From Pseudoleptotrichia goodfellowii (lineage in GTDB: Bacteria; Fusobacteriota; Fusobacteriia; Fusobacteriales; Leptotrichiaceae), in assembly GCF_007990505.1 (NCBI RefSeq), contig NZ_AP019822.1, positions 1,054,001-1,118,000 of the forward strand: a stretch of 64,000 nt of DNA, written 5' to 3'. A program made the translations under genes and the position numbers. Below, piece by piece: positions 1-64,000 of the stretch. How positions within the stretch are numbered: the stretch's first letter is position 1; each line of letters begins with the position of its first letter. The notes under the pieces were generated by a model, which did not search any database, had not been told where the DNA came from, and saw only the letters and a program-made list of their open reading frames with translations.

Positions 1-1
1 T

Positions 2-454
2 GTGGATTCATTGGCAATCGCAATAGGAACTTCTCACGGGGCTCACAAATTCAAACCGGGAGATAAACCTCAAATCAGATTGGACATCTTGAAAGAAATC
101 GAACAAAGAATACCTGGATTCCCTATAGTATTACACGGGTCTTCATCAGTTCCTAAAAAATTTGTTGATATGATTAACAAATTCGGAGGACAAATTGCCG
201 ATGCAATCGGTATACCTGATGAACAATTAAGAGAAGCTTCAAAATCTGCTGTTTCCAAAATAAATGTTGATACTGACGGAAGATTGGCATTTACTGCAGG
301 AATCAGAGAAGTTTTGGCAACTAAACCGGGAGAATTTGATCCTAGAAAATATGTAGGTCCTGCTAAAAACTATATGAAAGATTATTATAAAGAAAAAATA
401 GTATCAGTATTCGGATCTGAAGGAGCTTACAAAAAAGGAACTCCAAGAAAATAA
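2..454 (+). CDS. fba: Fructose-bisphosphate aldolase, class II (C-terminal part)
   Basis: Cut by the window edge: the frame is already open at base 2, so only the last 150 residues are present. The enzyme cleaves fructose 1,6-bisphosphate to dihydroxyacetone phosphate and glyceraldehyde 3-phosphate in glycolysis. The segment begins with the class II GTSHGAHKF stretch, whose His is a zinc ligand in the family, and continues with VLHGSSSVP, which contributes to the phosphate site. The tail (KDYYKEKIVSVFGSEG) is typical of bacterial class II enzymes. The gene is followed by a GC-rich palindromic element and then pyrG. The family call is secure; upstream residues and start cannot be judged. Confidence 0.93.
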   Translation: MDSLAIAIGTSHGAHKFKPGDKPQIRLDILKEIEQRIPGFPIVLHGSSSVPKKFVDMINKFGGQIADAIGIPDEQLREASKSAVSKINVDTDGRLAFTAGIREVLATKPGEFDPRKYVGPAKNYMKDYYKEKIVSVFGSEGAYKKGTPRK

Positions 455-464
455 GAAATTATAT

Positions 465-560
465 GGATATGAGGGCTCATTGTCGCCCTCATACTTCCGC
501 TACCCGCGGTTTTACGCAACTGCGTCGACTTCGAAAAGGCGGGGGTAAATTTTTAAAACC
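465..560. repeat. GC-rich palindromic intergenic element
   Basis: A compact GC-rich island in otherwise AT-rich DNA. It holds a 6-bp hairpin (GAGGGC at 471-476 with GCCCTC at 485-490). A second dyad follows, with CCCGC near 502 pairing with GCGGG near 540, an inner ACGC/GCGT stem and a TTCGAA core. No long U-tract follows the first hairpin, so it is not a textbook terminator. The string CCCTCAYACTTCCG just after the first hairpin recurs at about 11790-11803 behind another GAGGG/CCCTC hairpin, which suggests a dispersed repeat family placed after genes. Confidence 0.5.
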
Positions 561-589
561 GATAACGGTATTAAAAAAAGAACCATGAT

Positions 590-620
590 AAAGGTGAAAA
601 TTTTTTTTTTCATCTTTTTT
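590..620 (+). terminator. Hairpin with U-run ahead of pyrG
   Basis: AAAGGTGAAAA (590-600) pairs with TTTTCATCTTT (607-617), one G-U pair included, and a run of T follows. It lies only about 45 bases before the pyrG start. It can end the aldolase transcript or act as an attenuator in a pyrG leader. The stem is mostly A-U, so strength is uncertain. Confidence 0.45.
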
Positions 621-663
621 ATTTGTGGATTTTCATATAGAAATTTTGATTATAGGAGGAAAA

Positions 664-2274
664 ATGAGAGTAAAAATCGACAAGACAAAGTTTATCTTTG
701 TTACGGGCGGAGTTGTTTCTTCGCTTGGAAAAGGAATTGTGGCTTCTTCATTGGGAAGACTTCTGAAAGAAAGAGGGTATAAAGTTACGATTCAAAAATT
801 TGACCCGTATATCAATGTAGATCCGGGAACAATGAGCCCTTATCAGCACGGAGAAGTTTTTGTAACTGAAGACGGTGCGGAAACGGACTTAGACTTGGGA
901 CATTACGAGAGATTTATAAATGAAGATCTGACGAAGTATAATAATCTTACAACAGGGAAAATAATGTCTAAAATAATTTCCAAAGAGAGAAAAGGTGAAT
1001 TTTTAGGCGGAACGGTTCAAACAGTTCCTCATGTTACAGACGAAATAAAATATAATATTATAAAAGCAGCCGAAGAAAGCGAATCTGATATAGTTATTAC
1101 TGAAATAGGGGGAACTATAGGAGATATAGAAAGTGATCCTTTTATAGAAGCGATAAGACAGCTCAAAAGAGAAGTAGGAAGAGAAAATATAGCTTATATC
1201 CATGTTACTTTGCTTCCTTATTTAAAAGCCGCAGGAGAACTAAAAACAAAACCTACGCAGCACAGTGTAAAAATGCTTCAGGGATTGGGAATTTCGCCTG
1301 ATGTAATTATAGTGAGAAGTGAACATCCTGTAGATCAGAATATTAAGAAAAAAATATCCATATTCTGTGATATAGATGAAGAAGCGGTAATAGAATCATT
1401 GGATGCCGATACACTTTACGAAATACCTTTGACAATGGAAAGATTGGGACTTGCCGATGTTATATGCAGACATTTCAAAATTGAAAATAAAAAACCTGCT
1501 TTGATTGAGTGGAGCAAAATGGTTGAAAAATTTAAAAATCCGAAAAAACTTGTAAAAGTTGCAGTTGTGGGAAAATATGTGGAATTGAAAGATGCCTACA
1601 TAAGTATCAATGAAGCAATAGAGCATGCAGGATTTAATTTGGATACGAAAGTGGAAATAGACTATCTTAAAGCGGGAAATTTTGATATAGAAAAACTTTC
1701 AAGCTATGACGGAATACTTGTTCCGGGAGGTTTCGGAGATAGAGGAATAGAAGGAAAAATAGATGCTGTAAGATATGCGAGAGAAAATAAAATTCCGTTT
1801 TTCGGGATTTGTTTGGGAATGCAAATGGCATGTGTGGAATTTGCGAGAAATGTGTTAGGACATAAAAATGCTACTTCCACAGAATTTGACAGAGATACCG
1901 AATATCCGATTATAAGCCTTATGGAAGAACAGGAAGGGCTTGAATATTTGGGCGGAACAATGAGGTTGGGAGCATATCCGTGTATTTTAAAAGATGAGAG
2001 TATAGCGGCAAATATTTACGGAAAAACTTCAATAAGTGAAAGACATAGACACAGATACGAATTTAACAGTAAATATAAAAATGAATTTGAACAGGCGGGA
2101 ATGGACATAGTAGGATTATCGCCTGACGGAAATTATGTGGAAGTAATTGAAATTAAAGAACATCCTTATTTTCTTGCAGTCCAGTATCATCCTGAATTTA
2201 AAAGCAGACCGACGAAACCTCATCCGTTATTTACAGGTTGGATAAAGGCTGTGTTGAAGAAAAGATGGACTTAA
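664..2274 (+). CDS. pyrG: CTP synthase
   Basis: ATP- and glutamine-dependent amination of UTP to CTP, the last step of pyrimidine nucleotide synthesis; cytoplasmic. The 536-residue length is usual for the family. The N-terminal synthetase domain starts with [17 protein letters not shown], the CTP synthase P-loop. The C-terminal glutamine amidotransferase domain has the nucleophile elbow GICLGMQMA with Cys near residue 383 and the catalytic His in VQYHPEF. I chose ATG 664 because AGGAGG lies 4-9 bases upstream; an in-frame ATG at 625 would add 13 residues without a ribosome binding site and would precede the conserved N terminus. A hairpin with a T-run lies just upstream and may attenuate transcription. 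Confidence 0.97.
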
Positions 2275-2300
2275 TATTAATAATATTTTTAAAAGAATAA

Positions 2301-2588
2301 AAATATATATTTGCTTCCTGCGTTGAACATAGTAGTAATTACTTTATTTCAAATATATCAGACGATGATTTTGGTCAAAAAATAATTAAATATACCGATA
2401 TCTCTTTTACAATAAAAAAAGATTCAATATATAACAGACTATTTAAGAATAACAAGTATAAATATTTTCAGGGAAATGGCTGTGTGAAATGCAGAAATAC
2501 TGAAAATAATGAAGAGTTTATTACAGGTATAGTCAACTATATAAAAGAAATAACAGATGATGATTATAAAAATAAATCAAATATGTAA
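2301..2588 (+). pseudogene. 5'-truncated gene remnant
   Basis: An open frame of 95 codons follows a stop at 2298-2300 and runs to TAA 2586-2588. It has no ATG, and no TTG or GTG near its beginning, so it cannot be translated as it stands. The translation is protein-like (Asp/Asn/Lys-rich, with a CVKCR pair of cysteines and an acidic C-terminal helix), and it sits directly between pyrG and the ABC-F gene. I do not recognise the family. Best read as the 3' part of a gene whose 5' part was deleted. It also accounts for this 347-base interval, where I see nothing else. Confidence 0.45.
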
Positions 2589-2621
2589 TAAAAATAAGTT
2601 TTAGTATAAAGAAAGGAAAAT

Positions 2622-4085
2622 ATGTCACTAATTAATATATCAAATTTATCTTTTTCCTATGATAATAATTATGAAATGATTTTTGAAAATGTCAGCTTTC
2701 AAATAGATACAGATTGGAAATTAGGATTTATAGGAAGAAACGGAAAAGGAAAAACAACTTTTCTGAATATTTTAATGAGGAAATATAATTATAGAGGGAC
2801 TGTTTCATCAAATGTTACATTTGAATATTTTCCTTATGAAGTAAAAAATGAAAAACTTAGCACTATGGAAATTTTAAGGGAAATTTGCCCTGATTGTGAA
2901 GAATGGAAATTTTTGAAAGAATTTTCACTTTTAGAAATAGAGGAAGACATAATTAATCATCAGTTTTTTCTTTTATCAAGCGGAGAAAAGACAAAAGTAC
3001 TATTGGCAGCTTTATTTTTAAAAGAGAATAATTTTTTACTAATAGATGAACCTACAAATCATCTTGATATAAATGCAAGAAAAATTGTGAGCAGATACTT
3101 GAAGGGAAAGAAAAGCTTTATTCTCGTTTCACATGACAGAAATCTTTTAGACAGCTGTATTGATCATATACTTTCAATTAATAAAACAAATATTGAAATT
3201 CAAAAAGGGAATTTTTCAACATGGGAAAAAAATAAACGGCAACAGGATGAACTGGAAATATATCAGAATAGGAAACTGAAAAAGGAGATAAAACGTCTTG
3301 TAAAATCCTCAAAAAGAGTTGCTGTCTGGTCCGATAAGGTAGAAAAAACAAAAAATCTCGGAATGGGAGATAAAGGATATATCGGACATATGGCTGCCAA
3401 AATGATGAAAAGAGCAAAATCAATAGAAAAAAGAAGTGATAGATTAATAGAAGAAAAATCCCAATTACTTCACAATATTGACATAGATGAAAAATTGAAG
3501 TTAAGTCCCTTAATATTTCACAGCAAAAGATTAATTGAATTTAAAAACGTCTCATTATTTTACAATAACAGATTAATCTGTAGAGATATAAATTTTAAAA
3601 TTAATCAGGGAGAAATTATTTCTCTGACAGGAAAAAACGGATCCGGAAAATCAACAATTTTGAAATTGATAATAGGAAAAAATGTTAAATACACAGGAAA
3701 TATTTATTGTGCAAAAAATTTAAAAATTTCTTATGTTTCTCAGGATACTTCCGATTTAAAAGGGAATTTGTTTGAATACATTGAAGAAAAACAGATAGAT
3801 AAAACATTATTTCTATCAATACTGAGTAAAATGGATTTTAACAGCTTACAGTTTGAAAAGGATATCTCAGATTACAGTGAAGGTCAGAAAAAGAAAATTT
3901 TAATAACAGCAAGTCTCTGTGAAAAGGCACATTTGTATATTTGGGATGAACCTTTGAACTTTATAGATATTATGAGTAGAATACAAATAGAAGAATTGAT
4001 ATTAAATTACAGACCGACATTATTGTTTGTTGAACATGATGAATTATTTAATAAGAAAGTTGCAGATAGATTCATAAATTTATAA
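2622..4085 (+). CDS. Lsa-like ABC-F ribosomal protection protein
   Basis: Soluble twin-ATPase of the ABC-F class, 487 residues, without membrane segments. ABC-F proteins of this type bind the ribosomal E site and displace antibiotics from the peptidyl transferase centre. Domain 1 has Walker A GRNGKGKT (38-45), signature LSSGEKTK and Walker B FLLIDEPTNH. A Lys-rich linker follows, then domain 2 with Walker A GKNGSGKST, signature YSEGQKKK and Walker B LYIWDEP. From memory, the opening and the IDTDWKLGFIGRNG stretch closely resemble Lsa-family proteins, which confer lincosamide, streptogramin A and pleuromutilin resistance. The spectrum here is inferred, not shown. A gene remnant immediately upstream suggests an acquired cassette. 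Start ATG has AAAGGA upstream. Confidence 0.78.
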   Translation: MSLINISNLSFSYDNNYEMIFENVSFQIDTDWKLGFIGRNGKGKTTFLNILMRKYNYRGTVSSNVTFEYFPYEVKNEKLSTMEILREICPDCEEWKFLKEFSLLEIEEDIINHQFFLLSSGEKTKVLLAALFLKENNFLLIDEPTNHLDINARKIVSRYLKGKKSFILVSHDRNLLDSCIDHILSINKTNIEIQKGNFSTWEKNKRQQDELEIYQNRKLKKEIKRLVKSSKRVAVWSDKVEKTKNLGMGDKGYIGHMAAKMMKRAKSIEKRSDRLIEEKSQLLHNIDIDEKLKLSPLIFHSKRLIEFKNVSLFYNNRLICRDINFKINQGEIISLTGKNGSGKSTILKLIIGKNVKYTGNIYCAKNLKISYVSQDTSDLKGNLFEYIEEKQIDKTLFLSILSKMDFNSLQFEKDISDYSEGQKKKILITASLCEKAHLYIWDEPLNFIDIMSRIQIEELILNYRPTLLFVEHDELFNKKVADRFINL

Positions 4086-4163
4086 AATAAATTAGTCGGA
4101 TTTTTCAATTAGGGTAATTTAATGTAAATCAAAATTTTGGATTAAAAATATAGAAAATATAAA

Positions 4164-4203
4164 AAAGAGCCAAGTCATAATGAACGAAGCTCTTTATTTT
4201 TAT
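4164..4203 (-). terminator. Bidirectional terminator, ABC-F / ptsH
   Basis: AAAGAGC (4164-4170) pairs with GCTCTTT (4189-4195). Read on the minus strand it is followed by a six-T run, giving a good terminator for ptsH; on the plus strand TTTATTTTTAT follows, so it can serve the ABC-F gene too. Confidence 0.7.
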
Positions 4204-4215
4204 AAAACAGCAAAA

Positions 4216-4476
4216 TTAATCTCTGATAGTAGCTAATAATTCTCCTAAAACTTCAACAGCTTTATCTGCATCAGGTCCTTCAGCGTGAACTGTAATTTCG
4301 GATCCGTTTTTAATTCCTATAGATAATAATTTCAACAATGATTTTCCGTTTACTTTTTTTCCGTCGTGTTCAACAAAAACATCACTTTCAAATTCTTTTG
4401 CTTTTGCAACAAATACCCCACCCGGTCTTGTATGTAATCCTGTAGGATTTGTCATAACTACTGTTTTACTTGCCAT
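4216..4476 (-). CDS. ptsH: Phosphocarrier protein HPr
   Basis: General phosphotransferase component passing phosphate from enzyme I to sugar-specific EIIA proteins. The 86-residue length is typical. The active-site His15 lies in PTGLHTRPG and Ser46, the HPr-kinase target site, is retained in NGKSLLK. Start ATG has AAGGAGG seven bases upstream. The gene appears to stand alone: enzyme I (ptsI) is not adjacent, so the usual ptsHI operon is split here. Confidence 0.96.
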   Translation of the reverse strand: MASKTVVMTNPTGLHTRPGGVFVAKAKEFESDVFVEHDGKKVNGKSLLKLLSIGIKNGSEITVHAEGPDADKAVEVLGELLATIRD

Positions 4477-4511
4477 TTATTTTCCTCCTTAGATATCTTT
4501 ATATATTTCTA

Positions 4512-4540
4512 ATTTTACATTAGTTTTGAACATTTGTCAA
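4512..4540 (-). promoter_or_regulatory. Promoter of ptsH
   Basis: On the minus strand a perfect TTGACA (4540-4535) is separated by 17 bases from TAAAAT (4517-4512), about 35 bases upstream of the HPr start codon. Confidence 0.65.
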
Positions 4541-4568
4541 TAAAATTAATCACTTAACGATATATAAC

Positions 4569-6152
4569 TTAAATGATTATATTGATAGAATTAAAGTTTG
4601 AATAAGTTACATTTCCCGGCTTGGAGCTTCTTATTTTTTTTACAAACTTTCTTTCACAATAGTCTACCGTTACTTTATCTCCTTCGGAACCTTTTGAATA
4701 CTTTCCTGCAAGACTTGCAGCAAAGTTCAAAATATCTGAATCGGGATTTTTATTATCTTTTATTAGTAAAACATGACTTCCGGGAATATCTTTTACATGA
4801 AACCATATGTCTGTGGGACCTCCTTTGGAAAAAGAGATTTCTTCATTTTCTTTATTGTTTCTGCCTACAAAAATTTTAAATCCTTTGTATTCAAAAGAGA
4901 GTAGATCACGCTTTTTCGCTTTATTTAACTTAATTTTATTTTTGTTACTGAATTTAAGTTCATTTTCAATTTCTTCAATTCCTATAAAGTCGGTTTCTTT
5001 TTCAATAAACAGTTTTACTTCATCGTAATATTTTATCTCATTCCGAATATCTTCAAATCTTGCCTCAAGGGCTGTAATTGTTCTTTTTCCTTTGTTGTAT
5101 TTATTATAATAAAAATTCAGATTATCGTTGGGAGACAATAACGGATCGAGGGAAATAGTTATCTCGTTGTTATTATAAAAATCAAAAGTCTTTATTTCTT
5201 TCATACCCTGCTTTAAAACGTGCATATTTGCAGCGAGAATATCTCCGATTTTTTTGTAATTATCATAATTTTTGTTTTTATTCAAGTCGATATTTATATT
5301 TTTCAGTATTTTTTCAAATTTCTTTGTTTGAGAATCAATGTATTTCAATAAAACTTTCTTTTTTTCGTTTATTACATTGGAAGTAATAGTAGTTTTAAAA
5401 TATTCGTTAAGTCCTTCGTTAACAGAAGAAAAGGAAATAAAATCATTTTCCGAATATTCCGAAAATCTGTTATAAGTCATAATTTTCTGCTTTTTACTTT
5501 CATACATTACAGCTTCATATTCGGAAATATATTTTTTAAAAATATTGTAGTCGGAAAAACATTCTTTGGAAAAAGTTTTTCCTACTCCCTCTATTTTATT
5601 AATGAAATCTTCAGGAGATTCAAAAGGAAAGTTTTCTTTTTCAAGGTATGCAGGCGAGATTTTTTTTTCTTCAAAAGGAAGAACATATTTTGCTCCGGTC
5701 ATTATAATTCTGTTTCCTTCATCAAAAGATGAGAAATAAAGAGCGGATAGGATTTTCCCCTGAGAAGTCAGAAAAATGTTACTTGCTCTTCCCATAATTT
5801 CAAAAATTAAAGTATATTTTTCTATATCTCCGAACTGATTCAATTTTTCAAAATCAAAATAAACTATACGGTCATAGTCTTCCTGTCTTATATTTATTAA
5901 AATAGAGTTCAATATGTATTTTTTCAAAGAAAGTAAAAATTTTGACTGAAAGTCGGTGTTTAAATCTTTTTCATTTTTTAAATAACAAATAGTCGAATTA
6001 TCTTTTACCTGAAATAAAAGATTATTTTTTCCGAAATAAAATGAAAGAGAAGATTTATCGTACTGATAAATCTTCGTAAGTTTATAATTAATAATTTTTT
6101 CTTTTATTTCTTTGAGTAAAAACGATATTCCGATACCATCCATATATAGCAT
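4569..6152 (-). CDS. rqcH: NFACT-family ribosome quality-control protein (RqcH-like)
   Basis: Members bind stalled large ribosomal subunits and recruit tRNA-Ala to add C-terminal alanine tails to stalled peptides; older annotations call them fibronectin-binding proteins. The N-terminal NFACT-N domain contains the Asp-Arg pair (about residues 94-95, in EDYDRIVYF) needed for tRNA recruitment in characterised RqcH. A long coiled-coil middle follows, then the C-terminal NFACT-R domain with SKGGPTDIWFHVKDIPGSHV. I chose ATG 6152 (527 aa) because AAAGGAGC lies nine bases upstream; the frame stays open upstream to 6239, but that segment lacks a ribosome binding site. Confidence 0.88.
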   Translation of the reverse strand: MLYMDGIGISFLLKEIKEKIINYKLTKIYQYDKSSLSFYFGKNNLLFQVKDNSTICYLKNEKDLNTDFQSKFLLSLKKYILNSILINIRQEDYDRIVYFDFEKLNQFGDIEKYTLIFEIMGRASNIFLTSQGKILSALYFSSFDEGNRIIMTGAKYVLPFEEKKISPAYLEKENFPFESPEDFINKIEGVGKTFSKECFSDYNIFKKYISEYEAVMYESKKQKIMTYNRFSEYSENDFISFSSVNEGLNEYFKTTITSNVINEKKKVLLKYIDSQTKKFEKILKNINIDLNKNKNYDNYKKIGDILAANMHVLKQGMKEIKTFDFYNNNEITISLDPLLSPNDNLNFYYNKYNKGKRTITALEARFEDIRNEIKYYDEVKLFIEKETDFIGIEEIENELKFSNKNKIKLNKAKKRDLLSFEYKGFKIFVGRNNKENEEISFSKGGPTDIWFHVKDIPGSHVLLIKDNKNPDSDILNFAASLAGKYSKGSEGDKVTVDYCERKFVKKIRSSKPGNVTYSNFNSINIII

Positions 6153-6263
6153 AGTTTGTTTGCTCCTTTTTAAGATAGATTTAGCAAAAAGTCGGATTCT
6201 TGACAGTATAAAGACTGATTTTTCGGTCCTGAAACTCAAGTACCTAATATAAGAGCTTTTTAG

Positions 6264-6926
6264 TTAAATATAATTTTTCGTAACCATTATATCTGTAGCA
6301 TCGTCAATATTTATAACCTTTTCTTCACCGTTTACAAGCAAAATAATAATATGCTTGTCAATATCAAGTATTTTAATCAAAGATTTCATGACAATTCCTT
6401 TTTCGTTAAGATACTTTTTTATTGCGGTACTTCCTTTTATTGAAGATACCTGAACAGTATCACCTTTTTCAAAACTCAGTATAGATTCGGGCTGAATTTC
6501 TTTTTTTACTTTATTCAGATTATCAACTATAGCTTCAAATACTTTTATAAACGTATCCAAATCTTTTTGAGGAATTTTAGTCGTTATTTTTTCCAAAATA
6601 TTGGAATGAAAATTTCCGTGATATTTAAAGGCAATCAGTCCCTTTTTTGAAAGCTGGACATATACTTTTCTTCTGTCATCGTCAGATCTGCTTCTTTCAA
6701 TAAAATATTTATCTGTAAGTTTATTTACTGCGACTGAAGCAGTTCCCATAGTAATGCCGAGTTTTTCGGCAAGTTCGTTCATAGTAATGGATTTTTCCCC
6801 GATCGCTTCGATTACATGAAGCTCGGTAGTGGTAAGACATTTTATAACCTGATTAAGATTTATTTCTTCAATTTTATAATACGTTTTGTAAAACTCATCC
6901 AGTAAAGACTCGATTTTAGAGTACAT
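6264..6926 (-). CDS. MarR-type regulator fused to a FeoA/SH3-like domain
   Basis: 220 residues. The N-terminal two thirds is a MarR winged helix: TMNELAEKLGITMGTASVAVNKL is the recognition region and SRSDDDRRKVYVQLSKKG is the wing. The last ~75 residues (from FEKGDTVQVSSIKGS) look like the small FeoA/DtxR C-terminal SH3-like beta-barrel. The combination suggests a DNA-binding regulator whose activity may respond to a metal ion or to intramolecular contacts, by analogy with DtxR proteins; this is inference. Start ATG has CGGAGGG upstream. It lies between rpe and rqcH in the same direction, with a 33-base gap from rpe. Confidence 0.72.
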   Translation of the reverse strand: MYSKIESLLDEFYKTYYKIEEINLNQVIKCLTTTELHVIEAIGEKSITMNELAEKLGITMGTASVAVNKLTDKYFIERSRSDDDRRKVYVQLSKKGLIAFKYHGNFHSNILEKITTKIPQKDLDTFIKVFEAIVDNLNKVKKEIQPESILSFEKGDTVQVSSIKGSTAIKKYLNEKGIVMKSLIKILDIDKHIIILLVNGEEKVINIDDATDIMVTKNYI

Positions 6927-6959
6927 TTTTTCCCTCCGATTCTGAATAGAATTTATTCA

Positions 6960-7595
6960 TTATTTTAAAGAATCAATTTTTTCTTTGTAATTTCCGCTGA
7001 ATATATATGAGCCTGCAACTAATATATTTGCACCGGATTCTTTCACTTTTTTCCCTGTTTCGGCATTTATTCCGCCGTCTACTTCAATATCTATATTTGC
7101 GTCCAAAGCTCTGAGTTCTTTTATTTTGTCAGTCATATTTTCTATGAAAGCCTGTCCTCCGAAACCGGGATTTACTGTCATAATAAGAACCATATCAATA
7201 TTTTTCAATTCGTGCTTTATCATTTCCAAAGGTGTAGACGGATTTAAAGAAATTCCGACTTTTTTTCCGTAAGATTTTATTAGTTGAACAGTTCTGTTCA
7301 GGTGCTTTGTAGCTTCCACATGGACAGTTATTATATCCACTCCCGTATCAACAAAATCTTTTATAAATCTGTCAGGATTTTCAACCATAAGATGAACATC
7401 AAATACAAGATTACTGTGTTTTCTTATAGATGAAATGACAGGTGCCCCGAAACTTATATTAGGAACAAATGCCCCGTCCATCACATCAAGATGAAGATAT
7501 TCTGCACCCGCTTTTTCCACTTTTTGTATTTCATTTTTCAAATCACTGAAGTCCGCAGCAAGTAGCGACGGAGCTATAATTATTTTTTTTGCCAT
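6960..7595 (-). CDS. rpe: Ribulose-phosphate 3-epimerase
   Basis: Interconverts ribulose 5-phosphate and xylulose 5-phosphate in the pentose phosphate pathway. TIM-barrel of 211 residues with the metal-binding HLDVMDGAFVPN motif near residue 35, HLMVENP, the phosphate-binding VNPGFGGQAF loop and VDGGIN. Start ATG has AAAGGCGGT upstream. It follows rsgA by 26 bases, keeping the rsgA-rpe order common in Firmicutes, where a PASTA kinase gene precedes them. Confidence 0.96.
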   Translation of the reverse strand: MAKKIIIAPSLLAADFSDLKNEIQKVEKAGAEYLHLDVMDGAFVPNISFGAPVISSIRKHSNLVFDVHLMVENPDRFIKDFVDTGVDIITVHVEATKHLNRTVQLIKSYGKKVGISLNPSTPLEMIKHELKNIDMVLIMTVNPGFGGQAFIENMTDKIKELRALDANIDIEVDGGINAETGKKVKESGANILVAGSYIFSGNYKEKIDSLK

Positions 7596-7621
7596 AAGTT
7601 TTTACCGCCTTTTTCATATTA

Positions 7622-8548
7622 TTATTTATTGTCTGAAAATATATTTTCAAAAGAATATAAGTAAAAGTTATATCTCATTTCAGAAATATTACCTTTTTCA
7701 AGATTTTCTTTTATACTGCAGCCCGGTTCGTTTATATGAAGACAATCCCTGAATTTACATTGGAGGATATATTCAGAAAACTCGGGAAATAAAAGTTCCA
7801 ACTCTTTTTTTTCTTTTAACTTGGGAAAGTCGAGAGTGGAAAATCCCGGAGTATCTATCAAATAAGTGTCTGCATCAATTTTGAAAAATCGGCTTTCAGT
7901 AGTTGTATGACGACCCCTGGAAGTTTTTTCACTGATTTCGTTTGTTTCGAGAATATTTTCTCCGATAAAAGTGTTAATTAACGAGGATTTTCCGGCACCG
8001 CTCGGTCCCGATACAGTAACGGATTTACCTTTGATATAAGATAAAAGATTGTCCAAACCGATATTTTTTTCAACAGAAACAGGAAAAACGGGAATCGTAT
8101 TCCCGAAGTTTTCCTGTATTTTATTTAAAAATATCTGCAGTTCTTCGTCTGAAATCAAGTCGATTTTTGAAAGAATCAATATTGCAGGAATATCCTGCTG
8201 TCCGGCATTTAAAAGCATCTTTTGAAAAACTGTAAAATCAAAATTCGGAGTAACAACGGAAAAAAGTATTCCGATAAAATCAATATTTGATAGTAAAGGT
8301 CTGTAAAGAAAGTTTTTTCTTTTTTCTACTTTTGTTATAACTTTTTCATCTTTGTCAAATTCTACAATATCTCCTATAATACAGTTGAGTTTATCATTTT
8401 TTACTTTCAAAGTACCTCTGAGTTTACATTCGTAAATATTTTCTTCTTTCAGGTCAGTACAATTTTCATCAAGAACATAGTAAAAACCCTTAATTTTTCT
8501 GATTATTTTTCCTTTAATAAGATTACCTCCGTTATTACTCGCCGTCAT
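7622..8548 (-). CDS. rsgA: Small ribosomal subunit biogenesis GTPase RsgA
   Basis: Late 30S maturation factor. N-terminal OB fold (GKIIRKIKGFYYVLDEN), then a circularly permuted GTPase: G4 (LSKIDLI), G5, G1 (GPSGAGKSS) and G3 (DTPGFS). It ends with a zinc-binding C-terminal domain with the Cys-x4-Cys-x-His-x5-Cys pattern. The start is ambiguous. ATG 8548 overlaps the upstream PASTA gene by 14 bases and has only a weak ribosome binding site. A perfect GGAGG (8530-8526) lies seven bases before an ATT codon (8518) that sits exactly where family members usually begin. Either start gives an intact protein. The frame also runs to 8647 without support. Confidence 0.9.
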   Translation of the reverse strand: MTASNNGGNLIKGKIIRKIKGFYYVLDENCTDLKEENIYECKLRGTLKVKNDKLNCIIGDIVEFDKDEKVITKVEKRKNFLYRPLLSNIDFIGILFSVVTPNFDFTVFQKMLLNAGQQDIPAILILSKIDLISDEELQIFLNKIQENFGNTIPVFPVSVEKNIGLDNLLSYIKGKSVTVSGPSGAGKSSLINTFIGENILETNEISEKTSRGRHTTTESRFFKIDADTYLIDTPGFSTLDFPKLKEKKELELLFPEFSEYILQCKFRDCLHINEPGCSIKENLEKGNISEMRYNFYLYSFENIFSDNK

Positions 8549-9482
8549 TGTGAGTTCTTTCAGTTTCCGAACCGATATTGTTAGGTTTTTGCTGATTATT
8601 ATTTTGTTGCTGTCCGCTATTATTCTGATTGTTTCCTGAATTATCACGTTTATCTATTTTATTCAGAGTATCGTTTATAATATTTTCAATTTCCTGATTT
8701 TGTAAATCCTGGTTAGTCTGATTTATAATCTCTTCAACTGACGGTCCTGTAGGCTGAACTTTCACACCTGCATTGATTACAAGGGATATTTTCTGTCCTT
8801 TGGAAATTTTAGCTCCCGGAGCAGGGGAAGTAGATATAATAGTATTTACAGGCAGTGTAGAATCTTCTCCTTTGGAAGTTTCTCCTACCGAAAGTCCTAT
8901 CTGTTCAAGCAATACTTTGGCATCATTTATATCAAGTCCGATTAAGTTAGGCATAACCGAAGCATCGAGTATTTTTTGGGAAGACACGAGTATAGAAATT
9001 TTCTGATTTATTTCCAGTTTTGTTCCCGGTTTAGGATATACACCGATTATAGTATTATACTTCTGGTTGGAAGGCTGATAGTCGATTTTTTCAATCTGAA
9101 TATTCTGTTCCTGTAATTTGGAACGTGCTTCAAGCAACTCAAGCCCCACTAAGTTAGGTACTTCCTGACCTTCACCGTTGTTTACCCATATTTGTATTGT
9201 TCTATGCACTTTTACTTCTTTTCCTGCGAGAGGAAACTGTATAAATACAGTATCGAGAGGAACTTTTTCAGTTTTTGAATTTATAATTTTAACATTAAGT
9301 CCCGCATCCTTTAAATATTTTACCGCATCTTTTTCATGAAGATTTACAACATTGGGTATTATTGTATGTCTTTCGTTAAAAAAGTGTCTGAAAAAAACTT
9401 CTTTTCCGATAGTTCCCAAAATAATCAGACACACTATGGTAATTACCGTTTTTATTATATTAAACTTAAATTTCTTTGCCAT
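8535..9482 (-). CDS. Membrane-anchored PASTA-domain protein lacking a kinase domain
   Basis: 315 residues: a short basic N terminus, one membrane helix (about residues 9-28), then three extracytoplasmic PASTA repeats beginning near IIPNVVNLHEKDA, VPNLVGLELLEA and MPNLIGLDINDA. The tail is Asn/Gln-rich low complexity. PASTA domains bind peptidoglycan fragments or lipid II-type ligands. In Firmicutes the gene at this place before rsgA and rpe encodes a PASTA Ser/Thr kinase (PrkC/Stk); here only the membrane and sensor part exists. I chose ATG 9482, seven bases after AGAGGT; the open frame upstream to 9647 overlaps the divergent MerR promoter and is not credible. Confidence 0.82.
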   Translation of the reverse strand: MAKKFKFNIIKTVITIVCLIILGTIGKEVFFRHFFNERHTIIPNVVNLHEKDAVKYLKDAGLNVKIINSKTEKVPLDTVFIQFPLAGKEVKVHRTIQIWVNNGEGQEVPNLVGLELLEARSKLQEQNIQIEKIDYQPSNQKYNTIIGVYPKPGTKLEINQKISILVSSQKILDASVMPNLIGLDINDAKVLLEQIGLSVGETSKGEDSTLPVNTIISTSPAPGAKISKGQKISLVINAGVKVQPTGPSVEEIINQTNQDLQNQEIENIINDTLNKIDKRDNSGNNQNNSGQQQNNNQQKPNNIGSETERTHNDGE

Positions 9483-9581
9483 TTTTGCACCTCTTTGCCC
9501 ATTCAAATATTTGTTATATATGATAGCACAAATATCCTTAAAAAACAATAATCTCAAAGATAAAATAAAGTAAAAAAATGC

Positions 9582-9612
9582 TTGACTTGGAGTACACTTT
9601 AAGGAGTATAAT
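9582..9612 (+). promoter_or_regulatory. MerR-type promoter with 19-bp spacer and operator dyad
   Basis: TTGACT (9582-9587) and TATAAT (9607-9612) are separated by 19 bases, the over-long spacing that MerR activators correct by twisting DNA. Between them lies an imperfect dyad, CTTGGAGT (9586-9593) and ACTTTAAG (9596-9603), as expected for a MerR dimer. It drives the merR and DXS-like genes. Confidence 0.75.
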
Positions 9613-9640
9613 AATTTAAAATTTATAGAAAGGAGTCGAA

Positions 9641-9988
9641 ATGACAATCAAAGAAGTAAGCGAAAAATTTGATATTTCTCAAGATACTTTACGATATTAT
9701 GAGCGTGTGGGAATGATACCGCCTGTAAACCGTACTGCCGGCGGAATAAGAGATTATAACGAAAATGATCTGAATTGGGTAAAATTCGCAAAATGTATGA
9801 GAAGTGCAGGACTTCAGGTGGAAGCTATTGTGGAATATCTGAAATTATATCGTGAAGGAGATACAACGGTACAGGCACGTATAGAGTTGCTCAAAGAACA
9901 GAGAGAGCGTCTGATGGAGCAGAAAAATGAAATTGACACAGCTCTGGAAAAAATAAATAACAAAATTTCTTTGTATGAAAAAATATAA
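9641..9988 (+). CDS. MerR family transcriptional regulator
   Basis: 115 residues with an N-terminal MerR winged helix (KEVSEKFDISQDTLRYYERVGMIPP) and a C-terminal coiled-coil dimerisation helix. The only cysteine (KCMRSAG) lies in the DNA-binding half and there is no metal-binding tail, so it groups with the aldehyde/stress-type MerR proteins rather than heavy-metal sensors. Ribosome binding site AGAAAGGAG precedes ATG. It is the first gene of a two-gene unit with the DXS-like enzyme 16 bases downstream. It very likely autoregulates through the 19-bp-spacer promoter. Confidence 0.85.
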   Translation: MTIKEVSEKFDISQDTLRYYERVGMIPPVNRTAGGIRDYNENDLNWVKFAKCMRSAGLQVEAIVEYLKLYREGDTTVQARIELLKEQRERLMEQKNEIDTALEKINNKISLYEKI

Positions 9989-10004
9989 ATTTAGGAGGTA
10001 AATA

Positions 10005-11765
10005 ATGGCACTTGAAAAAGTAAACTCGCCGGAAGATGTAAAAAAACTGTCAAAAGAGGAACTGAAAGAATTGGCAAAAAATGTAAGGGAAGCACTGCTG
10101 AACAGACTGACAAAAATAGGAGGACACATAGGTCCGAACTTCGGTATGGTCGAAGTAACAATAGCATTGCACTATGTATTTGATTCACCTAAGGACAAAT
10201 TTGTATTTGACGTGTCGCACCAATGCTATCCGCATAAAATTCTGACAGGAAGAAAAGAAGGATTTTTAAATCCCGATAAGTTTTCGGAAATCTCAGGATA
10301 TACAAATCAGAATGAAAGTAAACACGATTTTTTCAAAGTAGGACATACTTCAACATCGGTAAGTTTGGCAACAGGTCTCGCAAAAGCAAGGGATTTGAAA
10401 GGAGATAAGGAAAATATTATTGCAATTATAGGGGACGGATCACTTAGCGGAGGAGAGGCTTACGAAGGACTGAACAACGCTTCGGAACAGGGAACGAATA
10501 TGATTATTATTGCCAATGATAATGATATGTCTATCGCTGAAAATCACGGGGGATTGTATAAAACATTGAAAGAATTGAGAGAAACTGACGGTAAATCTCC
10601 AAACAACCTTTTTAAAGCATTGGGACTTGATTACATTTATGTAAAGGACGGGCATGATATAGATGAATTGATAAAAGTATTTGAAAGTGTAAAAGACATT
10701 GATCATCCTGTAGTTTTACATATACATACAATAAAAGGAAAAGGGCTTCCTTTCGCCGAAACAGACAAAGAACCTTGGCATTACAATGCACCTTTTGATG
10801 CTGCAACAGGAGAGGTAAAAGTTAAAAGCGGCGGGAAAGAAAATTATTCAAATTTAACGGGAGAATATTTGCTGAAAAAAATGGAACAGGACCCTAAAGT
10901 AGTCGCAATAAGTTCCGGAACTCCTACTGTACTGGGATTTACTCCTGAAAGAAGAGCAAAAGCGGGAAAACAGTTTGTAGATGTGGGAATAGCCGAGGAA
11001 CATGCTGTCGCATTATCATCGGGAATAGCTGCAAATGGCGGTAAACCTGTATACGGTGTATTCAGTACATTTATCCAAAGAACTTACGATCAGCTTTCTC
11101 AGGATTTGTGTATTAATAATAATCCTGCGGTGATACTCGTGTTTATGGGTGGAATGACAGGAATGAATGACATAACACATTTGGGATATTTCGATGAGCA
11201 GATATTGGGGAATATTCCTAACATGGTTTATTTATCGCCGACAAGCAGGGAAGAATATTTTGCCATGCTTGAATGGGGAATAGAGCAGCAATCTCATCCT
11301 GTAGCAATCAGAGTTCCTATGAATGTAGTAACTTCAGGAGAGGAAATAAAGCCTGATTTTTCAGAGTTGAATAAATATGTTATAGCAGAAACGGGAAATG
11401 ATGTGGCTATTATCGGTCTGGGAGATTATTATCACTTAGGTAAAGAAGTGAAAGAGCTTTTAAAAGAAAAAGCAGGAATGAACGCAACACTTATAAATCC
11501 AAGATTTATATCGGGAATAGATGAAGAAGTATTGGAAAAACTGAAAGAAAATCATAAACTTGTAATTACTTTGGAAAGTGCGTTGATTGACGGAGGTTTC
11601 GGAGAAAAAGTTACGAGATATTACGGAACTTCAAATATGAAAGTAATAAACTTCGGAGGGAAAAAGGAATTTACTGACAGAGTTCCCGCAGAGGAAATAC
11701 TGAAAAGAAATCATCTGACAAAAGAGCAGATAGTGGAAGATATTATGGGAGTATTAAATAAGTAG
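10005..11765 (+). CDS. DXS-like thiamine-diphosphate transketolase family enzyme
   Basis: 586 residues, somewhat shorter than typical 1-deoxy-D-xylulose-5-phosphate synthase (about 620). It matches that family in order: VFDVSHQCYPHKILTGR, GHTSTSVSLATGLAKA, the ThDP/Mg site GDGSLSGGEAYEGLNNA with NDNDMSI, the pyrimidine-domain VGIAEEHAVALSSGIA with the catalytic Glu, and the C-terminal VAIRVPMNV. DXS condenses pyruvate and glyceraldehyde 3-phosphate at the start of the MEP isoprenoid route. Its pairing with a MerR regulator, apart from other isoprenoid genes, leaves room for a paralogue with another keto-acid or aldehyde substrate. Start ATG follows TAGGAGGTAAATA. Confidence 0.8.
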   Translation: MALEKVNSPEDVKKLSKEELKELAKNVREALLNRLTKIGGHIGPNFGMVEVTIALHYVFDSPKDKFVFDVSHQCYPHKILTGRKEGFLNPDKFSEISGYTNQNESKHDFFKVGHTSTSVSLATGLAKARDLKGDKENIIAIIGDGSLSGGEAYEGLNNASEQGTNMIIIANDNDMSIAENHGGLYKTLKELRETDGKSPNNLFKALGLDYIYVKDGHDIDELIKVFESVKDIDHPVVLHIHTIKGKGLPFAETDKEPWHYNAPFDAATGEVKVKSGGKENYSNLTGEYLLKKMEQDPKVVAISSGTPTVLGFTPERRAKAGKQFVDVGIAEEHAVALSSGIAANGGKPVYGVFSTFIQRTYDQLSQDLCINNNPAVILVFMGGMTGMNDITHLGYFDEQILGNIPNMVYLSPTSREEYFAMLEWGIEQQSHPVAIRVPMNVVTSGEEIKPDFSELNKYVIAETGNDVAIIGLGDYYHLGKEVKELLKEKAGMNATLINPRFISGIDEEVLEKLKENHKLVITLESALIDGGFGEKVTRYYGTSNMKVINFGGKKEFTDRVPAEEILKRNHLTKEQIVEDIMGVLNK

Positions 11766-11776
11766 AATTGAATTCG

Positions 11777-11803
11777 TGAGGGTTAGTTACCCTCACACTT
11801 CCG
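11777..11803. repeat. GAGGG/CCCTC hairpin sharing a motif with 471-500
   Basis: GTGAGGGT and ACCCTCAC form a perfect 8-bp stem shortly after the DXS-like gene. The bases following it (CACTTCCG) match those after the first hairpin of the 465-560 element in 7 of 8 positions. No strong U-tract follows. Confidence 0.5.
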
Positions 11804-11922
11804 ATTGTAATCTCAAATTTCATATGCTCAAAGATACCTGTTTGCTACAAAAAAGCAATGTTTTTGTTAGGCTTGCTAACACATTTTTTATGTTATAAAA
11901 TTTGAAGGTTATTTTTTTATTT

Positions 11923-12129
11923 CTAGAACCAATCTTCTTTTATTGTTATGAGCTTTAATAATAGGAAAATAATAGTCAATATCATTAAAACCGGACTGAT
12001 TACCCATAAAAATCCTAAGAGTAAAAAAAATAATACTAATATAGGAATTAAGCATATAAATCCGAAAATTCCTAATAAGATTATAAAAAATACATTACTT
12101 ACTTTTTTCTTTTTAGTTTGTTCTTTCAT
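11923..12129 (-). CDS. Small two-helix membrane protein
   Basis: 68 residues: a Lys-rich N terminus (MKEQTKKKKVSN), then two hydrophobic helices (about 12-36 and 38-60) and a short charged tail. A good ribosome binding site (AGAGGT) sits seven bases before ATG, and TATAAT occurs about 35 bases upstream on the same strand, so expression is plausible. No family recognised. It lies at the border between the housekeeping genes and the accessory region. Confidence 0.6.
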   Translation of the reverse strand: MKEQTKKKKVSNVFFIILLGIFGFICLIPILVLFFLLLGFLWVISPVLMILTIIFLLLKLITIKEDWF

Positions 12130-12220
12130 TTGAGATACCTCTTTTTAGATAATATTTTTTATTAATATTATTATACTATAAAAGAGATAAAAGGAGAAGC
12201 AGTCAGTCTCAAACAAAAAA

Positions 12221-12242
12221 GAGGTACTTAATTAAGTACCTC
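12221..12242 (-). terminator. 22-bp perfect palindrome terminator
   Basis: A perfect palindrome with GAGGTACTT in the left arm, followed on the minus strand by TTTTTTGTTT. It ends the transcript of the small hydrophobic peptide gene just upstream on that strand. Confidence 0.7.
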
Positions 12243-12248
12243 AAAAAA

Positions 12249-12341
12249 CTAAATAGATGATATTACAATAAGAATATGTACAAATAAAATAAGTAGAAGT
12301 AATATCAGAGCTATAAGTTTTTTTATAAGAAGGCTATACAT
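12249..12341 (-). CDS. Candidate type I toxin: 30-residue hydrophobic peptide
   Basis: ATG 12341 to TAG 12249 encodes 30 residues: MYSLLIKK followed by one almost uninterrupted hydrophobic helix rich in Leu and Ile, ending ISSI. A perfect ribosome binding site (AGGAGGG) lies seven bases upstream, but it is folded into a 5-bp hairpin, CTCCT-GAA-AGGAG (12363-12351). A second 5' hairpin (ACAAAC/GTTTGT) lies further upstream. TATAAT (12407-12402) and a 22-bp terminator bound a transcript of roughly 185 bases. Small size, membrane helix, hidden ribosome binding site and a strong terminator are the marks of type I toxins. No antisense antitoxin is evident. Not assigned to a named family. Confidence 0.55.
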   Translation of the reverse strand: MYSLLIKKLIALILLLLILFVHILIVISSI

Positions 12342-12350
12342 ATGGAATCC

Positions 12351-12363
12351 CTCCTTTCAGGAG
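12351..12363 (-). promoter_or_regulatory. Hairpin hiding the peptide's ribosome binding site
   Basis: Minus-strand CTCCT and AGGAG pair across a GAA loop, masking the core of the AGGAGGG ribosome binding site of the 30-residue peptide gene. Confidence 0.6.
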
Positions 12364-12440
12364 TTTACAAACTGGTCAGGTTTGTAGCCATCCACAAATA
12401 CATTATACACTATTTCTTATAAAATTAAAATAAAATTAAA

Positions 12441-12496
12441 CGAAAAATAAAGTGGCGATGAAATCGCCACTAACCATGTATAACCTTCTAAATTAC
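12441..12496 (-). ncRNA. Candidate small RNA of about 56 bases
   Basis: A strong promoter (12531-12503) lies just upstream of a perfect 8-bp hairpin, GTGGCGAT (12452-12459) and ATCGCCAC (12463-12470), followed on the minus strand by TTTATTTTTC. The expected RNA is about 56 bases. It also contains a 13-codon reading frame (ATG at 12476, preceded by AGAAGG) whose middle is the hairpin itself, so it could encode a very short peptide. It lies in tandem upstream of the candidate toxin gene and outside the left inverted repeat. Confidence 0.5.
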
Positions 12497-12502
12497 AAAA
12501 AT

Positions 12503-12531
12503 ATTATAGCTTGGAAAAAGAAAAAAGTCAA
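12503..12531 (-). promoter_or_regulatory. Promoter of the candidate small RNA
   Basis: Minus strand TTGACT (12531-12526), a 17-base spacer and TATAAT (12508-12503): one mismatch to the full consensus. Confidence 0.7.
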
Positions 12532-12554
12532 TAAAAAATGTACTAATAGTTTTA

Positions 12555-12583
12555 TTGTCGTTTAGTTTTTAACTAAATACCTT
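12555..12583. repeat. Left 29-bp inverted repeat of invertible segment
   Basis: Perfect inverted copy of 14012-14040. It contains an internal dyad, TTTAGTT (12561-12567), TTT, AACTAAA (12571-12577), so each end is itself a two-armed site of the kind tyrosine recombinases bind. Outside the repeats the flanks diverge at once. Confidence 0.85.
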
Positions 12584-12650
12584 TTCTAAACTTAAAATTC
12601 TAAAATAATATAAAATACGAAATATATATTATTTAAGGATGTGATAGAAA

Positions 12651-13619
12651 ATGGAAAAAACCAAAATTGAAGATATGAAATACGAAAAATTAGCAGATTT
12701 ATGGTTAGAAAGAGAAAAAAATTTTTTAAAAATTTCGACTTACAGCACATATAAAAATCTACACGAAACTCACATTAAACCTGTATTTGGAAACGAATTT
12801 ATAGGCAACATATCGAACGAATCACTACAACAATTTATATTTGATAAATTGAAAAATGGAAGATTGGACGGAAACGGAGGGTTGTCAAGAAAAACGGTAA
12901 AAGATATTATGACGATAATTAAAATTAGTATTAACTACGCTGTAAGAGAAAATATTATAAAAGAAAAAAGTTTAAAATATAAGATACCAAAAACTGATAA
13001 AATCAGGGAAATTAGCATATTCACTCAAAAAGAACAATCATTACTTTTCAAATATATTGCTTCAAATCCGACTTCAAAATCTGTCGGAATCTTATTAGCA
13101 ATGAGTGTAGGCTTAAGAATAGGAGAATTATGCGGTCTAAAATGGAAAGATATAGATTTGAAAAATGAAATTTTAATTATAAATAAAACTATTCAAAGAA
13201 TATATATTAAAGGAAAAAAAGAAGGAAAATCAGAAATTATAATATCTACACCTAAAAGTAAAAGTTCATACAGAATAATTCCCTTGAGCAGGGACTTGAT
13301 AAATTTATTAAAATTTTTTCAAATCAATGATAAAAACAACTATTTTCTTTCAAATAATGAAAAATATATAGAGCCGAAAACATATAGAAGATACTATTAT
13401 AAGATTCTTGAAAAATTAAAAATCAGGAAATTAAAATTTCATTCTCTCAGACATACTTTTGCAACGACAGCTATTGAATCAGGCATAGATTATAAAACTG
13501 TTTCGGAAATATTAGGGCATGCTTCAGTAAATACTACTCTCGAACTGTATACTCATCCTAAAATTGAGCATAAGAAAAAGTGTATTGAATTGATTTTTCA
13601 GAATTTTGAAAAAAGATAA
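12651..13619 (+). CDS. Tyrosine recombinase / integrase
   Basis: 322 residues. The N-terminal SAM-like core-binding domain (about 10-105) begins LADLWLEREKNFLKISTYSTYK. The catalytic domain keeps every family residue: Arg156 (GLRIGELCGL), a Lys in the beta-hairpin KSKSSYRIIPL, His264 and Arg267 (HSLRHTFATT), His290 (LGHASVNTT) and the nucleophile Tyr300 (LELYTH). It resembles integrases of conjugative elements and phages but stands alone, without excisionase or mobility genes. Ribosome binding is by AAGGATGTGAT, a weaker match. Its position between inverted repeats suggests it acts as the invertase for the downstream operon promoter. Confidence 0.92.
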   Translation: MEKTKIEDMKYEKLADLWLEREKNFLKISTYSTYKNLHETHIKPVFGNEFIGNISNESLQQFIFDKLKNGRLDGNGGLSRKTVKDIMTIIKISINYAVRENIIKEKSLKYKIPKTDKIREISIFTQKEQSLLFKYIASNPTSKSVGILLAMSVGLRIGELCGLKWKDIDLKNEILIINKTIQRIYIKGKKEGKSEIIISTPKSKSSYRIIPLSRDLINLLKFFQINDKNNYFLSNNEKYIEPKTYRRYYYKILEKLKIRKLKFHSLRHTFATTAIESGIDYKTVSEILGHASVNTTLELYTHPKIEHKKKCIELIFQNFEKR

Positions 13620-13791
13620 TGAGAAAAATGTAGTAAAATATTTGGTAAGTACCCCTAAGAGTTAAGAATCCTAATCAGTATAAAGTTCTTTATATTAATA
13701 AAAGTAATACTAATACAAAAATCAGAGTACGCATATAGCATACCTTCTTATTTAAAATTAGTGAGTTAGCTAAACTCATGAAATTATTATA

Positions 13792-13819
13792 ACAAAAAAG
13801 ACTGGAAAAATCCAATCTT
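13792..13819 (-). terminator. Minus-strand terminator inside the invertible segment
   Basis: On the minus strand AAGATTGG pairs with CCAGTCTT (U-G allowed) and a six-T run follows. No gene on that strand was found in the ~170 bases upstream. It would stop transcripts entering from the right. After inversion it would stand between the left flank and the recombinase. Besides this hairpin and the promoter, the 13620-14124 gap holds nothing else I can name. Confidence 0.55.
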
Positions 13820-13966
13820 GATTGTCGCTATTTTATCTAATCTTAAATAAGTCACTTTAAGAGTTTACAAAAGAATGATAACACTTATTTATAAAAAAAT
13901 CAAGTACGATTATCTGTTTTACTATATACTTTGAAGATTATTTTTTATTACGTCAATGAACATATA

Positions 13967-13994
13967 TTGACATTTTTATATTATAGTGTATAAT
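13967..13994 (+). promoter_or_regulatory. Outward promoter of the defence operon
   Basis: Perfect TTGACA (13967-13972), a 16-base spacer and perfect TATAAT (13989-13994). Transcription would begin near 14001, inside the invertible segment, cross the right inverted repeat and enter hsdR at 14125. Confidence 0.78.
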
Positions 13995-14011
13995 AAAATA
14001 AAGATTATTCT

Positions 14012-14040
14012 AAGGTATTTAGTTAAAAACTAAACGACAA
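14012..14040. repeat. Right 29-bp inverted repeat of invertible segment
   Basis: Exact reverse complement of 12555-12583, with the same internal 7-3-7 dyad. It would lie in the 5' untranslated leader of the hsdR operon mRNA, where the dyad can also form an RNA hairpin. Confidence 0.85.
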
Positions 14041-14124
14041 AATAAAAGCAGAAAACATTATATTGAAAAAGGAATAAAAAGGGCTTGGGGTTTATTTTTA
14101 AAATAAATAAAGGAGTTTTATTCT

Positions 14125-17100
14125 ATGGGAAATAAAATTTACAATGAAAACAGCAGAGTAAAAATACCTGCATTAGTCCATTTTGCAAGATTAGGTTATA
14201 CTTATCAGTCAATTAAACAATACAAATTGGCTGAAAATGAAATAGATGCAGATACAAATATTTTTGTACTTTTTTTTCATAAAGCACTCAATAAATTGAA
14301 TAATAGAGAAGTTACATTGGAAGAAACAAGAAAGATAATAGAAGATTTTAAATTGAAGTTATCAGGAGATGATTTAGGAGAAAAATTTTATAATTTTCTG
14401 ATAAACGGATATGAAGATTTAAAATTAATAGATTTTTCTGAAGAAGATAAAAATGACTACAGAGTAGTCACAGAATTGATTTACAAAAACGAAGATGAAG
14501 AATTTAGACCCGATATTACAGTTTTGATAAATGGACTGCCACTTTCATTTATGGAAGTGAAAAAACCTAATAACAAAGAAGGTATACAAGCAGAATACGA
14601 AAGAATGAATATGAGATTTTCCAAAAAGCAATACAGAAGATTCACTAATATAACGCAGTTTACTGTTTTTTCAAATAATGTTGAATATGATGATACAGAA
14701 GTAGTTCCTCTTAGTGGTTCTTTTTATGCTTCAAGCAGTTATGAAAAATTATTTTTCAATTATTTCAGAGAAGAAGATAAAAATATATTTTATAATTTAA
14801 CAGAAGTGGATGAGCAACTTATCGGGATGATTTTAAATGATAATAACTTAATTAGTATAAAATCGAATCCTGAATTTAGGACAAATTTGGAAAAAGATAC
14901 CCCTGCTAATAAAATAATAACTTCACTTTATTCAAAAAATAGAATAAAAGAATTTTTAAAATATGGAATTGTCTATGTCAAAAAAATTAATAATATGGGA
15001 ATTACTGAAATACAAAAACACGTAATGAGATATCCTCAATATTTTGCTACTAAAGCGATTAAGAATACTCTCGAAAAAGGAATAAAGAAAGGGATCATAT
15101 GGCATACACAGGGAAGTGGAAAAACTGCTCTTTCATACTTTAATGTAAAATATTTGGAAGATTATTTCTTTAAAAAAGGTAAGGCAGCTAAATTCTTCTT
15201 TGTTGTAGATAGACTTGAATTATTGGAACAGGCATCGTCAGAATTTATTTCAAGAGGTTTATCTATCGAAAAAGTAAATTCAAGAGAAGAGTTTATAAAA
15301 GCAATGCAAAGTCCTAAAGTAAGAGATAGTCAGGGAAAATCTGTAATAACAGTTGTAAATATTCAAAAATTTTCTGAAGATTCTACAGTTATTAAATTTA
15401 GCTATGACTTGGGTATTCAGAGAATATTTTTTCTTGATGAAGCACACAGATCATATAAACCTACAGGCTCTTTTCTATCAAATTTGATAAATTCAGATAA
15501 GGACGGAGTATTCATAGGACTTACAGGAACACCATTAATAAATAATCCTGATTATAAATCTACAGACGTATTTGGGGATTACATACATCGTTATTATTAC
15601 AATAGTTCTATTCAGGACAGATATACATTAAAACTTATAAGAGAAGGTATTCAAACTGAATATAAAGAAAAATTGGAAGAACATATAAAAAATCTTGAAA
15701 TTCTTGAAGGAAGTATAAATAAAAATGAAATATATTCACATCCCAAATATGTAAATGCTTTAGTTGAATATATTACAAAAGATCTTGAAGAAAGTAAAAT
15801 TTCTTTTGGAGATAATACGATAGGAGCAATGATTGTCTGTGATTCTTCAAATCAGGCAAAAGAGATATTTAATAATCTTATGGAAAAAGGCTATATAAAT
15901 GCAAATATTGCAATAGAAAAAAATGAGGACTTTATTAATTCAAATGGAGAAAAAGCAAAAAAAGCAGCTTTAATATTACATGATGTCGATACTAAAGAAA
16001 TAAGAAAAACAGAACAACAAAATTTTAAGGCGGGAAATATAGATATATTAGTTGTTTTCAATATGCTACTAACAGGATTTGATGCACCGAGATTAAAGAA
16101 AATATATTTAGGAAGAGTAATAAAAGCTCATAATTTGTTACAAGCATTAACTAGGGTAAATAGACCATATAAAAAATTCAGATATGGATATGTAGTGGAT
16201 TTTGCAGATATTAGTAAAGAATTTGATAAAACAAATAAAAGATATTTTGAAGAATTGCAAAAAGAATTAGGGAATGAATTTGATAAATACAGTAATATAT
16301 TTAAAACAGAAGAAGAAATAGAGAAAGATATACAAAATATAAAAGAAAAATTATTTCAATATGACACTGAAAATATTGAGATATTTAGAAAACAAATGGG
16401 CGAGATAAAAGATAAAAATATTTTAAATGAAATAAAAAAAGTATTGGAAGACTATAAAGATTTAAGAAATATAATAAAATTACACGGATATTCAAATCTT
16501 TTTGAAAAATTGGATATTGAATATGCTAACAAAATGTTAAATGAGATCACTAATAGAATTTCCATTATTAATTTGAATCAAAGTTTAAGTGAAGAAGGAA
16601 ATAATGAAGCAATAATAAATACAGCTTTAGATAAAATAAATTTCAATTTTAAAAAAATCAAAGAGGAAGAAATGATTATTGCAGATGCTTTTCAAAACGA
16701 ACTTGAAAAAACAAGAGCTGAATTTGAAAGAAGCAGAGATCCCAAATCAAAAGAATATATAACTCTAATGGAAGAATTGAAAAGATTATTTAAAAAGAAA
16801 AATTTAGAAGAATTTACTACTGATGAAATGAAAGATGTTATGAAAAATCTTACAAATATAAAAATGAGAATAAAAGAATTAAACAGAAATGATTATAATT
16901 TAGCTATTAAATATGATGGAGATAACAAATTTATGCGTATACATAAAAGAATAAAAGAAAATCAAAAAATTCACGATATGTCTGATATCAAATTAAATTC
17001 AATATTGAAAAATACGAAATGTCAAATAGATAAAATAATAGAAAACAATATAGAAATAATGGAAAAGTCTGCCTATTTTGAACGAACTATAATGCCTGTA

Positions 17101-17208
17101 ATTATAGATTCTTCAGAAGAAAATGAGACAAAAAATTCATTAGAAGAGCTAAAAATAATAAGAAAATATATATTTGAAGAATACACTAGCGAAGGGAGAA
17201 AGAATTAA
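14125..17208 (+). CDS. hsdR: Type I restriction enzyme R subunit
   Basis: 1,027 residues. The N-terminal PD-(D/E)xK nuclease has Asp130 in RPDITVLING and Glu144-x-Lys146 in FMEVKK. The SF2 translocase follows: Walker A GSGKT at 330-334, DEAH at 438-441, GLTGTPL, and motif VI in LLQALTRVNRPYKK. The helical C terminus would contact HsdM. With HsdM and HsdS it translocates and cuts unmodified DNA, typically phage DNA. AAAGGAG precedes ATG. Its stop codon directly abuts the hsdM start, so it is the first gene of a compact operon whose only strong upstream promoter lies in the invertible segment. Confidence 0.95.
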   Translation: MGNKIYNENSRVKIPALVHFARLGYTYQSIKQYKLAENEIDADTNIFVLFFHKALNKLNNREVTLEETRKIIEDFKLKLSGDDLGEKFYNFLINGYEDLKLIDFSEEDKNDYRVVTELIYKNEDEEFRPDITVLINGLPLSFMEVKKPNNKEGIQAEYERMNMRFSKKQYRRFTNITQFTVFSNNVEYDDTEVVPLSGSFYASSSYEKLFFNYFREEDKNIFYNLTEVDEQLIGMILNDNNLISIKSNPEFRTNLEKDTPANKIITSLYSKNRIKEFLKYGIVYVKKINNMGITEIQKHVMRYPQYFATKAIKNTLEKGIKKGIIWHTQGSGKTALSYFNVKYLEDYFFKKGKAAKFFFVVDRLELLEQASSEFISRGLSIEKVNSREEFIKAMQSPKVRDSQGKSVITVVNIQKFSEDSTVIKFSYDLGIQRIFFLDEAHRSYKPTGSFLSNLINSDKDGVFIGLTGTPLINNPDYKSTDVFGDYIHRYYYNSSIQDRYTLKLIREGIQTEYKEKLEEHIKNLEILEGSINKNEIYSHPKYVNALVEYITKDLEESKISFGDNTIGAMIVCDSSNQAKEIFNNLMEKGYINANIAIEKNEDFINSNGEKAKKAALILHDVDTKEIRKTEQQNFKAGNIDILVVFNMLLTGFDAPRLKKIYLGRVIKAHNLLQALTRVNRPYKKFRYGYVVDFADISKEFDKTNKRYFEELQKELGNEFDKYSNIFKTEEEIEKDIQNIKEKLFQYDTENIEIFRKQMGEIKDKNILNEIKKVLEDYKDLRNIIKLHGYSNLFEKLDIEYANKMLNEITNRISIINLNQSLSEEGNNEAIINTALDKINFNFKKIKEEEMIIADAFQNELEKTRAEFERSRDPKSKEYITLMEELKRLFKKKNLEEFTTDEMKDVMKNLTNIKMRIKELNRNDYNLAIKYDGDNKFMRIHKRIKENQKIHDMSDIKLNSILKNTKCQIDKIIENNIEIMEKSAYFERTIMPVIIDSSEENETKNSLEELKIIRKYIFEEYTSEGRKN

Positions 17209-18846
17209 ATGAACGAAGCAGTAAAACAAAAGACAAAAAAATTAATAGATGATTTAAAAAGTATATCGAATTTATTCGGATTGGGAGGAACTCCAGGAGA
17301 ATATAGAATAATAACGGAAACATTTTTATACAAGTACTTAAATGATAAATTTTTATATGAAATGAAAAAGATATTACCTAAATTGAATGACGAAAATTTT
17401 GAGAAAAATTTAAAAGAATTAAATAAAGAGGAATATAAAATGGCTGAGTATAAATTATCGCCTGAAACAGCTAAATTTAAACCTGAATATTTAATTTCCG
17501 AATTATACAATAAACAAAACAGTAACAATAAAAAATTTAATGAAATATTGGATGATACACTTATAAATATTGCAAATGATAATATTGACATTTTTTCTGT
17601 AAAAACAAGTGGAGAAGAAAAAATCAGATTGTTTGAGTCAATTTGTAATTATGTGATTGACCCGATGGAAAGAGAAAGATTTGCGAAAGCTATTATAAAT
17701 AAATTGGTGGAAGTGAATTTTGAAGAACTGTTTTCGGAAAAATATGACTTTTTTTCACAAATATTTGAATATTTGATAAAAGATTACAACAAAGATTTTG
17801 GGCAATATGCCGAATATTATACCCCGCACGTGATTGCTTCGATTATTTCCAAAATAATGATAGAAGACGGCGTAAAAAATGTAACGGTATACGACCCAAG
17901 TGCAGGAACAGGAACATTAGTTTTGGCACTGGCTCACGAAATCGGAGAAAATAAATGTTCGGTTTATACACAGGATATTTCGACAAAATCGAATGAATTT
18001 TTGAGATTAAACTTAATTTTGAACAATTTGACACATTCATTGAACAACGCAATAATGGGAGATACTTTATTAAATCCGAAACATACGACGGATAATGGAA
18101 AAAAACTGCGAACTTTTGATTATGTAATATCAAATCCGCCTTTTAAAATGGATTTTTCCACAACAAGAGAACAACTTGCAAGCGACAGTTACGCTCAAAG
18201 ATTTTTTGCAGGAGTACCAACCGTTCCGAAAAAGAAAAAAGACAGCATGGAAATCTATCTATTATTTATCCAACACGTAATAAATTCACTAAACGAAAAA
18301 GGAAAAGGTGCAATAATAGTGCCAACAGGTTTTATTACTGCTCAGTCGGGAATTGCCTCAAAAGTAAGAAAATACATGGTAGAAAACAAAATAATAAAAG
18401 GCGTAATCTCAATGCCATCAAACATTTTCGCCACAACAGGAACAAACGTAAGCATACTATTTTTAGACAAAACCAAAGAAACCCAAAATGAAAAAGTAAT
18501 CTTAATAGACGCCTCAAACTTGGGAAGCAAAGTAAAAGAGGACGGAAAAAACCAAAAAACCGTACTTTCCGAAGAAGAAAAAGAAAAAATAATAAACACT
18601 TTCCGAAATAAAGAAGAAATAGAAGATTTTTCAAAAGCAGTAAGCTATGAAGAAATAAAAGAAAAAAACAATTCATTATCAGTAGGGCAATATTTTGATA
18701 TAAAAATAGAGTATGTAGATATAACGAAAGAGGAATTTGATGAGAAAATGAAAAATTACAAAGAAAGTTTAAAAGAAATGTTTGAAGAGAGTGCAAAACT
18801 TGAGAGGGAAATTTTAGAGAGTTTGGAGGGGTTGAGAATTGAGTAA
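17209..18846 (+). CDS. hsdM: Type I DNA adenine methyltransferase M subunit
   Basis: 545 residues. An N-terminal helical domain is followed by an N6-adenine methylase with the SAM-binding motif DPSAGTGTLVLALA (from about 229) and catalytic NPPF (309-312). QYAEYYTPHVIASII is the family's target-base region. It modifies host sites specified by HsdS and forms the M2S core of the restriction complex. The start abuts the hsdR stop with AGGGAGA upstream. Codons in roughly 18240-18600 are visibly richer in C than in neighbouring hsdR and hsdS, hinting at mosaic history. Confidence 0.95.
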   Translation: MNEAVKQKTKKLIDDLKSISNLFGLGGTPGEYRIITETFLYKYLNDKFLYEMKKILPKLNDENFEKNLKELNKEEYKMAEYKLSPETAKFKPEYLISELYNKQNSNNKKFNEILDDTLINIANDNIDIFSVKTSGEEKIRLFESICNYVIDPMERERFAKAIINKLVEVNFEELFSEKYDFFSQIFEYLIKDYNKDFGQYAEYYTPHVIASIISKIMIEDGVKNVTVYDPSAGTGTLVLALAHEIGENKCSVYTQDISTKSNEFLRLNLILNNLTHSLNNAIMGDTLLNPKHTTDNGKKLRTFDYVISNPPFKMDFSTTREQLASDSYAQRFFAGVPTVPKKKKDSMEIYLLFIQHVINSLNEKGKGAIIVPTGFITAQSGIASKVRKYMVENKIIKGVISMPSNIFATTGTNVSILFLDKTKETQNEKVILIDASNLGSKVKEDGKNQKTVLSEEEKEKIINTFRNKEEIEDFSKAVSYEEIKEKNNSLSVGQYFDIKIEYVDITKEEFDEKMKNYKESLKEMFEESAKLEREILESLEGLRIE

Positions 18847-20071
18847 AATAAATATAGGAAAAGATTTATATTTAAAGGGAAGAATAGGATGGAAAGGTTT
18901 AAAAAAAGACGAATATTTAAAAAAAAGTGAATATAGAATTATAAATGCAACAGCTCTTGAAGATAGAATAATTGATTGGAGAAAAAGTGGATATATTTCA
19001 AAAGAACGTTATGAAGAATCACCAGAAATAATGTTGAAAGAAAAGGATATATTAATATCAAAAGATGGCACTTTGGGTAAAATAGGATTTGTAAATAACT
19101 TGGAAGAAAAGACAACAGTTGCTTCAGGTATATTTGTATTAAGAAATACAAAGAATGAAATACTAGATACAGAATACATGTATCACTATTTAAAAAGTAA
19201 TATTTTTAAAAGATTTATTAATAAAAATAAGGCTTTAGGTAGTACTATTTTACACTTATATCAAAAAGACTTAGAAAAACTGGAGATTGAACTTCCAGCT
19301 ATAGAAAGACAAAGAAAAATATCTCGAATTCTTTCAAATTTAGATAATAAAATAGAATTAAATAACAAATTAAATCAGAAATTAGAAGAAATGGCAAAAA
19401 CTCTTTATGATTATTGGTTTGTGCAGTTTGATTTTCCGAATGAGAATGGAGAGCCTTATAAAAGTTCCGGAGGGAGAATGGTGTTTGATGAAAGAATTGG
19501 GAGAGAAGTGCCAGTGGGATGGGAGGTTAGGAAAATAGAAGACTATTGTAATATTTTTACAGGAAAGAAAAATGTTACGGAATCTTTAGAATGTGGAAAA
19601 TATAAATTTTTTTCATGTGCACCCGAATATCGTTATTCAAATGAAAAATTATATAGTGGAAAAGCGATTTTGATTTCAGGCAATGGCTCGTATACAGGAA
19701 GAACCATTTTTATAGAAGATAAGTTTGACCTTTATCAAAGGACTTATGCTTGTGTAAATAAAGATGAAAAGGATGATATTCTTTATTATATATTTTTTTC
19801 AATGTTAAAATATTTTGTTCCTAAAGTATCTGGGGGAACTCATGGCTCAGCTATTCCATATATTGTATATAATGATATAGCAAAAGAAAAAATTTTAATA
19901 AAAAATAATATTATAAATAAATTCTTAAGTATAGTAGTTCCGTATCAAAAAAAAATAAGAAAAATAAAAGAAGAAAATGAAAAATTAATTGGATTAAGAG
20001 ATTGGCTATTGCCGATGTTGATGAATGGGCAGATAAAAATTGAAGACAAAGGAAAGAAAGAAAGTGAATAA
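18839..20071 (+). CDS. hsdS: Type I restriction specificity subunit S
   Basis: 410 residues, starting at TTG 18839 inside the end of hsdM, with GGAGGGG upstream. Two variable target-recognition domains are separated by conserved helical regions. The first conserved region, around PAIERQRKISRILSNLDNKIELNN, includes EEMAKTLYDYWFVQFDFP; the second ends LIGLRDWLLPMLMNGQIKI. The domains set the two halves of the recognition site. There is a single complete hsdS and no silent cassette nearby, so target shuffling is not supported. Confidence 0.94.
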   Translation: MSKINIGKDLYLKGRIGWKGLKKDEYLKKSEYRIINATALEDRIIDWRKSGYISKERYEESPEIMLKEKDILISKDGTLGKIGFVNNLEEKTTVASGIFVLRNTKNEILDTEYMYHYLKSNIFKRFINKNKALGSTILHLYQKDLEKLEIELPAIERQRKISRILSNLDNKIELNNKLNQKLEEMAKTLYDYWFVQFDFPNENGEPYKSSGGRMVFDERIGREVPVGWEVRKIEDYCNIFTGKKNVTESLECGKYKFFSCAPEYRYSNEKLYSGKAILISGNGSYTGRTIFIEDKFDLYQRTYACVNKDEKDDILYYIFFSMLKYFVPKVSGGTHGSAIPYIVYNDIAKEKILIKNNIINKFLSIVVPYQKKIRKIKEENEKLIGLRDWLLPMLMNGQIKIEDKGKKESE

Positions 20072-20786
20072 AAATAAAGAAATACTGGATTCTTTTTTAA
20101 AATATGCAAGCGATATACTAGCAGATACTGAAAGTAAGCTTACTGGGGAAAAAATAAAGAAAAAAATGACTGAATATTCTGGAGAATTTGATGTAGAAAT
20201 ATCAATAGATGATAAATTCCCTAATAAAAGAAGTTTATTATTTGATAACTTAAAAAAGTTTTCAGCAGAACAACAATTTTATATTTTAACTGAGTTATGT
20301 GAAGCTCCTGAGATTAAAGAAAAAACAGAAATTTTAGAATTAAAGAAAAAAATTTACAATAGATATGGCGAATTATCTATCAATAAAGCAAGTAGTGAAT
20401 TATTAATTATTGAAACAGAAGAAAAATTGAGAAAATATGAAGAATCTCATAAAAAATATAAATTAGGTATTGAATATTTTGAGAAAAATGAAGATAAAAG
20501 GCATATTTTAGATGATATGAGATTATCTTTAGAATTGCTATTAAAAGAAATTTTAGGGAATGAAAAATCACTTGAAAACCAAAAAAGTGAATTAGGAAAA
20601 AGATTAAAGGAAAAAGGAATTTCACCTGAAATTATGAATATGTTTGAAAAAGTTTTGAATTATTATTTTGATTATCAAAATAATAATGTAAAACATAATG
20701 ATAAAATAAATGATTTAGAAGTAAAGTATATTATGGAACAAACAAGTATTATGATTAAATTTATTATACAAACTTTAGGAGAATAA
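20064..20786 (+). CDS. HEPN/AbiJ-like putative defence protein
   Basis: 240 residues from GTG 20064; TTG 20040 is an alternative start eight codons earlier. The C-terminal ~100 residues (DDMRLSLELLLKEILGNEKSLENQ ... YYFDYQNNNVKHNDKI) resemble the C-terminal HEPN-like module of AbiJ-type abortive-infection proteins as I remember them. The Asn-x3-Lys-His stretch stands where the HEPN Arg-x4-6-His site would be, so RNase activity is unproven. The N-terminal half is helical and unrecognised. It overlaps hsdS by 8 bases and precedes the kwaA-like gene by 2, so it belongs to the same operon. Confidence 0.5.
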   Translation: MNKNKEILDSFLKYASDILADTESKLTGEKIKKKMTEYSGEFDVEISIDDKFPNKRSLLFDNLKKFSAEQQFYILTELCEAPEIKEKTEILELKKKIYNRYGELSINKASSELLIIETEEKLRKYEESHKKYKLGIEYFEKNEDKRHILDDMRLSLELLLKEILGNEKSLENQKSELGKRLKEKGISPEIMNMFEKVLNYYFDYQNNNVKHNDKINDLEVKYIMEQTSIMIKFIIQTLGE

Positions 20787-20788
20787 AT

Positions 20789-21352
20789 ATGAGCACACTA
20801 TTTAAGTGGAATATGTTTATAACTTCATTTTTTCCATTATGGATTTCAATAATAATAATAGAAATTTGGAGCATATATGAAAAAGAAGAAAAATTTGAAA
20901 AATATAATATTGAAATAATATTACTAATTATTTTATCATTATTAGTTTTTAGTAGTTTTATCTATATGTTTCTATTATTAAGAAATATAAGAAGAGGTAA
21001 AAAAGGTAAAGAGGAAGGAAAAATTATAGAAGCAAAAAATTCAAATAAATTAACATCAGAGTTTCTATTAGCATATATATTGCCAATGATTTCTTTTGAT
21101 TTTACTGAGTTGAAAGGGATAGTAATTTTCTTAATATATTTTATAACATTGAGTTTTTTATGCATAAAAAATAAAAATTTTTATACAAATATAATTTTAG
21201 AAATAATTGGATATAGTATATATGAATGTAAAATAGAAAAAGATGAGAAAAATAAAGAAGTATTAGTTTTGAGTAGAAATAATTTGACTCAATCGTTACC
21301 AAAATTAATTGATTATTTTGATTTTGAAAATACAGTATTAATAGAAATTTAG
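20789..21352 (+). CDS. kwaA: KwaA-like membrane protein (Kiwa defence)
   Basis: 187 residues with about four membrane helices (roughly 6-28, 41-65, 88-102 and 108-126) and a C-terminal cytoplasmic tail. The arrangement of ITSFFPLWISII, TSEFLLAYILPMISFDFT and KNKNFYTNIILEIIGY matches what I recall of KwaA, the membrane half of the two-gene Kiwa anti-phage system. The adjacent gene looks like KwaB and both lengths fit (about 190 and 310). AGGAGA lies in the end of the previous gene. The gene symbol rests on this pairing; a profile search would settle it. Confidence 0.6.
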   Translation: MSTLFKWNMFITSFFPLWISIIIIEIWSIYEKEEKFEKYNIEIILLIILSLLVFSSFIYMFLLLRNIRRGKKGKEEGKIIEAKNSNKLTSEFLLAYILPMISFDFTELKGIVIFLIYFITLSFLCIKNKNFYTNIILEIIGYSIYECKIEKDEKNKEVLVLSRNNLTQSLPKLIDYFDFENTVLIEI

Positions 21353-21364
21353 GAGGCTATATAA

Positions 21365-22300
21365 ATGAGTAAAGAAATTTTAGAAAAAAGTCTAGAATAT
21401 CAAGGAAAATTAATTAAATATGATTGGAACTTATATTTTGTCAATATAAGAAAAGTAAGATCGGATGAGGAAAATTTATATACAGTACACAAACATTCAT
21501 TTAAAGAAATTAAAGAATTAAATGAGTATATAAAATCTTTAACAGAATGCGTAAAAAAATATCAAGTTAAAAAATTAGAAACTGTTATGGAGTATAATGG
21601 AAATAATCCTAAAACTTCGTGTGATAAAATTTTACTTAATAATGAATTGATTAAATTGAAATGGAGATATCTATTAGATTCGATAAATAATTCCGTTAGG
21701 ACAATGGATACTAAATTAGAGTATCAAGGCTATATAATAAGAGGTGAGCATCGGGGAAATGTCATATTTTTTGGGAAATCTGCAAATCCTATTTATAATT
21801 TTAAAAATGGTAAAAATTTATTTAAAACGGATTATGATGAATTAGAAGAAATTACAGATAAATTGTGTAGACTTTATTTTAAAACTGATTTTATAGTATT
21901 AAATGACATATTGTATGTTTTTAATAATAATTTTGAGAAATTTTTTAAATTAGAAAAAGCAATAAATAAAATCAAAGAAGAAAAGATAAGTCAAATTTTA
22001 GAGCTAGAAATATTTAGCGATAAAGAAAAAGTAGAAAGATTAATGAAAAGTAATCAATCCAGAAATATGTTTTTAACATTTAGTAATGAAAGAAATGAAG
22101 AATTAAGAAATAGTTTAAAAAGAATAGAAATAGCTGAATTATTAAAATTGAAATTAGATGAAAATAATAATTTTATAATTGAAAACAGAGAAGCAGCTAC
22201 TACCTTAGCAAAATACTTATGTTATAAAATAGTGCAAGAAAAAAGGACTGATAATATCTTAGAAGTTAGCTCAGCAATTAAAATAGGAGATAAAAAATAG
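21365..22300 (+). CDS. kwaB: KwaB-like protein (DUF4868-type, Kiwa defence)
   Basis: 311 residues, soluble. The central and C-terminal pattern (RGNVIFFGKSANPIYNFKNG; FKTDFIVLNDILYVFNNNFEKFF; LLKLKLDENNNFIIENREAATTLAKYL) follows the DUF4868 layout of KwaB: a readout strand region, an 'I see dI lyI.n...FE' segment and a final small domain. In Kiwa, KwaB is the DNA-associated effector working with membrane-bound KwaA. AGGAGG precedes ATG, 12 bases after kwaA. Very AT-rich like its neighbours. It is the last gene of the defence operon. Confidence 0.6.
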   Translation: MSKEILEKSLEYQGKLIKYDWNLYFVNIRKVRSDEENLYTVHKHSFKEIKELNEYIKSLTECVKKYQVKKLETVMEYNGNNPKTSCDKILLNNELIKLKWRYLLDSINNSVRTMDTKLEYQGYIIRGEHRGNVIFFGKSANPIYNFKNGKNLFKTDYDELEEITDKLCRLYFKTDFIVLNDILYVFNNNFEKFFKLEKAINKIKEEKISQILELEIFSDKEKVERLMKSNQSRNMFLTFSNERNEELRNSLKRIEIAELLKLKLDENNNFIIENREAATTLAKYLCYKIVQEKRTDNILEVSSAIKIGDKK

Positions 22301-22456
22301 AAAAGTCTTTAGGGTTTGAGAAATTTTTATTTGTTTTGTTATTGATAAAATATAGAAAAAACGGATACTGTAAAATTTGGTTGGGTGAACAGCTATGAGA
22401 AGTTTAGGAAAGAATTGGTAAAATAAAAAATAAATCAATAAAACAGGTGATGAAAA

Positions 22457-23365
22457 ATGAAAATAATCGATATATTAAAAGAAATTATTAATAACAAAGT
22501 TAAAAGAAGATATATTTTATTATTTTTATTGTTATTACTGTTATTTTTAACAGGAATCGTTACAACTTTTGTAGTGATATACAAAAACAGAGATGTTGAA
22601 TTTCAGAAAAAATATAAAGAGATTTGTGAAAAAACGGGATGTGATTTCTCCGATAAAAATTTTTATGAAGAGGGATTGGAACGTTCTCTTTATGAGTGTG
22701 AAAAAAAAGAGAAAACATTATTATATAATGATTACACATATATTGCTAAAAATGTGATTATAACATCTTCTAAAAAATGGAATAAAAAAATGTATAATGA
22801 TAAAACTTATTTTGTATTATCAGGAAATGTAAAAATTATGGAAAAAAACGGATATAGATATTCGGCTTCGGAAGTGCTTATTGAAACGTTTCTTGGGGGG
22901 GAGGGAGATAATATTATAATTCCCGGTGAAGTTCAGATTTTTGATAATGGACAAATTAAAAAATTGAGAGGTGTGGAGTTATCTGATTTCTTCTATATTC
23001 ATAGAAAGAATAAAAAATTTAATAACTTTCAAATACTGAGTAATGATATATTAGATTTTTATAAAAGAGCACTTGTTTTTGATTGTAAAGCTGTAAGTCA
23101 GGAAGAGTTAAATAAAAAAGACAGTTCATCTAAAAATGAAAATACAGGAAATAGAAGAAGTTATAACAGTTATGGAGGAGGGTATGACAGCAAAAAGTAC
23201 GATAAGGAAATAAAAAAAACTCAAAAAGAATTTGAAGATGCAGGGTTCAGTTCTGATTATGACCCCCAATATTCTGATGATCCCGAATATGAAAAAGAAA
23301 TATTGGAAGATTATGACAGTATAGACAGTGGAGAAACTCCGTATGACGGAGATGACGGTTATTAG
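22457..23365 (+). CDS. Membrane-anchored LptC/OstA-like protein
   Basis: 302 residues: one N-terminal membrane helix (about 17-41), then an extracytoplasmic domain. Its alternating pattern (YTYIAKNVIITSSKKW ... YFVLSGNVKIMEKNGYRYSASEVLIET ... IIIPGEVQIFDNGQ) resembles the LptA/LptC beta-jellyroll, where 'sGnVki' repeats occur. The last ~80 residues are acidic, Ser/Tyr/Asp-rich low complexity. Start ATG follows AGGTGATG. No other lipopolysaccharide transport gene is adjacent, so a role in outer-membrane assembly is only suggested. The same frame continues 26 codons past the TAG stop. Confidence 0.45.
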   Translation: MKIIDILKEIINNKVKRRYILLFLLLLLLFLTGIVTTFVVIYKNRDVEFQKKYKEICEKTGCDFSDKNFYEEGLERSLYECEKKEKTLLYNDYTYIAKNVIITSSKKWNKKMYNDKTYFVLSGNVKIMEKNGYRYSASEVLIETFLGGEGDNIIIPGEVQIFDNGQIKKLRGVELSDFFYIHRKNKKFNNFQILSNDILDFYKRALVFDCKAVSQEELNKKDSSSKNENTGNRRSYNSYGGGYDSKKYDKEIKKTQKEFEDAGFSSDYDPQYSDDPEYEKEILEDYDSIDSGETPYDGDDGY

Positions 23366-23670
23366 TTTTATGATATTTTCAACATACCTGACATTAAAAA
23401 ATATTTAGTAGATAGAAATAAATATGGAAATACAGAAAGAAGATGAAGTAAGAAAAAGAGTAATTTTCTAACAAAGTAAAACCCAAAAGCAAAAATTCTG
23501 TGTATATTATAAATAAAAAGTTTTTTGCTCTTTTTTCATGCTTTTCACTACGAAACTCGAAAAACTCAGAAATTTTTTATCGCTCATTTATCGCTACTTT
23601 TATCGCTTAAAAAACGAGCGATAAATTTATTTTTATGGTATAATAAAATAAAAAATTAAAGGAGATATAG
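23366..23670 (+). other. Gap between LptC-like and Fic genes
   Basis: The first 81 bases stay open in the frame of the preceding gene: 26 codons follow its TAG, ending at TGA 23444-23446, and the translation looks protein-like (IPDIKKYLVDRNKYG). This may be a lost C terminus or chance. From 23577 the Fic operator repeats and promoter begin. Nothing is seen in between except a T-rich stretch. Confidence 0.4.
23577..23644 (+). promoter_or_regulatory. Iteron-like operator and promoter of fic
   Basis: TTATCGCT occurs three times in direct orientation (23577-23584, 23588-23595, 23600-23607), spaced 11-12 bp so that all face one side of the helix, and once inverted as AGCGATAA (23617-23624). An extended -10, TGGTATAAT (TATAAT 23639-23644), follows. 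This looks like a multi-site operator overlapping the -35 area. Confidence 0.6.
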
Positions 23671-24660
23671 ATGAAACCGCCCTTTACAGTTACAAACTCA
23701 ATGCTGAATAAAGTAGTGGAAATTTCTAAAACTATAGGTAACTTAGAGTTTCAAATTGAAAAAGATTTGAAATTAAGAAAAGAAAATCGAATAAAATCTA
23801 TTCATTCTTCATTAGCTATTGAGCAAAATTCTCTAACCATTGAACAGATAACAGCTATTATTGATGGGAAAAGAGTGTTAGGAAATCCAAAAGAAATTAG
23901 GGAAGTTAAAAATGCTTATGACGTCTATGGAAAAATTTTAACATTAAATCCATATAATGAATTGGATTTTTTGAAAGCACATAGTCTATTGACAGCAGAT
24001 ATTGTTAATGAAAGTGGAAAATATAGAAGCAAAGATGTAGGTATATGTGATGAAAAAGGTAATGTTGTACACATCGGAGCCAGACCACAGTTTATTGCCG
24101 GATTGATGAATGATTTATTTCATTGGGGACAAATAGATGATACGCCGGAAATTATCAAAAGCTGTGTGTTTCATTATGAAATTGAAATGATTCATCCTTT
24201 TGAAGATGGAAACGGACGAATGGGAAGATTGTGGCAAACAGTTATTTTAGCTAACTGGAATCCTATTTTTACTTGGCTACCTATTGAAACAATAATTTAC
24301 GAACATCAACAAACATATTATGATGTATTAGGTCAAGCAGATAAAGAAAACAGTTCAAATTTATTTATTGAATTTATGTTGGATATCATACTTGAAACAT
24401 TTATCGCTTATAAAACGGGCGATATTTATAGTGATAAAGTAATGAATTTGCCTGAAGGACTAACCTCAACCGAGAGTAAAGTTTATCTTTTAGTTAAAAA
24501 GTATTTAAACACTCATGTGAGCGTTACAGCAAATGTTGTGAGTAAGTTAATCAGTAAGTCATCCCCTACGGCTAGAAAATATTTGTCATTATTTGTATCT
24601 TTAGGATTAATGGAAGCACATGGCAGTAATAAAAACAGAACTTACACTTTAATAGAATAG
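23671..24660 (+). CDS. Fic family protein with C-terminal winged helix
   Basis: 329 residues. Fic proteins transfer AMP from ATP to target proteins. The catalytic loop HPFEDGNGRMGRLWQ carries the His, acidic residue and Arg of the family. The N-terminal inhibitory-helix region reads SSLAIEQNSLT, where most relatives have Gly in place of the Gln after the inhibitory Glu. The C-terminal ~70 residues form a helix-turn-helix (SVTANVVSKLISKSSPTARKYLSLFVSLGLMEA), suggesting self-regulation through the upstream repeats. AAAGGAG precedes ATG. No antitoxin-type partner gene is next to it. Confidence 0.88.
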   Translation: MKPPFTVTNSMLNKVVEISKTIGNLEFQIEKDLKLRKENRIKSIHSSLAIEQNSLTIEQITAIIDGKRVLGNPKEIREVKNAYDVYGKILTLNPYNELDFLKAHSLLTADIVNESGKYRSKDVGICDEKGNVVHIGARPQFIAGLMNDLFHWGQIDDTPEIIKSCVFHYEIEMIHPFEDGNGRMGRLWQTVILANWNPIFTWLPIETIIYEHQQTYYDVLGQADKENSSNLFIEFMLDIILETFIAYKTGDIYSDKVMNLPEGLTSTESKVYLLVKKYLNTHVSVTANVVSKLISKSSPTARKYLSLFVSLGLMEAHGSNKNRTYTLIE

Positions 24661-24919
24661 TTATATAGAATAATTTTTGCAAATACGCCCGAAATTAAAA
24701 TTCAAAAAGACTTATAATTATTAGAAATGAAAGTTATTTTATCTTTATGATGACAGGTCAAAATATTGATAACTATGCTATAGAAGTTACTAATTTATCA
24801 GTTTTAAAATAATAAATTATTACTAAAAAAAATTCTAATTGTTTTATTTCTATATTAAAAGAAATTTCAAATTTTACTGTGGTATTTTTGGATTGGAAAT
24901 AAAAAAATTAGGAGGAATC

Positions 24920-25369
24920 ATGAAAACAAAAATTATTTTGATTTTAGTTTCAATCTTTTTAGTATTCAATATCTCTTTTTCAGCTTCTGTAAGAACAAGA
25001 AAGAGAGCAGTTACAAGTAATATTAAGCAAAAAATAGTTAATACTCAATGGAAACTGATTAAAATTTCCGATGATGATGTAAGTAAAAGAGGAATTACGC
25101 TTAATATATCCAAAGATGAGTTAAGCGGAAAATCGGGAGTGAACAACTATTTCGGAGGATATAAAGTGAACGGAAAGAAAATATCCGTGTCCAAATTAGC
25201 TGTTACTGCAATGGCAGGGTCCAATGAAAAAATGGATCTTGAACAGGATTATCTTGATATTCTTGAAAATGTAAAAAGAATAGAATTGCAAAATGATAAA
25301 TTGATAATGAAAACTGATCTTGGAGAAATTCTTACATTTACAAGAGAAAAAGATTTTATCCCTTATTAA
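24920..25369 (+). CDS. Secreted META/HslJ-family protein
   Basis: 149 residues: a signal peptide (MKTKIILILVSIFLVFNISFS, cut near residue 22), then one META domain. The domain shows NTQWKLIKI, GITLNISKDELSGKSGVNNYFGGY and KISVSKLAVTAMAG in the family order (W.L..I; G..G.N.Y.G.Y; T.MAC). The usual Cys of the last motif is Gly here. META domains occur in the HslJ heat-shock protein of E. coli and in many surface proteins of unknown role. AGGAGG lies just before ATG 24920; the 27 codons of open frame upstream have no ribosome binding site. Confidence 0.78.
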   Translation: MKTKIILILVSIFLVFNISFSASVRTRKRAVTSNIKQKIVNTQWKLIKISDDDVSKRGITLNISKDELSGKSGVNNYFGGYKVNGKKISVSKLAVTAMAGSNEKMDLEQDYLDILENVKRIELQNDKLIMKTDLGEILTFTREKDFIPY

Positions 25370-25393
25370 AGATATTGAAAAGAAATAATAATA

Positions 25394-25424
25394 AAACAGC
25401 CCTGATTTTAAAGGGTTGTTTTTG
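25394..25424 (+). terminator. Terminator after META protein gene
   Basis: AAACAGCCCT (25394-25403) pairs with AGGGTTGTTT (25412-25421), one G-U, followed by TTT. Confidence 0.75.
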
Positions 25425-25471
25425 TATATATACAAAAGTCGAAAAATATTGTAAAATATTATTATATCGTA

Positions 25472-25501
25472 TTGACAAAAATAAAATTTATGATGTAAAA
25501 T
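25472..25501 (+). promoter_or_regulatory. Promoter of permease-PLP enzyme operon
   Basis: Perfect TTGACA (25472-25477), an 18-base spacer and TAAAAT (25496-25501), about 100 bases before the permease start. No riboswitch-like fold was recognised in the leader. Confidence 0.55.
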
Positions 25502-25603
25502 ATGATGAGAAAAAAATATTATCTTGATAATTTTTAATAATGAAAATATCGGGATATTGTAAAAGCTTAAACATATAATAAATCTTAGAAGGGAGTAACA
25601 TCA

Positions 25604-26983
25604 ATGGAAGGAAATAAGAAAATGCAATTTTGGTCGATAGTGTTATTGACAATAAACTCAATTATAGGAACGGGGATATTTTTATCTCCAGGAAGTGTAG
25701 CAAAATTATCAGGAAGCTTAGCACCTTGGATATATTTGTGTGCAGCAGTTTTCGCAGCAGTATTGGCTATAACTTTCGCATCTGCAGCAAAATATGTAAC
25801 AAAAAACGGAGCGGGTTATGCTTATGCTAAAGCAGCATTTGGAGAGAATGTAGGATTATATGTCGGAATAACAAGATTCGTTGCAGCAAGTATAGCTTGG
25901 GGAGTCATGGCTACAGGAGTAGTAAAAACAACATTATCAATATTTAATATAGACAGTGGAAATGCAGTAAATATAACAATAGGATTTTTAGTTTTAATGG
26001 CAATTCTTTTAATTATAAATTTAGTTGGAACTCAAGTATTGACTTTTATTAGTGATTTGTCTACATTAGGAAAATTGGCGGCATTAGGAATAACTATTAT
26101 TGCAGGTGTTGTAATTTTAGTAAAAACAGGACAAAATCATATAGCGGAAATTGATTTGTTGAAAGATGCTGCAGGAGAAAAATTGGTGCCGGCTTTGACT
26201 ACAACAGGATTTGTTACAGCTGTAATAGCTGCATTTTATGCTTTTACAGGATTTGAAAGTGTTGCCAGCGGAGCGAGTGATATGGAAAATCCTGAAAAAA
26301 ATCTTCCAAGAGCGATACCTTTAGCTATAGGAATTATAGCTGCTATATATTTTGGAATAGTGTTGGTTTCAATGTTTATAGATCCCGTATCTCTGGTAAC
26401 GTCTAAAGAAGTTGTTGTATTAGCATCAGTATTTAAAAATAAAATTATTTCCAATATTATAATTTACGGAGCTTTAGTTTCTATGTTCGGTATAAACGTT
26501 GCTGCATCATTTCATACTCCGAGAGTATTTGAAGCAATGGCGAGAGAAAAACAGGTTCCTACTTATTTTGATAAAAGAACTAAGAGCGGATTACCTATGA
26601 GAGCATTTTTTGTAACAGCGGCATTGGCTATAATCATTCCTATGGCTTTTAATTACAACATGATGGGAATAATGATTATAAGCTCTATTTCGAGATTTGT
26701 TCAGTTTATTATAGTTCCTTTGGGCGTAATATCTTTCTTTTACGGGAAAAATAAAGAAGAGGTACTTAATGCAAACAAAAACTATATTACGGATGTTGTT
26801 TTTTCTGTGTTATCATTAATCTTAACAATATTTTTGTTAGTAAAATTCAACTGGATAGCACAATTTTCTCTGAAAAATGATATGGGAGAACAAATGACTA
26901 ACTGGTATGCAGTTTCAGCAATGATTATAGGATATATAATTCTTCCGGCATTATTATTTATATATAAAAAAAATAAAGATTAA
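25604..26983 (+). CDS. APC-superfamily amino acid permease
   Basis: 459 residues with about twelve membrane helices. The opening LLTINSIIGTGIFLSPG is the APC substrate-binding TM1, and TM6 reads AFYAFTGFESVASGASDMENPEKN, a family hallmark. It imports or exchanges an amino acid with a proton or another amino acid. The next gene, 14 bases downstream, encodes a Cys/Met-metabolism PLP enzyme, so a sulfur amino acid such as methionine, cystine or cystathionine is the likely substrate (inference). AGAAGGGAG precedes ATG. Confidence 0.88.
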   Translation: MEGNKKMQFWSIVLLTINSIIGTGIFLSPGSVAKLSGSLAPWIYLCAAVFAAVLAITFASAAKYVTKNGAGYAYAKAAFGENVGLYVGITRFVAASIAWGVMATGVVKTTLSIFNIDSGNAVNITIGFLVLMAILLIINLVGTQVLTFISDLSTLGKLAALGITIIAGVVILVKTGQNHIAEIDLLKDAAGEKLVPALTTTGFVTAVIAAFYAFTGFESVASGASDMENPEKNLPRAIPLAIGIIAAIYFGIVLVSMFIDPVSLVTSKEVVVLASVFKNKIISNIIIYGALVSMFGINVAASFHTPRVFEAMAREKQVPTYFDKRTKSGLPMRAFFVTAALAIIIPMAFNYNMMGIMIISSISRFVQFIIVPLGVISFFYGKNKEEVLNANKNYITDVVFSVLSLILTIFLLVKFNWIAQFSLKNDMGEQMTNWYAVSAMIIGYIILPALLFIYKKNKD

Positions 26984-26997
26984 AGGATGGAAATGAA

Positions 26998-28137
26998 ATG
27001 AAATTTGGAACAAAGATTATACACGGTTATAATATGATTGATGAATCAACGGGAGCTTCATCAATATCTATATGTCAGGCATCTACTTTTCATCAGAGCA
27101 ATATTGACGATGATCAGAAATATACTTATTCAAGATTCGGGAATCCGACGAGGGAAGCCCTTGAAGAGGCTATAGCCTGTCTTGAAAAAGGGAAATACGG
27201 ATTGGCATTTTCTTCGGGAATGGCAGCTATAACGGCAGTTTTGTTGTCATTTTCTCATGGAGATCACATTGTAATGTGTAAAGATGTTTATGGAGGGGCT
27301 TTTCAGCTCGCAAACGAAGTATTTCCAAGGTTTGGAATAGAGGTAACTTTTGTTGATGAAACAAATCTTGATGAATGGAAAAAAGCGATAAAGGAGAATA
27401 CGAAAGCTTTTTATATGGAAACTCCTTCAAATCCTTTGTTAAAAATAACGGATATAAAAAGAGTGGCTGATATAGCGAAAAAATATAAATTGTTGACAAT
27501 AATAGACAATACATTTATGACACCTCAATATCAAAATCCTATCCCTTTGGGAGTAGACATAGTAATACATAGTGCTACAAAATTTTTAAACGGACACAGT
27601 GATGTAGTTTTGGGAATGATAGTAACTGACAATGAAGATATATACAAAGAACTGAAAAAGCAGCAAATAGTTTTGGGAGCATTACCGGGAGTGGAAGAAT
27701 GCTGGCTTTTAATGCGTGGTATGAAAACTATGGAAATAAGAATGAAAAAAAGCTCGAAAACTGCTCTGAAAATAGCGGAATATCTGGAAAAACATCCGAA
27801 GGTAGAAAAAGTTTATTATCCGGGACTTAAAAGTCATGAAGGATACGAAATAAATAAAAAACAGTCATTAAGCGGCGGAGCGGTATTGTCTTTCGACTTG
27901 GGTTGCTGTGAGAAAGTGAGAAAGTTTTTCAAAGAAGTGAAATATCCTATTGTAGCTGTGAGTTTGGGAGGAGTAGAATCAATACTTTCCTATCCTGTGA
28001 AAATGTCTCATGCGTGTGTTCCTGAAGAGGAAAGGCTTAAAATGGGAGTAACTTCAGGGCTGGTGAGATTATCAGTAGGAATAGAAGATGCGGAAGATTT
28101 GATAGAAGATATTGAAAAAGCATTACAAAGCATATAA
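26998..28137 (+). CDS. Cys/Met metabolism PLP-dependent lyase or synthase
   Basis: 379 residues of the trans-sulfuration PLP family. The pyridoxal lysine is in SATKFLNGHSD; the phosphate-binding SSGMAAI, the YSRFGNPTR region and the C-terminal SGLVRLSVGIED are all present. Members are cystathionine gamma-synthase, cystathionine beta- or gamma-lyase and methionine gamma-lyase, and sequence inspection alone does not separate them. With the amino acid permease in front, degradation of an imported sulfur amino acid is as likely as biosynthesis. AAAGGATGG precedes ATG. Confidence 0.88.
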   Translation: MKFGTKIIHGYNMIDESTGASSISICQASTFHQSNIDDDQKYTYSRFGNPTREALEEAIACLEKGKYGLAFSSGMAAITAVLLSFSHGDHIVMCKDVYGGAFQLANEVFPRFGIEVTFVDETNLDEWKKAIKENTKAFYMETPSNPLLKITDIKRVADIAKKYKLLTIIDNTFMTPQYQNPIPLGVDIVIHSATKFLNGHSDVVLGMIVTDNEDIYKELKKQQIVLGALPGVEECWLLMRGMKTMEIRMKKSSKTALKIAEYLEKHPKVEKVYYPGLKSHEGYEINKKQSLSGGAVLSFDLGCCEKVRKFFKEVKYPIVAVSLGGVESILSYPVKMSHACVPEEERLKMGVTSGLVRLSVGIEDAEDLIEDIEKALQSI

Positions 28138-28231
28138 AAACAAATAAAAAGTATATTCATAAAATACGAAAAATATTAAGTTTACCAGCAAATACAGCTG
28201 AAATTCCCAATTTAAAAAAGGTCGAATAAAC

Positions 28232-28260
28232 TTGAATTCACGTCAAAAAAATGATATAAT
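28232..28260 (+). promoter_or_regulatory. Promoter of hpt-rsmA cluster
   Basis: TTGAAT (28232-28237), a 17-base spacer and perfect TATAAT (28255-28260). Confidence 0.65.
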
Positions 28261-28334
28261 CCTTTAAATACACAATTTGATTAGAGTTATTCAAATTATA
28301 TTTGAAAAATTTTAAAAAGAACGGAGTTATTGAA

Positions 28335-28889
28335 ATGAAAAAGGATTGGGAATTCGGTATTGCCAGACAATTAATCACAAAAGAAACGATTGCAAGCAGA
28401 ATCAGAGAGTTAGGAAAAGAAATTACAAAAGACTTTAAAGATGATGATGCACCTTTAGTTGTAGTCGGATTGCTGAAAGGGTCTATAATCTTTATGGCAG
28501 ATCTTGTGAGAGAAATAAAACTTCCTTTGGTAATGGATTTTATGGAAGTTTCGAGTTACGGAAACGGTTTTGAAACTACGAGGGAAGTAAAAATTTTAAA
28601 AGATTTGGAAAATTCGGTTCAAGGGAAAAACGTACTTGTAATTGAAGATATAATAGATTCCGGATTAACTTTGAAGAAAATATTGAAATTATTGGGAGGT
28701 CGTGGACCTAAAAAAGTTTCTCTCTGTACTTTGCTGGATAAAAAAGAGAGAAGAGAAGTGGAAATTGATGTTCAGTATGTAGGTTTTGAAATACCGAATG
28801 AATTTGTTTTGGGATACGGACTTGATTTTAAGGAAGAATACAGAAATATCCCTTATGTTGCTCTTGCAGCCGAAGAATTGTATAAATAA
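28335..28889 (+). CDS. hpt: Hypoxanthine phosphoribosyltransferase
   Basis: Purine salvage: converts hypoxanthine or guanine plus PRPP to IMP or GMP. 184 residues with the PRPP-binding VLVIEDIIDSGLTLKKI, the VGLLKGSIIFMADL loop and the flexible MEVSSYGNGFE loop. I used ATG 28335, preceded by ACGGAG; TTG 28302 in frame has no support. It is first in a cluster with rsmA and small RNA-associated genes. Confidence 0.94.
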   Translation: MKKDWEFGIARQLITKETIASRIRELGKEITKDFKDDDAPLVVVGLLKGSIIFMADLVREIKLPLVMDFMEVSSYGNGFETTREVKILKDLENSVQGKNVLVIEDIIDSGLTLKKILKLLGGRGPKKVSLCTLLDKKERREVEIDVQYVGFEIPNEFVLGYGLDFKEEYRNIPYVALAAEELYK

Positions 28890-28900
28890 CAGGAGAAAAA

Positions 28901-29737
28901 TTGGGAAAAAATAAAAAATACGGAAACGAAAAAAATATTGCTAAGAAAAAATATGGACAGAATTTTTTAACTGACGGCGAGCTGTCCGACAGGATTTTGG
29001 AAGAGGCGGATATTGATAAAAATACCGAAGTGGTGGAAATAGGACCGGGACTTGGATTTTTAACGGAAAAACTTATTGAAAAGTCTAAACATCTTACTGC
29101 TTTCGAGATAGATGATGACTTGATTCCTGTACTGAATAAGAAATTTAAAGATAAAGATAATTTTTTATTAGTGCATAAAGATTTTTTGGAAATAAATCTT
29201 GGGGAATATTTGGAAGACAGAGAAAATATAAAAGTTGTTGCGAATATTCCTTATTATATAACATCGCCTATTATAAACAGACTTATAGAATTTAGAGATA
29301 ATATATCGGAAATTTATCTTATGGTTCAAAAGGAAGTTGCCGAAAGAATTTCTTCAAAGCCTCGCAGTAAAAATATGAGTATACTTACTCATGCGGTGCA
29401 ATTTTTTGCAGAAACTGAATATTTATTTACAGTTCCAAAAGAAAAATTTGATCCCGTTCCTAAAGTGGATTCGGCTTTTTTGAAAATAGTTTTATTGAAA
29501 GATAAAAGATATGAAAGTCAAATATCCGAAGAAAAATATTTTAAATATTTGAAAAAGGCTTTTTCCAATAAAAGAAAAAGTATTTCAAATAATTTGTCGG
29601 AATTAGGATTCGGAAAAGAAAAAATATCAGGTGTTTTGCAAAAAGTCGGAAAAACTTCATTAGCAAGAACTGAAGAATTTTCCGTTCAGGAATTTATAGA
29701 CTTCATAAAAATATTGGAAAATGAATCGGGAGAATAG
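28901..29737 (+). CDS. rsmA: 16S rRNA (adenine1518/1519-N6)-dimethyltransferase
   Basis: 278 residues. It dimethylates two adjacent adenines in helix 45 of 16S rRNA late in 30S assembly; loss gives kasugamycin resistance. Motif I is VEIGPGLGFLTEKL; the catalytic motif IV is ANIPYYITSP; KFDPVPKVDSAFL is a family hallmark. It begins at TTG 28901, six bases after AGGAG, twelve bases beyond hpt. Confidence 0.95.
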   Translation: MGKNKKYGNEKNIAKKKYGQNFLTDGELSDRILEEADIDKNTEVVEIGPGLGFLTEKLIEKSKHLTAFEIDDDLIPVLNKKFKDKDNFLLVHKDFLEINLGEYLEDRENIKVVANIPYYITSPIINRLIEFRDNISEIYLMVQKEVAERISSKPRSKNMSILTHAVQFFAETEYLFTVPKEKFDPVPKVDSAFLKIVLLKDKRYESQISEEKYFKYLKKAFSNKRKSISNNLSELGFGKEKISGVLQKVGKTSLARTEEFSVQEFIDFIKILENESGE

Positions 29738-29741
29738 CAAA

Positions 29742-29981
29742 GTGAAAAGCTGGGAATATATAATTCAAACGAAAAGGGAACATATAGATTTTATAAATAA
29801 AATAGTGGAAGCTTATGAAGATGTGGGAAATGTAAGAACACTGGATAACAGAAACGGTCTTATAAAAATAATTACAAATTCTTTTTTTCTTGATGATATT
29901 GATAATATAATCGAAAGATTGAGGAAAAAAGATATTTTTATAGAAATTATCGAAAAAAGAGAATGGTTGGGAATTTTATAA
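29742..29981 (+). CDS. DUF4911-type small protein
   Basis: 80 residues from GTG 29742, which has GGGAG nine bases upstream; ATG 29721 inside rsmA is an alternative adding seven residues. It resembles the small proteins often found next to rsmA and khpA in Fusobacteria and Clostridia (DUF4911), of unknown function. The pattern suggests a compact alpha/beta fold ending EKREWLGIL. The link to RNA metabolism rests on neighbours alone. Confidence 0.6.
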   Translation: MKSWEYIIQTKREHIDFINKIVEAYEDVGNVRTLDNRNGLIKIITNSFFLDDIDNIIERLRKKDIFIEIIEKREWLGIL

Positions 29982-30033
29982 CATTCAGAATAATTAAAAA
30001 AACAGAAAAATACTTAAAAAACGGGAGATGATG

Positions 30034-30276
30034 ATGAATAAATATTTTGAAACAGTTAATTTCTGGCTTGAAAATTTATTGGAATCAAACGGAAATTATA
30101 CAATAGAAAGCAATGAAAAAGGTAAAGTTGTAGATATTACAATTAATGTGATAAAAGATGATATAGGAAAAATAATCGGGAAAAACGGCAGAGTTATAAG
30201 CTCTTTGAGAGTTCTTATTTCTTCCATTGCAAAAAAAGAGAAAAAAATCGTAAAAATAGAAGTTAAGGAGATGTAG
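30034..30276 (+). CDS. khpA: KH-domain RNA-binding protein KhpA
   Basis: 80 residues made of one type II KH domain with the RNA-gripping GKNG loop in DDIGKIIGKNGRVISSLR. KhpA binds RNA, usually with KhpB/EloR, and affects cell elongation and small-RNA action. Three ATG codons stand in a row (30028, 30031, 30034); the last has the best distance from GGGAG. Confidence 0.88.
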   Translation: MNKYFETVNFWLENLLESNGNYTIESNEKGKVVDITINVIKDDIGKIIGKNGRVISSLRVLISSIAKKEKKIVKIEVKEM

Positions 30277-30286
30277 TAACAGGCAA

Positions 30287-30673
30287 ATGAAAAAGAGTTT
30301 TAAAATAAGAACGTACTATTATGATACTGACCATATGGGTGTTGTTTATCATGCCAATTATCTGAAATGGATGGAAATCGCAAGGACGGAATATTTCAGA
30401 GATAAATTGCCTTACAAAGAAATAGAAGATATGGGAATTATGATGCCTGTAAAGTCTTTAAGCATAGAATATATAAATTCGGTAGGTTATGATGAGGATG
30501 TTGAAATTTTTATTGAGTTAAAAGAATTAACAAGTATTAAAATAAAATTTTCTTATGAGATATACGGAAAAGATAATGTTTTGAAAGCTACTGCCGAAAC
30601 ATTAAATGTAATGGTGGATAAATCGGGCAAATTGAAAAGATTGCCGAAAGAGATATTGGATATATTGAAATAA
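30287..30673 (+). CDS. Acyl-CoA thioesterase, 4HBT/YbgC type
   Basis: 128-residue hot-dog-fold protein. The catalytic segment YYDTDHMGVVYHANYLKWMEIARTEY has the Asp of the YbgC/4-hydroxybenzoyl-CoA thioesterase group. It hydrolyses acyl-CoA or acyl-ACP thioesters; the substrate is unknown. The ribosome binding site is weak. It follows khpA by 10 bases and is probably co-transcribed. Confidence 0.88.
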   Translation: MKKSFKIRTYYYDTDHMGVVYHANYLKWMEIARTEYFRDKLPYKEIEDMGIMMPVKSLSIEYINSVGYDEDVEIFIELKELTSIKIKFSYEIYGKDNVLKATAETLNVMVDKSGKLKRLPKEILDILK

Positions 30674-30841
30674 ACAGAAAATTATTCGATTATAAATAGA
30701 AAGGAGTAAATTATTTCAAAAAGAAAAAATAAATTTTTTTCTTTAAACTTCCACGTTTTCTCATCCGATGAAAGGAGTCAGGAACACGGACAGAGGGAGT
30801 ATGAAGGGCGATAATAAGTCCTCGTTGAGATAATTAGAATT
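30674..30841 (+). other. Unexplained leader before rpiB
   Basis: Contains a strong ribosome binding site (AAGGAG, 30701-30706) six bases before an ATT codon that opens a 33-codon frame ending in TAATAA (30812-30817). An A/T-only hairpin follows around 30720-30745. The stretch 30750-30825 is clearly richer in G and C than its surroundings and can pair GGAC with GTCC. rpiB itself has almost no ribosome binding site. This could be a leader peptide, a structured RNA or debris. Confidence 0.3.
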
Positions 30842-31276
30842 ATGAAAATAGCCATAGGAAACGATCATGCAGGGGTCGATTTAAAACATAAAATTGTAGA
30901 ATTTCTGAGAAAAAAAGGACATGAAGTAACTAATGTCGGAACGGATACTCTTGATTCTGTTGATTATCCGGACATTGCAAAAGAAGTTGCTGAAAAAGTA
31001 TTGAGTGGAGAAGCGAAATACGGAGTGTTGATTTGCGGAACAGGAATAGGAATTTCAATTTCTGCAAATAAAGTGAAAGGAATAAGAGCGGCACTTGTAC
31101 ATAATGAATTTACGGCAAGACTGTCGAGACTTCATAATGATGCCAATGTTATTGCATTGGGAGCCAGAGTTTTAGGAGATGAACTTGCGGCAATGTGTGT
31201 CGATACATTTATAAATACTGAATTTGAAGGTGGCAGACATGCAAGAAGAGTAGGAAAAATAGAGGAGGAAAAATAA
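30842..31276 (+). CDS. rpiB: Ribose 5-phosphate isomerase B
   Basis: Interconverts ribose 5-phosphate and ribulose 5-phosphate. 144 residues with the N-terminal IAIGNDHAGVDLK and the phosphate-binding ICGTGIGISISANKVKGIRAA, which holds the catalytic Cys, both RpiB/LacAB hallmarks. It starts the rpiB-hinT-trmH-nfo cluster. Confidence 0.95.
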   Translation: MKIAIGNDHAGVDLKHKIVEFLRKKGHEVTNVGTDTLDSVDYPDIAKEVAEKVLSGEAKYGVLICGTGIGISISANKVKGIRAALVHNEFTARLSRLHNDANVIALGARVLGDELAAMCVDTFINTEFEGGRHARRVGKIEEEK

Positions 31277-31277
31277 T

Positions 31278-31619
31278 ATGTCGACAATATTTAAAAAAAT
31301 AATAGATAAAGAAATACCTGCAAATATAGTTTATGAAGACGATGAATTTTTAGCTTTTCATGATATTAATCCTGCAGCGAAAGTTCACGTTCTTGTTATA
31401 CCTAAAAAAGAAATAAAAAATCTTGATACTGCGACTGAAGAAGATTTGGAATTATTGGGGAAACTGCAACTTACAGTGGCAAAAGTAGCAAGAATACTCG
31501 GTATCAATGAAGAAGGATACAGAGTAGTAACAAACATAAATGAAAACGGTGGACAGCAGGTTTATCATATTCACTATCATATACTCGGCGGAGAGCCTAT
31601 AGGAATGAATGTGAGATAA
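31278..31619 (+). CDS. hinT: HIT-family hydrolase (HinT-like)
   Basis: 113 residues. The histidine triad reads HIHYHILGG near the C terminus. HinT-type proteins hydrolyse purine nucleoside phosphoramidates and acyl-adenylates. AGAGGAGG lies in the end of rpiB, two bases before which the gene starts, so the pair is translated together. Confidence 0.94.
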   Translation: MSTIFKKIIDKEIPANIVYEDDEFLAFHDINPAAKVHVLVIPKKEIKNLDTATEEDLELLGKLQLTVAKVARILGINEEGYRVVTNINENGGQQVYHIHYHILGGEPIGMNVR

Positions 31620-31632
31620 TTTAGGAGTATTA

Positions 31633-32412
31633 ATGAAAAATATAGTAACAAGTCCTGATAATAAATTTTATAAATTGCTAAAAAAACTGGATAAAAAAAA
31701 ATACAGAGATGAAAATAATATTTTCAAGACTGAAGGAGAAAAATTTTTAAATGAAAATATCAATTTCAATAAAATTATTATAAAAGAGTCGAAATATGAT
31801 TATTTCAATGAGAAATACAATATTGAAGAGTATAATAATGTAACTGTACTGAAAGATGATTTGTTTGAAGAAGTTTCCACACAGGAAAACAGTCAGGGAA
31901 TAATATTTTTATTTTCCAAAGACCTTAATTCTATTAATGATATAGAAGAAGATGTCGTAGTTCTTGATGATGTTCAGGATCCAGGAAATTTAGGGACAAT
32001 AATGAGAACTATGGAAGCGGCGGGATTTAAAAATCTCATACTTACTAAAGGTTCTGTGGATGTCTATAATCCGAAAACAGTGAGGGCTACAATGGGAGGA
32101 ATATTTAATTTGAACATAATATATGAAACTCCTGAAAATATTTTGAAATTTTTAAAAGAAAAAGAATATTTGATAATAACGACGGCATTACATGAGGATG
32201 CCGTTTCTTACGGAAAGATAGAGTTAAAGAAAAAGAATGCTTATATATTCGGAAATGAAGGGGGCGGAGTGTCCGACTATTTTATAGAAAATTCGGATAT
32301 AAAATCAATTATTCCTATATACGGAAATATAGAGTCGTTGAATGTGAGTATTGCTGTGGGAATATTTTTATATAAAATGAGAGAAAAACAGGAGGAAAGA
32401 TGTTTAAAATAG
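31633..32412 (+). CDS. SpoU/TrmH-family RNA 2'-O-methyltransferase
   Basis: 259 residues. A small N-terminal substrate-binding domain ([12 protein letters not shown]) is followed by a SPOUT knot methylase with the three family motifs: [31 protein letters not shown] and [21 protein letters not shown]. It methylates a ribose in rRNA or tRNA; the exact target (23S G2251-type or other) cannot be read here. Its end overlaps nfo by 13 bases. Confidence 0.9.
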
Positions 32413-33311
32413 GATCCCATGTGGGAATGAGCGGGAAAAAGATGTTTTTAGGTTCTGTGGAAGAGGCTCTTTCATACGGGGCAAATACATTTATGATATA
32501 TACGGGAGCACCTCAAAATACGAGAAGAAAGCCTATAGAGGAACTTAATATTGAAGCGGGACTTAAATTAATGAAAGAAAATAATATTTCGGTAGATGAT
32601 ATTGTAGTTCATGCACCGTACATAATAAATCTTGGAAATGCTGTAAAGCCTGAAACCTTTGAAATAGCAGTGCAGTTTTTGAGAACGGAGATAGAAAGAA
32701 CAGACGCAATAGGTGCACCGAGAATAGTCCTTCATCCGGGAGCTCACGTGGGAGAAGGGGCAGAAGTGGGAATAGCAAAGATAGTAGAAGGGCTGAACGA
32801 AGTTCTTACAAAAGAACAGAAAACGACTGTTGCACTCGAAACAATGGCAGGAAAAGGAAGCGAATGCGGAAGAAGTTTTGAGGAAATAGCCAAAATAATA
32901 GACGGAGTGAAGTTAAAAGATAAATTATCCGTATGCTTTGATACATGCCATGTAAATGATGCAGGATATGATATTGTGAATGATTTTGAAGGTGTAATAA
33001 AAGAGTTTGACAGAATAGTCGGGATAGACAGAATATCCGTTATTCACTTAAATGACAGTAAAAATCCCAGAGGAGCAATGAAAGACAGACATGAAAATTT
33101 AGGATTCGGAACAATAGGCTTTGAAGCTTTAAATAAAATAGCTCATTATGAAAAATTTGCTCATTTGCCGAAAATACTGGAAACTCCATATGTCGGGTTG
33201 ACAGAAGAAAAAGGAGCGAAGACAGTTCCGCCTTATAAGTTTGAGATAGAAATGTTAAAAAAAGAAAAATTTGATAAAGATGTTCTGGAAAAAATAAGAA
33301 AACAGGGGTAA
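32400..33311 (+). CDS. nfo: Deoxyribonuclease IV (endonuclease IV)
   Basis: 303-residue TIM-barrel AP endonuclease with three zinc ions. Seen are [65 protein letters not shown] and the final ILETPY, which together carry the metal ligands. It repairs abasic sites. Start ATG overlaps the preceding methylase gene. Confidence 0.96.
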
Positions 33312-33321
33312 ATTTATTGAA

Positions 33322-33350
33322 TAGACATTGGGTAGAAATAATGATATAAT
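33322..33350 (+). promoter_or_regulatory. Promoter ahead of the secreted protein-secA pair
   Basis: TAGACA (33322-33327, one mismatch), a 17-base spacer and TATAAT (33345-33350), about 33 bases before the ATG of the small secreted protein. Confidence 0.6.
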
Positions 33351-33383
33351 ATTTTGGAATGTCAAAAAATTCGGAGAATGTAA

Positions 33384-33785
33384 ATGAAGAAAAATAAAAG
33401 AATAATTTTTATAATAACGTGTTTTGTTTTTGTTATGAGTTATTCGAGTCTTTCGGGAACAGCAGGTTTTAACAGGCAATTAAACGTTCTTGTAGATGAG
33501 AATAATCTAAGTTACGAAGATATAAAACAGTTAATATCCGAAGTAAATCGGATAGAAAGTATAAAATACGATAAACAGCTGAAAAAAGAGCTGAAACGTA
33601 TTGAAAGACAGAAAGAAAAAGAAAAAAAATCAGCTGAAAATAAATTTTTTATTGGAAATAGGAATATGATTTCCAATTTTTCTATGTCTTTTATCGGGGA
33701 AACTATAAATAATGTTTTTAAAACAGATATTTTAAGTATAGGAAATTTGAAAAGAGGGCAGAATAATCTGAGATTGATTGAATAG
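33384..33785 (+). CDS. Small secreted protein upstream of secA (SecM-like position)
   Basis: 133 residues. A basic N terminus and hydrophobic core (KKNKRIIFIITCFVFVMSYSS) form a signal sequence, then a Lys/Glu-rich coiled coil (about 65-85) and a tail ending GNLKRGQNNLRLIE. No family recognised. It is the only gene between its own promoter and secA, with no terminator between. In E. coli, secM has the same layout: a short secreted protein whose translation arrest controls secA. An arrest function is a hypothesis from position, size and signal sequence; the E. coli arrest motif is not present. Confidence 0.5.
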   Translation: MKKNKRIIFIITCFVFVMSYSSLSGTAGFNRQLNVLVDENNLSYEDIKQLISEVNRIESIKYDKQLKKELKRIERQKEKEKKSAENKFFIGNRNMISNFSMSFIGETINNVFKTDILSIGNLKRGQNNLRLIE

Positions 33786-33834
33786 AAAATTTTATTTTTT
33801 AATAATTTGGATTATAAAAATAGAATTTTAAAGA

Positions 33835-33951
33835 AGGGAGAAAAGATTGTTTCAGGATAGTATTGAATTGCAGTGTAGAAGCTGAAACAGAATAAAGTCC
33901 GTACAGTAAAAAGCTTACGGATAATTGAAACAGTCTTTAATTAATAATAAA
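33835..33951 (+). promoter_or_regulatory. Structured secA leader with a short upstream reading frame
   Basis: AGGGAG (33835-33840) precedes a 12-codon frame, TTG 33847 to TGA 33885. TGTTTCAG (33849-33856) can pair with CTGAAACA (33882-33889). The overlapping AGATTGTTTC (33845-33854) can instead pair with GAAACAGTCT (33927-33936), close to the secA start. TCCGTA and TACGGA form another stem between them. The two long pairings exclude each other. secA itself has no ribosome binding site. Confidence 0.5.
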
Positions 33952-36630
33952 ATGTTAAAAAGTTTAGGGAAAAAAATATTCGGAACTGCCGATGAGCGTG
34001 AAATAAAGAGAATGAGAAGGCTTGTGGATCATATTAATAATATAGAGCCTGAATTTGAAAAATTGACGGACGATGAATTGAAAAATAAAACGGTCGAATT
34101 CAGAGAAAGAATCGAAAAAGGGGAAACCCTTGACGACTTGCTTGTAGAGGCTTTTGCTACAGTGAGAGAAACAGCTAAAAGGCTTACAGGAATGAGAATA
34201 TACGATGTTCAGTTAATCGGAGGAATGATACTTCATAACGGAAGAATTGCGGAAATGAAAACCGGAGAAGGAAAAACTCTGATGTCGACATTGCCGATTT
34301 ATCTGAATGCACTTACAGGAAAAGGAGTTCACGTAGTAACTGTTAATGACTATCTGGCAAAACGGGATAGAGATACTATGGGAGAAATTTATGATTTTCT
34401 CGGGCTTACATCGGGAGTTATTATAGCCAACATTACAAACGAACAGAGAAAAAGAGCATATAATGCGGATATAACTTACGGAACAAACAATGAATTCGGA
34501 TTTGATTATTTGAGAGATAATATGGTCGGAGAACTGGAAGACAAAGTTCAAAGAGGTCATAATTATGCCATTGTCGATGAGATAGATTCGATTTTGATAG
34601 ATGAGGCAAGAACACCGTTAATTATATCGGGAGCAGCCGAAGAAACTACAGAATGGTATAATACTTTCGCAGATGTAGCGACAAGATTGAAAAGAAGTTA
34701 TAAGACGGAAGAAATAAAAGATAAGAAAAATACTGTAATACCTGATGAAGATTGGGAAGATTATGAAGTTGACGAAAAATCCCACACAGTTACAATTACT
34801 GATAAAGGTATTAAAAATGTAGAAAAAATATTGAAAATTGATAATTTGTACTCGCCTGAAAATGTGGAGTTGACACACTTTCTTACACAGGCACTGAAAG
34901 CAAAAGAGTTATTTAAACTGGACAGAGACTATATTATAAATGCTGACGGAGAAGTAATTATCGTAGATGAGTTTACAGGAAGACTTATGGAAGGAAGAAG
35001 ATATTCCGACGGACTTCATCAGGCGATAGAAGCTAAGGAAAAACTGGAAGTAGCAGGCGAAAACCAAACTTTAGCAACGATTACTTTACAGAATTATTTC
35101 AGAATGTATACAAAACTTTCAGGAATGACGGGAACGGCAAAAACGGAAGAAGACGAGTTTAAGCAAATTTATAAATTGAGAGTTATAGAAGTTCCTACGA
35201 ATAAGCCTGTCATAAGACAGGATCTGGCTGATGTAATATATATGACAAAGGCTGCAAAATACAGAGCTATCGCAAGAAAAATAAAAGAACTTTATACTAA
35301 AGGTCAACCGGTGCTTGTAGGTACAGCGTCTATACAACATTCGGAAGATGTATCGGCATTATTGAAAAAAGAGAAAATACCTCATGAAATACTGAATGCA
35401 AAACATCATGAAAGAGAAGCGGAAATAGTCGCTCAGGCAGGAAGATATAAAACAGTTACTATCGCTACAAATATGGCAGGTAGGGGAACGGATATAAAAC
35501 TTGGAGGAGATCCTGAATCGTTTGCATTGAAAGTGGCTGAAAAAGGTACTGATGAATATAAAGAAGCGTACAGTGCTTATGCGAGAGATTGTGAAGAAAA
35601 TAAAAAGAAAGTTATAGAAGCCGGTGGATTGTTTATTTTAGGTACTGAAAGACATGAAAGCAGACGTATAGACAATCAGTTAAGAGGACGTGCGGGAAGA
35701 CAGGGAGATCCGGGAACATCGGAATTTTATTTGTCGGCAGAAGACGATTTAATGAGATTGTTCGGAGGAGATAAACTCAAATCCATGATGAAATTCCTGA
35801 AACTTGATGAAGACGAGGAAATAAGACATAAACAGATTACGAAAGTTGTGGAAAATGCTCAGAAAAGAATAGAAAGCAGAAACTTCTCGTCAAGAAAAAG
35901 CCTTATTGAATACGATGATGTAAATAACACTCAAAGGGAAGTTATTTACACTCAAAGGGATCAGGTGCTTAAAAATGAGGAATTGAAAGAACTGATTTTA
36001 AGTATGATGAGAGAAACTGTAGAAGAAACTGTAAATTCTGCTCTTGTAAGCGAAGGATACGAAGAAGGGGAAATGAATCTTTTGCAGGATAAATTCAGAG
36101 AAATCTTTGATTATGAATTGCCTGAAAACCTCAGAAATGAAGATAAAGAAACTATAATAGATAAAGTTTACGGAGATTTAAGCGAAAGATACAATATGAA
36201 AGAGCAGTTAATCGGAGAAGAAACATTCAGAAGAATAGAAAGATATATAATGCTTGAAGTATTGGATCAGAAGTGGAGACAGCATTTAAAAGATTTGACA
36301 GAATTGAGAGAAGGAATAAGATTAAGATCTTACGGTCAGAGAAATCCTATTCACGATTATAAAATCGTAGGATTTGATATTTACAACGAAATGATAGATG
36401 CAATCAAAAGAGAAACAAGTTCCTTTATATTAAAATTGAGATTGAGGGAAGAGGAAGAAACTGCAAATTTGAGACGTGAAGAAGTCAAAAATGTAAAATA
36501 CGAACATGAAAATATTGACGAGAATGACGGAGAATTTACAGAATCTGACAGACGACAGGATGCAGCTCAGCAGGAAGTACCTTTATCAAGAAGAGAAAGA
36601 AGAGAACTTGAAAGAAAAAATAAAAAATAA
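33952..36630 (+). CDS. secA: Protein translocase ATPase SecA
   Basis: 892 residues from ATG 33952, where family proteins begin ([11 protein letters not shown]); TTG 33925 in frame would add nine. Motor of Sec export. Seen are Walker [10 protein letters not shown] in [10 protein letters not shown], the [19 protein letters not shown] Walker B region, the preprotein crosslinking domain, [13 protein letters not shown] and [12 protein letters not shown]. The tail is charged and lacks the usual Cys-rich zinc motif that binds SecB. No ribosome binding site precedes either start, and a structured leader does. The small secreted protein gene upstream may be part of its control. Confidence 0.95.
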
Positions 36631-36644
36631 TAGTGAATTTATAA

Positions 36645-36765
36645 GGGGATGTCTCAAATGAGAGTTTAACATTACTCTCATATTTCCTCCTACTGTGATC
36701 GGTTTATTTTCAAAACACAGAGGATTTTTAGAAAATATATTTTCTATGGGGAGACATCTCCTTTT
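36645..36765 (+). other. Long-range stem between secA and typA
   Basis: GGGGATGTCTC (36645-36655) pairs with GAGACATCTCC (36751-36761), one G-U, followed by TTTTTG. Inside is a 7-bp hairpin, TGAGAGT (36659-36665) with ACTCTCA (36674-36680). It could be an elaborate terminator or a structured RNA element of about 120 bases. Confidence 0.45.
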
Positions 36766-36858
36766 TGAATTTTTGAATCAGTAAAATCTGAGAAAGTTTT
36801 TTTGCTTTTTAAAAAAGTATGTTATAATGAAAAACACAAAATTAATTAAGGAGTAAAA

Positions 36859-38676
36859 ATGAGTATCAAAATTAAAAATATAGCAATTATAGCCCATGTA
36901 GATCACGGGAAAACGACTTTGGTAGATGCATTATTAAAACAGTCGGGAACGTTCGGCGAGCATGAAAAAGTCGATGAAAGAGTAATGGACAGTAATGATT
37001 TGGAGAAAGAGAGAGGGATTACAATATTTTCCAAAAATGCATCCATTCATTATGAAGGATATAAAATAAATATAGTAGATACACCGGGACATGCGGATTT
37101 CGGAGGAGAAGTGCAAAGAATATTGAAAATGGTGGATTCGGTACTTTTGCTTGTAGATGCGTTTGAAGGGGTAATGCCTCAGACAAAATACGTATTGAAA
37201 CAGGCACTTGAGCATGGACTCAGACCTATTGTAGTAATAAATAAAATAGACAGATCGAATTCGGATCCTGACGGTGTTGTGGATTCTGTATTTGATTTAT
37301 TTGTGGATTTGGGAGCGAATGACTTGCAGCTTGATTTTCCTGTGGTATATGCTTCGGCAAAAAACGGTTTTGCAAAAATCAATATTGAAGATGAAGACAA
37401 GGATATGAAACCTTTGTACGATATGATTTTGAAACATGTGGAAGATCCTGACGGAGATGAAAACGAGCCGCTGCAAATGCTTGTTACAAATACCGAGTAT
37501 GATGAATACGTAGGAAAATTAGGAACGGGAAGAATTTATAACGGAAAAATAAAGAAAAATCAGGAAGTTATATTGATAAAAAGGGATGGAGAACTTGTAA
37601 ACAGTAAAGTTTCAAGAATTTACGGTTATGACGGACTGAAAAAAATAGAAATGGATGAAGCTGTCGCAGGGGATATAATTACTATTGCAGGGATTGATAA
37701 AATAGATATAGGAGAAACGGTTACAGACAAGGAAAATCCGAGAGCATTGCCTTTGATTGATATAGATGAGCCTACATTGGCAATGACGTTTTTAGTAAAT
37801 GATTCTCCTTTTGCGGGAAAAGACGGGAAATACGTAACTTCTAGAAATCTTTTGGAAAGATTGACTAAGGAAGTAAATCATAACGTGAGTATGAGGCTTG
37901 AAATGACCGACTCTCCCGATGCTTTTATAGTAAAAGGAAGAGGGGAACTTCAATTATCCATTTTGCTCGAAAATATGAGAAGAGAAGGCTATGAAGTGGC
38001 AGTGTCCAAGCCTGAAGTTATTTATAAAGAAGAGAACGGTATAAAAATGGAGCCTGTGGAACTTGCTATAATTGATGTTGCCGATGAATTTGTAGGAGTA
38101 GTTATTGAAAAACTGGGATTGAGAAAAGGTGAAATGATAAATATGGCTCAGGGAAGTGACGGATACACAAGACTTGAGTTTAAAGTGCCTTCGAGAGGGC
38201 TTATAGGATTCAGTAATGAATTTTTGACAGAAACTAGAGGAACAGGAATTTTAAACCATTCATTTTATGAATACGAACCTTATAAAGGAGATGTTACAGG
38301 AAGAAGAAAAGGTGTGCTGATAGCACTTGAACCGGGAACAAGTATCGGATATTCTTTGAATAATCTGCAGCCGAGAGGAATACTGTTTATAGGTCCGGGA
38401 GTTGAAGTATACGAAGGAATGATAGTCGGAGAACATTCCAGAGAAAATGATTTGATAGTAAATGTATGTAAAGGTAAAAAACTTACGAATATGAGGGCTG
38501 CGGGAAGTGATGATGCCTTGAAACTTGCACCGCCGAAAGAGTTTACGCTGGAATTGGCTTTGGAATATATTGCCGATGATGAACTTGTGGAGATTACTCC
38601 TAATAATATAAGATTGAGAAAAAAATATTTGAACGGAAATGAGAGAAAGAAATACGAAAATTCTAAAAATTCATAA
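36859..38676 (+). CDS. typA: Ribosome-associated translational GTPase TypA/BipA
   Basis: 605 residues, EF-G-like. G1 is [10 protein letters not shown], the switch I end is RGITI, G3 DTPGHADF and G4 NKIDR; the C-terminal BipA-specific domain includes [18 protein letters not shown] and [17 protein letters not shown]. It assists 50S assembly and stress adaptation. An extended -10 (TGTTATAAT, ending 36828) and GGAG precede the start, so it has its own promoter downstream of the stem at 36645. Confidence 0.96.
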
Positions 38677-38691
38677 TAAACGGGGAAAGTT

Positions 38692-39132
38692 ATGAAAGAT
38701 GAAAAACTTGCAGAACTGGAAAGAAAATTGAGAAGTGAATTATCTGAAGAGGAATTGAAGTTTATAGATAAATACAGATTGGAGCTGAATTCCCGAAGAC
38801 GTTGGATATGCAAGAAAAATCAGACGCCTGAGCGGGTGTATTTTTCACATAAATTTGTTTTAAATAACGGTATGCTGGAAATAATATCGAGAAAATATCA
38901 ACTTTGTTTTGCCAAATTGAAATATTTCAGAAAAAATCTTGACAAATACGATTTTCTTAAATACGATCCTGAAAAGGGTTTTTGCAAAACCGAATTATGG
39001 GATGCGGAGTTTTTTCGGCATATAAAATCTGAAAGAATAATTGATTTGCGATATTTGCAACAAATAAGAAATGTTGAGGTTTTTAATAAACTTTTGGAAT
39101 GCTTGGAGAGTTTTTCGGAAAAAGATGTTTGA
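38692..39132 (+). CDS. Hypothetical protein downstream of typA
   Basis: 146 residues, predicted soluble and mostly helical, rich in Lys, Glu and aromatic residues. The N terminus (LAELERKLRSELSEEELKFIDKYRLEL) could form a coiled coil. Two Cys are scattered without a metal-site pattern. CGGGGAAAG lies before ATG, 15 bases after typA, suggesting co-transcription. Family not recognised. Confidence 0.6.
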   Translation: MKDEKLAELERKLRSELSEEELKFIDKYRLELNSRRRWICKKNQTPERVYFSHKFVLNNGMLEIISRKYQLCFAKLKYFRKNLDKYDFLKYDPEKGFCKTELWDAEFFRHIKSERIIDLRYLQQIRNVEVFNKLLECLESFSEKDV

Positions 39133-39200
39133 TTTATTTTATAAAATTGAAATTATATTATTATTTGTATTTTGATAGTGAAATCGAAGACATTTAATTA

Positions 39201-39250
39201 AAAAAAGACTGTAAAAATAGAAAAATTCTGTTTTGGAACAGTCTTTTTTA
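39201..39250 (+). terminator. Strong terminator after typA operon
   Basis: AAAAAAGACTGT (39201-39212) pairs perfectly with ACAGTCTTTTTT (39238-39249). The A/U arms make it work on both strands. Confidence 0.8.
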
Positions 39251-39384
39251 GTAAAGTAAAAATTACTGATAGTTTTTTAATTTGAGATGACTACAGTGAT
39301 AATAACGGTACATTTTTCAATCGACATTAATATATGCATATGCTATAATACATTAAAAAATATTTGAAAATAGGGATATTTTAT

Positions 39385-39534
39385 ATGAATAAATTAGACG
39401 AATTACACGAAAAGTTGCCTGTAATATTATTTGAAACAAGAGATGAATTGCATGACTGGTTATTGGAAAATGAAAATAGAATGAGACCGTCAGGATATAT
39501 TGAACTTGGATTAAAAAATCCGAAGAATTTGTAG
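39385..39534 (+). pseudogene. Internally deleted YdeI-like remnant
   Basis: 49 codons, ATG to TAG. The first part (VILFETRDELHDWLLENEN) resembles the N terminus of YdeI/OmpD-associated proteins. It joins directly to RMRPSGYIEL, which resembles a region far downstream in the same family (the 'RMxPAG' segment). The middle with the usual Trp-rich core is missing, so this looks like a deletion remnant rather than a complete small gene. Confidence 0.4.
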
Positions 39535-39563
39535 ATGTAAATTATGTAACGGAGGGTAAAGTC

Positions 39564-40040
39564 ATGAACTGTCAAAAACGAATTCTTTTAACAGGGATGT
39601 CCGGTGTTGGAAAAACAACAATCCTGTCGATGTTGCAGGATGAAAATACAATTTGCATTGATTTGGATGAGACTGATTATATCGAGGTAGATATTGAAAC
39701 GAAGGAGAGATTAATCTCTATAGATAAGTTGCTGTCATATATAAATTCTATTTCGGATAAAAATCTGATTCTTGCGGTATGCGAGGCTAATCAGGGTCAA
39801 ATTTATCCTTTGATGAGTGCGGTCATTGTTTTAACGGCTTCGTTAGAAGTAATGAAGGAAAGAATTAATAAAAGACAAAATAATAATTATGGAAAAGATA
39901 AGGAAGAATGGGAGCAGATAGTGCGTAACAAACAGGAAATTGAGCCGTTACTTATTCGTGGAGCTGATTATATAATTCAGACAGATGGAGAAATACATGA
40001 AGTTTTTAATAAAGTAAAGCTAATTATTGATGAAGTATAA
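39564..40040 (+). CDS. P-loop nucleotide kinase-like protein
   Basis: 158 residues with Walker A GMSGVGKTT (11-19) and an AAA/shikimate-kinase-like small fold: CIDLDETD follows, then a LID-like segment MKERINKRQNNN. Probably phosphorylates a small molecule; the substrate is unknown. CGGAGGG precedes ATG. It follows the YdeI-like remnant by 29 bases. Confidence 0.65.
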   Translation: MNCQKRILLTGMSGVGKTTILSMLQDENTICIDLDETDYIEVDIETKERLISIDKLLSYINSISDKNLILAVCEANQGQIYPLMSAVIVLTASLEVMKERINKRQNNNYGKDKEEWEQIVRNKQEIEPLLIRGADYIIQTDGEIHEVFNKVKLIIDEV

Positions 40041-40214
40041 TCGGTAACATGCAGCTATTGGAATATTTTATGATAATATGTTTAATCAATTTAGTTTGTC
40101 TTGCACTTTAATGAAATTTTTTAGAGATTATATAGCAAATAAAGGCGAATAAGTTAGAAGAAAAACTTAAAATATGATATAATATATAAATAAAGGGAAA
40201 AGGGTGGGGATAAT

Positions 40215-40967
40215 ATGAAAGGAATGGAAGGTGATCTAATGGCAAAAAATATAGCTGCATTTTTTGATATAGACGGTACAATTCATAGAAATTCATTGCT
40301 TATAGAGCATTTTAAAATGCTTGTAAAATATGAGTATATAGATATAATGTCATGGGAAGGTAAAGTAAAGGAAAAATTTTCCAAATGGGAGACAAGGACC
40401 GGAGATTATGACGATTATTTGGAAGAATTAGTGGAAACTTATGTCGAAGCATTGAAAAATTTCAAAAAAGAGGATATGGATTTTATTGCGAAGAGAGTTA
40501 TAGATCTAAGAGGAAACAGAGTGTATAAATACACGAGAGAAAGACTGGAATATCACATAAACAAAGGTCATAAAGTAATTATAATTTCAGGAAGTCCTGA
40601 TTTTCTTGTGGCAAAAATGGCTGAAAGATACGGAGTCAAAGATTACAGAGGCTCAGAATACCTTGTTAACGATAAAGGTATATTTACAGGGGAAGTAATA
40701 CCTATGTGGGATGCTAAAAGTAAAAAGAAAGCCATAGCAGATTTTTGCGGGAAATATGATATTGATTTGGGAAAATCGTATGCTTACGGAGATACTACGG
40801 GAGATTTAACGATGTTCAAAAAAGCAGGAAATGCTGTTGCTATAAATCCTGCTAAAAGGTTATTGGAGAGGCTGAAAAAAGATAAGGAATTAAAAGAGAA
40901 AGTAACAATTATAGTCGAAAGAAAAGATGTAATATATAAACTGAAACCTAATGTGGAAATAATATAA
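40215..40967 (+). CDS. HAD-IB family phosphatase (SerB-like)
   Basis: 250 residues. HAD motif I is FFDIDGTI with both Asp, motif II is IIISGSPDF, the Lys is in SKKKA and motif III is AYGDTTGDLTMF. The helical cap between motifs I and II marks subclass IB, as in phosphoserine phosphatases and acyl-phosphate hydrolases. Two starts have ribosome binding sites: ATG 40215 (GGGTGGGGAT) and ATG 40239 (GGAAGGTGAT), the latter closer to motif I. Substrate undetermined. Confidence 0.85.
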   Translation: MKGMEGDLMAKNIAAFFDIDGTIHRNSLLIEHFKMLVKYEYIDIMSWEGKVKEKFSKWETRTGDYDDYLEELVETYVEALKNFKKEDMDFIAKRVIDLRGNRVYKYTRERLEYHINKGHKVIIISGSPDFLVAKMAERYGVKDYRGSEYLVNDKGIFTGEVIPMWDAKSKKKAIADFCGKYDIDLGKSYAYGDTTGDLTMFKKAGNAVAINPAKRLLERLKKDKELKEKVTIIVERKDVIYKLKPNVEII

Positions 40968-40986
40968 AATAATGAAGAGGTGAAAT

Positions 40987-41631
40987 ATGCTGTCAAATAC
41001 TTTCAGTGGGATAAAACTCGAATTTGAGGGGCTGTATTACGGGGGAAATTACGATATAGAAATTTTTTCTGACGGAAGATTTTATTATTCGTATATTGAA
41101 AATGATGCTGTGGAAATAAAAAAAGGTTCTTTTCAGATAACTCAGAAAGAAGTAATGATTTTTGAAGAAATGATGGATTATTTCGAGTTTCTTAAAAATC
41201 AGAGAAATTATATGATAAATGAATATCAGTTCGGGAACGGAATACTTGTTATACAGAAAAAAAACGGTCGAGAAGAAAAAATAAGACTGGGAAAAGAAAT
41301 GATGTTTGAATATTCTAAAATACTTATTGATAAGTACATTCCAAAATCCAAACGTATTTTTTTGCTGGATACATATTTGTCGGGAACAAAATATATAAGA
41401 AATTTCGGGTTGAAAATAAAAGATGCACACATACTGGATCTTTACAGAGAATTTAACGGGGTGTCGTTAAATGCGGTAGCTGCTTTTAATGCAAATAAGG
41501 AAAAAGTCGGATATGTTCCGAAAGAGCAGAATGAAATTATCGCAAGATTGATAGACGCAGGGAAAAAGATAGTTGCTATTCCTATTCCTTTTGACGATGA
41601 AGTGGCTTTGAAAATATATATGTCGGATTAA
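40987..41631 (+). CDS. Protein with C-terminal HIRAN-like domain
   Basis: 214 residues. The C-terminal ~75 residues (YIRNFGLKIKDAHIL ... LNAVAAFNANKEKVGYVPKEQNEIIARLIDAGK) fit the HIRAN pattern, a small domain that binds DNA ends or damaged DNA and occurs with helicases and nucleases. The N-terminal part is an unrecognised alpha/beta region. GAGGTG precedes ATG. A stand-alone HIRAN protein of this kind has no assigned role. Confidence 0.55.
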   Translation: MLSNTFSGIKLEFEGLYYGGNYDIEIFSDGRFYYSYIENDAVEIKKGSFQITQKEVMIFEEMMDYFEFLKNQRNYMINEYQFGNGILVIQKKNGREEKIRLGKEMMFEYSKILIDKYIPKSKRIFLLDTYLSGTKYIRNFGLKIKDAHILDLYREFNGVSLNAVAAFNANKEKVGYVPKEQNEIIARLIDAGKKIVAIPIPFDDEVALKIYMSD

Positions 41632-41674
41632 ATATGGTAGGATTCGGAATAGATTTTTAAATTTAAAATAAAAG

Positions 41675-41703
41675 TTGCAAAATACTTAAAAATATGATAT
41701 TAT
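41675..41703 (+). promoter_or_regulatory. Promoter of rimP-nusA-infB operon
   Basis: TTGCAA (41675-41680), a 17-base spacer and TATTAT (41698-41703). Confidence 0.55.
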
Positions 41704-41729
41704 AAATTTAAGAACAGAATATTTGACAG

Positions 41730-41760
41730 AAAGAGTGGGTTGTCCCACTCTTTACTTTTA
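41730..41760 (+). terminator. Leader hairpin/attenuator before rimP
   Basis: Perfect 10-bp stem: AAAGAGTGGG (41730-41739) and CCCACTCTTT (41744-41753) around a TTGT loop, followed by a broken U-run (TTTACTTTTA counting the stem end). It begins about 20 bases after the predicted transcription start, so it is in the leader of the operon that encodes NusA. Confidence 0.65.
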
Positions 41761-41819
41761 GGTAATACTCAGTGAAAAGAGTGGTTTTGAAACAGGAAAT
41801 TGTATATGAGGTGATAATT

Positions 41820-42308
41820 TTGGAAGAAATTTTAAGTAAATTTGAAAAGGAAATTCAGGACAGTTTAGACAGTCTTGATTTGGAACTTTCAGATTTGGAA
41901 TATATTCAGGAAGGGGGATATAATTATTTAAGGGTATATGTCGAAAAAAAAGACGGAACTACAAGTTTGGATGATTGTATTGAATTAAGCAGTAAAATAG
42001 ACGGTTTAGCTGATAATTTAATAAATGAAAAATTTTATTTGGAAGTTTCTACACCCGGAGTCGAGAGAAAGTTGAAAAAAGAAAAAGATTTTATAAGATT
42101 TTCGGGAGAAAAAATAAAACTTCATTCAAAAAGTCAGATTGAAGGAAAAAAGACCTTTGAGGGAAAACTTGAGAAATTTGAAAATGATACAATTTTTCTG
42201 AGTGATGAGAATATCGGTAAAACAGTTGAAATACCGCTATCAAAATTGAAAAAAGCAAATTTAATATATGAATTGCCAAATGACACATTGGAGAAAGAGG
42301 AGGAGTAA
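41820..42308 (+). CDS. rimP: Ribosome maturation factor RimP
   Basis: 162 residues from TTG 41820, which follows GAGGTGAT; GTG 41772 in frame would add 16 residues without family support. RimP helps 30S assembly. The pattern YLRVYVEKKDGTTSLDDCIELSSKIDGLAD ... FYLEVSTPGVERKLKKEKDF is diagnostic. The stop overlaps the nusA start by one base. First gene of the translation/transcription operon, as in most bacteria. Confidence 0.93.
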   Translation: MEEILSKFEKEIQDSLDSLDLELSDLEYIQEGGYNYLRVYVEKKDGTTSLDDCIELSSKIDGLADNLINEKFYLEVSTPGVERKLKKEKDFIRFSGEKIKLHSKSQIEGKKTFEGKLEKFENDTIFLSDENIGKTVEIPLSKLKKANLIYELPNDTLEKEEE

Positions 42309-43405
42309 TGAAATCAAAAGATCAAAGAATCTTTTTGGAAGCACTTGATGAACTGGAAAAAGAAAAGGGAATAGTCAAGGAAGAATTGCTGGAAGCAGTT
42401 GAAACAGCTCTTTTAGCGGCATACAAAAAAAATTACGGAGATAAAGATAATGCTGAAATTTCTATAAACAGAGAAACAGGAGAAGTAAAAGTTTTTTCAA
42501 GAAAAACAATAGTTGAAGAAGTCGAAAGACCCGAAGAAGAAATCAGCCTTGAAGATGCAACGGCTTTAAAGAAAAAGTCCAAATTGGGAGGAACTATAGA
42601 CTTTGAAATTAATGCTGAAAACTTTAAAAGAAATGCTATTCAAAATGCTAAGCAGATTATCGTTCAGAAAGTAAGAGAATGTGAAAAGAAAAATATTTTT
42701 AACAGATTCAAGCAGATTGAAAAATCAATTGTATCGGCAGTTGTTAGAAAAACCGATGAAAAAGGTAATCTTTATATTGATATAAACGGTTTGGAAGCAA
42801 TCGTTCCCGAAAAAGAATTATCCGAAGCAGATAAATTTGTTCAGGGAGACAGATTGAAAGTATATGTCGGAGCTGTTGAAGAGTCTACAAAATATACAAA
42901 ATGTTTCCTTTCGAGAAAAGTGGAAGAGTTGATGAGAGGACTGCTTAATTTGGAAATCCCTGAAATTGAAGACGGTACGATACAGATAAAACAGATTGCA
43001 AGAGAAGCAGGAAGCAGAACGAAAATAGCAGTTTATTCCGAAGATCCGAATCTGGATGTAAAAGGAGCCTGTATCGGTAAAAGCGGAATGAGAATACAGA
43101 GTATCATTGATGAGCTTAAAGGAGAAAAAGTCGATGTGGTTCTTTGGGATGAGGATATAAGATATTTTGTAAAAAATGCTTTGAATCCTGCCGAAGTAAT
43201 ATCCGTAGAAATAATAGAAGAAGACGGAGAGCAGATTGCAAGAGTGGAAGTTGACGAAGAACAGCTTTCGTTAGCTATAGGTAAAAAGGGACAAAATTCA
43301 AGACTGGCTGCAAGACTTTGCGGCATAAAAATAGATATTCACACGGTAAAATCCGAAGAAAATGTAGAAGTTGACGAAATCGGAGAAGAGAACGAAGAAG
43401 AATAA
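42308..43405 (+). CDS. nusA: Transcription termination/antitermination factor NusA
   Basis: 365 residues: an N-terminal RNA polymerase-binding domain (1-125), an S1 domain and two KH domains (CIGKSGMRIQSIIDELKGEKVDVV and LAIGKKGQNSRLAARLCGIKI). It ends in a short acidic tail and lacks the extra C-terminal repeats of proteobacteria. It modulates pausing and hairpin-dependent termination. AGAGGAGG lies within the end of rimP. The operon's leader hairpin would be a natural target for feedback by NusA. Confidence 0.96.
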   Translation: MKSKDQRIFLEALDELEKEKGIVKEELLEAVETALLAAYKKNYGDKDNAEISINRETGEVKVFSRKTIVEEVERPEEEISLEDATALKKKSKLGGTIDFEINAENFKRNAIQNAKQIIVQKVRECEKKNIFNRFKQIEKSIVSAVVRKTDEKGNLYIDINGLEAIVPEKELSEADKFVQGDRLKVYVGAVEESTKYTKCFLSRKVEELMRGLLNLEIPEIEDGTIQIKQIAREAGSRTKIAVYSEDPNLDVKGACIGKSGMRIQSIIDELKGEKVDVVLWDEDIRYFVKNALNPAEVISVEIIEEDGEQIARVEVDEEQLSLAIGKKGQNSRLAARLCGIKIDIHTVKSEENVEVDEIGEENEEE

Positions 43406-43427
43406 CTAAAACAGAAGGTGAGAATAT

Positions 43428-43979
43428 TTGATACCCGAAAGAACATGTATATGTTGTAGAAGTAAAAAAGAAAAAAGTGAATTTTTCAGAATTTCAATGA
43501 TTAATGATAAATATGTTTTTGATGAGAATAATAAAATACAAAGCAGAGGAGCTTATATCTGTAAGAACTCGGAATGTATTCATAAACTTTCAAAACATAG
43601 AAAATATAATATTGAAATAGAAGAATTACTGAAAATGTTAAAAAAAATAGAGAAAAATAAAAAAAATATAATTGACATTTTACGACCTATGAAAAATTCC
43701 GATTATTTTGTGTTCGGAATAGATGAAAATATCGAAGGAATAAAAAAGGATAAAGTTAAACTGCTTGTAATTCCTGAAGATATTAATAAAAAATATATCG
43801 AAGACTTTAAAAGATTGAAAGAAAAGTTTAACTTTAAAGTCATCAAAATTGAAAAGAAATCACAGTTGGAGGAAATTTTTTCAAAAGATGTAAATGTAAT
43901 AGGGATTGTAGATAAAAAGGTCGTGAACGGGATATTGAATAAAGTGGAGGTGACAAATGAAAGTACACGAATTGGCTAA
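43428..43979 (+). CDS. YlxR (DUF448) - L7Ae-like fusion protein
   Basis: 183 residues. The N-terminal ~75 form a YlxR domain (PERTCICCRSKKEKSEFFRI ... SRGAYICKN) and the C-terminal ~95 an L7Ae/YlxQ-like RNA-binding domain (VFGIDENIEGIKKDKVKLLVIPED). In Firmicutes these are usually two adjacent genes, ylxR and ylxQ, between nusA and infB; here they form one protein in the same place. Start is TTG 43428 after AAGGTGAG. The end overlaps infB by 23 bases. Confidence 0.82.
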   Translation: MIPERTCICCRSKKEKSEFFRISMINDKYVFDENNKIQSRGAYICKNSECIHKLSKHRKYNIEIEELLKMLKKIEKNKKNIIDILRPMKNSDYFVFGIDENIEGIKKDKVKLLVIPEDINKKYIEDFKRLKEKFNFKVIKIEKKSQLEEIFSKDVNVIGIVDKKVVNGILNKVEVTNESTRIG

Positions 43980-46923
43980 GTTTATGGGCTATAAAACTGC
44001 GGATTTTATTGAAAAACTCCATAAAATCGGAATTCAGGGAAAAAATCATCCTAATAATAAGTTAGAAGATGATGAAGTAAATTCAATAAAAGAAAAACTT
44101 TCAAATGAAAATAGAAGTAATAATGAAGACAGTCACAAAAAAAGCGGAAATAACGAATCGAAAACAACCGAGCATAAAGAAAATACCAATAAAGGACACG
44201 TTATAAAAGAAAAACTGGTTTTCAGTACAAAAAACAGGAAGCCTGAAAATAGAAATAATGTAAAAGAGCCGGTAAAAAACAAAGAAACAGTAAATTCGGA
44301 TAATGCAGGAAAATCTGTTGCAGAGGTAAATGCAAAACCGGAAAAAGAAGTGAATAAACAGGAAAATCAGCATAAAGAAATCAAAATTGAAAAAGAGAGT
44401 GTTGTGAAAGAAACGATAGCCGATAATAAAGATGCTTCAAAAAATAATTTCAACAGAAACGAAAAGAAATTTAATAATAAGCATAATGAGAGAAATCAGG
44501 ATAATAACAGATATAACGATAACAGAAATCGTGACAAGAATTTCGGAAAAAGTTTTGAGAAATCTGATAAAGATAATCATTACGGAAGAGAAAACAGATA
44601 TCAGTCCGGAGATAGAAACAGAGAGCGTCAGGGAGACAGATATAATAAGAATGCCGGAGATAATCAGGGAGACAGGGAAGGTCAGAACAACAGAAACTTC
44701 GACAGAAACGATAAAGGAAATTACCAGAATAAAGGAAACTTCAGAAATAAAGAAGGTCAGGGAAGTAATCAGGGAAACAGAGATAACAAAAGATTTGACG
44801 GTACTAAAAGATTTGATAACGATAAAAAAGATTTCAAAAAAAGAGATAATCGTCAATCTTTTGACGGCAAAAAAGATGATTACAAAAATGACAGAAATGA
44901 CAGAGGTTTCGGAAATAAAAATAAAAAAGAAGTGCCGAAAAGCGATTCTGCAGGAGCTGCTCCTATAGCCGAAAAGCCTAAAGTAAATACAAAAGGAAAA
45001 GCTAAATTCGATAAAAAGAAATACGAAAAAGAAAAGAAACAGAAAGAAGAAGAAAAAAAATTAAGAGAATTAAGATCGGATTTTAGAAAAGACGATAAAA
45101 AGAAAAAAAGTAAGAAAAAACAGGAAAAGGTTATGAAGGACGAGATAATAAGAATTGAAGGCGAAAGTATAGGAATGATAACAATAGGTGAAGAAATTAT
45201 TATTAAAGATCTGGCGGAAAAACTTGGAATAAACGTTTCGGATATTATAAAAAAATTCTTTATGCAGGGAAAAATGCTGACTGCAAATGCAATTTTATCT
45301 TTTGAAGAAGCTGAAGAAGTGGCTCTTGATTATGAAGTAATTGTGGAAAAAGAAGAAATAGAAGAAATAAGTTACGGAGAAAAATATCATCTTGAAATAG
45401 AAGACAGAGAACAGGATTTGATAACAAGAGCTCCGGTTATAACAATTATGGGACACGTAGATCACGGAAAAACTTCACTGCTTGATGCGTTAAGACATAC
45501 AAACGTAATAGAAGGAGAAGCGGGAGGAATTACTCAAAGAATAGGAGCTTATCAGGTAAACTGGAAAGGTCAAAAAATCACATTTATAGATACTCCGGGG
45601 CACGAAGCCTTTACGGAAATGAGAGCAAGAGGAGCGAATATTACTGATATTTCCATATTGATAGTTGCTGCCGATGACGGTGTAAAACCTCAGACTGTAG
45701 AAGCTATTTCCCATGCGAAAGAAGCAGGCGTACCTATTATAGTTGCAATAAACAAAATAGATAAACCGGGAGCCGATCCTATGAAAGTCAGAACGGAACT
45801 TACAGAATACGGATTAATGTCTCCTGACTGGGGCGGAAATACTGAATTTGTAGAAATTTCCGCAAAACAGAAAATAAACCTCGAAGAATTACTTGAAACA
45901 ATATTGATTACTGCGGAATTACTTGAGTTGAAAGCAAATCCAAAAAAAAGAGTAAAAGCTGTAGTCGTAGAATCAAGACTGGATCCGAAAATGGGTGCCG
46001 TTGCGGATATACTTATACAGGAAGGTGAACTTAAAATCGGAGATATATTTGTAGCGGGGGAAGCTCACGGTAGAGTAAGATCCATGGTCGACGACAGAGG
46101 AAACAAAATAGAAAAAGGACTTTTATCCCAACCTGTGGAAATTACCGGATTCAGTGATGTGCCTAATGCAGGAGATGTGCTTTACGGTGTAAATAATGAT
46201 AAACAGGCTAAGAAAATAGTCGAAGACTTTATAAAAGAAAGAAAAGTAAACGAACAGAATAAAAAGAAACATATTTCGTTGGAAAGTTTATCTCAGGAAT
46301 TGGAAGAACAACAGCTTAAAGAACTTAAATGTATCATAAGAGCTGATTCCAAAGGTTCTGTAGAAGCCTTAAAAGAATCTTTACAAAAATTATCCAATGA
46401 TAAAGTTATGATAAACATTATTCAGGCGAGTGCCGGTGCGGTAACCGAAGGGGATGTGAAACTTGCCGAAGCCTCAAATGCCATAGTTATAGCATTTAAT
46501 GTAAGACCGACTACTCCTGCTAGAATAGAAGCGGAAAAAACAGGAGTAGAAGTAAGAAATTATAACGTAATTTATCATGTAACCGAAGAAATAGAAAAAG
46601 CGATGAAAGGTATGCTTGATCCTGAATTTAAAGAAATTTACTTTGGAAGAATAGAAGTAAAACAGGTGTTTAAAATTTCCAATGTAGGAAATATAGCAGG
46701 AGCTATAGTCGTAGACGGAAAAGTAAGCAGAACATCGAAAATAAGAATTATAAGAGACGGAATAATAATTTTTGACGGAGAGCTTGAATCACTGAAAAGA
46801 TTTAAAGACGATGCAAAAGAAGTCGTTATGGGACAGGAATGCGGTATCGGAATTAAAGACTTCAATGATATAAAAGAAGGCGACATAATAGAATCGTATA
46901 TTTTGGAAGAAATACCGAGATAG
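43957..46923 (+). CDS. infB: Translation initiation factor IF-2
   Basis: 988 residues, long for the family. A short IF2-N helix region at the start is followed by about 350 residues of Asn/Lys/Arg/Asp/Gly-rich low complexity, a second IF2-N region, then the GTPase (G1 [10 protein letters not shown]3 DTPGHEAF, G4 NKID) and C-terminal domains that bind fMet-tRNA. The start has GGAGGTGA. The long repeat-rich N terminus is the unusual part; the catalytic half is conserved. Confidence 0.96.
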
Positions 46924-46962
46924 TTATATTTTACCGACGAAGTTAAATTATGAGGTGAAAAT

Positions 46963-47325
46963 ATGAATGACAGAAGAAAAAAAGGTCTTGAAAAAGAAAT
47001 ATCAAGAATAGTGGGAATGACACTTTTAACCGAAGTTAAAAATGAAAAAATAAAAAATCTGATTTCGATTCATAAAGTCGAACTCACTAAAGACGGAAGA
47101 TATCTTGACTTGACATTTTCGATTTTAGACCTGAAAAATAATGTAAATAAAGAAAAAGTAGTTGAAGATCTGGAAAAACTGAAAGGATTTTTCAGAAAAA
47201 CAATAGGATCCCAATTATCAGTAAGATTTGTTCCTGAAATAAGGATTCATATAGATGACAGTGTAGAGTACGGAGTAAAAATATCTTCCATACTGAATGA
47301 AATTAAACAGAAGGACAGTGAATAA
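46963..47325 (+). CDS. rbfA: Ribosome-binding factor A
   Basis: 120-residue KH-fold 30S assembly factor: KGLEKEISRIVGMTLLTEVKN at the N terminus, the YLDLTFSIL strand, and the final VPEIRIHIDDSVEYGVKI are typical. GAGGTGAAAAT precedes ATG. It follows infB as in many genomes. Confidence 0.93.
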   Translation: MNDRRKKGLEKEISRIVGMTLLTEVKNEKIKNLISIHKVELTKDGRYLDLTFSILDLKNNVNKEKVVEDLEKLKGFFRKTIGSQLSVRFVPEIRIHIDDSVEYGVKISSILNEIKQKDSE

Positions 47326-47328
47326 TCC

Positions 47329-49020
47329 GTGAACTGGGAAATGAAAAATTATGATAGGGATTATCTGACTTTTAAAAGCGGAGAATTTGGAGAAAGTGAG
47401 CTTATAACAAGACTTCTTTTGAACAGAGGAATAAACTCGAAAGAAGAAGTGGAAAAATTTCTGAATTCCAGTGAAAATGATTTATTGAATCCGTTTTTAC
47501 TTGAAAATATGGATGAAGTAACGGAAAGAATACTTAAAGCAAAAAAAAACAGAGAAAAAATCATTATTTACGGGGATTATGACGTAGACGGAATATCTGC
47601 GGCCGCTTATCTCGTAATTGTTTTCAGAAAGTTGGGAATGAATGTCGATTACTACATTCCCAACAGGGCTCATGAAGGCGTAGGAATAAACAGTAATCTT
47701 ATAAAATATCTGACTAAAAGAAATGCAGGATTGTTCATTACTGTGGATACAAATATCGGGAGTTATGAAGAAGTGATGATGCTGAAAAGAAATAATATAG
47801 ATATTATTATTACGGATCATCATAGACAGACGGAAGAAATAAAAAATTTCAATATTCCGACTATAAATCCCAAAATCAGCAATAATTATCCCAATAGAAA
47901 TTTATCAGGATCGGGAGTAGCTTTTAAACTGGCTGATGCGGTATATGAAAAATGCGGTGTAAATAAAAAGATACTTTATGATTATCTGGACATTGTAATG
48001 ATAGGAACTGTGGCTGACGTAGTTCCTATGACTGATGAAAACAGATTTATAATAAAAAAGGGATTGTATAATTTAAGAAAAACTAAAATAAAAGGGATGA
48101 AATACATTTTAAATTATTTAAGAATTAATCCCAATAATATAACTACGAGCGATGTAGGATTTTATATAGCACCTATATTCAATGCTCTCGGTAGAATTGA
48201 TAATTCCAAAATGGTAGTGGAATTTTTCATTGAAGAAGATGATTTTAAACTGTTTTCAATAATCGAAGAAATGAAAAAAGCCAATAAAATACGCCGTTAC
48301 CTTGAAATAGAAATATATAATGAAATTGAGGAAAAAATACAAAGATTAAACAAACCTAAATATATTTTTATGAAGAGCAGAAAATGGCATTCGGGAGTTA
48401 TCGGAGTAGTCTGCTCGAGAATATCCATAAAATACAATATTCCCGTAATTCTGGTTTCGATAAAAAACGGATACGGAAAAGCTTCGTGCAGAAGTATTGA
48501 GGGACTTAATATATTCGATATGCTGAAAGAAACTTCGGATAAATTTGAAAGATTCGGAGGGCATGATCTTGCTGCGGGATTTCTTGTTTCGGAAAAATAT
48601 TTGAAAGAGATAGAAATTTATCTGAAAAAAAGACTTGTTACTGCAAACAAATCGAATATTGAAAAAGTATTGTATATAGATTCGGCTTTGAATATAGAGC
48701 AGATAAATAAAAGTAAAGTGCTGGATATAAACAGATTGTCGCCTTTCGGTCTGGACAATCAGGAACCGAATTTTGTAGATAAAGGAATAAAATTTATAAG
48801 TTTTACAAAATTCGGAGTAAATAACCGTCATTTTAAAGGATTTATAAAAAAGAATGACAGAATAATATCGGTAATCGGATATAATTTAGGGCATAAACTT
48901 AAGTTTAAAAATATTAATAAAAAATATGAAATAGTTTATACACCTTCGTTTAAATCAGTAAGAACGGATTTATTTATAGAATTAAAATTAAAAGATTTTA
49001 GAGAAAATAGAGGAGGATAA
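47329..49020 (+). CDS. recJ: Single-stranded-DNA-specific exonuclease RecJ
   Basis: 563 residues, 5'-3' exonuclease for repair and recombination. The DHH domain has IYGDYDVDGISAAA and IITDHHRQ; the DHHA1 part has the GGHDLAAGF motif. The GTG at 47329 starts 3 bases after rbfA; ATG 47341 is an alternative. Its placement within the translation operon suggests shared transcription. The end carries the ribosome binding site of tig. Confidence 0.93.
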   Translation: MNWEMKNYDRDYLTFKSGEFGESELITRLLLNRGINSKEEVEKFLNSSENDLLNPFLLENMDEVTERILKAKKNREKIIIYGDYDVDGISAAAYLVIVFRKLGMNVDYYIPNRAHEGVGINSNLIKYLTKRNAGLFITVDTNIGSYEEVMMLKRNNIDIIITDHHRQTEEIKNFNIPTINPKISNNYPNRNLSGSGVAFKLADAVYEKCGVNKKILYDYLDIVMIGTVADVVPMTDENRFIIKKGLYNLRKTKIKGMKYILNYLRINPNNITTSDVGFYIAPIFNALGRIDNSKMVVEFFIEEDDFKLFSIIEEMKKANKIRRYLEIEIYNEIEEKIQRLNKPKYIFMKSRKWHSGVIGVVCSRISIKYNIPVILVSIKNGYGKASCRSIEGLNIFDMLKETSDKFERFGGHDLAAGFLVSEKYLKEIEIYLKKRLVTANKSNIEKVLYIDSALNIEQINKSKVLDINRLSPFGLDNQEPNFVDKGIKFISFTKFGVNNRHFKGFIKKNDRIISVIGYNLGHKLKFKNINKKYEIVYTPSFKSVRTDLFIELKLKDFRENRGG

Positions 49021-49022
49021 AA

Positions 49023-50306
49023 ATGGCAACTGTAAAAAAATTAAATGAAACAACTTATGAGGTATCTGTATCAAGAACGGGAGATGAATTAAAGCACATG
49101 AAAGAGCATGTATTGACTCATTTCAAAGATGCAAAAGTAGCAGGATTCAGACCCGGACATGTTCCTAAAGACGTACTGGAAAGAACTTTTAAAAAAGAAA
49201 TAGAAGACGAAATTTTAAATCATATAATTTCTGAAGAATATTCAAAAGCAGTAAGTGAAAATGATTTGAAACCTATTGATAATATAAAATTAGAAAAATA
49301 CGAAAATGAAAATGATAAAGTTGAATTGGTATTTACAATACCTGTATTGCCTGAAATAAAATTGGGAGAATACAAAGGTGTAAAAGCAGAAAAAGAAGAA
49401 TTGAAAGTAACTGATGAAAAAGTAAATGAAGAAATAGAAAGATTAAGAGCAGGTGCTGCGAAATTAAAAGAAGTTGAGGAAGATGCAGCTGCTGAATTAA
49501 ATGACGTAACGAATATAAATTTTGAAGGATTTATAGACGGAGAAGCATTTGAAGGAGGAAAAGCCGAAGGATTTGATTTGACATTGGGATCAAAAAACTT
49601 TATAGATACATTTGAAGATCAAATCGTGGGACATAAAAAAGGCGATGAATTTGATGTAAATGTAACTTTCCCTGAAAATTACGGAGCAGAAAATTTGGCA
49701 GGAAAACCGGCAGTATTTAAAGTAAAAGTAAATTCCATAAAAAGAAGAGAAGAAACTGAACTTAATGACGATCTTGCAAAAGAATTGGGATTTGATTCAA
49801 TGGAAGATTTGAAAAACAAAACAAAAGAAAACATTACTAAAAGAGAAGAAAGCAGAATAGAAAATGATTTCAGAAACAAAGTAGTGGAAAAAGTGGCTGA
49901 AGGTACTGAAGTGGAAGTTCCTGAAGGACTTATTCAAAAAGAAATCCAATACAAAGTAAATGAGTTCGCTCAACAATTACAAATGCAAGGAATGTCTTTA
50001 AATCAATATTTTGAAATGACAGGACAGGACTTGGAAAAAATGAGAGAAACATTGAGAGAGCCTGCGAAAAAATCTTTGAAAACTCAATTAATACTGGATG
50101 AAATTGCAAAAGCTGAAAATATTGCCGCTTCAGATGAAGACGTGAACGCAGAAGTGGAAAAAATGGCTGAAATGTACGGTGTTGACAAAGATGTAATTTT
50201 AGAGGATGTAAAAAAATCCGGAAATTATGCTAGATTTGTTGAAAACACTAAATATCAGATAGTAAACAGAAAAACTGTAGATTTCCTTGTAAAAGAAGCT
50301 AAGTAA
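49023..50306 (+). CDS. tig: Trigger factor
   Basis: 427-residue ribosome-bound chaperone and prolyl isomerase. The ribosome-docking loop is [14 protein letters not shown] (canonical G-F-R-x-G-x-x-P), the central FKBP domain has [18 protein letters not shown], and a helical C-terminal domain follows. AGAGGAGG precedes ATG, within recJ. The tig-clpP-clpX-lon order is widely conserved. Confidence 0.97.
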
Positions 50307-50341
50307 ATTTTATTTGGAAATACAGACTAAAGGAGGCAAAA

Positions 50342-50911
50342 ATGTACAGTCCGGTAGTTATCGAAAATGACGGTCGTGGCGAGAGAAGTTATGACATATA
50401 TTCAAGATTACTTAAAGACAGAATAATATTTCTGGGAGGGGAAGTAGAAGACAATATTGCAAATTCAATAATAGCACAGCTTTTATTTTTAGATGCCCAG
50501 GATAAAGAAAAAGATATAGTAATGTATATAAACAGTCCGGGCGGTGTGGTAACTGCAGGATTGGCTATTTATGACACGATGAGGCATATAAAAGCCGATG
50601 TATCTACTGTCTGTATAGGACAGGCTGCAAGTATGGGAGCAGTATTACTTGCGGCAGGAGCTAAAGGTAAAAGATATTCGCTGCCTAATTCGAGAGTTAT
50701 GATACACCAGCCTTCGGGCGGTGCCAGAGGACAGGCAACGGATATACAGATACAGGCTAAAGAAATCGAAAAGATAAAGAAAACATTGAATGAAATACTG
50801 TCCGAAGCGACAGGAAAGCCTGTGGAAGAAATATACAGAGATACCGAAAGAGATAATTTTATGTCTTCGGAAGAAGCATTGGCATACGGTATCATAGATA
50901 AAATATTGTAA
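50342..50911 (+). CDS. clpP: ATP-dependent Clp protease proteolytic subunit
   Basis: 189 residues. Catalytic Ser97 ([11 protein letters not shown]), His122 ([10 protein letters not shown]) and Asp171 (DTERDNF region) are all present. The oligomer forms the tetradecameric chamber loaded by ClpX. AAAGGAGG precedes ATG. No CIRCE or CtsR-like operator was recognised upstream. Confidence 0.97.
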
Positions 50912-50931
50912 TTTTAATGAGGTGAAAAAAT

Positions 50932-52161
50932 TTGGCAAAAAGCAAACATATATGTTCATTTTGCGGCAGAGGGGAAGACGAAGTCGAAAATCTTATAGGA
51001 AGTCCTGATAATCATTCGTTTATATGCGACAGGTGTATTGATGATTGTCTGGATTTGATAGATAATTATGACGGTGTTGAAAAAAAAGGCGAAAGTGAAA
51101 TAGTTTTACTGAAACCTGCAGAAATAAAAGCAAAATTGGACGATTATATAATCGGTCAGGAAACGGCAAAAAAAGTATTGTCTGTTGCGGTGTATAATCA
51201 CTTTAAAAGAATAAAACATAAAATGAAAAATATCGACGATGTGGAATTGCAGAAATCAAACGTTTTACTTGTCGGTCCTACAGGAAGCGGAAAAACATTG
51301 TTGGCTCAGACTTTGGCAAAGATACTGAATGTACCTCTTGCCATAGCTGATGCGACTACATTGACCGAAGCGGGATATGTAGGAGATGACGTGGAAAATG
51401 TACTTTTAAAATTGATAAAAGCTGCAGATTATGATATTGAAACTGCCGAACACGGAATAATATATATAGACGAGATTGATAAAATTGCCAGAAAGTCTGA
51501 AAATATGTCTATTACGAGAGATGTTTCAGGAGAGGGAGTGCAGCAAGCTTTACTTAAAATAATAGAAGGAACTGTTGCCAGCGTACCTCCTCAAGGAGGA
51601 AGAAAGCATCCCAATCAGGAAATGATCGAAATAAACACGAAGGATATATTGTTTATTGTGGGTGGAGCATTTGAAGGACTTGAAAGCAAATTAAAAAACA
51701 GAATAAATGAAAAAAGGGTAGGATTCGGGTTGGAAAATAACGGGCAGAAATTAGATGAAATGACTTTATTTGAAAATGTATTGCCTGAAGACCTTATAAA
51801 ATTCGGACTGATACCTGAATTGATAGGTAGACTGCCTATAATAACTGCATTGCACGGATTGGACGAAGAGGCAATGATAAAAATATTGACTGAACCAAAA
51901 AATTCGCTTGTAAAACAGTATAAAAAATATTTTGAAATGGAAGATATTAAATTGAGTTTTGAAGACGATGCAATAGTCGAGATAGCAAAACTGGCACTTA
52001 AAAGAAAAATCGGTGCAAGAGGACTCAGATCAATCATTGAAAGTGTAATGCTCGATTTAATGTATGAAATTCCGTCTATGGAAAATGTAGCGAAAGTTAT
52101 TATTACGAAAGAAGCTGTAGAAGATAAAAGTAAGGTCATTATAAAAAAAGGAAAAAAGTAG
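50932..52161 (+). CDS. clpX: ClpX unfoldase
   Basis: 409 residues, starting at TTG 50932 after GAGGTG. N-terminal C4 zinc finger (CSFCGR ... CDRCIDDC), AAA+ domain with Walker [13 protein letters not shown], Walker [11 protein letters not shown], the pore loop [11 protein letters not shown] and sensor motifs including GARGLRSI. Feeds proteins to ClpP; the gene lies 20 bases downstream of clpP. Confidence 0.97.
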
Positions 52162-52250
52162 GACTATGATTTTTTAAATTTGTATGTTAAAATATATATG
52201 AGTTGAAAAGCTGACAATTTTAATTTCAGATTTGAAAAGAAAGGGGAATT

Positions 52251-54641
52251 ATGTCAAGGAAACCATTTATTGCTACAAGAGAACTTGTGGTCTTTCCGGG
52301 TGTTGTAACGCCGATATTTATAGGAAGACAGTCAAGTCTGGCGAGTTTGGAAGAAGCATTGGACAAATTTGAGAATAAACTTATTCTCTCTACGCAAAAA
52401 GATGCCAATGTGGAAGATCCCAAATTACCTGAAGATGTTTATGAAACAGGAGTTCTTGTGCATGTAATACAAACGGTAAAAATGCCTAACGGTACTGTAA
52501 AAGTTCTGGTAGAAGCTAAGCACAGAGTGTTAATAGGGGAATTTTCCGAGAGAAACGGAGTACAGTTTACGGAATATCAGGAAATTTTTCCGAAACCTAT
52601 AGAAGAAAGCAAAGCAGAAGCATTGAAAAGAAAAGTTATAGATGAATTTTCAAATTATGCAAAAACTACTCAGAAAATATTATCGGATGTTATATATAAT
52701 ATAAAAGAAATCAGAAATATAGATAAAGTTTTTGATTTGATATGTACCAATCTTATGATTGCGACAACAGTAAAACAGGAATTACTTGAAATACTTGATG
52801 TGGAAGAAAGAGCATACAGAATTTTAAGTATCCTTGAAAAAGAAGTGGAAATATTTACTATCGAAAAAGATATAGAATCGAAAGTAAGAGATCAGATGTC
52901 GGAAGTTCAGAAAAATTACTATTTAAGAGAAAAAATAAAGGCTATGAGAGAGGAAATGGGAGAAGACTCCGATTCGGACGAGGAGCTTGAAGAACTTGAC
53001 CAGAAAGTCCATGAGTCGAAAGTACCTCAGGAGCTGAAAGACAAACTTTTCAAAGAACTTTCGAGATTGAAAAAAATGCCCGACTTTTCGGCAGAATCTT
53101 CAGTTATAAGATCTTATGTGGAAACTGTTCTCGAACTTCCTTGGGACGAATCTACAAAAGATGAAATAGACATTGAGAAAGCTGAAAAAATCCTTAATGA
53201 AGATCATTACGGACTGACAGAAGTAAAAGAGAGAATTTTGGAATTTTTGGCAGTGAAAAAACTGAATAATACTCTGAAAGGCTCGATTATCTGTCTTGTA
53301 GGACCTCCGGGTGTCGGGAAAACCTCACTTGCGAACTCTGTTGCCCGTTCGATGAATAGAAAATTCACGAGAATATCTCTTGGAGGACTTAGAGATGAAG
53401 CCGAAATAAGAGGACACAGAAGAACATATATCGGATCAATGCCGGGAAGACTTATAAATTCGTTGAAACAGGTAGGAGTAAATAATCCTGTCATGTTATT
53501 TGACGAAATAGATAAAATGGCTTCGGACTTTAGAGGAGATCCCGCTTCGGCGATGCTGGAAGTGCTAGATCCTGCTCAAAACCATACTTTTGAGGATCAC
53601 TATATAGATTATCCTTTTGATTTATCCAAAGTGTTCTTTATATGTACGGCAAACGATTTGGGAGGAATACCCGGTCCGCTTAGGGACAGAATGGAAATAA
53701 TTTCCATAGAATCTTATACGGAATTTGAAAAGCTGAATATTGCGAAAAAATATCTGATACCGCAAACACAGGAAGAAAACGGACTTAAAGACTATAAAAT
53801 ACCGTTTTCCGATGCTTCAATATTCAAAATAATAAATGAGTATACAAGAGAAGCGGGAGTGAGAAATCTAAGAAGAGAAATAAGCAAATTGTTCAGAAAA
53901 ATGGCTAAAGAAGCTTTGACTTCCAAGTCAAAAAAACTATCGGTTACAGAAGCTAAGATAAAAGATTATCTCGGAAATCCTAAGTTCAGGGAAGACAAGA
54001 TAAAAGAAAAAACAGGAAAAATAGGTGTTGTAAATGGACTTGCCTGGACAGCTGTAGGCGGAACAATGCTTGAAGTACAGGCTGTAAAAATGGAAGGAAA
54101 AGGTAATCTTCAACTTACAGGGAAATTAGGAAGTGTAATGCAGGAATCTGCTAAAGTTGCTTATTCTTATGTCAGACATATAAAAAATGAATTGGGCATA
54201 AAAAATAAATTTAATGAAGAAACAGATATTCATTTGCATTTTCCTGAGGGAGCAGTACCGAAAGACGGTCCGTCGGCAGGGATAACTATAACGACTGCTA
54301 TAATATCAGTACTTGCCGATAAAGAAGTCAGACAGGATATAGCAATGACAGGAGAAATAACTATTACAGGGGAAGTTCTTGCGATAGGAGGAGTAAAAGA
54401 AAAAGTCATTGCAGCTCACAGAGTGGGTATAAGAGAAGTAGTCCTTCCGATAGATAACAAAATAGATGCGGAAGAGTTACCTGAAGAAATAACAAAAGAC
54501 ATGACTTTCCATTATGCGGAAACTTACGATGATGTAAAAAAAGTAGTTTTTGTAAAAGGAAAAGAAAAGTCCAAGAAAAAAGAAACAGAGAAAACAAAAG
54601 TTACAAAAAAAAGTAAATCAGCAAAAACATCGAAGAAATAA
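52251..54641 (+). CDS. lon: ATP-dependent protease Lon
   Basis: 796 residues: an N-terminal substrate-binding domain, an AAA+ module (Walker A GPPGVGKTSLA, Walker B VMLFDEIDKM) and a C-terminal Ser-Lys protease with the catalytic Ser in PKDGPSAGITI and Lys in GGVKEKVIAAHR. The last ~25 residues are Lys-rich. AAAGGGGA precedes ATG. The 89-base gap from clpX may hold a promoter, but no clear consensus was found. Confidence 0.97.
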   Translation: MSRKPFIATRELVVFPGVVTPIFIGRQSSLASLEEALDKFENKLILSTQKDANVEDPKLPEDVYETGVLVHVIQTVKMPNGTVKVLVEAKHRVLIGEFSERNGVQFTEYQEIFPKPIEESKAEALKRKVIDEFSNYAKTTQKILSDVIYNIKEIRNIDKVFDLICTNLMIATTVKQELLEILDVEERAYRILSILEKEVEIFTIEKDIESKVRDQMSEVQKNYYLREKIKAMREEMGEDSDSDEELEELDQKVHESKVPQELKDKLFKELSRLKKMPDFSAESSVIRSYVETVLELPWDESTKDEIDIEKAEKILNEDHYGLTEVKERILEFLAVKKLNNTLKGSIICLVGPPGVGKTSLANSVARSMNRKFTRISLGGLRDEAEIRGHRRTYIGSMPGRLINSLKQVGVNNPVMLFDEIDKMASDFRGDPASAMLEVLDPAQNHTFEDHYIDYPFDLSKVFFICTANDLGGIPGPLRDRMEIISIESYTEFEKLNIAKKYLIPQTQEENGLKDYKIPFSDASIFKIINEYTREAGVRNLRREISKLFRKMAKEALTSKSKKLSVTEAKIKDYLGNPKFREDKIKEKTGKIGVVNGLAWTAVGGTMLEVQAVKMEGKGNLQLTGKLGSVMQESAKVAYSYVRHIKNELGIKNKFNEETDIHLHFPEGAVPKDGPSAGITITTAIISVLADKEVRQDIAMTGEITITGEVLAIGGVKEKVIAAHRVGIREVVLPIDNKIDAEELPEEITKDMTFHYAETYDDVKKVVFVKGKEKSKKKETEKTKVTKKSKSAKTSKK

Positions 54642-54673
54642 TAAATGTCTTATTGAGTACTTATAGACATATT

Positions 54674-54735
54674 ATACTCCCGTAAATCCTTCTTTCATTT
54701 ATATGAAAGACTGTGATGATGCGGGAGTATTTTAA
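54674..54735 (+). terminator. Terminator after lon
   Basis: ATACTCCCG (54674-54682) pairs with CGGGAGTAT (54722-54730), with an inner CTTTCAT/ATGAAAG hairpin, then a T-rich tract. Confidence 0.75.
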
Positions 54736-54800
54736 TATTTCTTTTTTATTTATTCTATGTTAAAATATAAAAAATAAATGCAAAATTAGGAGTGAGTGAA

Positions 54801-55382
54801 ATGACGGATTTAAACGATTTATCTGAAGAAAAAAGAGGGAAATTAGTAAAAAATCTTAAAGAAGAAATAGAAAATGAGAAGAAAATGCACATGCTGTTAG
54901 AGCAGAAAGTCTCGGAGATAACCGAGAAAAAGGAGAAATTGAAGTTTTCTCAAAAATTGGGTAATGCAATAGGAGATTTTGTCGGAAGTTGGAAATTTAT
55001 TATACTTTTAGGCTTGTTTTTGGTATTTTGGATAGCTTTGAATGTGCATTTTTTAATGAGAAAAACATTCGATCCGTATCCTGTTCTTCTGCTTAATTTG
55101 ATTTTATCGTGTGTCGCAGCAATACAGGCACCTCTGATAATGATGAGTCAAAAAAGAAAGCGTGATATAGACAGACAGCAAAAAGAAAATGATTATAAAG
55201 TGAATCTGAAAACAGAAATTGTGGTAGAAGATATTCATTATAAGCTTGATGAGTTACTGGAAAAACAGGAAGAAATAATTGAAAGAATTATTTATCTGGA
55301 AGGAAGAAAGCCTGATCCTGAACAAAGAAAATATAAATTTATGAAAGATATTTTTGAAAAAGATAAAAAAGCTGAGGAATAA
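54801..55382 (+). CDS. DUF1003 membrane protein
   Basis: 193 residues: a charged, coiled-coil N terminus (about 1-55), two membrane helices (about 63-82 and 92-112) joined by NVHFLMRKTFDPYPVLLLNLILS, and a charged C-terminal tail. The pattern GSWKFIILLGLFLVFWIALN ... DPYPVLLLNL is typical of DUF1003, of unknown function. I chose ATG 54801, eight bases after AGGAG. Confidence 0.78.
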   Translation: MTDLNDLSEEKRGKLVKNLKEEIENEKKMHMLLEQKVSEITEKKEKLKFSQKLGNAIGDFVGSWKFIILLGLFLVFWIALNVHFLMRKTFDPYPVLLLNLILSCVAAIQAPLIMMSQKRKRDIDRQQKENDYKVNLKTEIVVEDIHYKLDELLEKQEEIIERIIYLEGRKPDPEQRKYKFMKDIFEKDKKAEE

Positions 55383-55386
55383 AAAT

Positions 55387-55968
55387 ATGAATAAAACGGG
55401 ATTTTTGAAAAAATACGATAAAAAAATAAGTTTGATTTTATGCTTATTGATGATGTTATTCTTAATAATATTTTTTATGAATAAAGATTTTTTCAACTGG
55501 GCTTTTAAAAGGCATCAGAATATTCTAAGTTGGTATATAAGACCTTTGTTTTTGATTCCTTTTTGTTATTTTTCTTATAAAAGGAGTTTTAGCGGTATTG
55601 CGATAACGATATTGGGAGTATTGACAAGTATGTTCTGGTTCCCTGAACCTGTAAGAGTAGATGAACAGGTAAGTAACTTTTTGAATATGGAAAAAAATTA
55701 TTTAATGACAGATTGGACCGTTTCAAAGATTCTGATATCATCAGTAGTTCCTTTATCGCTTATTATTTTATCAATAGCATTTTGGAAAAGAAATATCTTA
55801 TTGGGAATTATAAATTTGGTTATTATTGCTGTAGGGAAAATAATTTGGAGTATCGGATTCGGAGGAGATGGAGGTAAAAAAATAATATTACCTGCATTTA
55901 CGGGATTAGTTTTATGTATAGTATTAATTTATGCAGGAATAAAAACGAAAGGAAAAAAAGATTTATGA
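55387..55968 (+). CDS. Multi-helix membrane protein
   Basis: 193 residues with about six membrane helices, beginning KISLILCLLMMLFLIIFF and ending FTGLVLCIVLIYAGI. No family recognised. ATG 55387 follows GAGGAA; an upstream in-frame start inside the DUF1003 gene is less likely. The stop overlaps the NUDIX gene start (ATGA), so they are co-translated. Confidence 0.62.
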   Translation: MNKTGFLKKYDKKISLILCLLMMLFLIIFFMNKDFFNWAFKRHQNILSWYIRPLFLIPFCYFSYKRSFSGIAITILGVLTSMFWFPEPVRVDEQVSNFLNMEKNYLMTDWTVSKILISSVVPLSLIILSIAFWKRNILLGIINLVIIAVGKIIWSIGFGGDGGKKIILPAFTGLVLCIVLIYAGIKTKGKKDL

Positions 55969-56423
55969 AAATAGCTACAATCTGCTATATAAAGAAAGAC
56001 GGATATACGCTTATGCTTAAAAGAACAAAAAAGAAAAATGACATACACGAAGGGAAATGGGTAGGTGTAGGTGGAAAAATGGAAATGGGAGAAAGCCCTG
56101 AAGATTGCATTAGAAGAGAAGTGTTTGAAGAAACAGGGTTGACTTTAAAAAATTTAAAATTAAAAGGTTTTTTAAGTTTTCCGGGGTTTGAAGATGAAGA
56201 AGACTGGTATTCTTTTGCGTTTGAATCAACTGATTTTGAAGGAGAACTTATAGATTCTCCAGAAGGAGAACTGGCGTGGATAAAAGATGATAAGATTAAA
56301 GACTTGAATATGTGGGAAGGAGATATTGATTTTCTTGAATGGATGAAAAAAGATAGAATATTTTCAGGAAAAATCACATATGATAAAGGAAAGTTCATAA
56401 AATCGGAAGTTATTTTCTATTAG
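55965..56423 (+). CDS. NUDIX hydrolase (MutT-like)
   Basis: 152 residues with a complete NUDIX box, GGKMEMGESPEDCIRREVFEETG (Gly-x5-Glu-x7-Arg-Glu-x2-Glu-Glu-x-Gly), preceded by GKWVGVG. The GKW..VGGK form and the DEEDWYSFAF segment resemble 8-oxo-dGTP diphosphatases, which clean the nucleotide pool. Substrate inferred. The start overlaps the preceding stop. Confidence 0.85.
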   Translation: MKIATICYIKKDGYTLMLKRTKKKNDIHEGKWVGVGGKMEMGESPEDCIRREVFEETGLTLKNLKLKGFLSFPGFEDEEDWYSFAFESTDFEGELIDSPEGELAWIKDDKIKDLNMWEGDIDFLEWMKKDRIFSGKITYDKGKFIKSEVIFY

Positions 56424-56505
56424 GGGAATTTTTTCCTAAAATCTTTATAGAAACTGCAAATTTTACATATCAAAAAAATAAATAAGCAATAAGGAGGAAT
56501 TTAAA

Positions 56506-57489
56506 TTGAAAAATAAATTGTTTTTAGTGATTTTAATGCTTTGTTCGATTATTTCTTTCGGAGCAAACGGTAAAACAATAAATGTTGCGGTAATTTATTC
56601 TGTTAGAGGAAAAGGCGATAAATCGAGAAATGACTTTGCTTATGAAGGACTTATGAAAGCAAAAAAAGATTTCGGAATAGAGTTTAAAGAGATTATACAG
56701 AAAGTTTCTATTCTTGATGCTGAAGATCAGATAAAATTTCTGGCTAAAAGCGGGAAATACGACCTGATAATAGGAATACCGCACGAAACACAAATGGCAA
56801 TCAGAAATATGGCAAGAGAATATCCCGAGCAGAAGTTTGCAGTGGCTTATGAAAGATTGGACAGTAAAATCCCGAATGTTGCCACTATTCTATTTAGAGA
56901 AGAAGAGGGCGGATTTTTGGCAGGAGCATTGGCAGCAATGATGAATAAGACTTGTTCTGTAGGATTTATAGGTTCTACAGAAACGGAAAATGTGAAAAAA
57001 TACGAAACAGGATTTAAGCAGGGAGCAAAATATATAAATAAAAATATAGTAACAGTAAGTTCGTATATTGACGGCGAAAATCCTTATTTTGATATTCCTT
57101 TAGGCAAAAAGAAAGCCGAAGAAATGATTAAGAAATATAAAACAGGAGTTATATTTCACGATGCTTCGGGCAGCGGAATAGGAGTACTGAATGCGGCACA
57201 GGAAAATAAAATATTCGCAGTGTCGTCAGAACAGAATGAGGATAAACTCGCTCCGGGAACAGTTTTGACTTCGGTCATGACAGATTTGAGCACACCTGTC
57301 TACACGATAGTAAAAAGTGTAGTGAATGGTAATTTTCAAGGGAAAGAATATTACTTCGGGCTTTCTGAAAATGCTATAAAAACTACTGATTTCACATATA
57401 CAAAAAATACGATAGGAAAAGAAAAGTTACAAAAATTGGAAGAAATAAAAGAAATGATAAGAAGCGGGAAGATAAAAGTGAGGGATTAG
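56506..57489 (+). CDS. BMP/PnrA-type substrate-binding protein
   Basis: 327 residues from TTG 56506, with AGGAGG upstream. A signal peptide (KNKLFLVILMLCSIISFG) is followed by a BMP-family periplasmic-binding fold: VAVIYSVRGKGDKSRNDFAYEGL, EEGGFLAGALAAMM, VGFIGSTE, VIFHDASGSGIGVLNAA. Relatives bind purine nucleosides for ABC import. No lipobox precedes the Cys and no ABC permease or ATPase gene is adjacent, so it is an orphan here. Confidence 0.8.
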   Translation: MKNKLFLVILMLCSIISFGANGKTINVAVIYSVRGKGDKSRNDFAYEGLMKAKKDFGIEFKEIIQKVSILDAEDQIKFLAKSGKYDLIIGIPHETQMAIRNMAREYPEQKFAVAYERLDSKIPNVATILFREEEGGFLAGALAAMMNKTCSVGFIGSTETENVKKYETGFKQGAKYINKNIVTVSSYIDGENPYFDIPLGKKKAEEMIKKYKTGVIFHDASGSGIGVLNAAQENKIFAVSSEQNEDKLAPGTVLTSVMTDLSTPVYTIVKSVVNGNFQGKEYYFGLSENAIKTTDFTYTKNTIGKEKLQKLEEIKEMIRSGKIKVRD

Positions 57490-57498
57490 AAAAAATGT

Positions 57499-57530
57499 GA
57501 GGGCGAGAAAGCCCTCTATTTCAGGTTTTT
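57499..57530. terminator. Hairpin between convergent genes
   Basis: GAGGGC (57499-57504) pairs with GCCCTC (57511-57516). It lies between the convergent BMP and SDR genes. The arms are identical to those of the hairpin at 471-490. Confidence 0.5.
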
Positions 57531-57547
57531 AGGGATATTGATAAAAT

Positions 57548-58336
57548 CTAATCGTTATTCAAATTTTGATTTTTGTTTGAATTATAAGAATGACTGAAAA
57601 CGGGAGAAGATAAACTGAAAGTGAAAATTTCACGATCGACAATACCTACTGTGAAATCACTTTCGGATAATTGATATAAGAAATCGGCTATTTCTTCACT
57701 TGTGTGATATGTACCGAAGACTTTGTCATAATCATAATCAGTAACATCGTTTGCTATATTTCCGAATTCTGTTTTCGTAGCTGCAGGAGCAAGAACTTTG
57801 GCTTTTAATTTTGAGTTGTTTTTAATCAGTTCTCTTGCCAATCCTTCGGTAAATGAACTTACATAAAATTTAGTTGCACAATAAACAGTGGCAGACGGAA
57901 CGATTGTATATCCTCCTGCCGAAGAAATATTGATTAATTGGCTTCCTTCAACATTGTGATAATCTTTAACATAAAGAATCGAAAGTAATGTCAGAGCTTC
58001 GATATTTAATTTTAACATATTCCGGGTTTTTTCAATATTATGCTCATTAACGTTTTGATATAATCCGGAGCCTGCATTATTAATTAAAATTTCAATATTA
58101 TATTCTTTAAGACTAGAATAAAGATCCTGAATTTTTTCTGTATCTGTTAAATCAAAATCTTTAATAACAATATCAATATCAGGGTAATCAGATAAGATTT
58201 CATTTTTCAGATTTTCCATTAAATTTTTTCTTCTTGCTATTAAGATCAGATTTTTTCCTTTTTTTGCAAACAGTTTCGCAGCGGCTTTACCGATGCCCGA
58301 ACTCGCTCCTGTAATTGTAACATATTTTTTTGACAT
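57548..58336 (-). CDS. Short-chain dehydrogenase/reductase
   Basis: 262 residues. The NAD(P)-binding TGASSGIGKAA, INNAGSG, the catalytic Ser in NISSAGG and YCATK are in classical SDR order. Substrate unknown. GGAGGTAA precedes ATG. It is divergent from a MerR gene, and the shared spacer has a MerR-type promoter facing this gene, so it is probably the regulator's target. Confidence 0.88.
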   Translation of the reverse strand: MSKKYVTITGASSGIGKAAAKLFAKKGKNLILIARRKNLMENLKNEILSDYPDIDIVIKDFDLTDTEKIQDLYSSLKEYNIEILINNAGSGLYQNVNEHNIEKTRNMLKLNIEALTLLSILYVKDYHNVEGSQLINISSAGGYTIVPSATVYCATKFYVSSFTEGLARELIKNNSKLKAKVLAPAATKTEFGNIANDVTDYDYDKVFGTYHTSEEIADFLYQLSESDFTVGIVDREIFTFSLSSPVFSHSYNSNKNQNLNND

Positions 58337-58366
58337 AAAATTACCTCCAATTTATTTGATAGAAAA

Positions 58367-58397
58367 AGTTTATCAGTTAGAGTATAGTGTAAGTCAA
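58367..58397 (-). promoter_or_regulatory. MerR-type promoter of the SDR gene
   Basis: Minus-strand TTGACT (58397-58392) and TAAACT (58372-58367) are 19 bases apart. The spacer holds an imperfect dyad, CTTACACT and ACTCTAAC around AT. Confidence 0.65.
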
Positions 58398-58417
58398 TAT
58401 ATTTTTTAGGAGATGCT

Positions 58418-58771
58418 ATGAATATAAGTGAATTTTCAGAAAAGACAGGATTAACAGCGTATACAATAAGATATTACGAAAAGAAAAATTTGATAAAAGT
58501 AAAAAGAGATGATAAAAATAGAAGAATATATGACGAAAGTGATATAGAATGGATTAAATTCATAAAAAAACTGAAGGATACAGGGATGTTATTGAAAGAT
58601 ATAAAAGTTTATTCTGATTTGAGATATAAAGGAGACGGAACAATATCTGAAAGAATGGAACTTCTTATAAAGCATAGAAAATATGTAAAAAACCAGATAA
58701 AGATATGGGAAAATTATTTAAGTAATTTAGATAATAAAATAGAAATTTATAAATCGAAAATAAGAAATTAG
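58418..58771 (+). CDS. MerR family transcriptional regulator
   Basis: 117 residues. N-terminal MerR helix-turn-helix (ISEFSEKTGLTAYTIRYYEKKNLI), a coiled-coil C terminus and no cysteines, so not a thiol or metal sensor. AGGAGATGCT precedes ATG. It is divergent from the SDR gene across 81 bases and likely activates it through the 19-bp-spacer promoter. Confidence 0.86.
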   Translation: MNISEFSEKTGLTAYTIRYYEKKNLIKVKRDDKNRRIYDESDIEWIKFIKKLKDTGMLLKDIKVYSDLRYKGDGTISERMELLIKHRKYVKNQIKIWENYLSNLDNKIEIYKSKIRN

Positions 58772-58792
58772 AGGTTTTATAAGGAGATATTT

Positions 58793-59296
58793 ATGACTGA
58801 AATTATATTTAGTTATAACAGACTTTCTCATCGTGTGTTAAATTTTATGATTATTGTAGGACAATTTATCAGTTTAATATTAGTTTGGTTGTTTTTGTAT
58901 TTTTTAGGAATAACTAATTATGAAACGGCTCCTGCTTTTTTTCAGGAAAATCCTGATATTGCAGTTTGGATTATATTCCTTTCTATTCCGTTTTTCATGT
59001 TATCAACTGCGTTTATTATATTTAAGTTTTGGAGCAGAAAAGAAGATAAAGCTTGTATTCGTTTATGGAAAGAATATGCTATTTTATATTATCGTGGAGA
59101 AGAAATAATGATAAATAAAGGGGAAATAAGTATCGAACAGTTAACTTCGAAGAAAAAAGCAATTTTTTATGATACATATATTTTAAAAATTCAAAAAAGA
59201 AAGATAATATTTGACAAATGTATTTTAAAAAAAGGAAAAAAGAGAGAAAAGACTCTTTCTTTTGCAATGAAAAAATTATTGTATTATACAAAATAA
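58793..59296 (+). CDS. Two-helix membrane protein of unknown function
   Basis: 167 residues with two membrane helices (about 16-40 and 57-80) and a basic cytoplasmic C-terminal half (EISIEQLTSKKKAIFYDTYILKIQKRKIIFDK), resembling PH-like membrane proteins. AGGAGATATTT precedes ATG, 21 bases after merR. Family not recognised. Confidence 0.55.
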   Translation: MTEIIFSYNRLSHRVLNFMIIVGQFISLILVWLFLYFLGITNYETAPAFFQENPDIAVWIIFLSIPFFMLSTAFIIFKFWSRKEDKACIRLWKEYAILYYRGEEIMINKGEISIEQLTSKKKAIFYDTYILKIQKRKIIFDKCILKKGKKREKTLSFAMKKLLYYTK

Positions 59297-59319
59297 ACAT
59301 GAAAGGAAAAGAAACAATC

Positions 59320-59964
59320 ATGAGAAATTTTAATTATAAGCCTTTGATTGAATATGTTTCATATTTAAACAGGAAGTATATTAATCCCGATAAAGCCGGA
59401 GCAGATAAAGAAAGTATGCAAAAATTTAAAGAGGCGGGACAGTCTGCAAGAAAGACGTTTACTGAAATTGCAAAAAGTTTTGAAAGTAAACTCGAAGACT
59501 TTAAAATGCAGAAAGTCAGCAGCTGGATGAATCAGGCACAAATAGGACGTCCTTATTTTTGGGTATTTTTTAAAAGACCTGATGAGCTTCGTGACGAATC
59601 GGGATTTGCATTAAGAGTGTTTGGAGAAGGAAAAAATACAGGAATTTCATTGGAAGTGAGTTTTCTTGAAAGAGGTATAGGAAAAAATACAATTCATCAA
59701 CAGAATAAAGTTCTTGAAATACCTATAAAAGAGCCTTTGTACTATTTTTCGCAGATTGACGGAGAAAACTATCGAATGAACGGGAATGAGGAAAATCGTC
59801 AAAAACTCATAAAAGATGTAACTGACAGGAAAGTAAGAAAAGTTCTTGTAAAATACGATGTAAATAATATACAGAGTTTTAAAAATCTTGATGAATTAAC
59901 AGATGAATTTTTAAAAGGTTTTAAACTGCTTTATCCTTATTACGAAATGACTAAAATAAGATAA
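59320..59964 (+). CDS. Hypothetical soluble protein before pyrE
   Basis: 214 residues from ATG 59320, which has AAAGGAAAAG ten bases upstream; ATG 59299 is an alternative. It reads as a soluble alpha/beta protein (FNYKPLIEYVSYLNRKYINPDKAG; GRPYFWVFFKRPDELRDESGFALRVFGEG; FLKGFKLLYPYYEMTKI) and I do not recognise its family. It lies 24 bases before pyrE. Confidence 0.6.
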   Translation: MRNFNYKPLIEYVSYLNRKYINPDKAGADKESMQKFKEAGQSARKTFTEIAKSFESKLEDFKMQKVSSWMNQAQIGRPYFWVFFKRPDELRDESGFALRVFGEGKNTGISLEVSFLERGIGKNTIHQQNKVLEIPIKEPLYYFSQIDGENYRMNGNEENRQKLIKDVTDRKVRKVLVKYDVNNIQSFKNLDELTDEFLKGFKLLYPYYEMTKIR

Positions 59965-59988
59965 TAAATAGAAAGGAACTGAAAATTT

Positions 59989-60618
59989 ATGAATGATTTG
60001 TCGTTGAAAGAAAAAATCGCTAAAGTGCTGTTTGATGTAAAGGCTGTAAAAATCAGTGTAAATGAGCCTTTTACTTTTGCTTCGGGAATAAAAAGTCCTA
60101 TTTACTGTGATAACAGATATATTTTAGGATTTCCTGAAGAAAGAGATATTATAATTGACGGATTTGTCGAGAAAATAGACAAAGATGCAGATGTGATTGT
60201 CGGAGTGGCAACTGCAGGAATACCTTGGGCTTCGTTTATTGCCGACAGAATGAAAAAGCCTCTTTCCTATGTGAGAAACAAACCGAAAGAACACGGGCGT
60301 GGAAAACAGATAGAGGGAGCGGATATAAAAGGAAAAAAAGTAGTTGTAATAGAAGACCTTATAACTACAGGGAAAAGTAGTCTTATCGCTGTGGAAGTTC
60401 TGCAGAAAGAAGGAGTTGCTGAACAGGAAGTAATGGCTATATTTTCTTACGGTTTTGATAAGGCAAGTGAAAATTATGAGAAGTATAATTGTAAATTCAG
60501 TTCCCTTTCCAATTTTGATACGTTGATAAAAATACTGGAACAGTCGAAATACTTGACAGAAGAAGAGGCTAAAATAGCTTTGGAATGGAGCAGAAATCCT
60601 GGGAGATGGGGGAGATAG
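59989..60618 (+). CDS. pyrE: Orotate phosphoribosyltransferase
   Basis: 209 residues. Forms orotidine 5'-phosphate from orotate and PRPP. TFASGIKSPIYCDNR, the catalytic loop PKEHGRGKQIEG and the PRPP site VVVIEDLITTGKSSL are diagnostic. Other pyr genes are not adjacent. AAAGGAACTG precedes ATG. Confidence 0.96.
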   Translation: MNDLSLKEKIAKVLFDVKAVKISVNEPFTFASGIKSPIYCDNRYILGFPEERDIIIDGFVEKIDKDADVIVGVATAGIPWASFIADRMKKPLSYVRNKPKEHGRGKQIEGADIKGKKVVVIEDLITTGKSSLIAVEVLQKEGVAEQEVMAIFSYGFDKASENYEKYNCKFSSLSNFDTLIKILEQSKYLTEEEAKIALEWSRNPGRWGR

Positions 60619-60940
60619 GGATAATTTTTACATAAATATTTTGAGAAATAAAGAATTAGAATATCAAGGATAGAGGGTTAGAAAATGTTTTTACAATTTC
60701 TTGAAACAAAAAATTTAAAAGAACAAAAGAGAGAAGATATTTATATAAGGGTTAAAAAAGTTACGGAAAAGATGATTAAACTAGTATTGCTATAGTGATG
60801 TTGGCTTAGCGATTATATTTTGCATTAATATGCTATAATAAAATTGAATAAGTTTAGAATAAAAAAGACTGGATATATTTCAAACTTTTATGTATAATAA
60901 AATTATAAAAATAATTAATTTTATATAAAAGGAGAAAAAT
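60619..60940 (+). other. Gap between pyrE and interrupted gene
   Basis: Holds a possible 36-codon frame (ATG 60685 to TAG 60795) preceded by AGAGGG, Lys-rich and without a recognised family. An extended -10 (TGCTATAAT, TATAAT at 60834-60839) and a second TATAAT near 60893 could drive the next gene. No stable hairpin seen. Confidence 0.35.
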
Positions 60941-61891
60941 ATGAAGAATGATAATGAAAAGTATGAAGTAACTCTAAAAGAGGACGGATCAGTAGAAGAG
61001 ATAAAATCTGTTCCTAAAAGTAAGGAAGAATTAGAAAAAGAATTAGCTTCTTTGGAAGAACAGTTAGAAGCTAAAAAATTAGAAGAAAAAATAGAACAAA
61101 TGAAAAGACGACTGGCAGGAGAACCGGAACCTGCTGACATAGAGTATATTGAGGAAGTATTAGATAAAAAAGAAAAAGAAGAAAAGAAAAAGAGTGATAC
61201 TATTCAATGGGCAGTAGCCCTGTTATTAGTAGTATTTTTATTTGCCGGAGGATACGGATATATGTGGTATCAAGATAAGGTATCTAAAGCTAAAGCTGCG
61301 GCTGCAGCAGAAGAACAAAAAAGGCAGGAAAAAAAGGCTAAAGTGCCGGAAAAAACTCAGGAGGAAAAAGACGAAGAGGCTTGGCAGGCTTGGATGAAAG
61401 AGCAGGAAAATAAATATGGCTATGTACTTGCTCATGTTAATGAAAGTAATGTTAAGAGAGAATGGTTTAACGGACATGGGAAATTACCTGATTTAGATAA
61501 TTGGAAATGGACATCTAAGAATTATAAAAGAGTATCTTTATCTGATGAAGAATTAAGACAGTTATTTGGAAAGAATAAGTTCTGCCAAAATGTAGGACAA
61601 CAATTAATGTTATGATACGAGAATACAGCTTTAGGATATCCTGATGGTAGAGGGACTTGGAGAGCAGGATTAGCAGTTGCTCTAGCGGAATACAGTAAAC
61701 AAATGTTTCCTTCTGATTTACAAGAAGAGTATGGGGAACTTAATTTGTCAAAGCTTTGGAAATATGCCGATTGCAAAGTAGCACCTCAAGAAATATTAAA
61801 TAAAGTGTATATTGACAGAGCAATTTTCACTAAAGGTATATATGATGAGACTCTGTGGGATTTAGCACGTGACAGCTTCTGGGAATATTAA
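60941..61891 (+). pseudogene. Membrane protein gene interrupted by one in-frame TGA
   Basis: ATG 60941 (AAAGGAG upstream) opens a 224-codon frame to TGA 61613-61615. The same frame then stays open for another 91 codons to TAA 61889-61891, and the downstream part is clearly protein-like (GYPDGRGTWRAGLAVALAEYS; LWDLARDSFWEY). The product has a charged coiled coil (1-85), one membrane helix (about 88-110), an Ala/Lys/Glu-rich linker and a C-terminal domain cut by the TGA. A Trp codon TGG changed to TGA fits the context. UGA readthrough is possible, but neighbouring genes read UGA as stop and no SECIS-like fold follows. Family not recognised. Confidence 0.6.
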
Positions 61892-62110
61892 TGACAAAGT
61901 TGATGATATAGTTTATGCTTATTTCTAATACTACTGTCATAATATAGACTACCCCAATATAAAAATAGAAATATAATCTACAATTTAGTTATTCTAAAAC
62001 TGTCTAATATTTCAAAAATAATAGATTTTTCTATTTTAATGAAGATAACGAGTATACTGATATATAAAATTAAAAAAATATAAACAATAACAAATTAGGA
62101 GATGATTAAA

Positions 62111-62524
62111 TTGAAAAAATCGTTATTAATATTATTTCTATTATTCGGTGCAGTAAGTTTGGCACGGGAAGTATGGAAAGAAAGAGATTACTGTTATGGT
62201 GGTGAAAGGACAGAGTTGAGAGGAGTGAAATTCTCAAAAGACGGGAATTTTGCATTGAGAACTTATGAATATTGCTATTTAGGCGGAAAAATGTATAAAA
62301 ATATTCTTGTAGATGTGGAAATTAAAGTAGGAAATCCTGATAACAGATATGTTGATAATCCTGTTTATGACAGATATCTTGTAGCAACTTCCAAAAGTGA
62401 ATACAATTTTAAGGCTTGGAATGATGAAGAAATTATGGTTGTAATAAAGGGAGAAACAAACGATTTTAAAAATTTGAAATTAGCAAAAAAATGGTTTTTA
62501 AACTCAAAAAAAAGATTATTTTAA
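62111..62524 (+). CDS. Small secreted protein
   Basis: 137 residues from TTG 62111, nine bases after AGGAG; ATG 62102 touches the ribosome binding site and is less likely. The signal peptide (KKSLLILFLLFGAVSLA) is followed by a compact domain with two Cys (DYCYGG and YCYLGG) that could form a disulfide. Unknown function; not a lipoprotein. Confidence 0.6.
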   Translation: MKKSLLILFLLFGAVSLAREVWKERDYCYGGERTELRGVKFSKDGNFALRTYEYCYLGGKMYKNILVDVEIKVGNPDNRYVDNPVYDRYLVATSKSEYNFKAWNDEEIMVVIKGETNDFKNLKLAKKWFLNSKKRLF

Positions 62525-62529
62525 ACTCG

Positions 62530-62560
62530 AAAAAAGACTGGAGAAATTCCGTCTTTTTTA
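62530..62560 (+). terminator. Terminator after secreted protein gene
   Basis: AAAAAAGAC pairs with GTCTTTTTT, with GG/CC above a one-base bulge (62530-62559). It belongs to the same AAAAAGACTG style as the terminators at 39201 and 13792. Confidence 0.75.
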
Positions 62561-62599
62561 GTATAATAAATTAAAATTACAATCAAGGGGAGAAATTGT

Positions 62600-63964
62600 A
62601 TGAAAGTGAAAATGATACTACCTGCATTGACAGAAGCCGAAAGTCCTTTTTGGAGACCGATAAAATATTCACTCTTTCCTCCGTTGGGACTTGCAACATT
62701 GGCGGGATATTTTTCCGAAGATGACGAAATAGAATTACAGGATCAGCATATAGAAGAACTGAATTTGGATGACAGTCCCGACCTTGTAGTAATTCAGGTT
62801 TATATTACAAATGCATACAGGTCTTATAAACTTGCTGATTATTACAGAAAAAAGGGAGTATATGTAGTTTTAGGGGGATTGCATGTTACTTCACTGCCCG
62901 AAGAGGCAATAGAGCATGCAGATACAATAATGCTAGGTCCAGGAGAAGATATTTTCCCCAAGTTTCTTGAAGATTTGAGAAATAAAAAGCCTCAAAAAAT
63001 GTATATTTCTGTACACAGAAGTTTGGAAAATATTCCTGTTGTCAGAAGAGATTTAATAAAAAGAGAACGATATTTAGTGCCTAATTCTATTGTAGTAACG
63101 AGAGGATGTCCTCATCATTGCGATTTTTGCTATAAAGATGCCTTTTATCAAAACGGAAAATCATTTTATACAAGATTGGTAGATGACGCATTAAAAGAAA
63201 TTGAAAGTTTGCCGGGAAGACATTTATATTTTTTGGATGATCATTTACTTGGGAATCCTAAGTTCGCAAAAGAACTTTTTGAAGGAATGAAAGGAATGAA
63301 TCGTGTATTTCAGGGAGCAGCGACTATTGATTCGATATTGACGGGAGATACTATAGAAAAAGCTGCTGAAGCAGGACTTAGGAGTATATTTGTAGGATTT
63401 GAAACATTTTCGCCGGAAAATCTGAAACAAAGCAATAAAAGTCAGAATTTACAGAGAGATTATATAAAAGTGGTGAACAGGTTACATTCATTGGGAATTA
63501 TGATTAACGGAAGTTTTGTATTCGGACTGGATAATGATGATAAAGATGTTTTTAAAAGAACTGTGGACTGGGGAGTAAAAAATGCGATAACGACTTCGAC
63601 TTATCATATACTGACGCCTTATCCCGGCACAAGGCTCTTTAAAAGAATGGAAGAAGACGGGAGAATAACTACGAGAAATTGGAACTTGTACGATACGAGA
63701 AATGTAGTTTATAAAACGAAAAATCTGACTCCTCAGGAACTGAAAGAAGGATATAACTGGGCTTATAAAGAATTTTATACATGGAAAAATATATTTGAAG
63801 CAAGCAGTAATCATAATTTAGTCAAACATAAATTAAAACACTTTTTTTATACTGCAGGCTGGAAAAAATTTGAGCCTTTTTGGAATTTTGTTATAAAAAG
63901 CCGACATTTGAATAATATGACACCTGTATTGGAAAGTATTTTAAGCAAAGTGAAAAATCATTAA
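62600..63964 (+). CDS. B12-binding-domain radical SAM protein
   Basis: 454 residues. The N-terminal ~150 form a cobalamin-binding-type domain (LGLATLAGYF; VVLGGLHVTSLPEEA; GPGEDIFPKFLEDL). The radical SAM core has CPHHCDFC (Cys-x3-Cys-x2-Cys, near residues 171-178) binding the 4Fe-4S cluster; FLDDHLLGNP and IFVGFETFSPENL follow. Class B members do methylations or rearrangements on varied substrates; nothing nearby indicates which. AAGGGGAG precedes ATG. Complete within the window. Confidence 0.87.
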   Translation: MKVKMILPALTEAESPFWRPIKYSLFPPLGLATLAGYFSEDDEIELQDQHIEELNLDDSPDLVVIQVYITNAYRSYKLADYYRKKGVYVVLGGLHVTSLPEEAIEHADTIMLGPGEDIFPKFLEDLRNKKPQKMYISVHRSLENIPVVRRDLIKRERYLVPNSIVVTRGCPHHCDFCYKDAFYQNGKSFYTRLVDDALKEIESLPGRHLYFLDDHLLGNPKFAKELFEGMKGMNRVFQGAATIDSILTGDTIEKAAEAGLRSIFVGFETFSPENLKQSNKSQNLQRDYIKVVNRLHSLGIMINGSFVFGLDNDDKDVFKRTVDWGVKNAITTSTYHILTPYPGTRLFKRMEEDGRITTRNWNLYDTRNVVYKTKNLTPQELKEGYNWAYKEFYTWKNIFEASSNHNLVKHKLKHFFYTAGWKKFEPFWNFVIKSRHLNNMTPVLESILSKVKNH

Positions 63965-64000
63965 TATAAATACTTTAATGAAATTATAATTTTTGTGTTG

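Follow-up and report, generated by a model that had tools for sequence, protein, structure and literature searches.

A likely self-encoded invertible promoter switch in front of a type I restriction-modification and Kiwa-like operon of Pseudoleptotrichia goodfellowii

Why a tyrosine recombinase is encoded immediately upstream of a defence operon in P. goodfellowii is the question raised by this locus. Recombinases are frequent neighbors of defence genes; their role in phage defence is unknown, and they are often dismissed as prophage markers (PMC12529663). Here, we analyzed a 64-kb stretch of the genome, called the window, and conclude that positions 12555 to 14040 are likely an ON/OFF promoter switch that works or did so until very recently. 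The anatomy of the segment is shown; flipping at this locus, its effect on transcription and any protection from phage are inferred. A real switch is favored because the repeats are unique and perfect, the recombinase is intact, the consensus promoter is single and homologous segments are found inverted.

What the segment is made of can be read directly (Table 1). The first-pass annotation had claimed perfect 29-bp inverted repeats, a complete tyrosine recombinase between them and a TTGACA-16-TATAAT promoter inside the right repeat that faces hsdR, and all three claims held. The two arms are complementary at 29 of 29 bp and can be extended to 34 bp at 94%. The repeat motif was observed twice in the window when none was expected, and its 18-bp core is found in the 2.29-Mb genome at these two places only, in opposite orientations. 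By comparison, exact inverted repeats in shuffled DNA from this region reached at most 18 bp. Both the recombinase gene and the outward promoter are enclosed by the repeats, and the locus thus meets the inverton criterion that repeats bound a promoter-bearing segment. The catalytic residues R156, K202, H264, R267, H290 and Y300 of the recombinase are all kept and are invariant across a 13-sequence alignment. The R-K-H-R-H-Y set together with the Phage_integrase domain satisfies the criterion for the tyrosine recombinase family, and the criterion for serine recombinases of the Hin family is not met.

Table 1. Features of the putative switch and of the operon that it faces (positions in the window).
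Feature	Position	Strand	Details
Terminator-like hairpin left of left repeat	12451..12471	-	Sequence prediction; inferred role, halting the flipped promoter
Left inverted repeat (putative recombination site)	12555..12583	+	29-bp perfect match with right repeat; core TTTAGT-TTTTA-ACTAAA
Tyrosine recombinase, inside segment	12651..13619	+	322 aa, without stops; Phage_integrase (PF00589), E 9e-29; Phage_int_SAM_3 (PF14659), E 9e-9
Terminator-like hairpin in segment	13798..13819	-	Sequence prediction; forward-reading once flipped; role inferred
Outward promoter TTGACA-N16-TATAAT	13967..13994	+	TTGACA at 13967-13972, 16-nt spacer, TATAAT ending at 13994; no other exact match in the 64 kb; similarly placed in L076 and L077
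Right inverted repeat (putative recombination site)	14012..14040	-	29-bp perfect partner of left repeat
hsdR, operon gene 1	14125..17208	+	PF04313 HSDR_N, E 2.8e-21; PF18766; PF22679; PADLOC REase_I
hsdM	17209..18846	+	PF02384 N6_Mtase, E 5e-66; PADLOC MTase_I, E 7e-234
hsdS	18839..20071	+	PF01420; PADLOC Specificity_I, E 1.3e-100; sole specificity gene in operon
PDC-S32 homologue (candidate defence gene)	20040..20786	+	PADLOC, E 6.5e-62
kwaA-like (Kiwa)	20789..21352	+	PADLOC KwaA, E 8.6e-22; NCBIfam KwaA, 84.1 bits (cut-off 100)
kwaB-like (Kiwa)	21365..22300	+	Pfam KwaB, 30.9 bits (cut-off 26.3); NCBIfam, 34.3 (cut-off 200)

The promoter is set 17 bp inward from the right repeat and points at the ATG of hsdR. 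It is the only exact match to TTGACA-N15-19-TATAAT on either strand of the window and also the best sigma-70 match there, and the chance of finding such a promoter on the plus strand of the 505 bp that separate the recombinase gene from hsdR is approximately 0.0004. No forward promoter-like site (at least 9 of 12 positions) was found from the right repeat to the start of hsdR, and no forward terminator was found between the recombinase gene and hsdR. Left of the segment, a further minus-strand terminator-like hairpin was found at 12242-12221, beyond the one next to the left repeat. Promoter and terminators alike are predictions from sequence.

The genes downstream form a tightly packed operon, abutting or overlapping, in the order hsdR-hsdM-hsdS-PDC-S32-kwaA-kwaB, and the first forward terminator-like site past the operon start is at 23599-23625. 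The criterion for a type I restriction-modification (R-M) system is met, as hsdR, hsdM and hsdS each carry their family domains. The adjacent kwaA-like and kwaB-like genes were matched by PADLOC and Pfam, respectively, and both fell under the NCBIfam equivalog cut-offs. No long inverted repeat was found within hsdS, and the criterion for hsdS shuffling (two or more hsdS genes with internal repeats) is not met. Thus, with a single hsdS that has no long repeat inside, the locus is not a specificity shufflon. No relatives of hsdR at E 1e-60 were found within the family among the related species examined, and therefore this exact operon is not common to those species. We note that kwaB is followed by a 302-aa protein of unknown family (22457-23365) and then by a Fic-domain protein (23671-24660).

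How the switch would work follows a simple scheme. The recombinase encoded in the segment would recombine the two 29-bp sites and flip 1.49 kb of DNA. In the assembled orientation, the promoter would fire across the right site into all six genes of the operon, the ON state. In the inverted state, it would fire leftward and be halted by the minus-strand terminator approximately 85 bp beyond the left site, and the operon would be promoterless, the OFF state. Switching would be reversible, because the recombinase gene keeps the same upstream DNA whichever way the segment lies. The benefit may be bet-hedging, in which protection from phage is weighed against the cost of the system or the risk of self-restriction.

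Whether related recombinases also sit beside defence operons was addressed by comparison. The closest recombinases are approximately 50 to 55% identical and come from related species, which we infer from base composition and gene content to belong to the Leptotrichiaceae (Fusobacteriota). In a tree, the window recombinase clusters with four defence-linked recombinases (L031, L033, L035 and L037; support 92/89), and a clade of capsule-linked recombinases is separate (support 100/99). Each of the four lies beside a short inverted-repeat segment with a defence operon beginning past it: hsdM-hsdS-hsdR (L033/L126), brxA-brxB-brxC-pglX of BREX (L035/L124) and C3a139 helicase-DUF4391-Mod (L037/L125). 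L031 has the same C3a139 helicase-DUF4391-Mod genes as L037, but its segment is different and shorter. Unlike in the window, the recombinase is outside the segment in all four. The promoter of each has an extended -10 element, TATGGTATAAT, and points toward the recombinase and away from the defence operon. With this orientation in 4 of 4 relatives that have an intact recombinase, none of the relatives combines a working enzyme with both states.

The sites of these relatives differ from one another. The dyad is TTAAGC-TGGAT-GCTTAA in L031, AAGT-TTGTT-ACTT in L033 and L035, and AAGT-TTATT-ACTT in L037. The core spacer varies among loci, yet it matches in both arms of each locus, and spacer identity between arms is a requirement of site-specific recombination. 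The arms of L033 and L037 are imperfect, with a longest exact match of 14 bp, which is not above chance alone. We accept these repeats on account of homology to L035 and of the pairs of loci found inverted (below), not on the basis of arm length. The leader DNA between repeat and operon is common to L033 (approximately 8430-8500), L037 (approximately 9806-9860) and L031 (approximately 8505-8545). That a leader is shared despite different operons (hsdM versus C3a139) suggests that operons have been swapped behind a fixed switch. Separately, the center of the L035 segment (approximately 9085-9268) is a dispersed repeat of about 180 bp that occurs dozens of times per genome throughout one genus, and this part was rejected as a marker on account of its copy number.

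Evidence that such segments invert in nature came from two pairs of loci. L120 and L035 carry the same BREX operon and align colinearly over 1.5 kb of operon and leader at 93% identity. The adjoining 412-bp segment matches at 88% identity in the opposite direction, and beyond it colinearity resumes in the far flank (30/30). Because both flanks are colinear around the reversed segment, the breakpoints lie within the repeats. In L120 the promoter points toward brxA, all that survives of the recombinase is a C-terminal piece (KEHKKKCLDLLY, read by eye), and the repeat arms have diverged in the absence of a working enzyme. Likewise, L121 and L037 share the C3a139/DUF4391/Mod operon; the operon-side flank is 93.5% identical and colinear, and the segment is reversed, such that its promoter end adjoins the operon in L121, where 35 aa of the recombinase remain. 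Thus, homologous segments are shown to have inverted between related species. Both copies that lost the recombinase hold the promoter toward the operon, and we infer from sequence alone, without transcripts, that they are locked ON. Four intact and two lost recombinases are too few for statistics. The dxs neighborhood was uninformative on synteny, as its flanks differ between the two genomes compared (G009 and G018).

At the window locus itself, only one orientation of the cassette is known, and no same-species or near-identical copy of the locus was found among the genome and viral contigs searched. The first-pass annotation had held that the recombinase controls the operon by flipping the promoter and that the present orientation is ON. 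The former is supported by the comparison, and flipping here remains an inference; the latter is likewise still inferred, in the absence of transcript data. It had also named observations that would refute the idea, two of which could be sought in part. One was the same orientation in all relatives, and homologous segments were instead found in both orientations, the flanks being colinear and the breakpoints falling within the inverted repeats. The other was a start for hsdR transcription outside the segment, and the stretch from the right repeat to hsdR holds no candidate promoter, although no transcripts were available. The switch idea survived both.

Whether a recombinase inside its own repeats is peculiar to the window could also be answered. 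In another genus of the same order, three recombinases (L076, L077 and L079) are enclosed by perfect repeats of 29, 32 and 22 bp, respectively. L076 and L077 have a TTGACA-N17 promoter between the 3' end of the recombinase gene and the repeat, pointing outward as in the window, and their arm spacers are paired within each locus (TATATAT in L076 and TATAGAT in L077). More distant homologues, approximately 33 to 38% identical, are enclosed by perfect 20- to 36-bp repeats in Ruminococcus albus (L128), Vescimonas (L130) and two gut contigs (L131 and L132). No long inverted repeat was found around the recombinase of a relative from Bacilli (L046). We conclude that the self-enclosed recombinase is a widespread kind of cassette across other genera and phyla; what stands out in the window cassette is the defence operon as target. 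We note that L076 and L077 are two self-enclosed cassettes in one genome, with a site family and a neighboring 97-aa open reading frame (ORF) in common. In L076, a Chlam_PMP-repeat surface protein comes after that ORF, and the cassette promoter points away from it.

How the proposed switch compares with known systems depends on which part is considered. The flagellar phase switch of Salmonella, Hin/fljBA, has recombinase and promoter inside a segment between inverted sites. Its history is told elsewhere (PMC11868660). The window meets the same layout criterion, a recombinase and an outward promoter in one invertible segment that turns a neighboring operon on or off, but Hin is a serine recombinase that works with an enhancer and Fis, whereas the window has a tyrosine recombinase and a defence operon as target. 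In the fimB/fimE and Bacteroides-type invertons, a promoter flanked by inverted repeats is flipped by a tyrosine recombinase (PMC4948785, PMC11868660); there, however, the invertible segment does not contain the recombinase gene, and most targets are surface structures. The fim recombinase genes, for example, lie outside their invertible segment. In Mycoplasma pulmonis, inversions by the tyrosine recombinase HvsR at hsd can abolish or restore type I R-M activity (PMC4948785; PMC11892184, citing Dybvig and Yu 1994), but they run through the hsdS genes and also change specificity, whereas the window has a single hsdS, and the flip would be confined to a promoter segment. Shufflons of hsdS, such as those of Streptococcus pneumoniae (PsrA) and Bacteroides R-M systems, share recombinase-driven inversion at type I R-M loci (PMC4948785, PMC5903667, PMC5729914) but alter HsdS specificity without a promoter switch of the whole operon. 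Finally, promoter inversion that silences methyltransferases was raised as a suggestion in the discussion of work on the Bacteroides fragilis group (PMC10333322), without a recombinase cassette common to type I, BREX and helicase/Mod systems.

Published work describes invertible promoters that control surface structures, shufflons of hsdS and inversions in M. pulmonis able to abolish R-M activity (PMC11868660, PMC4948785, PMC5903667, PMC11892184, PMC5729914). None of the titles and abstracts in the literature searched reported that a type I, BREX or similar operon is switched as a whole by promoter inversion, and none reported such a switch in Leptotrichia; coverage was partial, and this is not proof of novelty. 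The proposal that the layout is new held only in part, as the self-enclosed layout is the Hin arrangement and is common in distant homologues, and it is the target, whole defence operons, that appears new. Invertible promoters being already known, what appears to be new is a recombinase lineage that serves whole, interchangeable defence operons.

Other explanations of the locus are possible. The switch might be a fossil, a cassette that formerly inverted and is now fixed ON with hsdR constitutive. The recombinase-loss derivatives L120 and L121, with the promoter toward the operon, indicate that locking occurs, and a single orientation is known at the window locus. L120, however, has a remnant and diverged arms, whereas the window has an intact catalytic set and arms that match at every position, and we consider locking here unlikely. 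Alternatively, inversion may be real and have another main effect, either reorientation of the recombinase gene, with read-through into hsdR, or a flipped promoter that drives an ORF at 12249-12341. The absence of a forward terminator before hsdR and the presence of that small minus-strand ORF left of the segment are consistent with such effects, but the best sigma-70 match sits at the exit of the segment and a terminator separates the left repeat from the ORF; this reading too seems unlikely. Least likely, and rejected because the site pair is unique in the genome and inverted, is that the recombinase is the integrase of a prophage, integrative conjugative element or defence island with repeats unrelated to promoter switching: its domain family is typical of integrases, its nearest solved structures are the Int proteins 6emy and 6emz and its phage and plasmid homologues are numerous, at lower identity, but inverted rather than direct sites give inversion and not excision, homologous segments are found inverted and the DNA from the recombinase to the defence operon carries no phage or conjugation genes.

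The promoter switch remains the preferred reading, and a bolder form of it can be proposed. The evidence tips, by a modest margin, toward a single tyrosine recombinase lineage that has become specialized in turning whole immune operons on and off as a modular switch. Within one family it would be coupled to type I R-M (hsdMSR, and hsdRMS with Kiwa), BREX and C3a139/DUF4391/Mod systems by way of similar switch and leader DNA, promoter inversion would make immunity phase variable, and the operon would repeatedly be locked ON where the recombinase is lost. Sequence and comparison give defence-adjacent recombinases a concrete job, the on/off switching of whole operons. If true, populations would mix protected and unprotected cells, also differing in whether they admit foreign DNA, and active immunity would be overstated by surveys that score a defence operon as present.

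Not all members of the recombinase family are obvious inverters. In seven relatives (L032, L034, L036 and L038 to L041), a sister clade of recombinases is encoded upstream of, and co-oriented with, a capsule or polysaccharide operon (7 of 7 species); a capsule-type sugar transferase (PF02397) was identified in the one such operon tested. Most lack clear inverted repeats, and only L036 has a clear repeat, of 18 bp. For that reason, the capsule-linked relatives are not relied on as additional switches, and their mode of action is open.

Two small reading frames were also noted. The minus-strand ORF outside the left repeat encodes a 30-aa hydrophobic peptide, MYSLLIKKLIALILLLLILFVHILIVISSI, with a GGAGG ribosome site and the hairpin at 12242-12221 as terminator. 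No match to Rfam families was found, including for this ORF; judged from sequence alone, it is possible that it resembles a type I toxin-like small peptide. Within the segment, a short hydrophobic reading frame on the minus strand (13690-13815) ends in MRTLIFVLVLLLLI, near the hairpin at 13819-13798.
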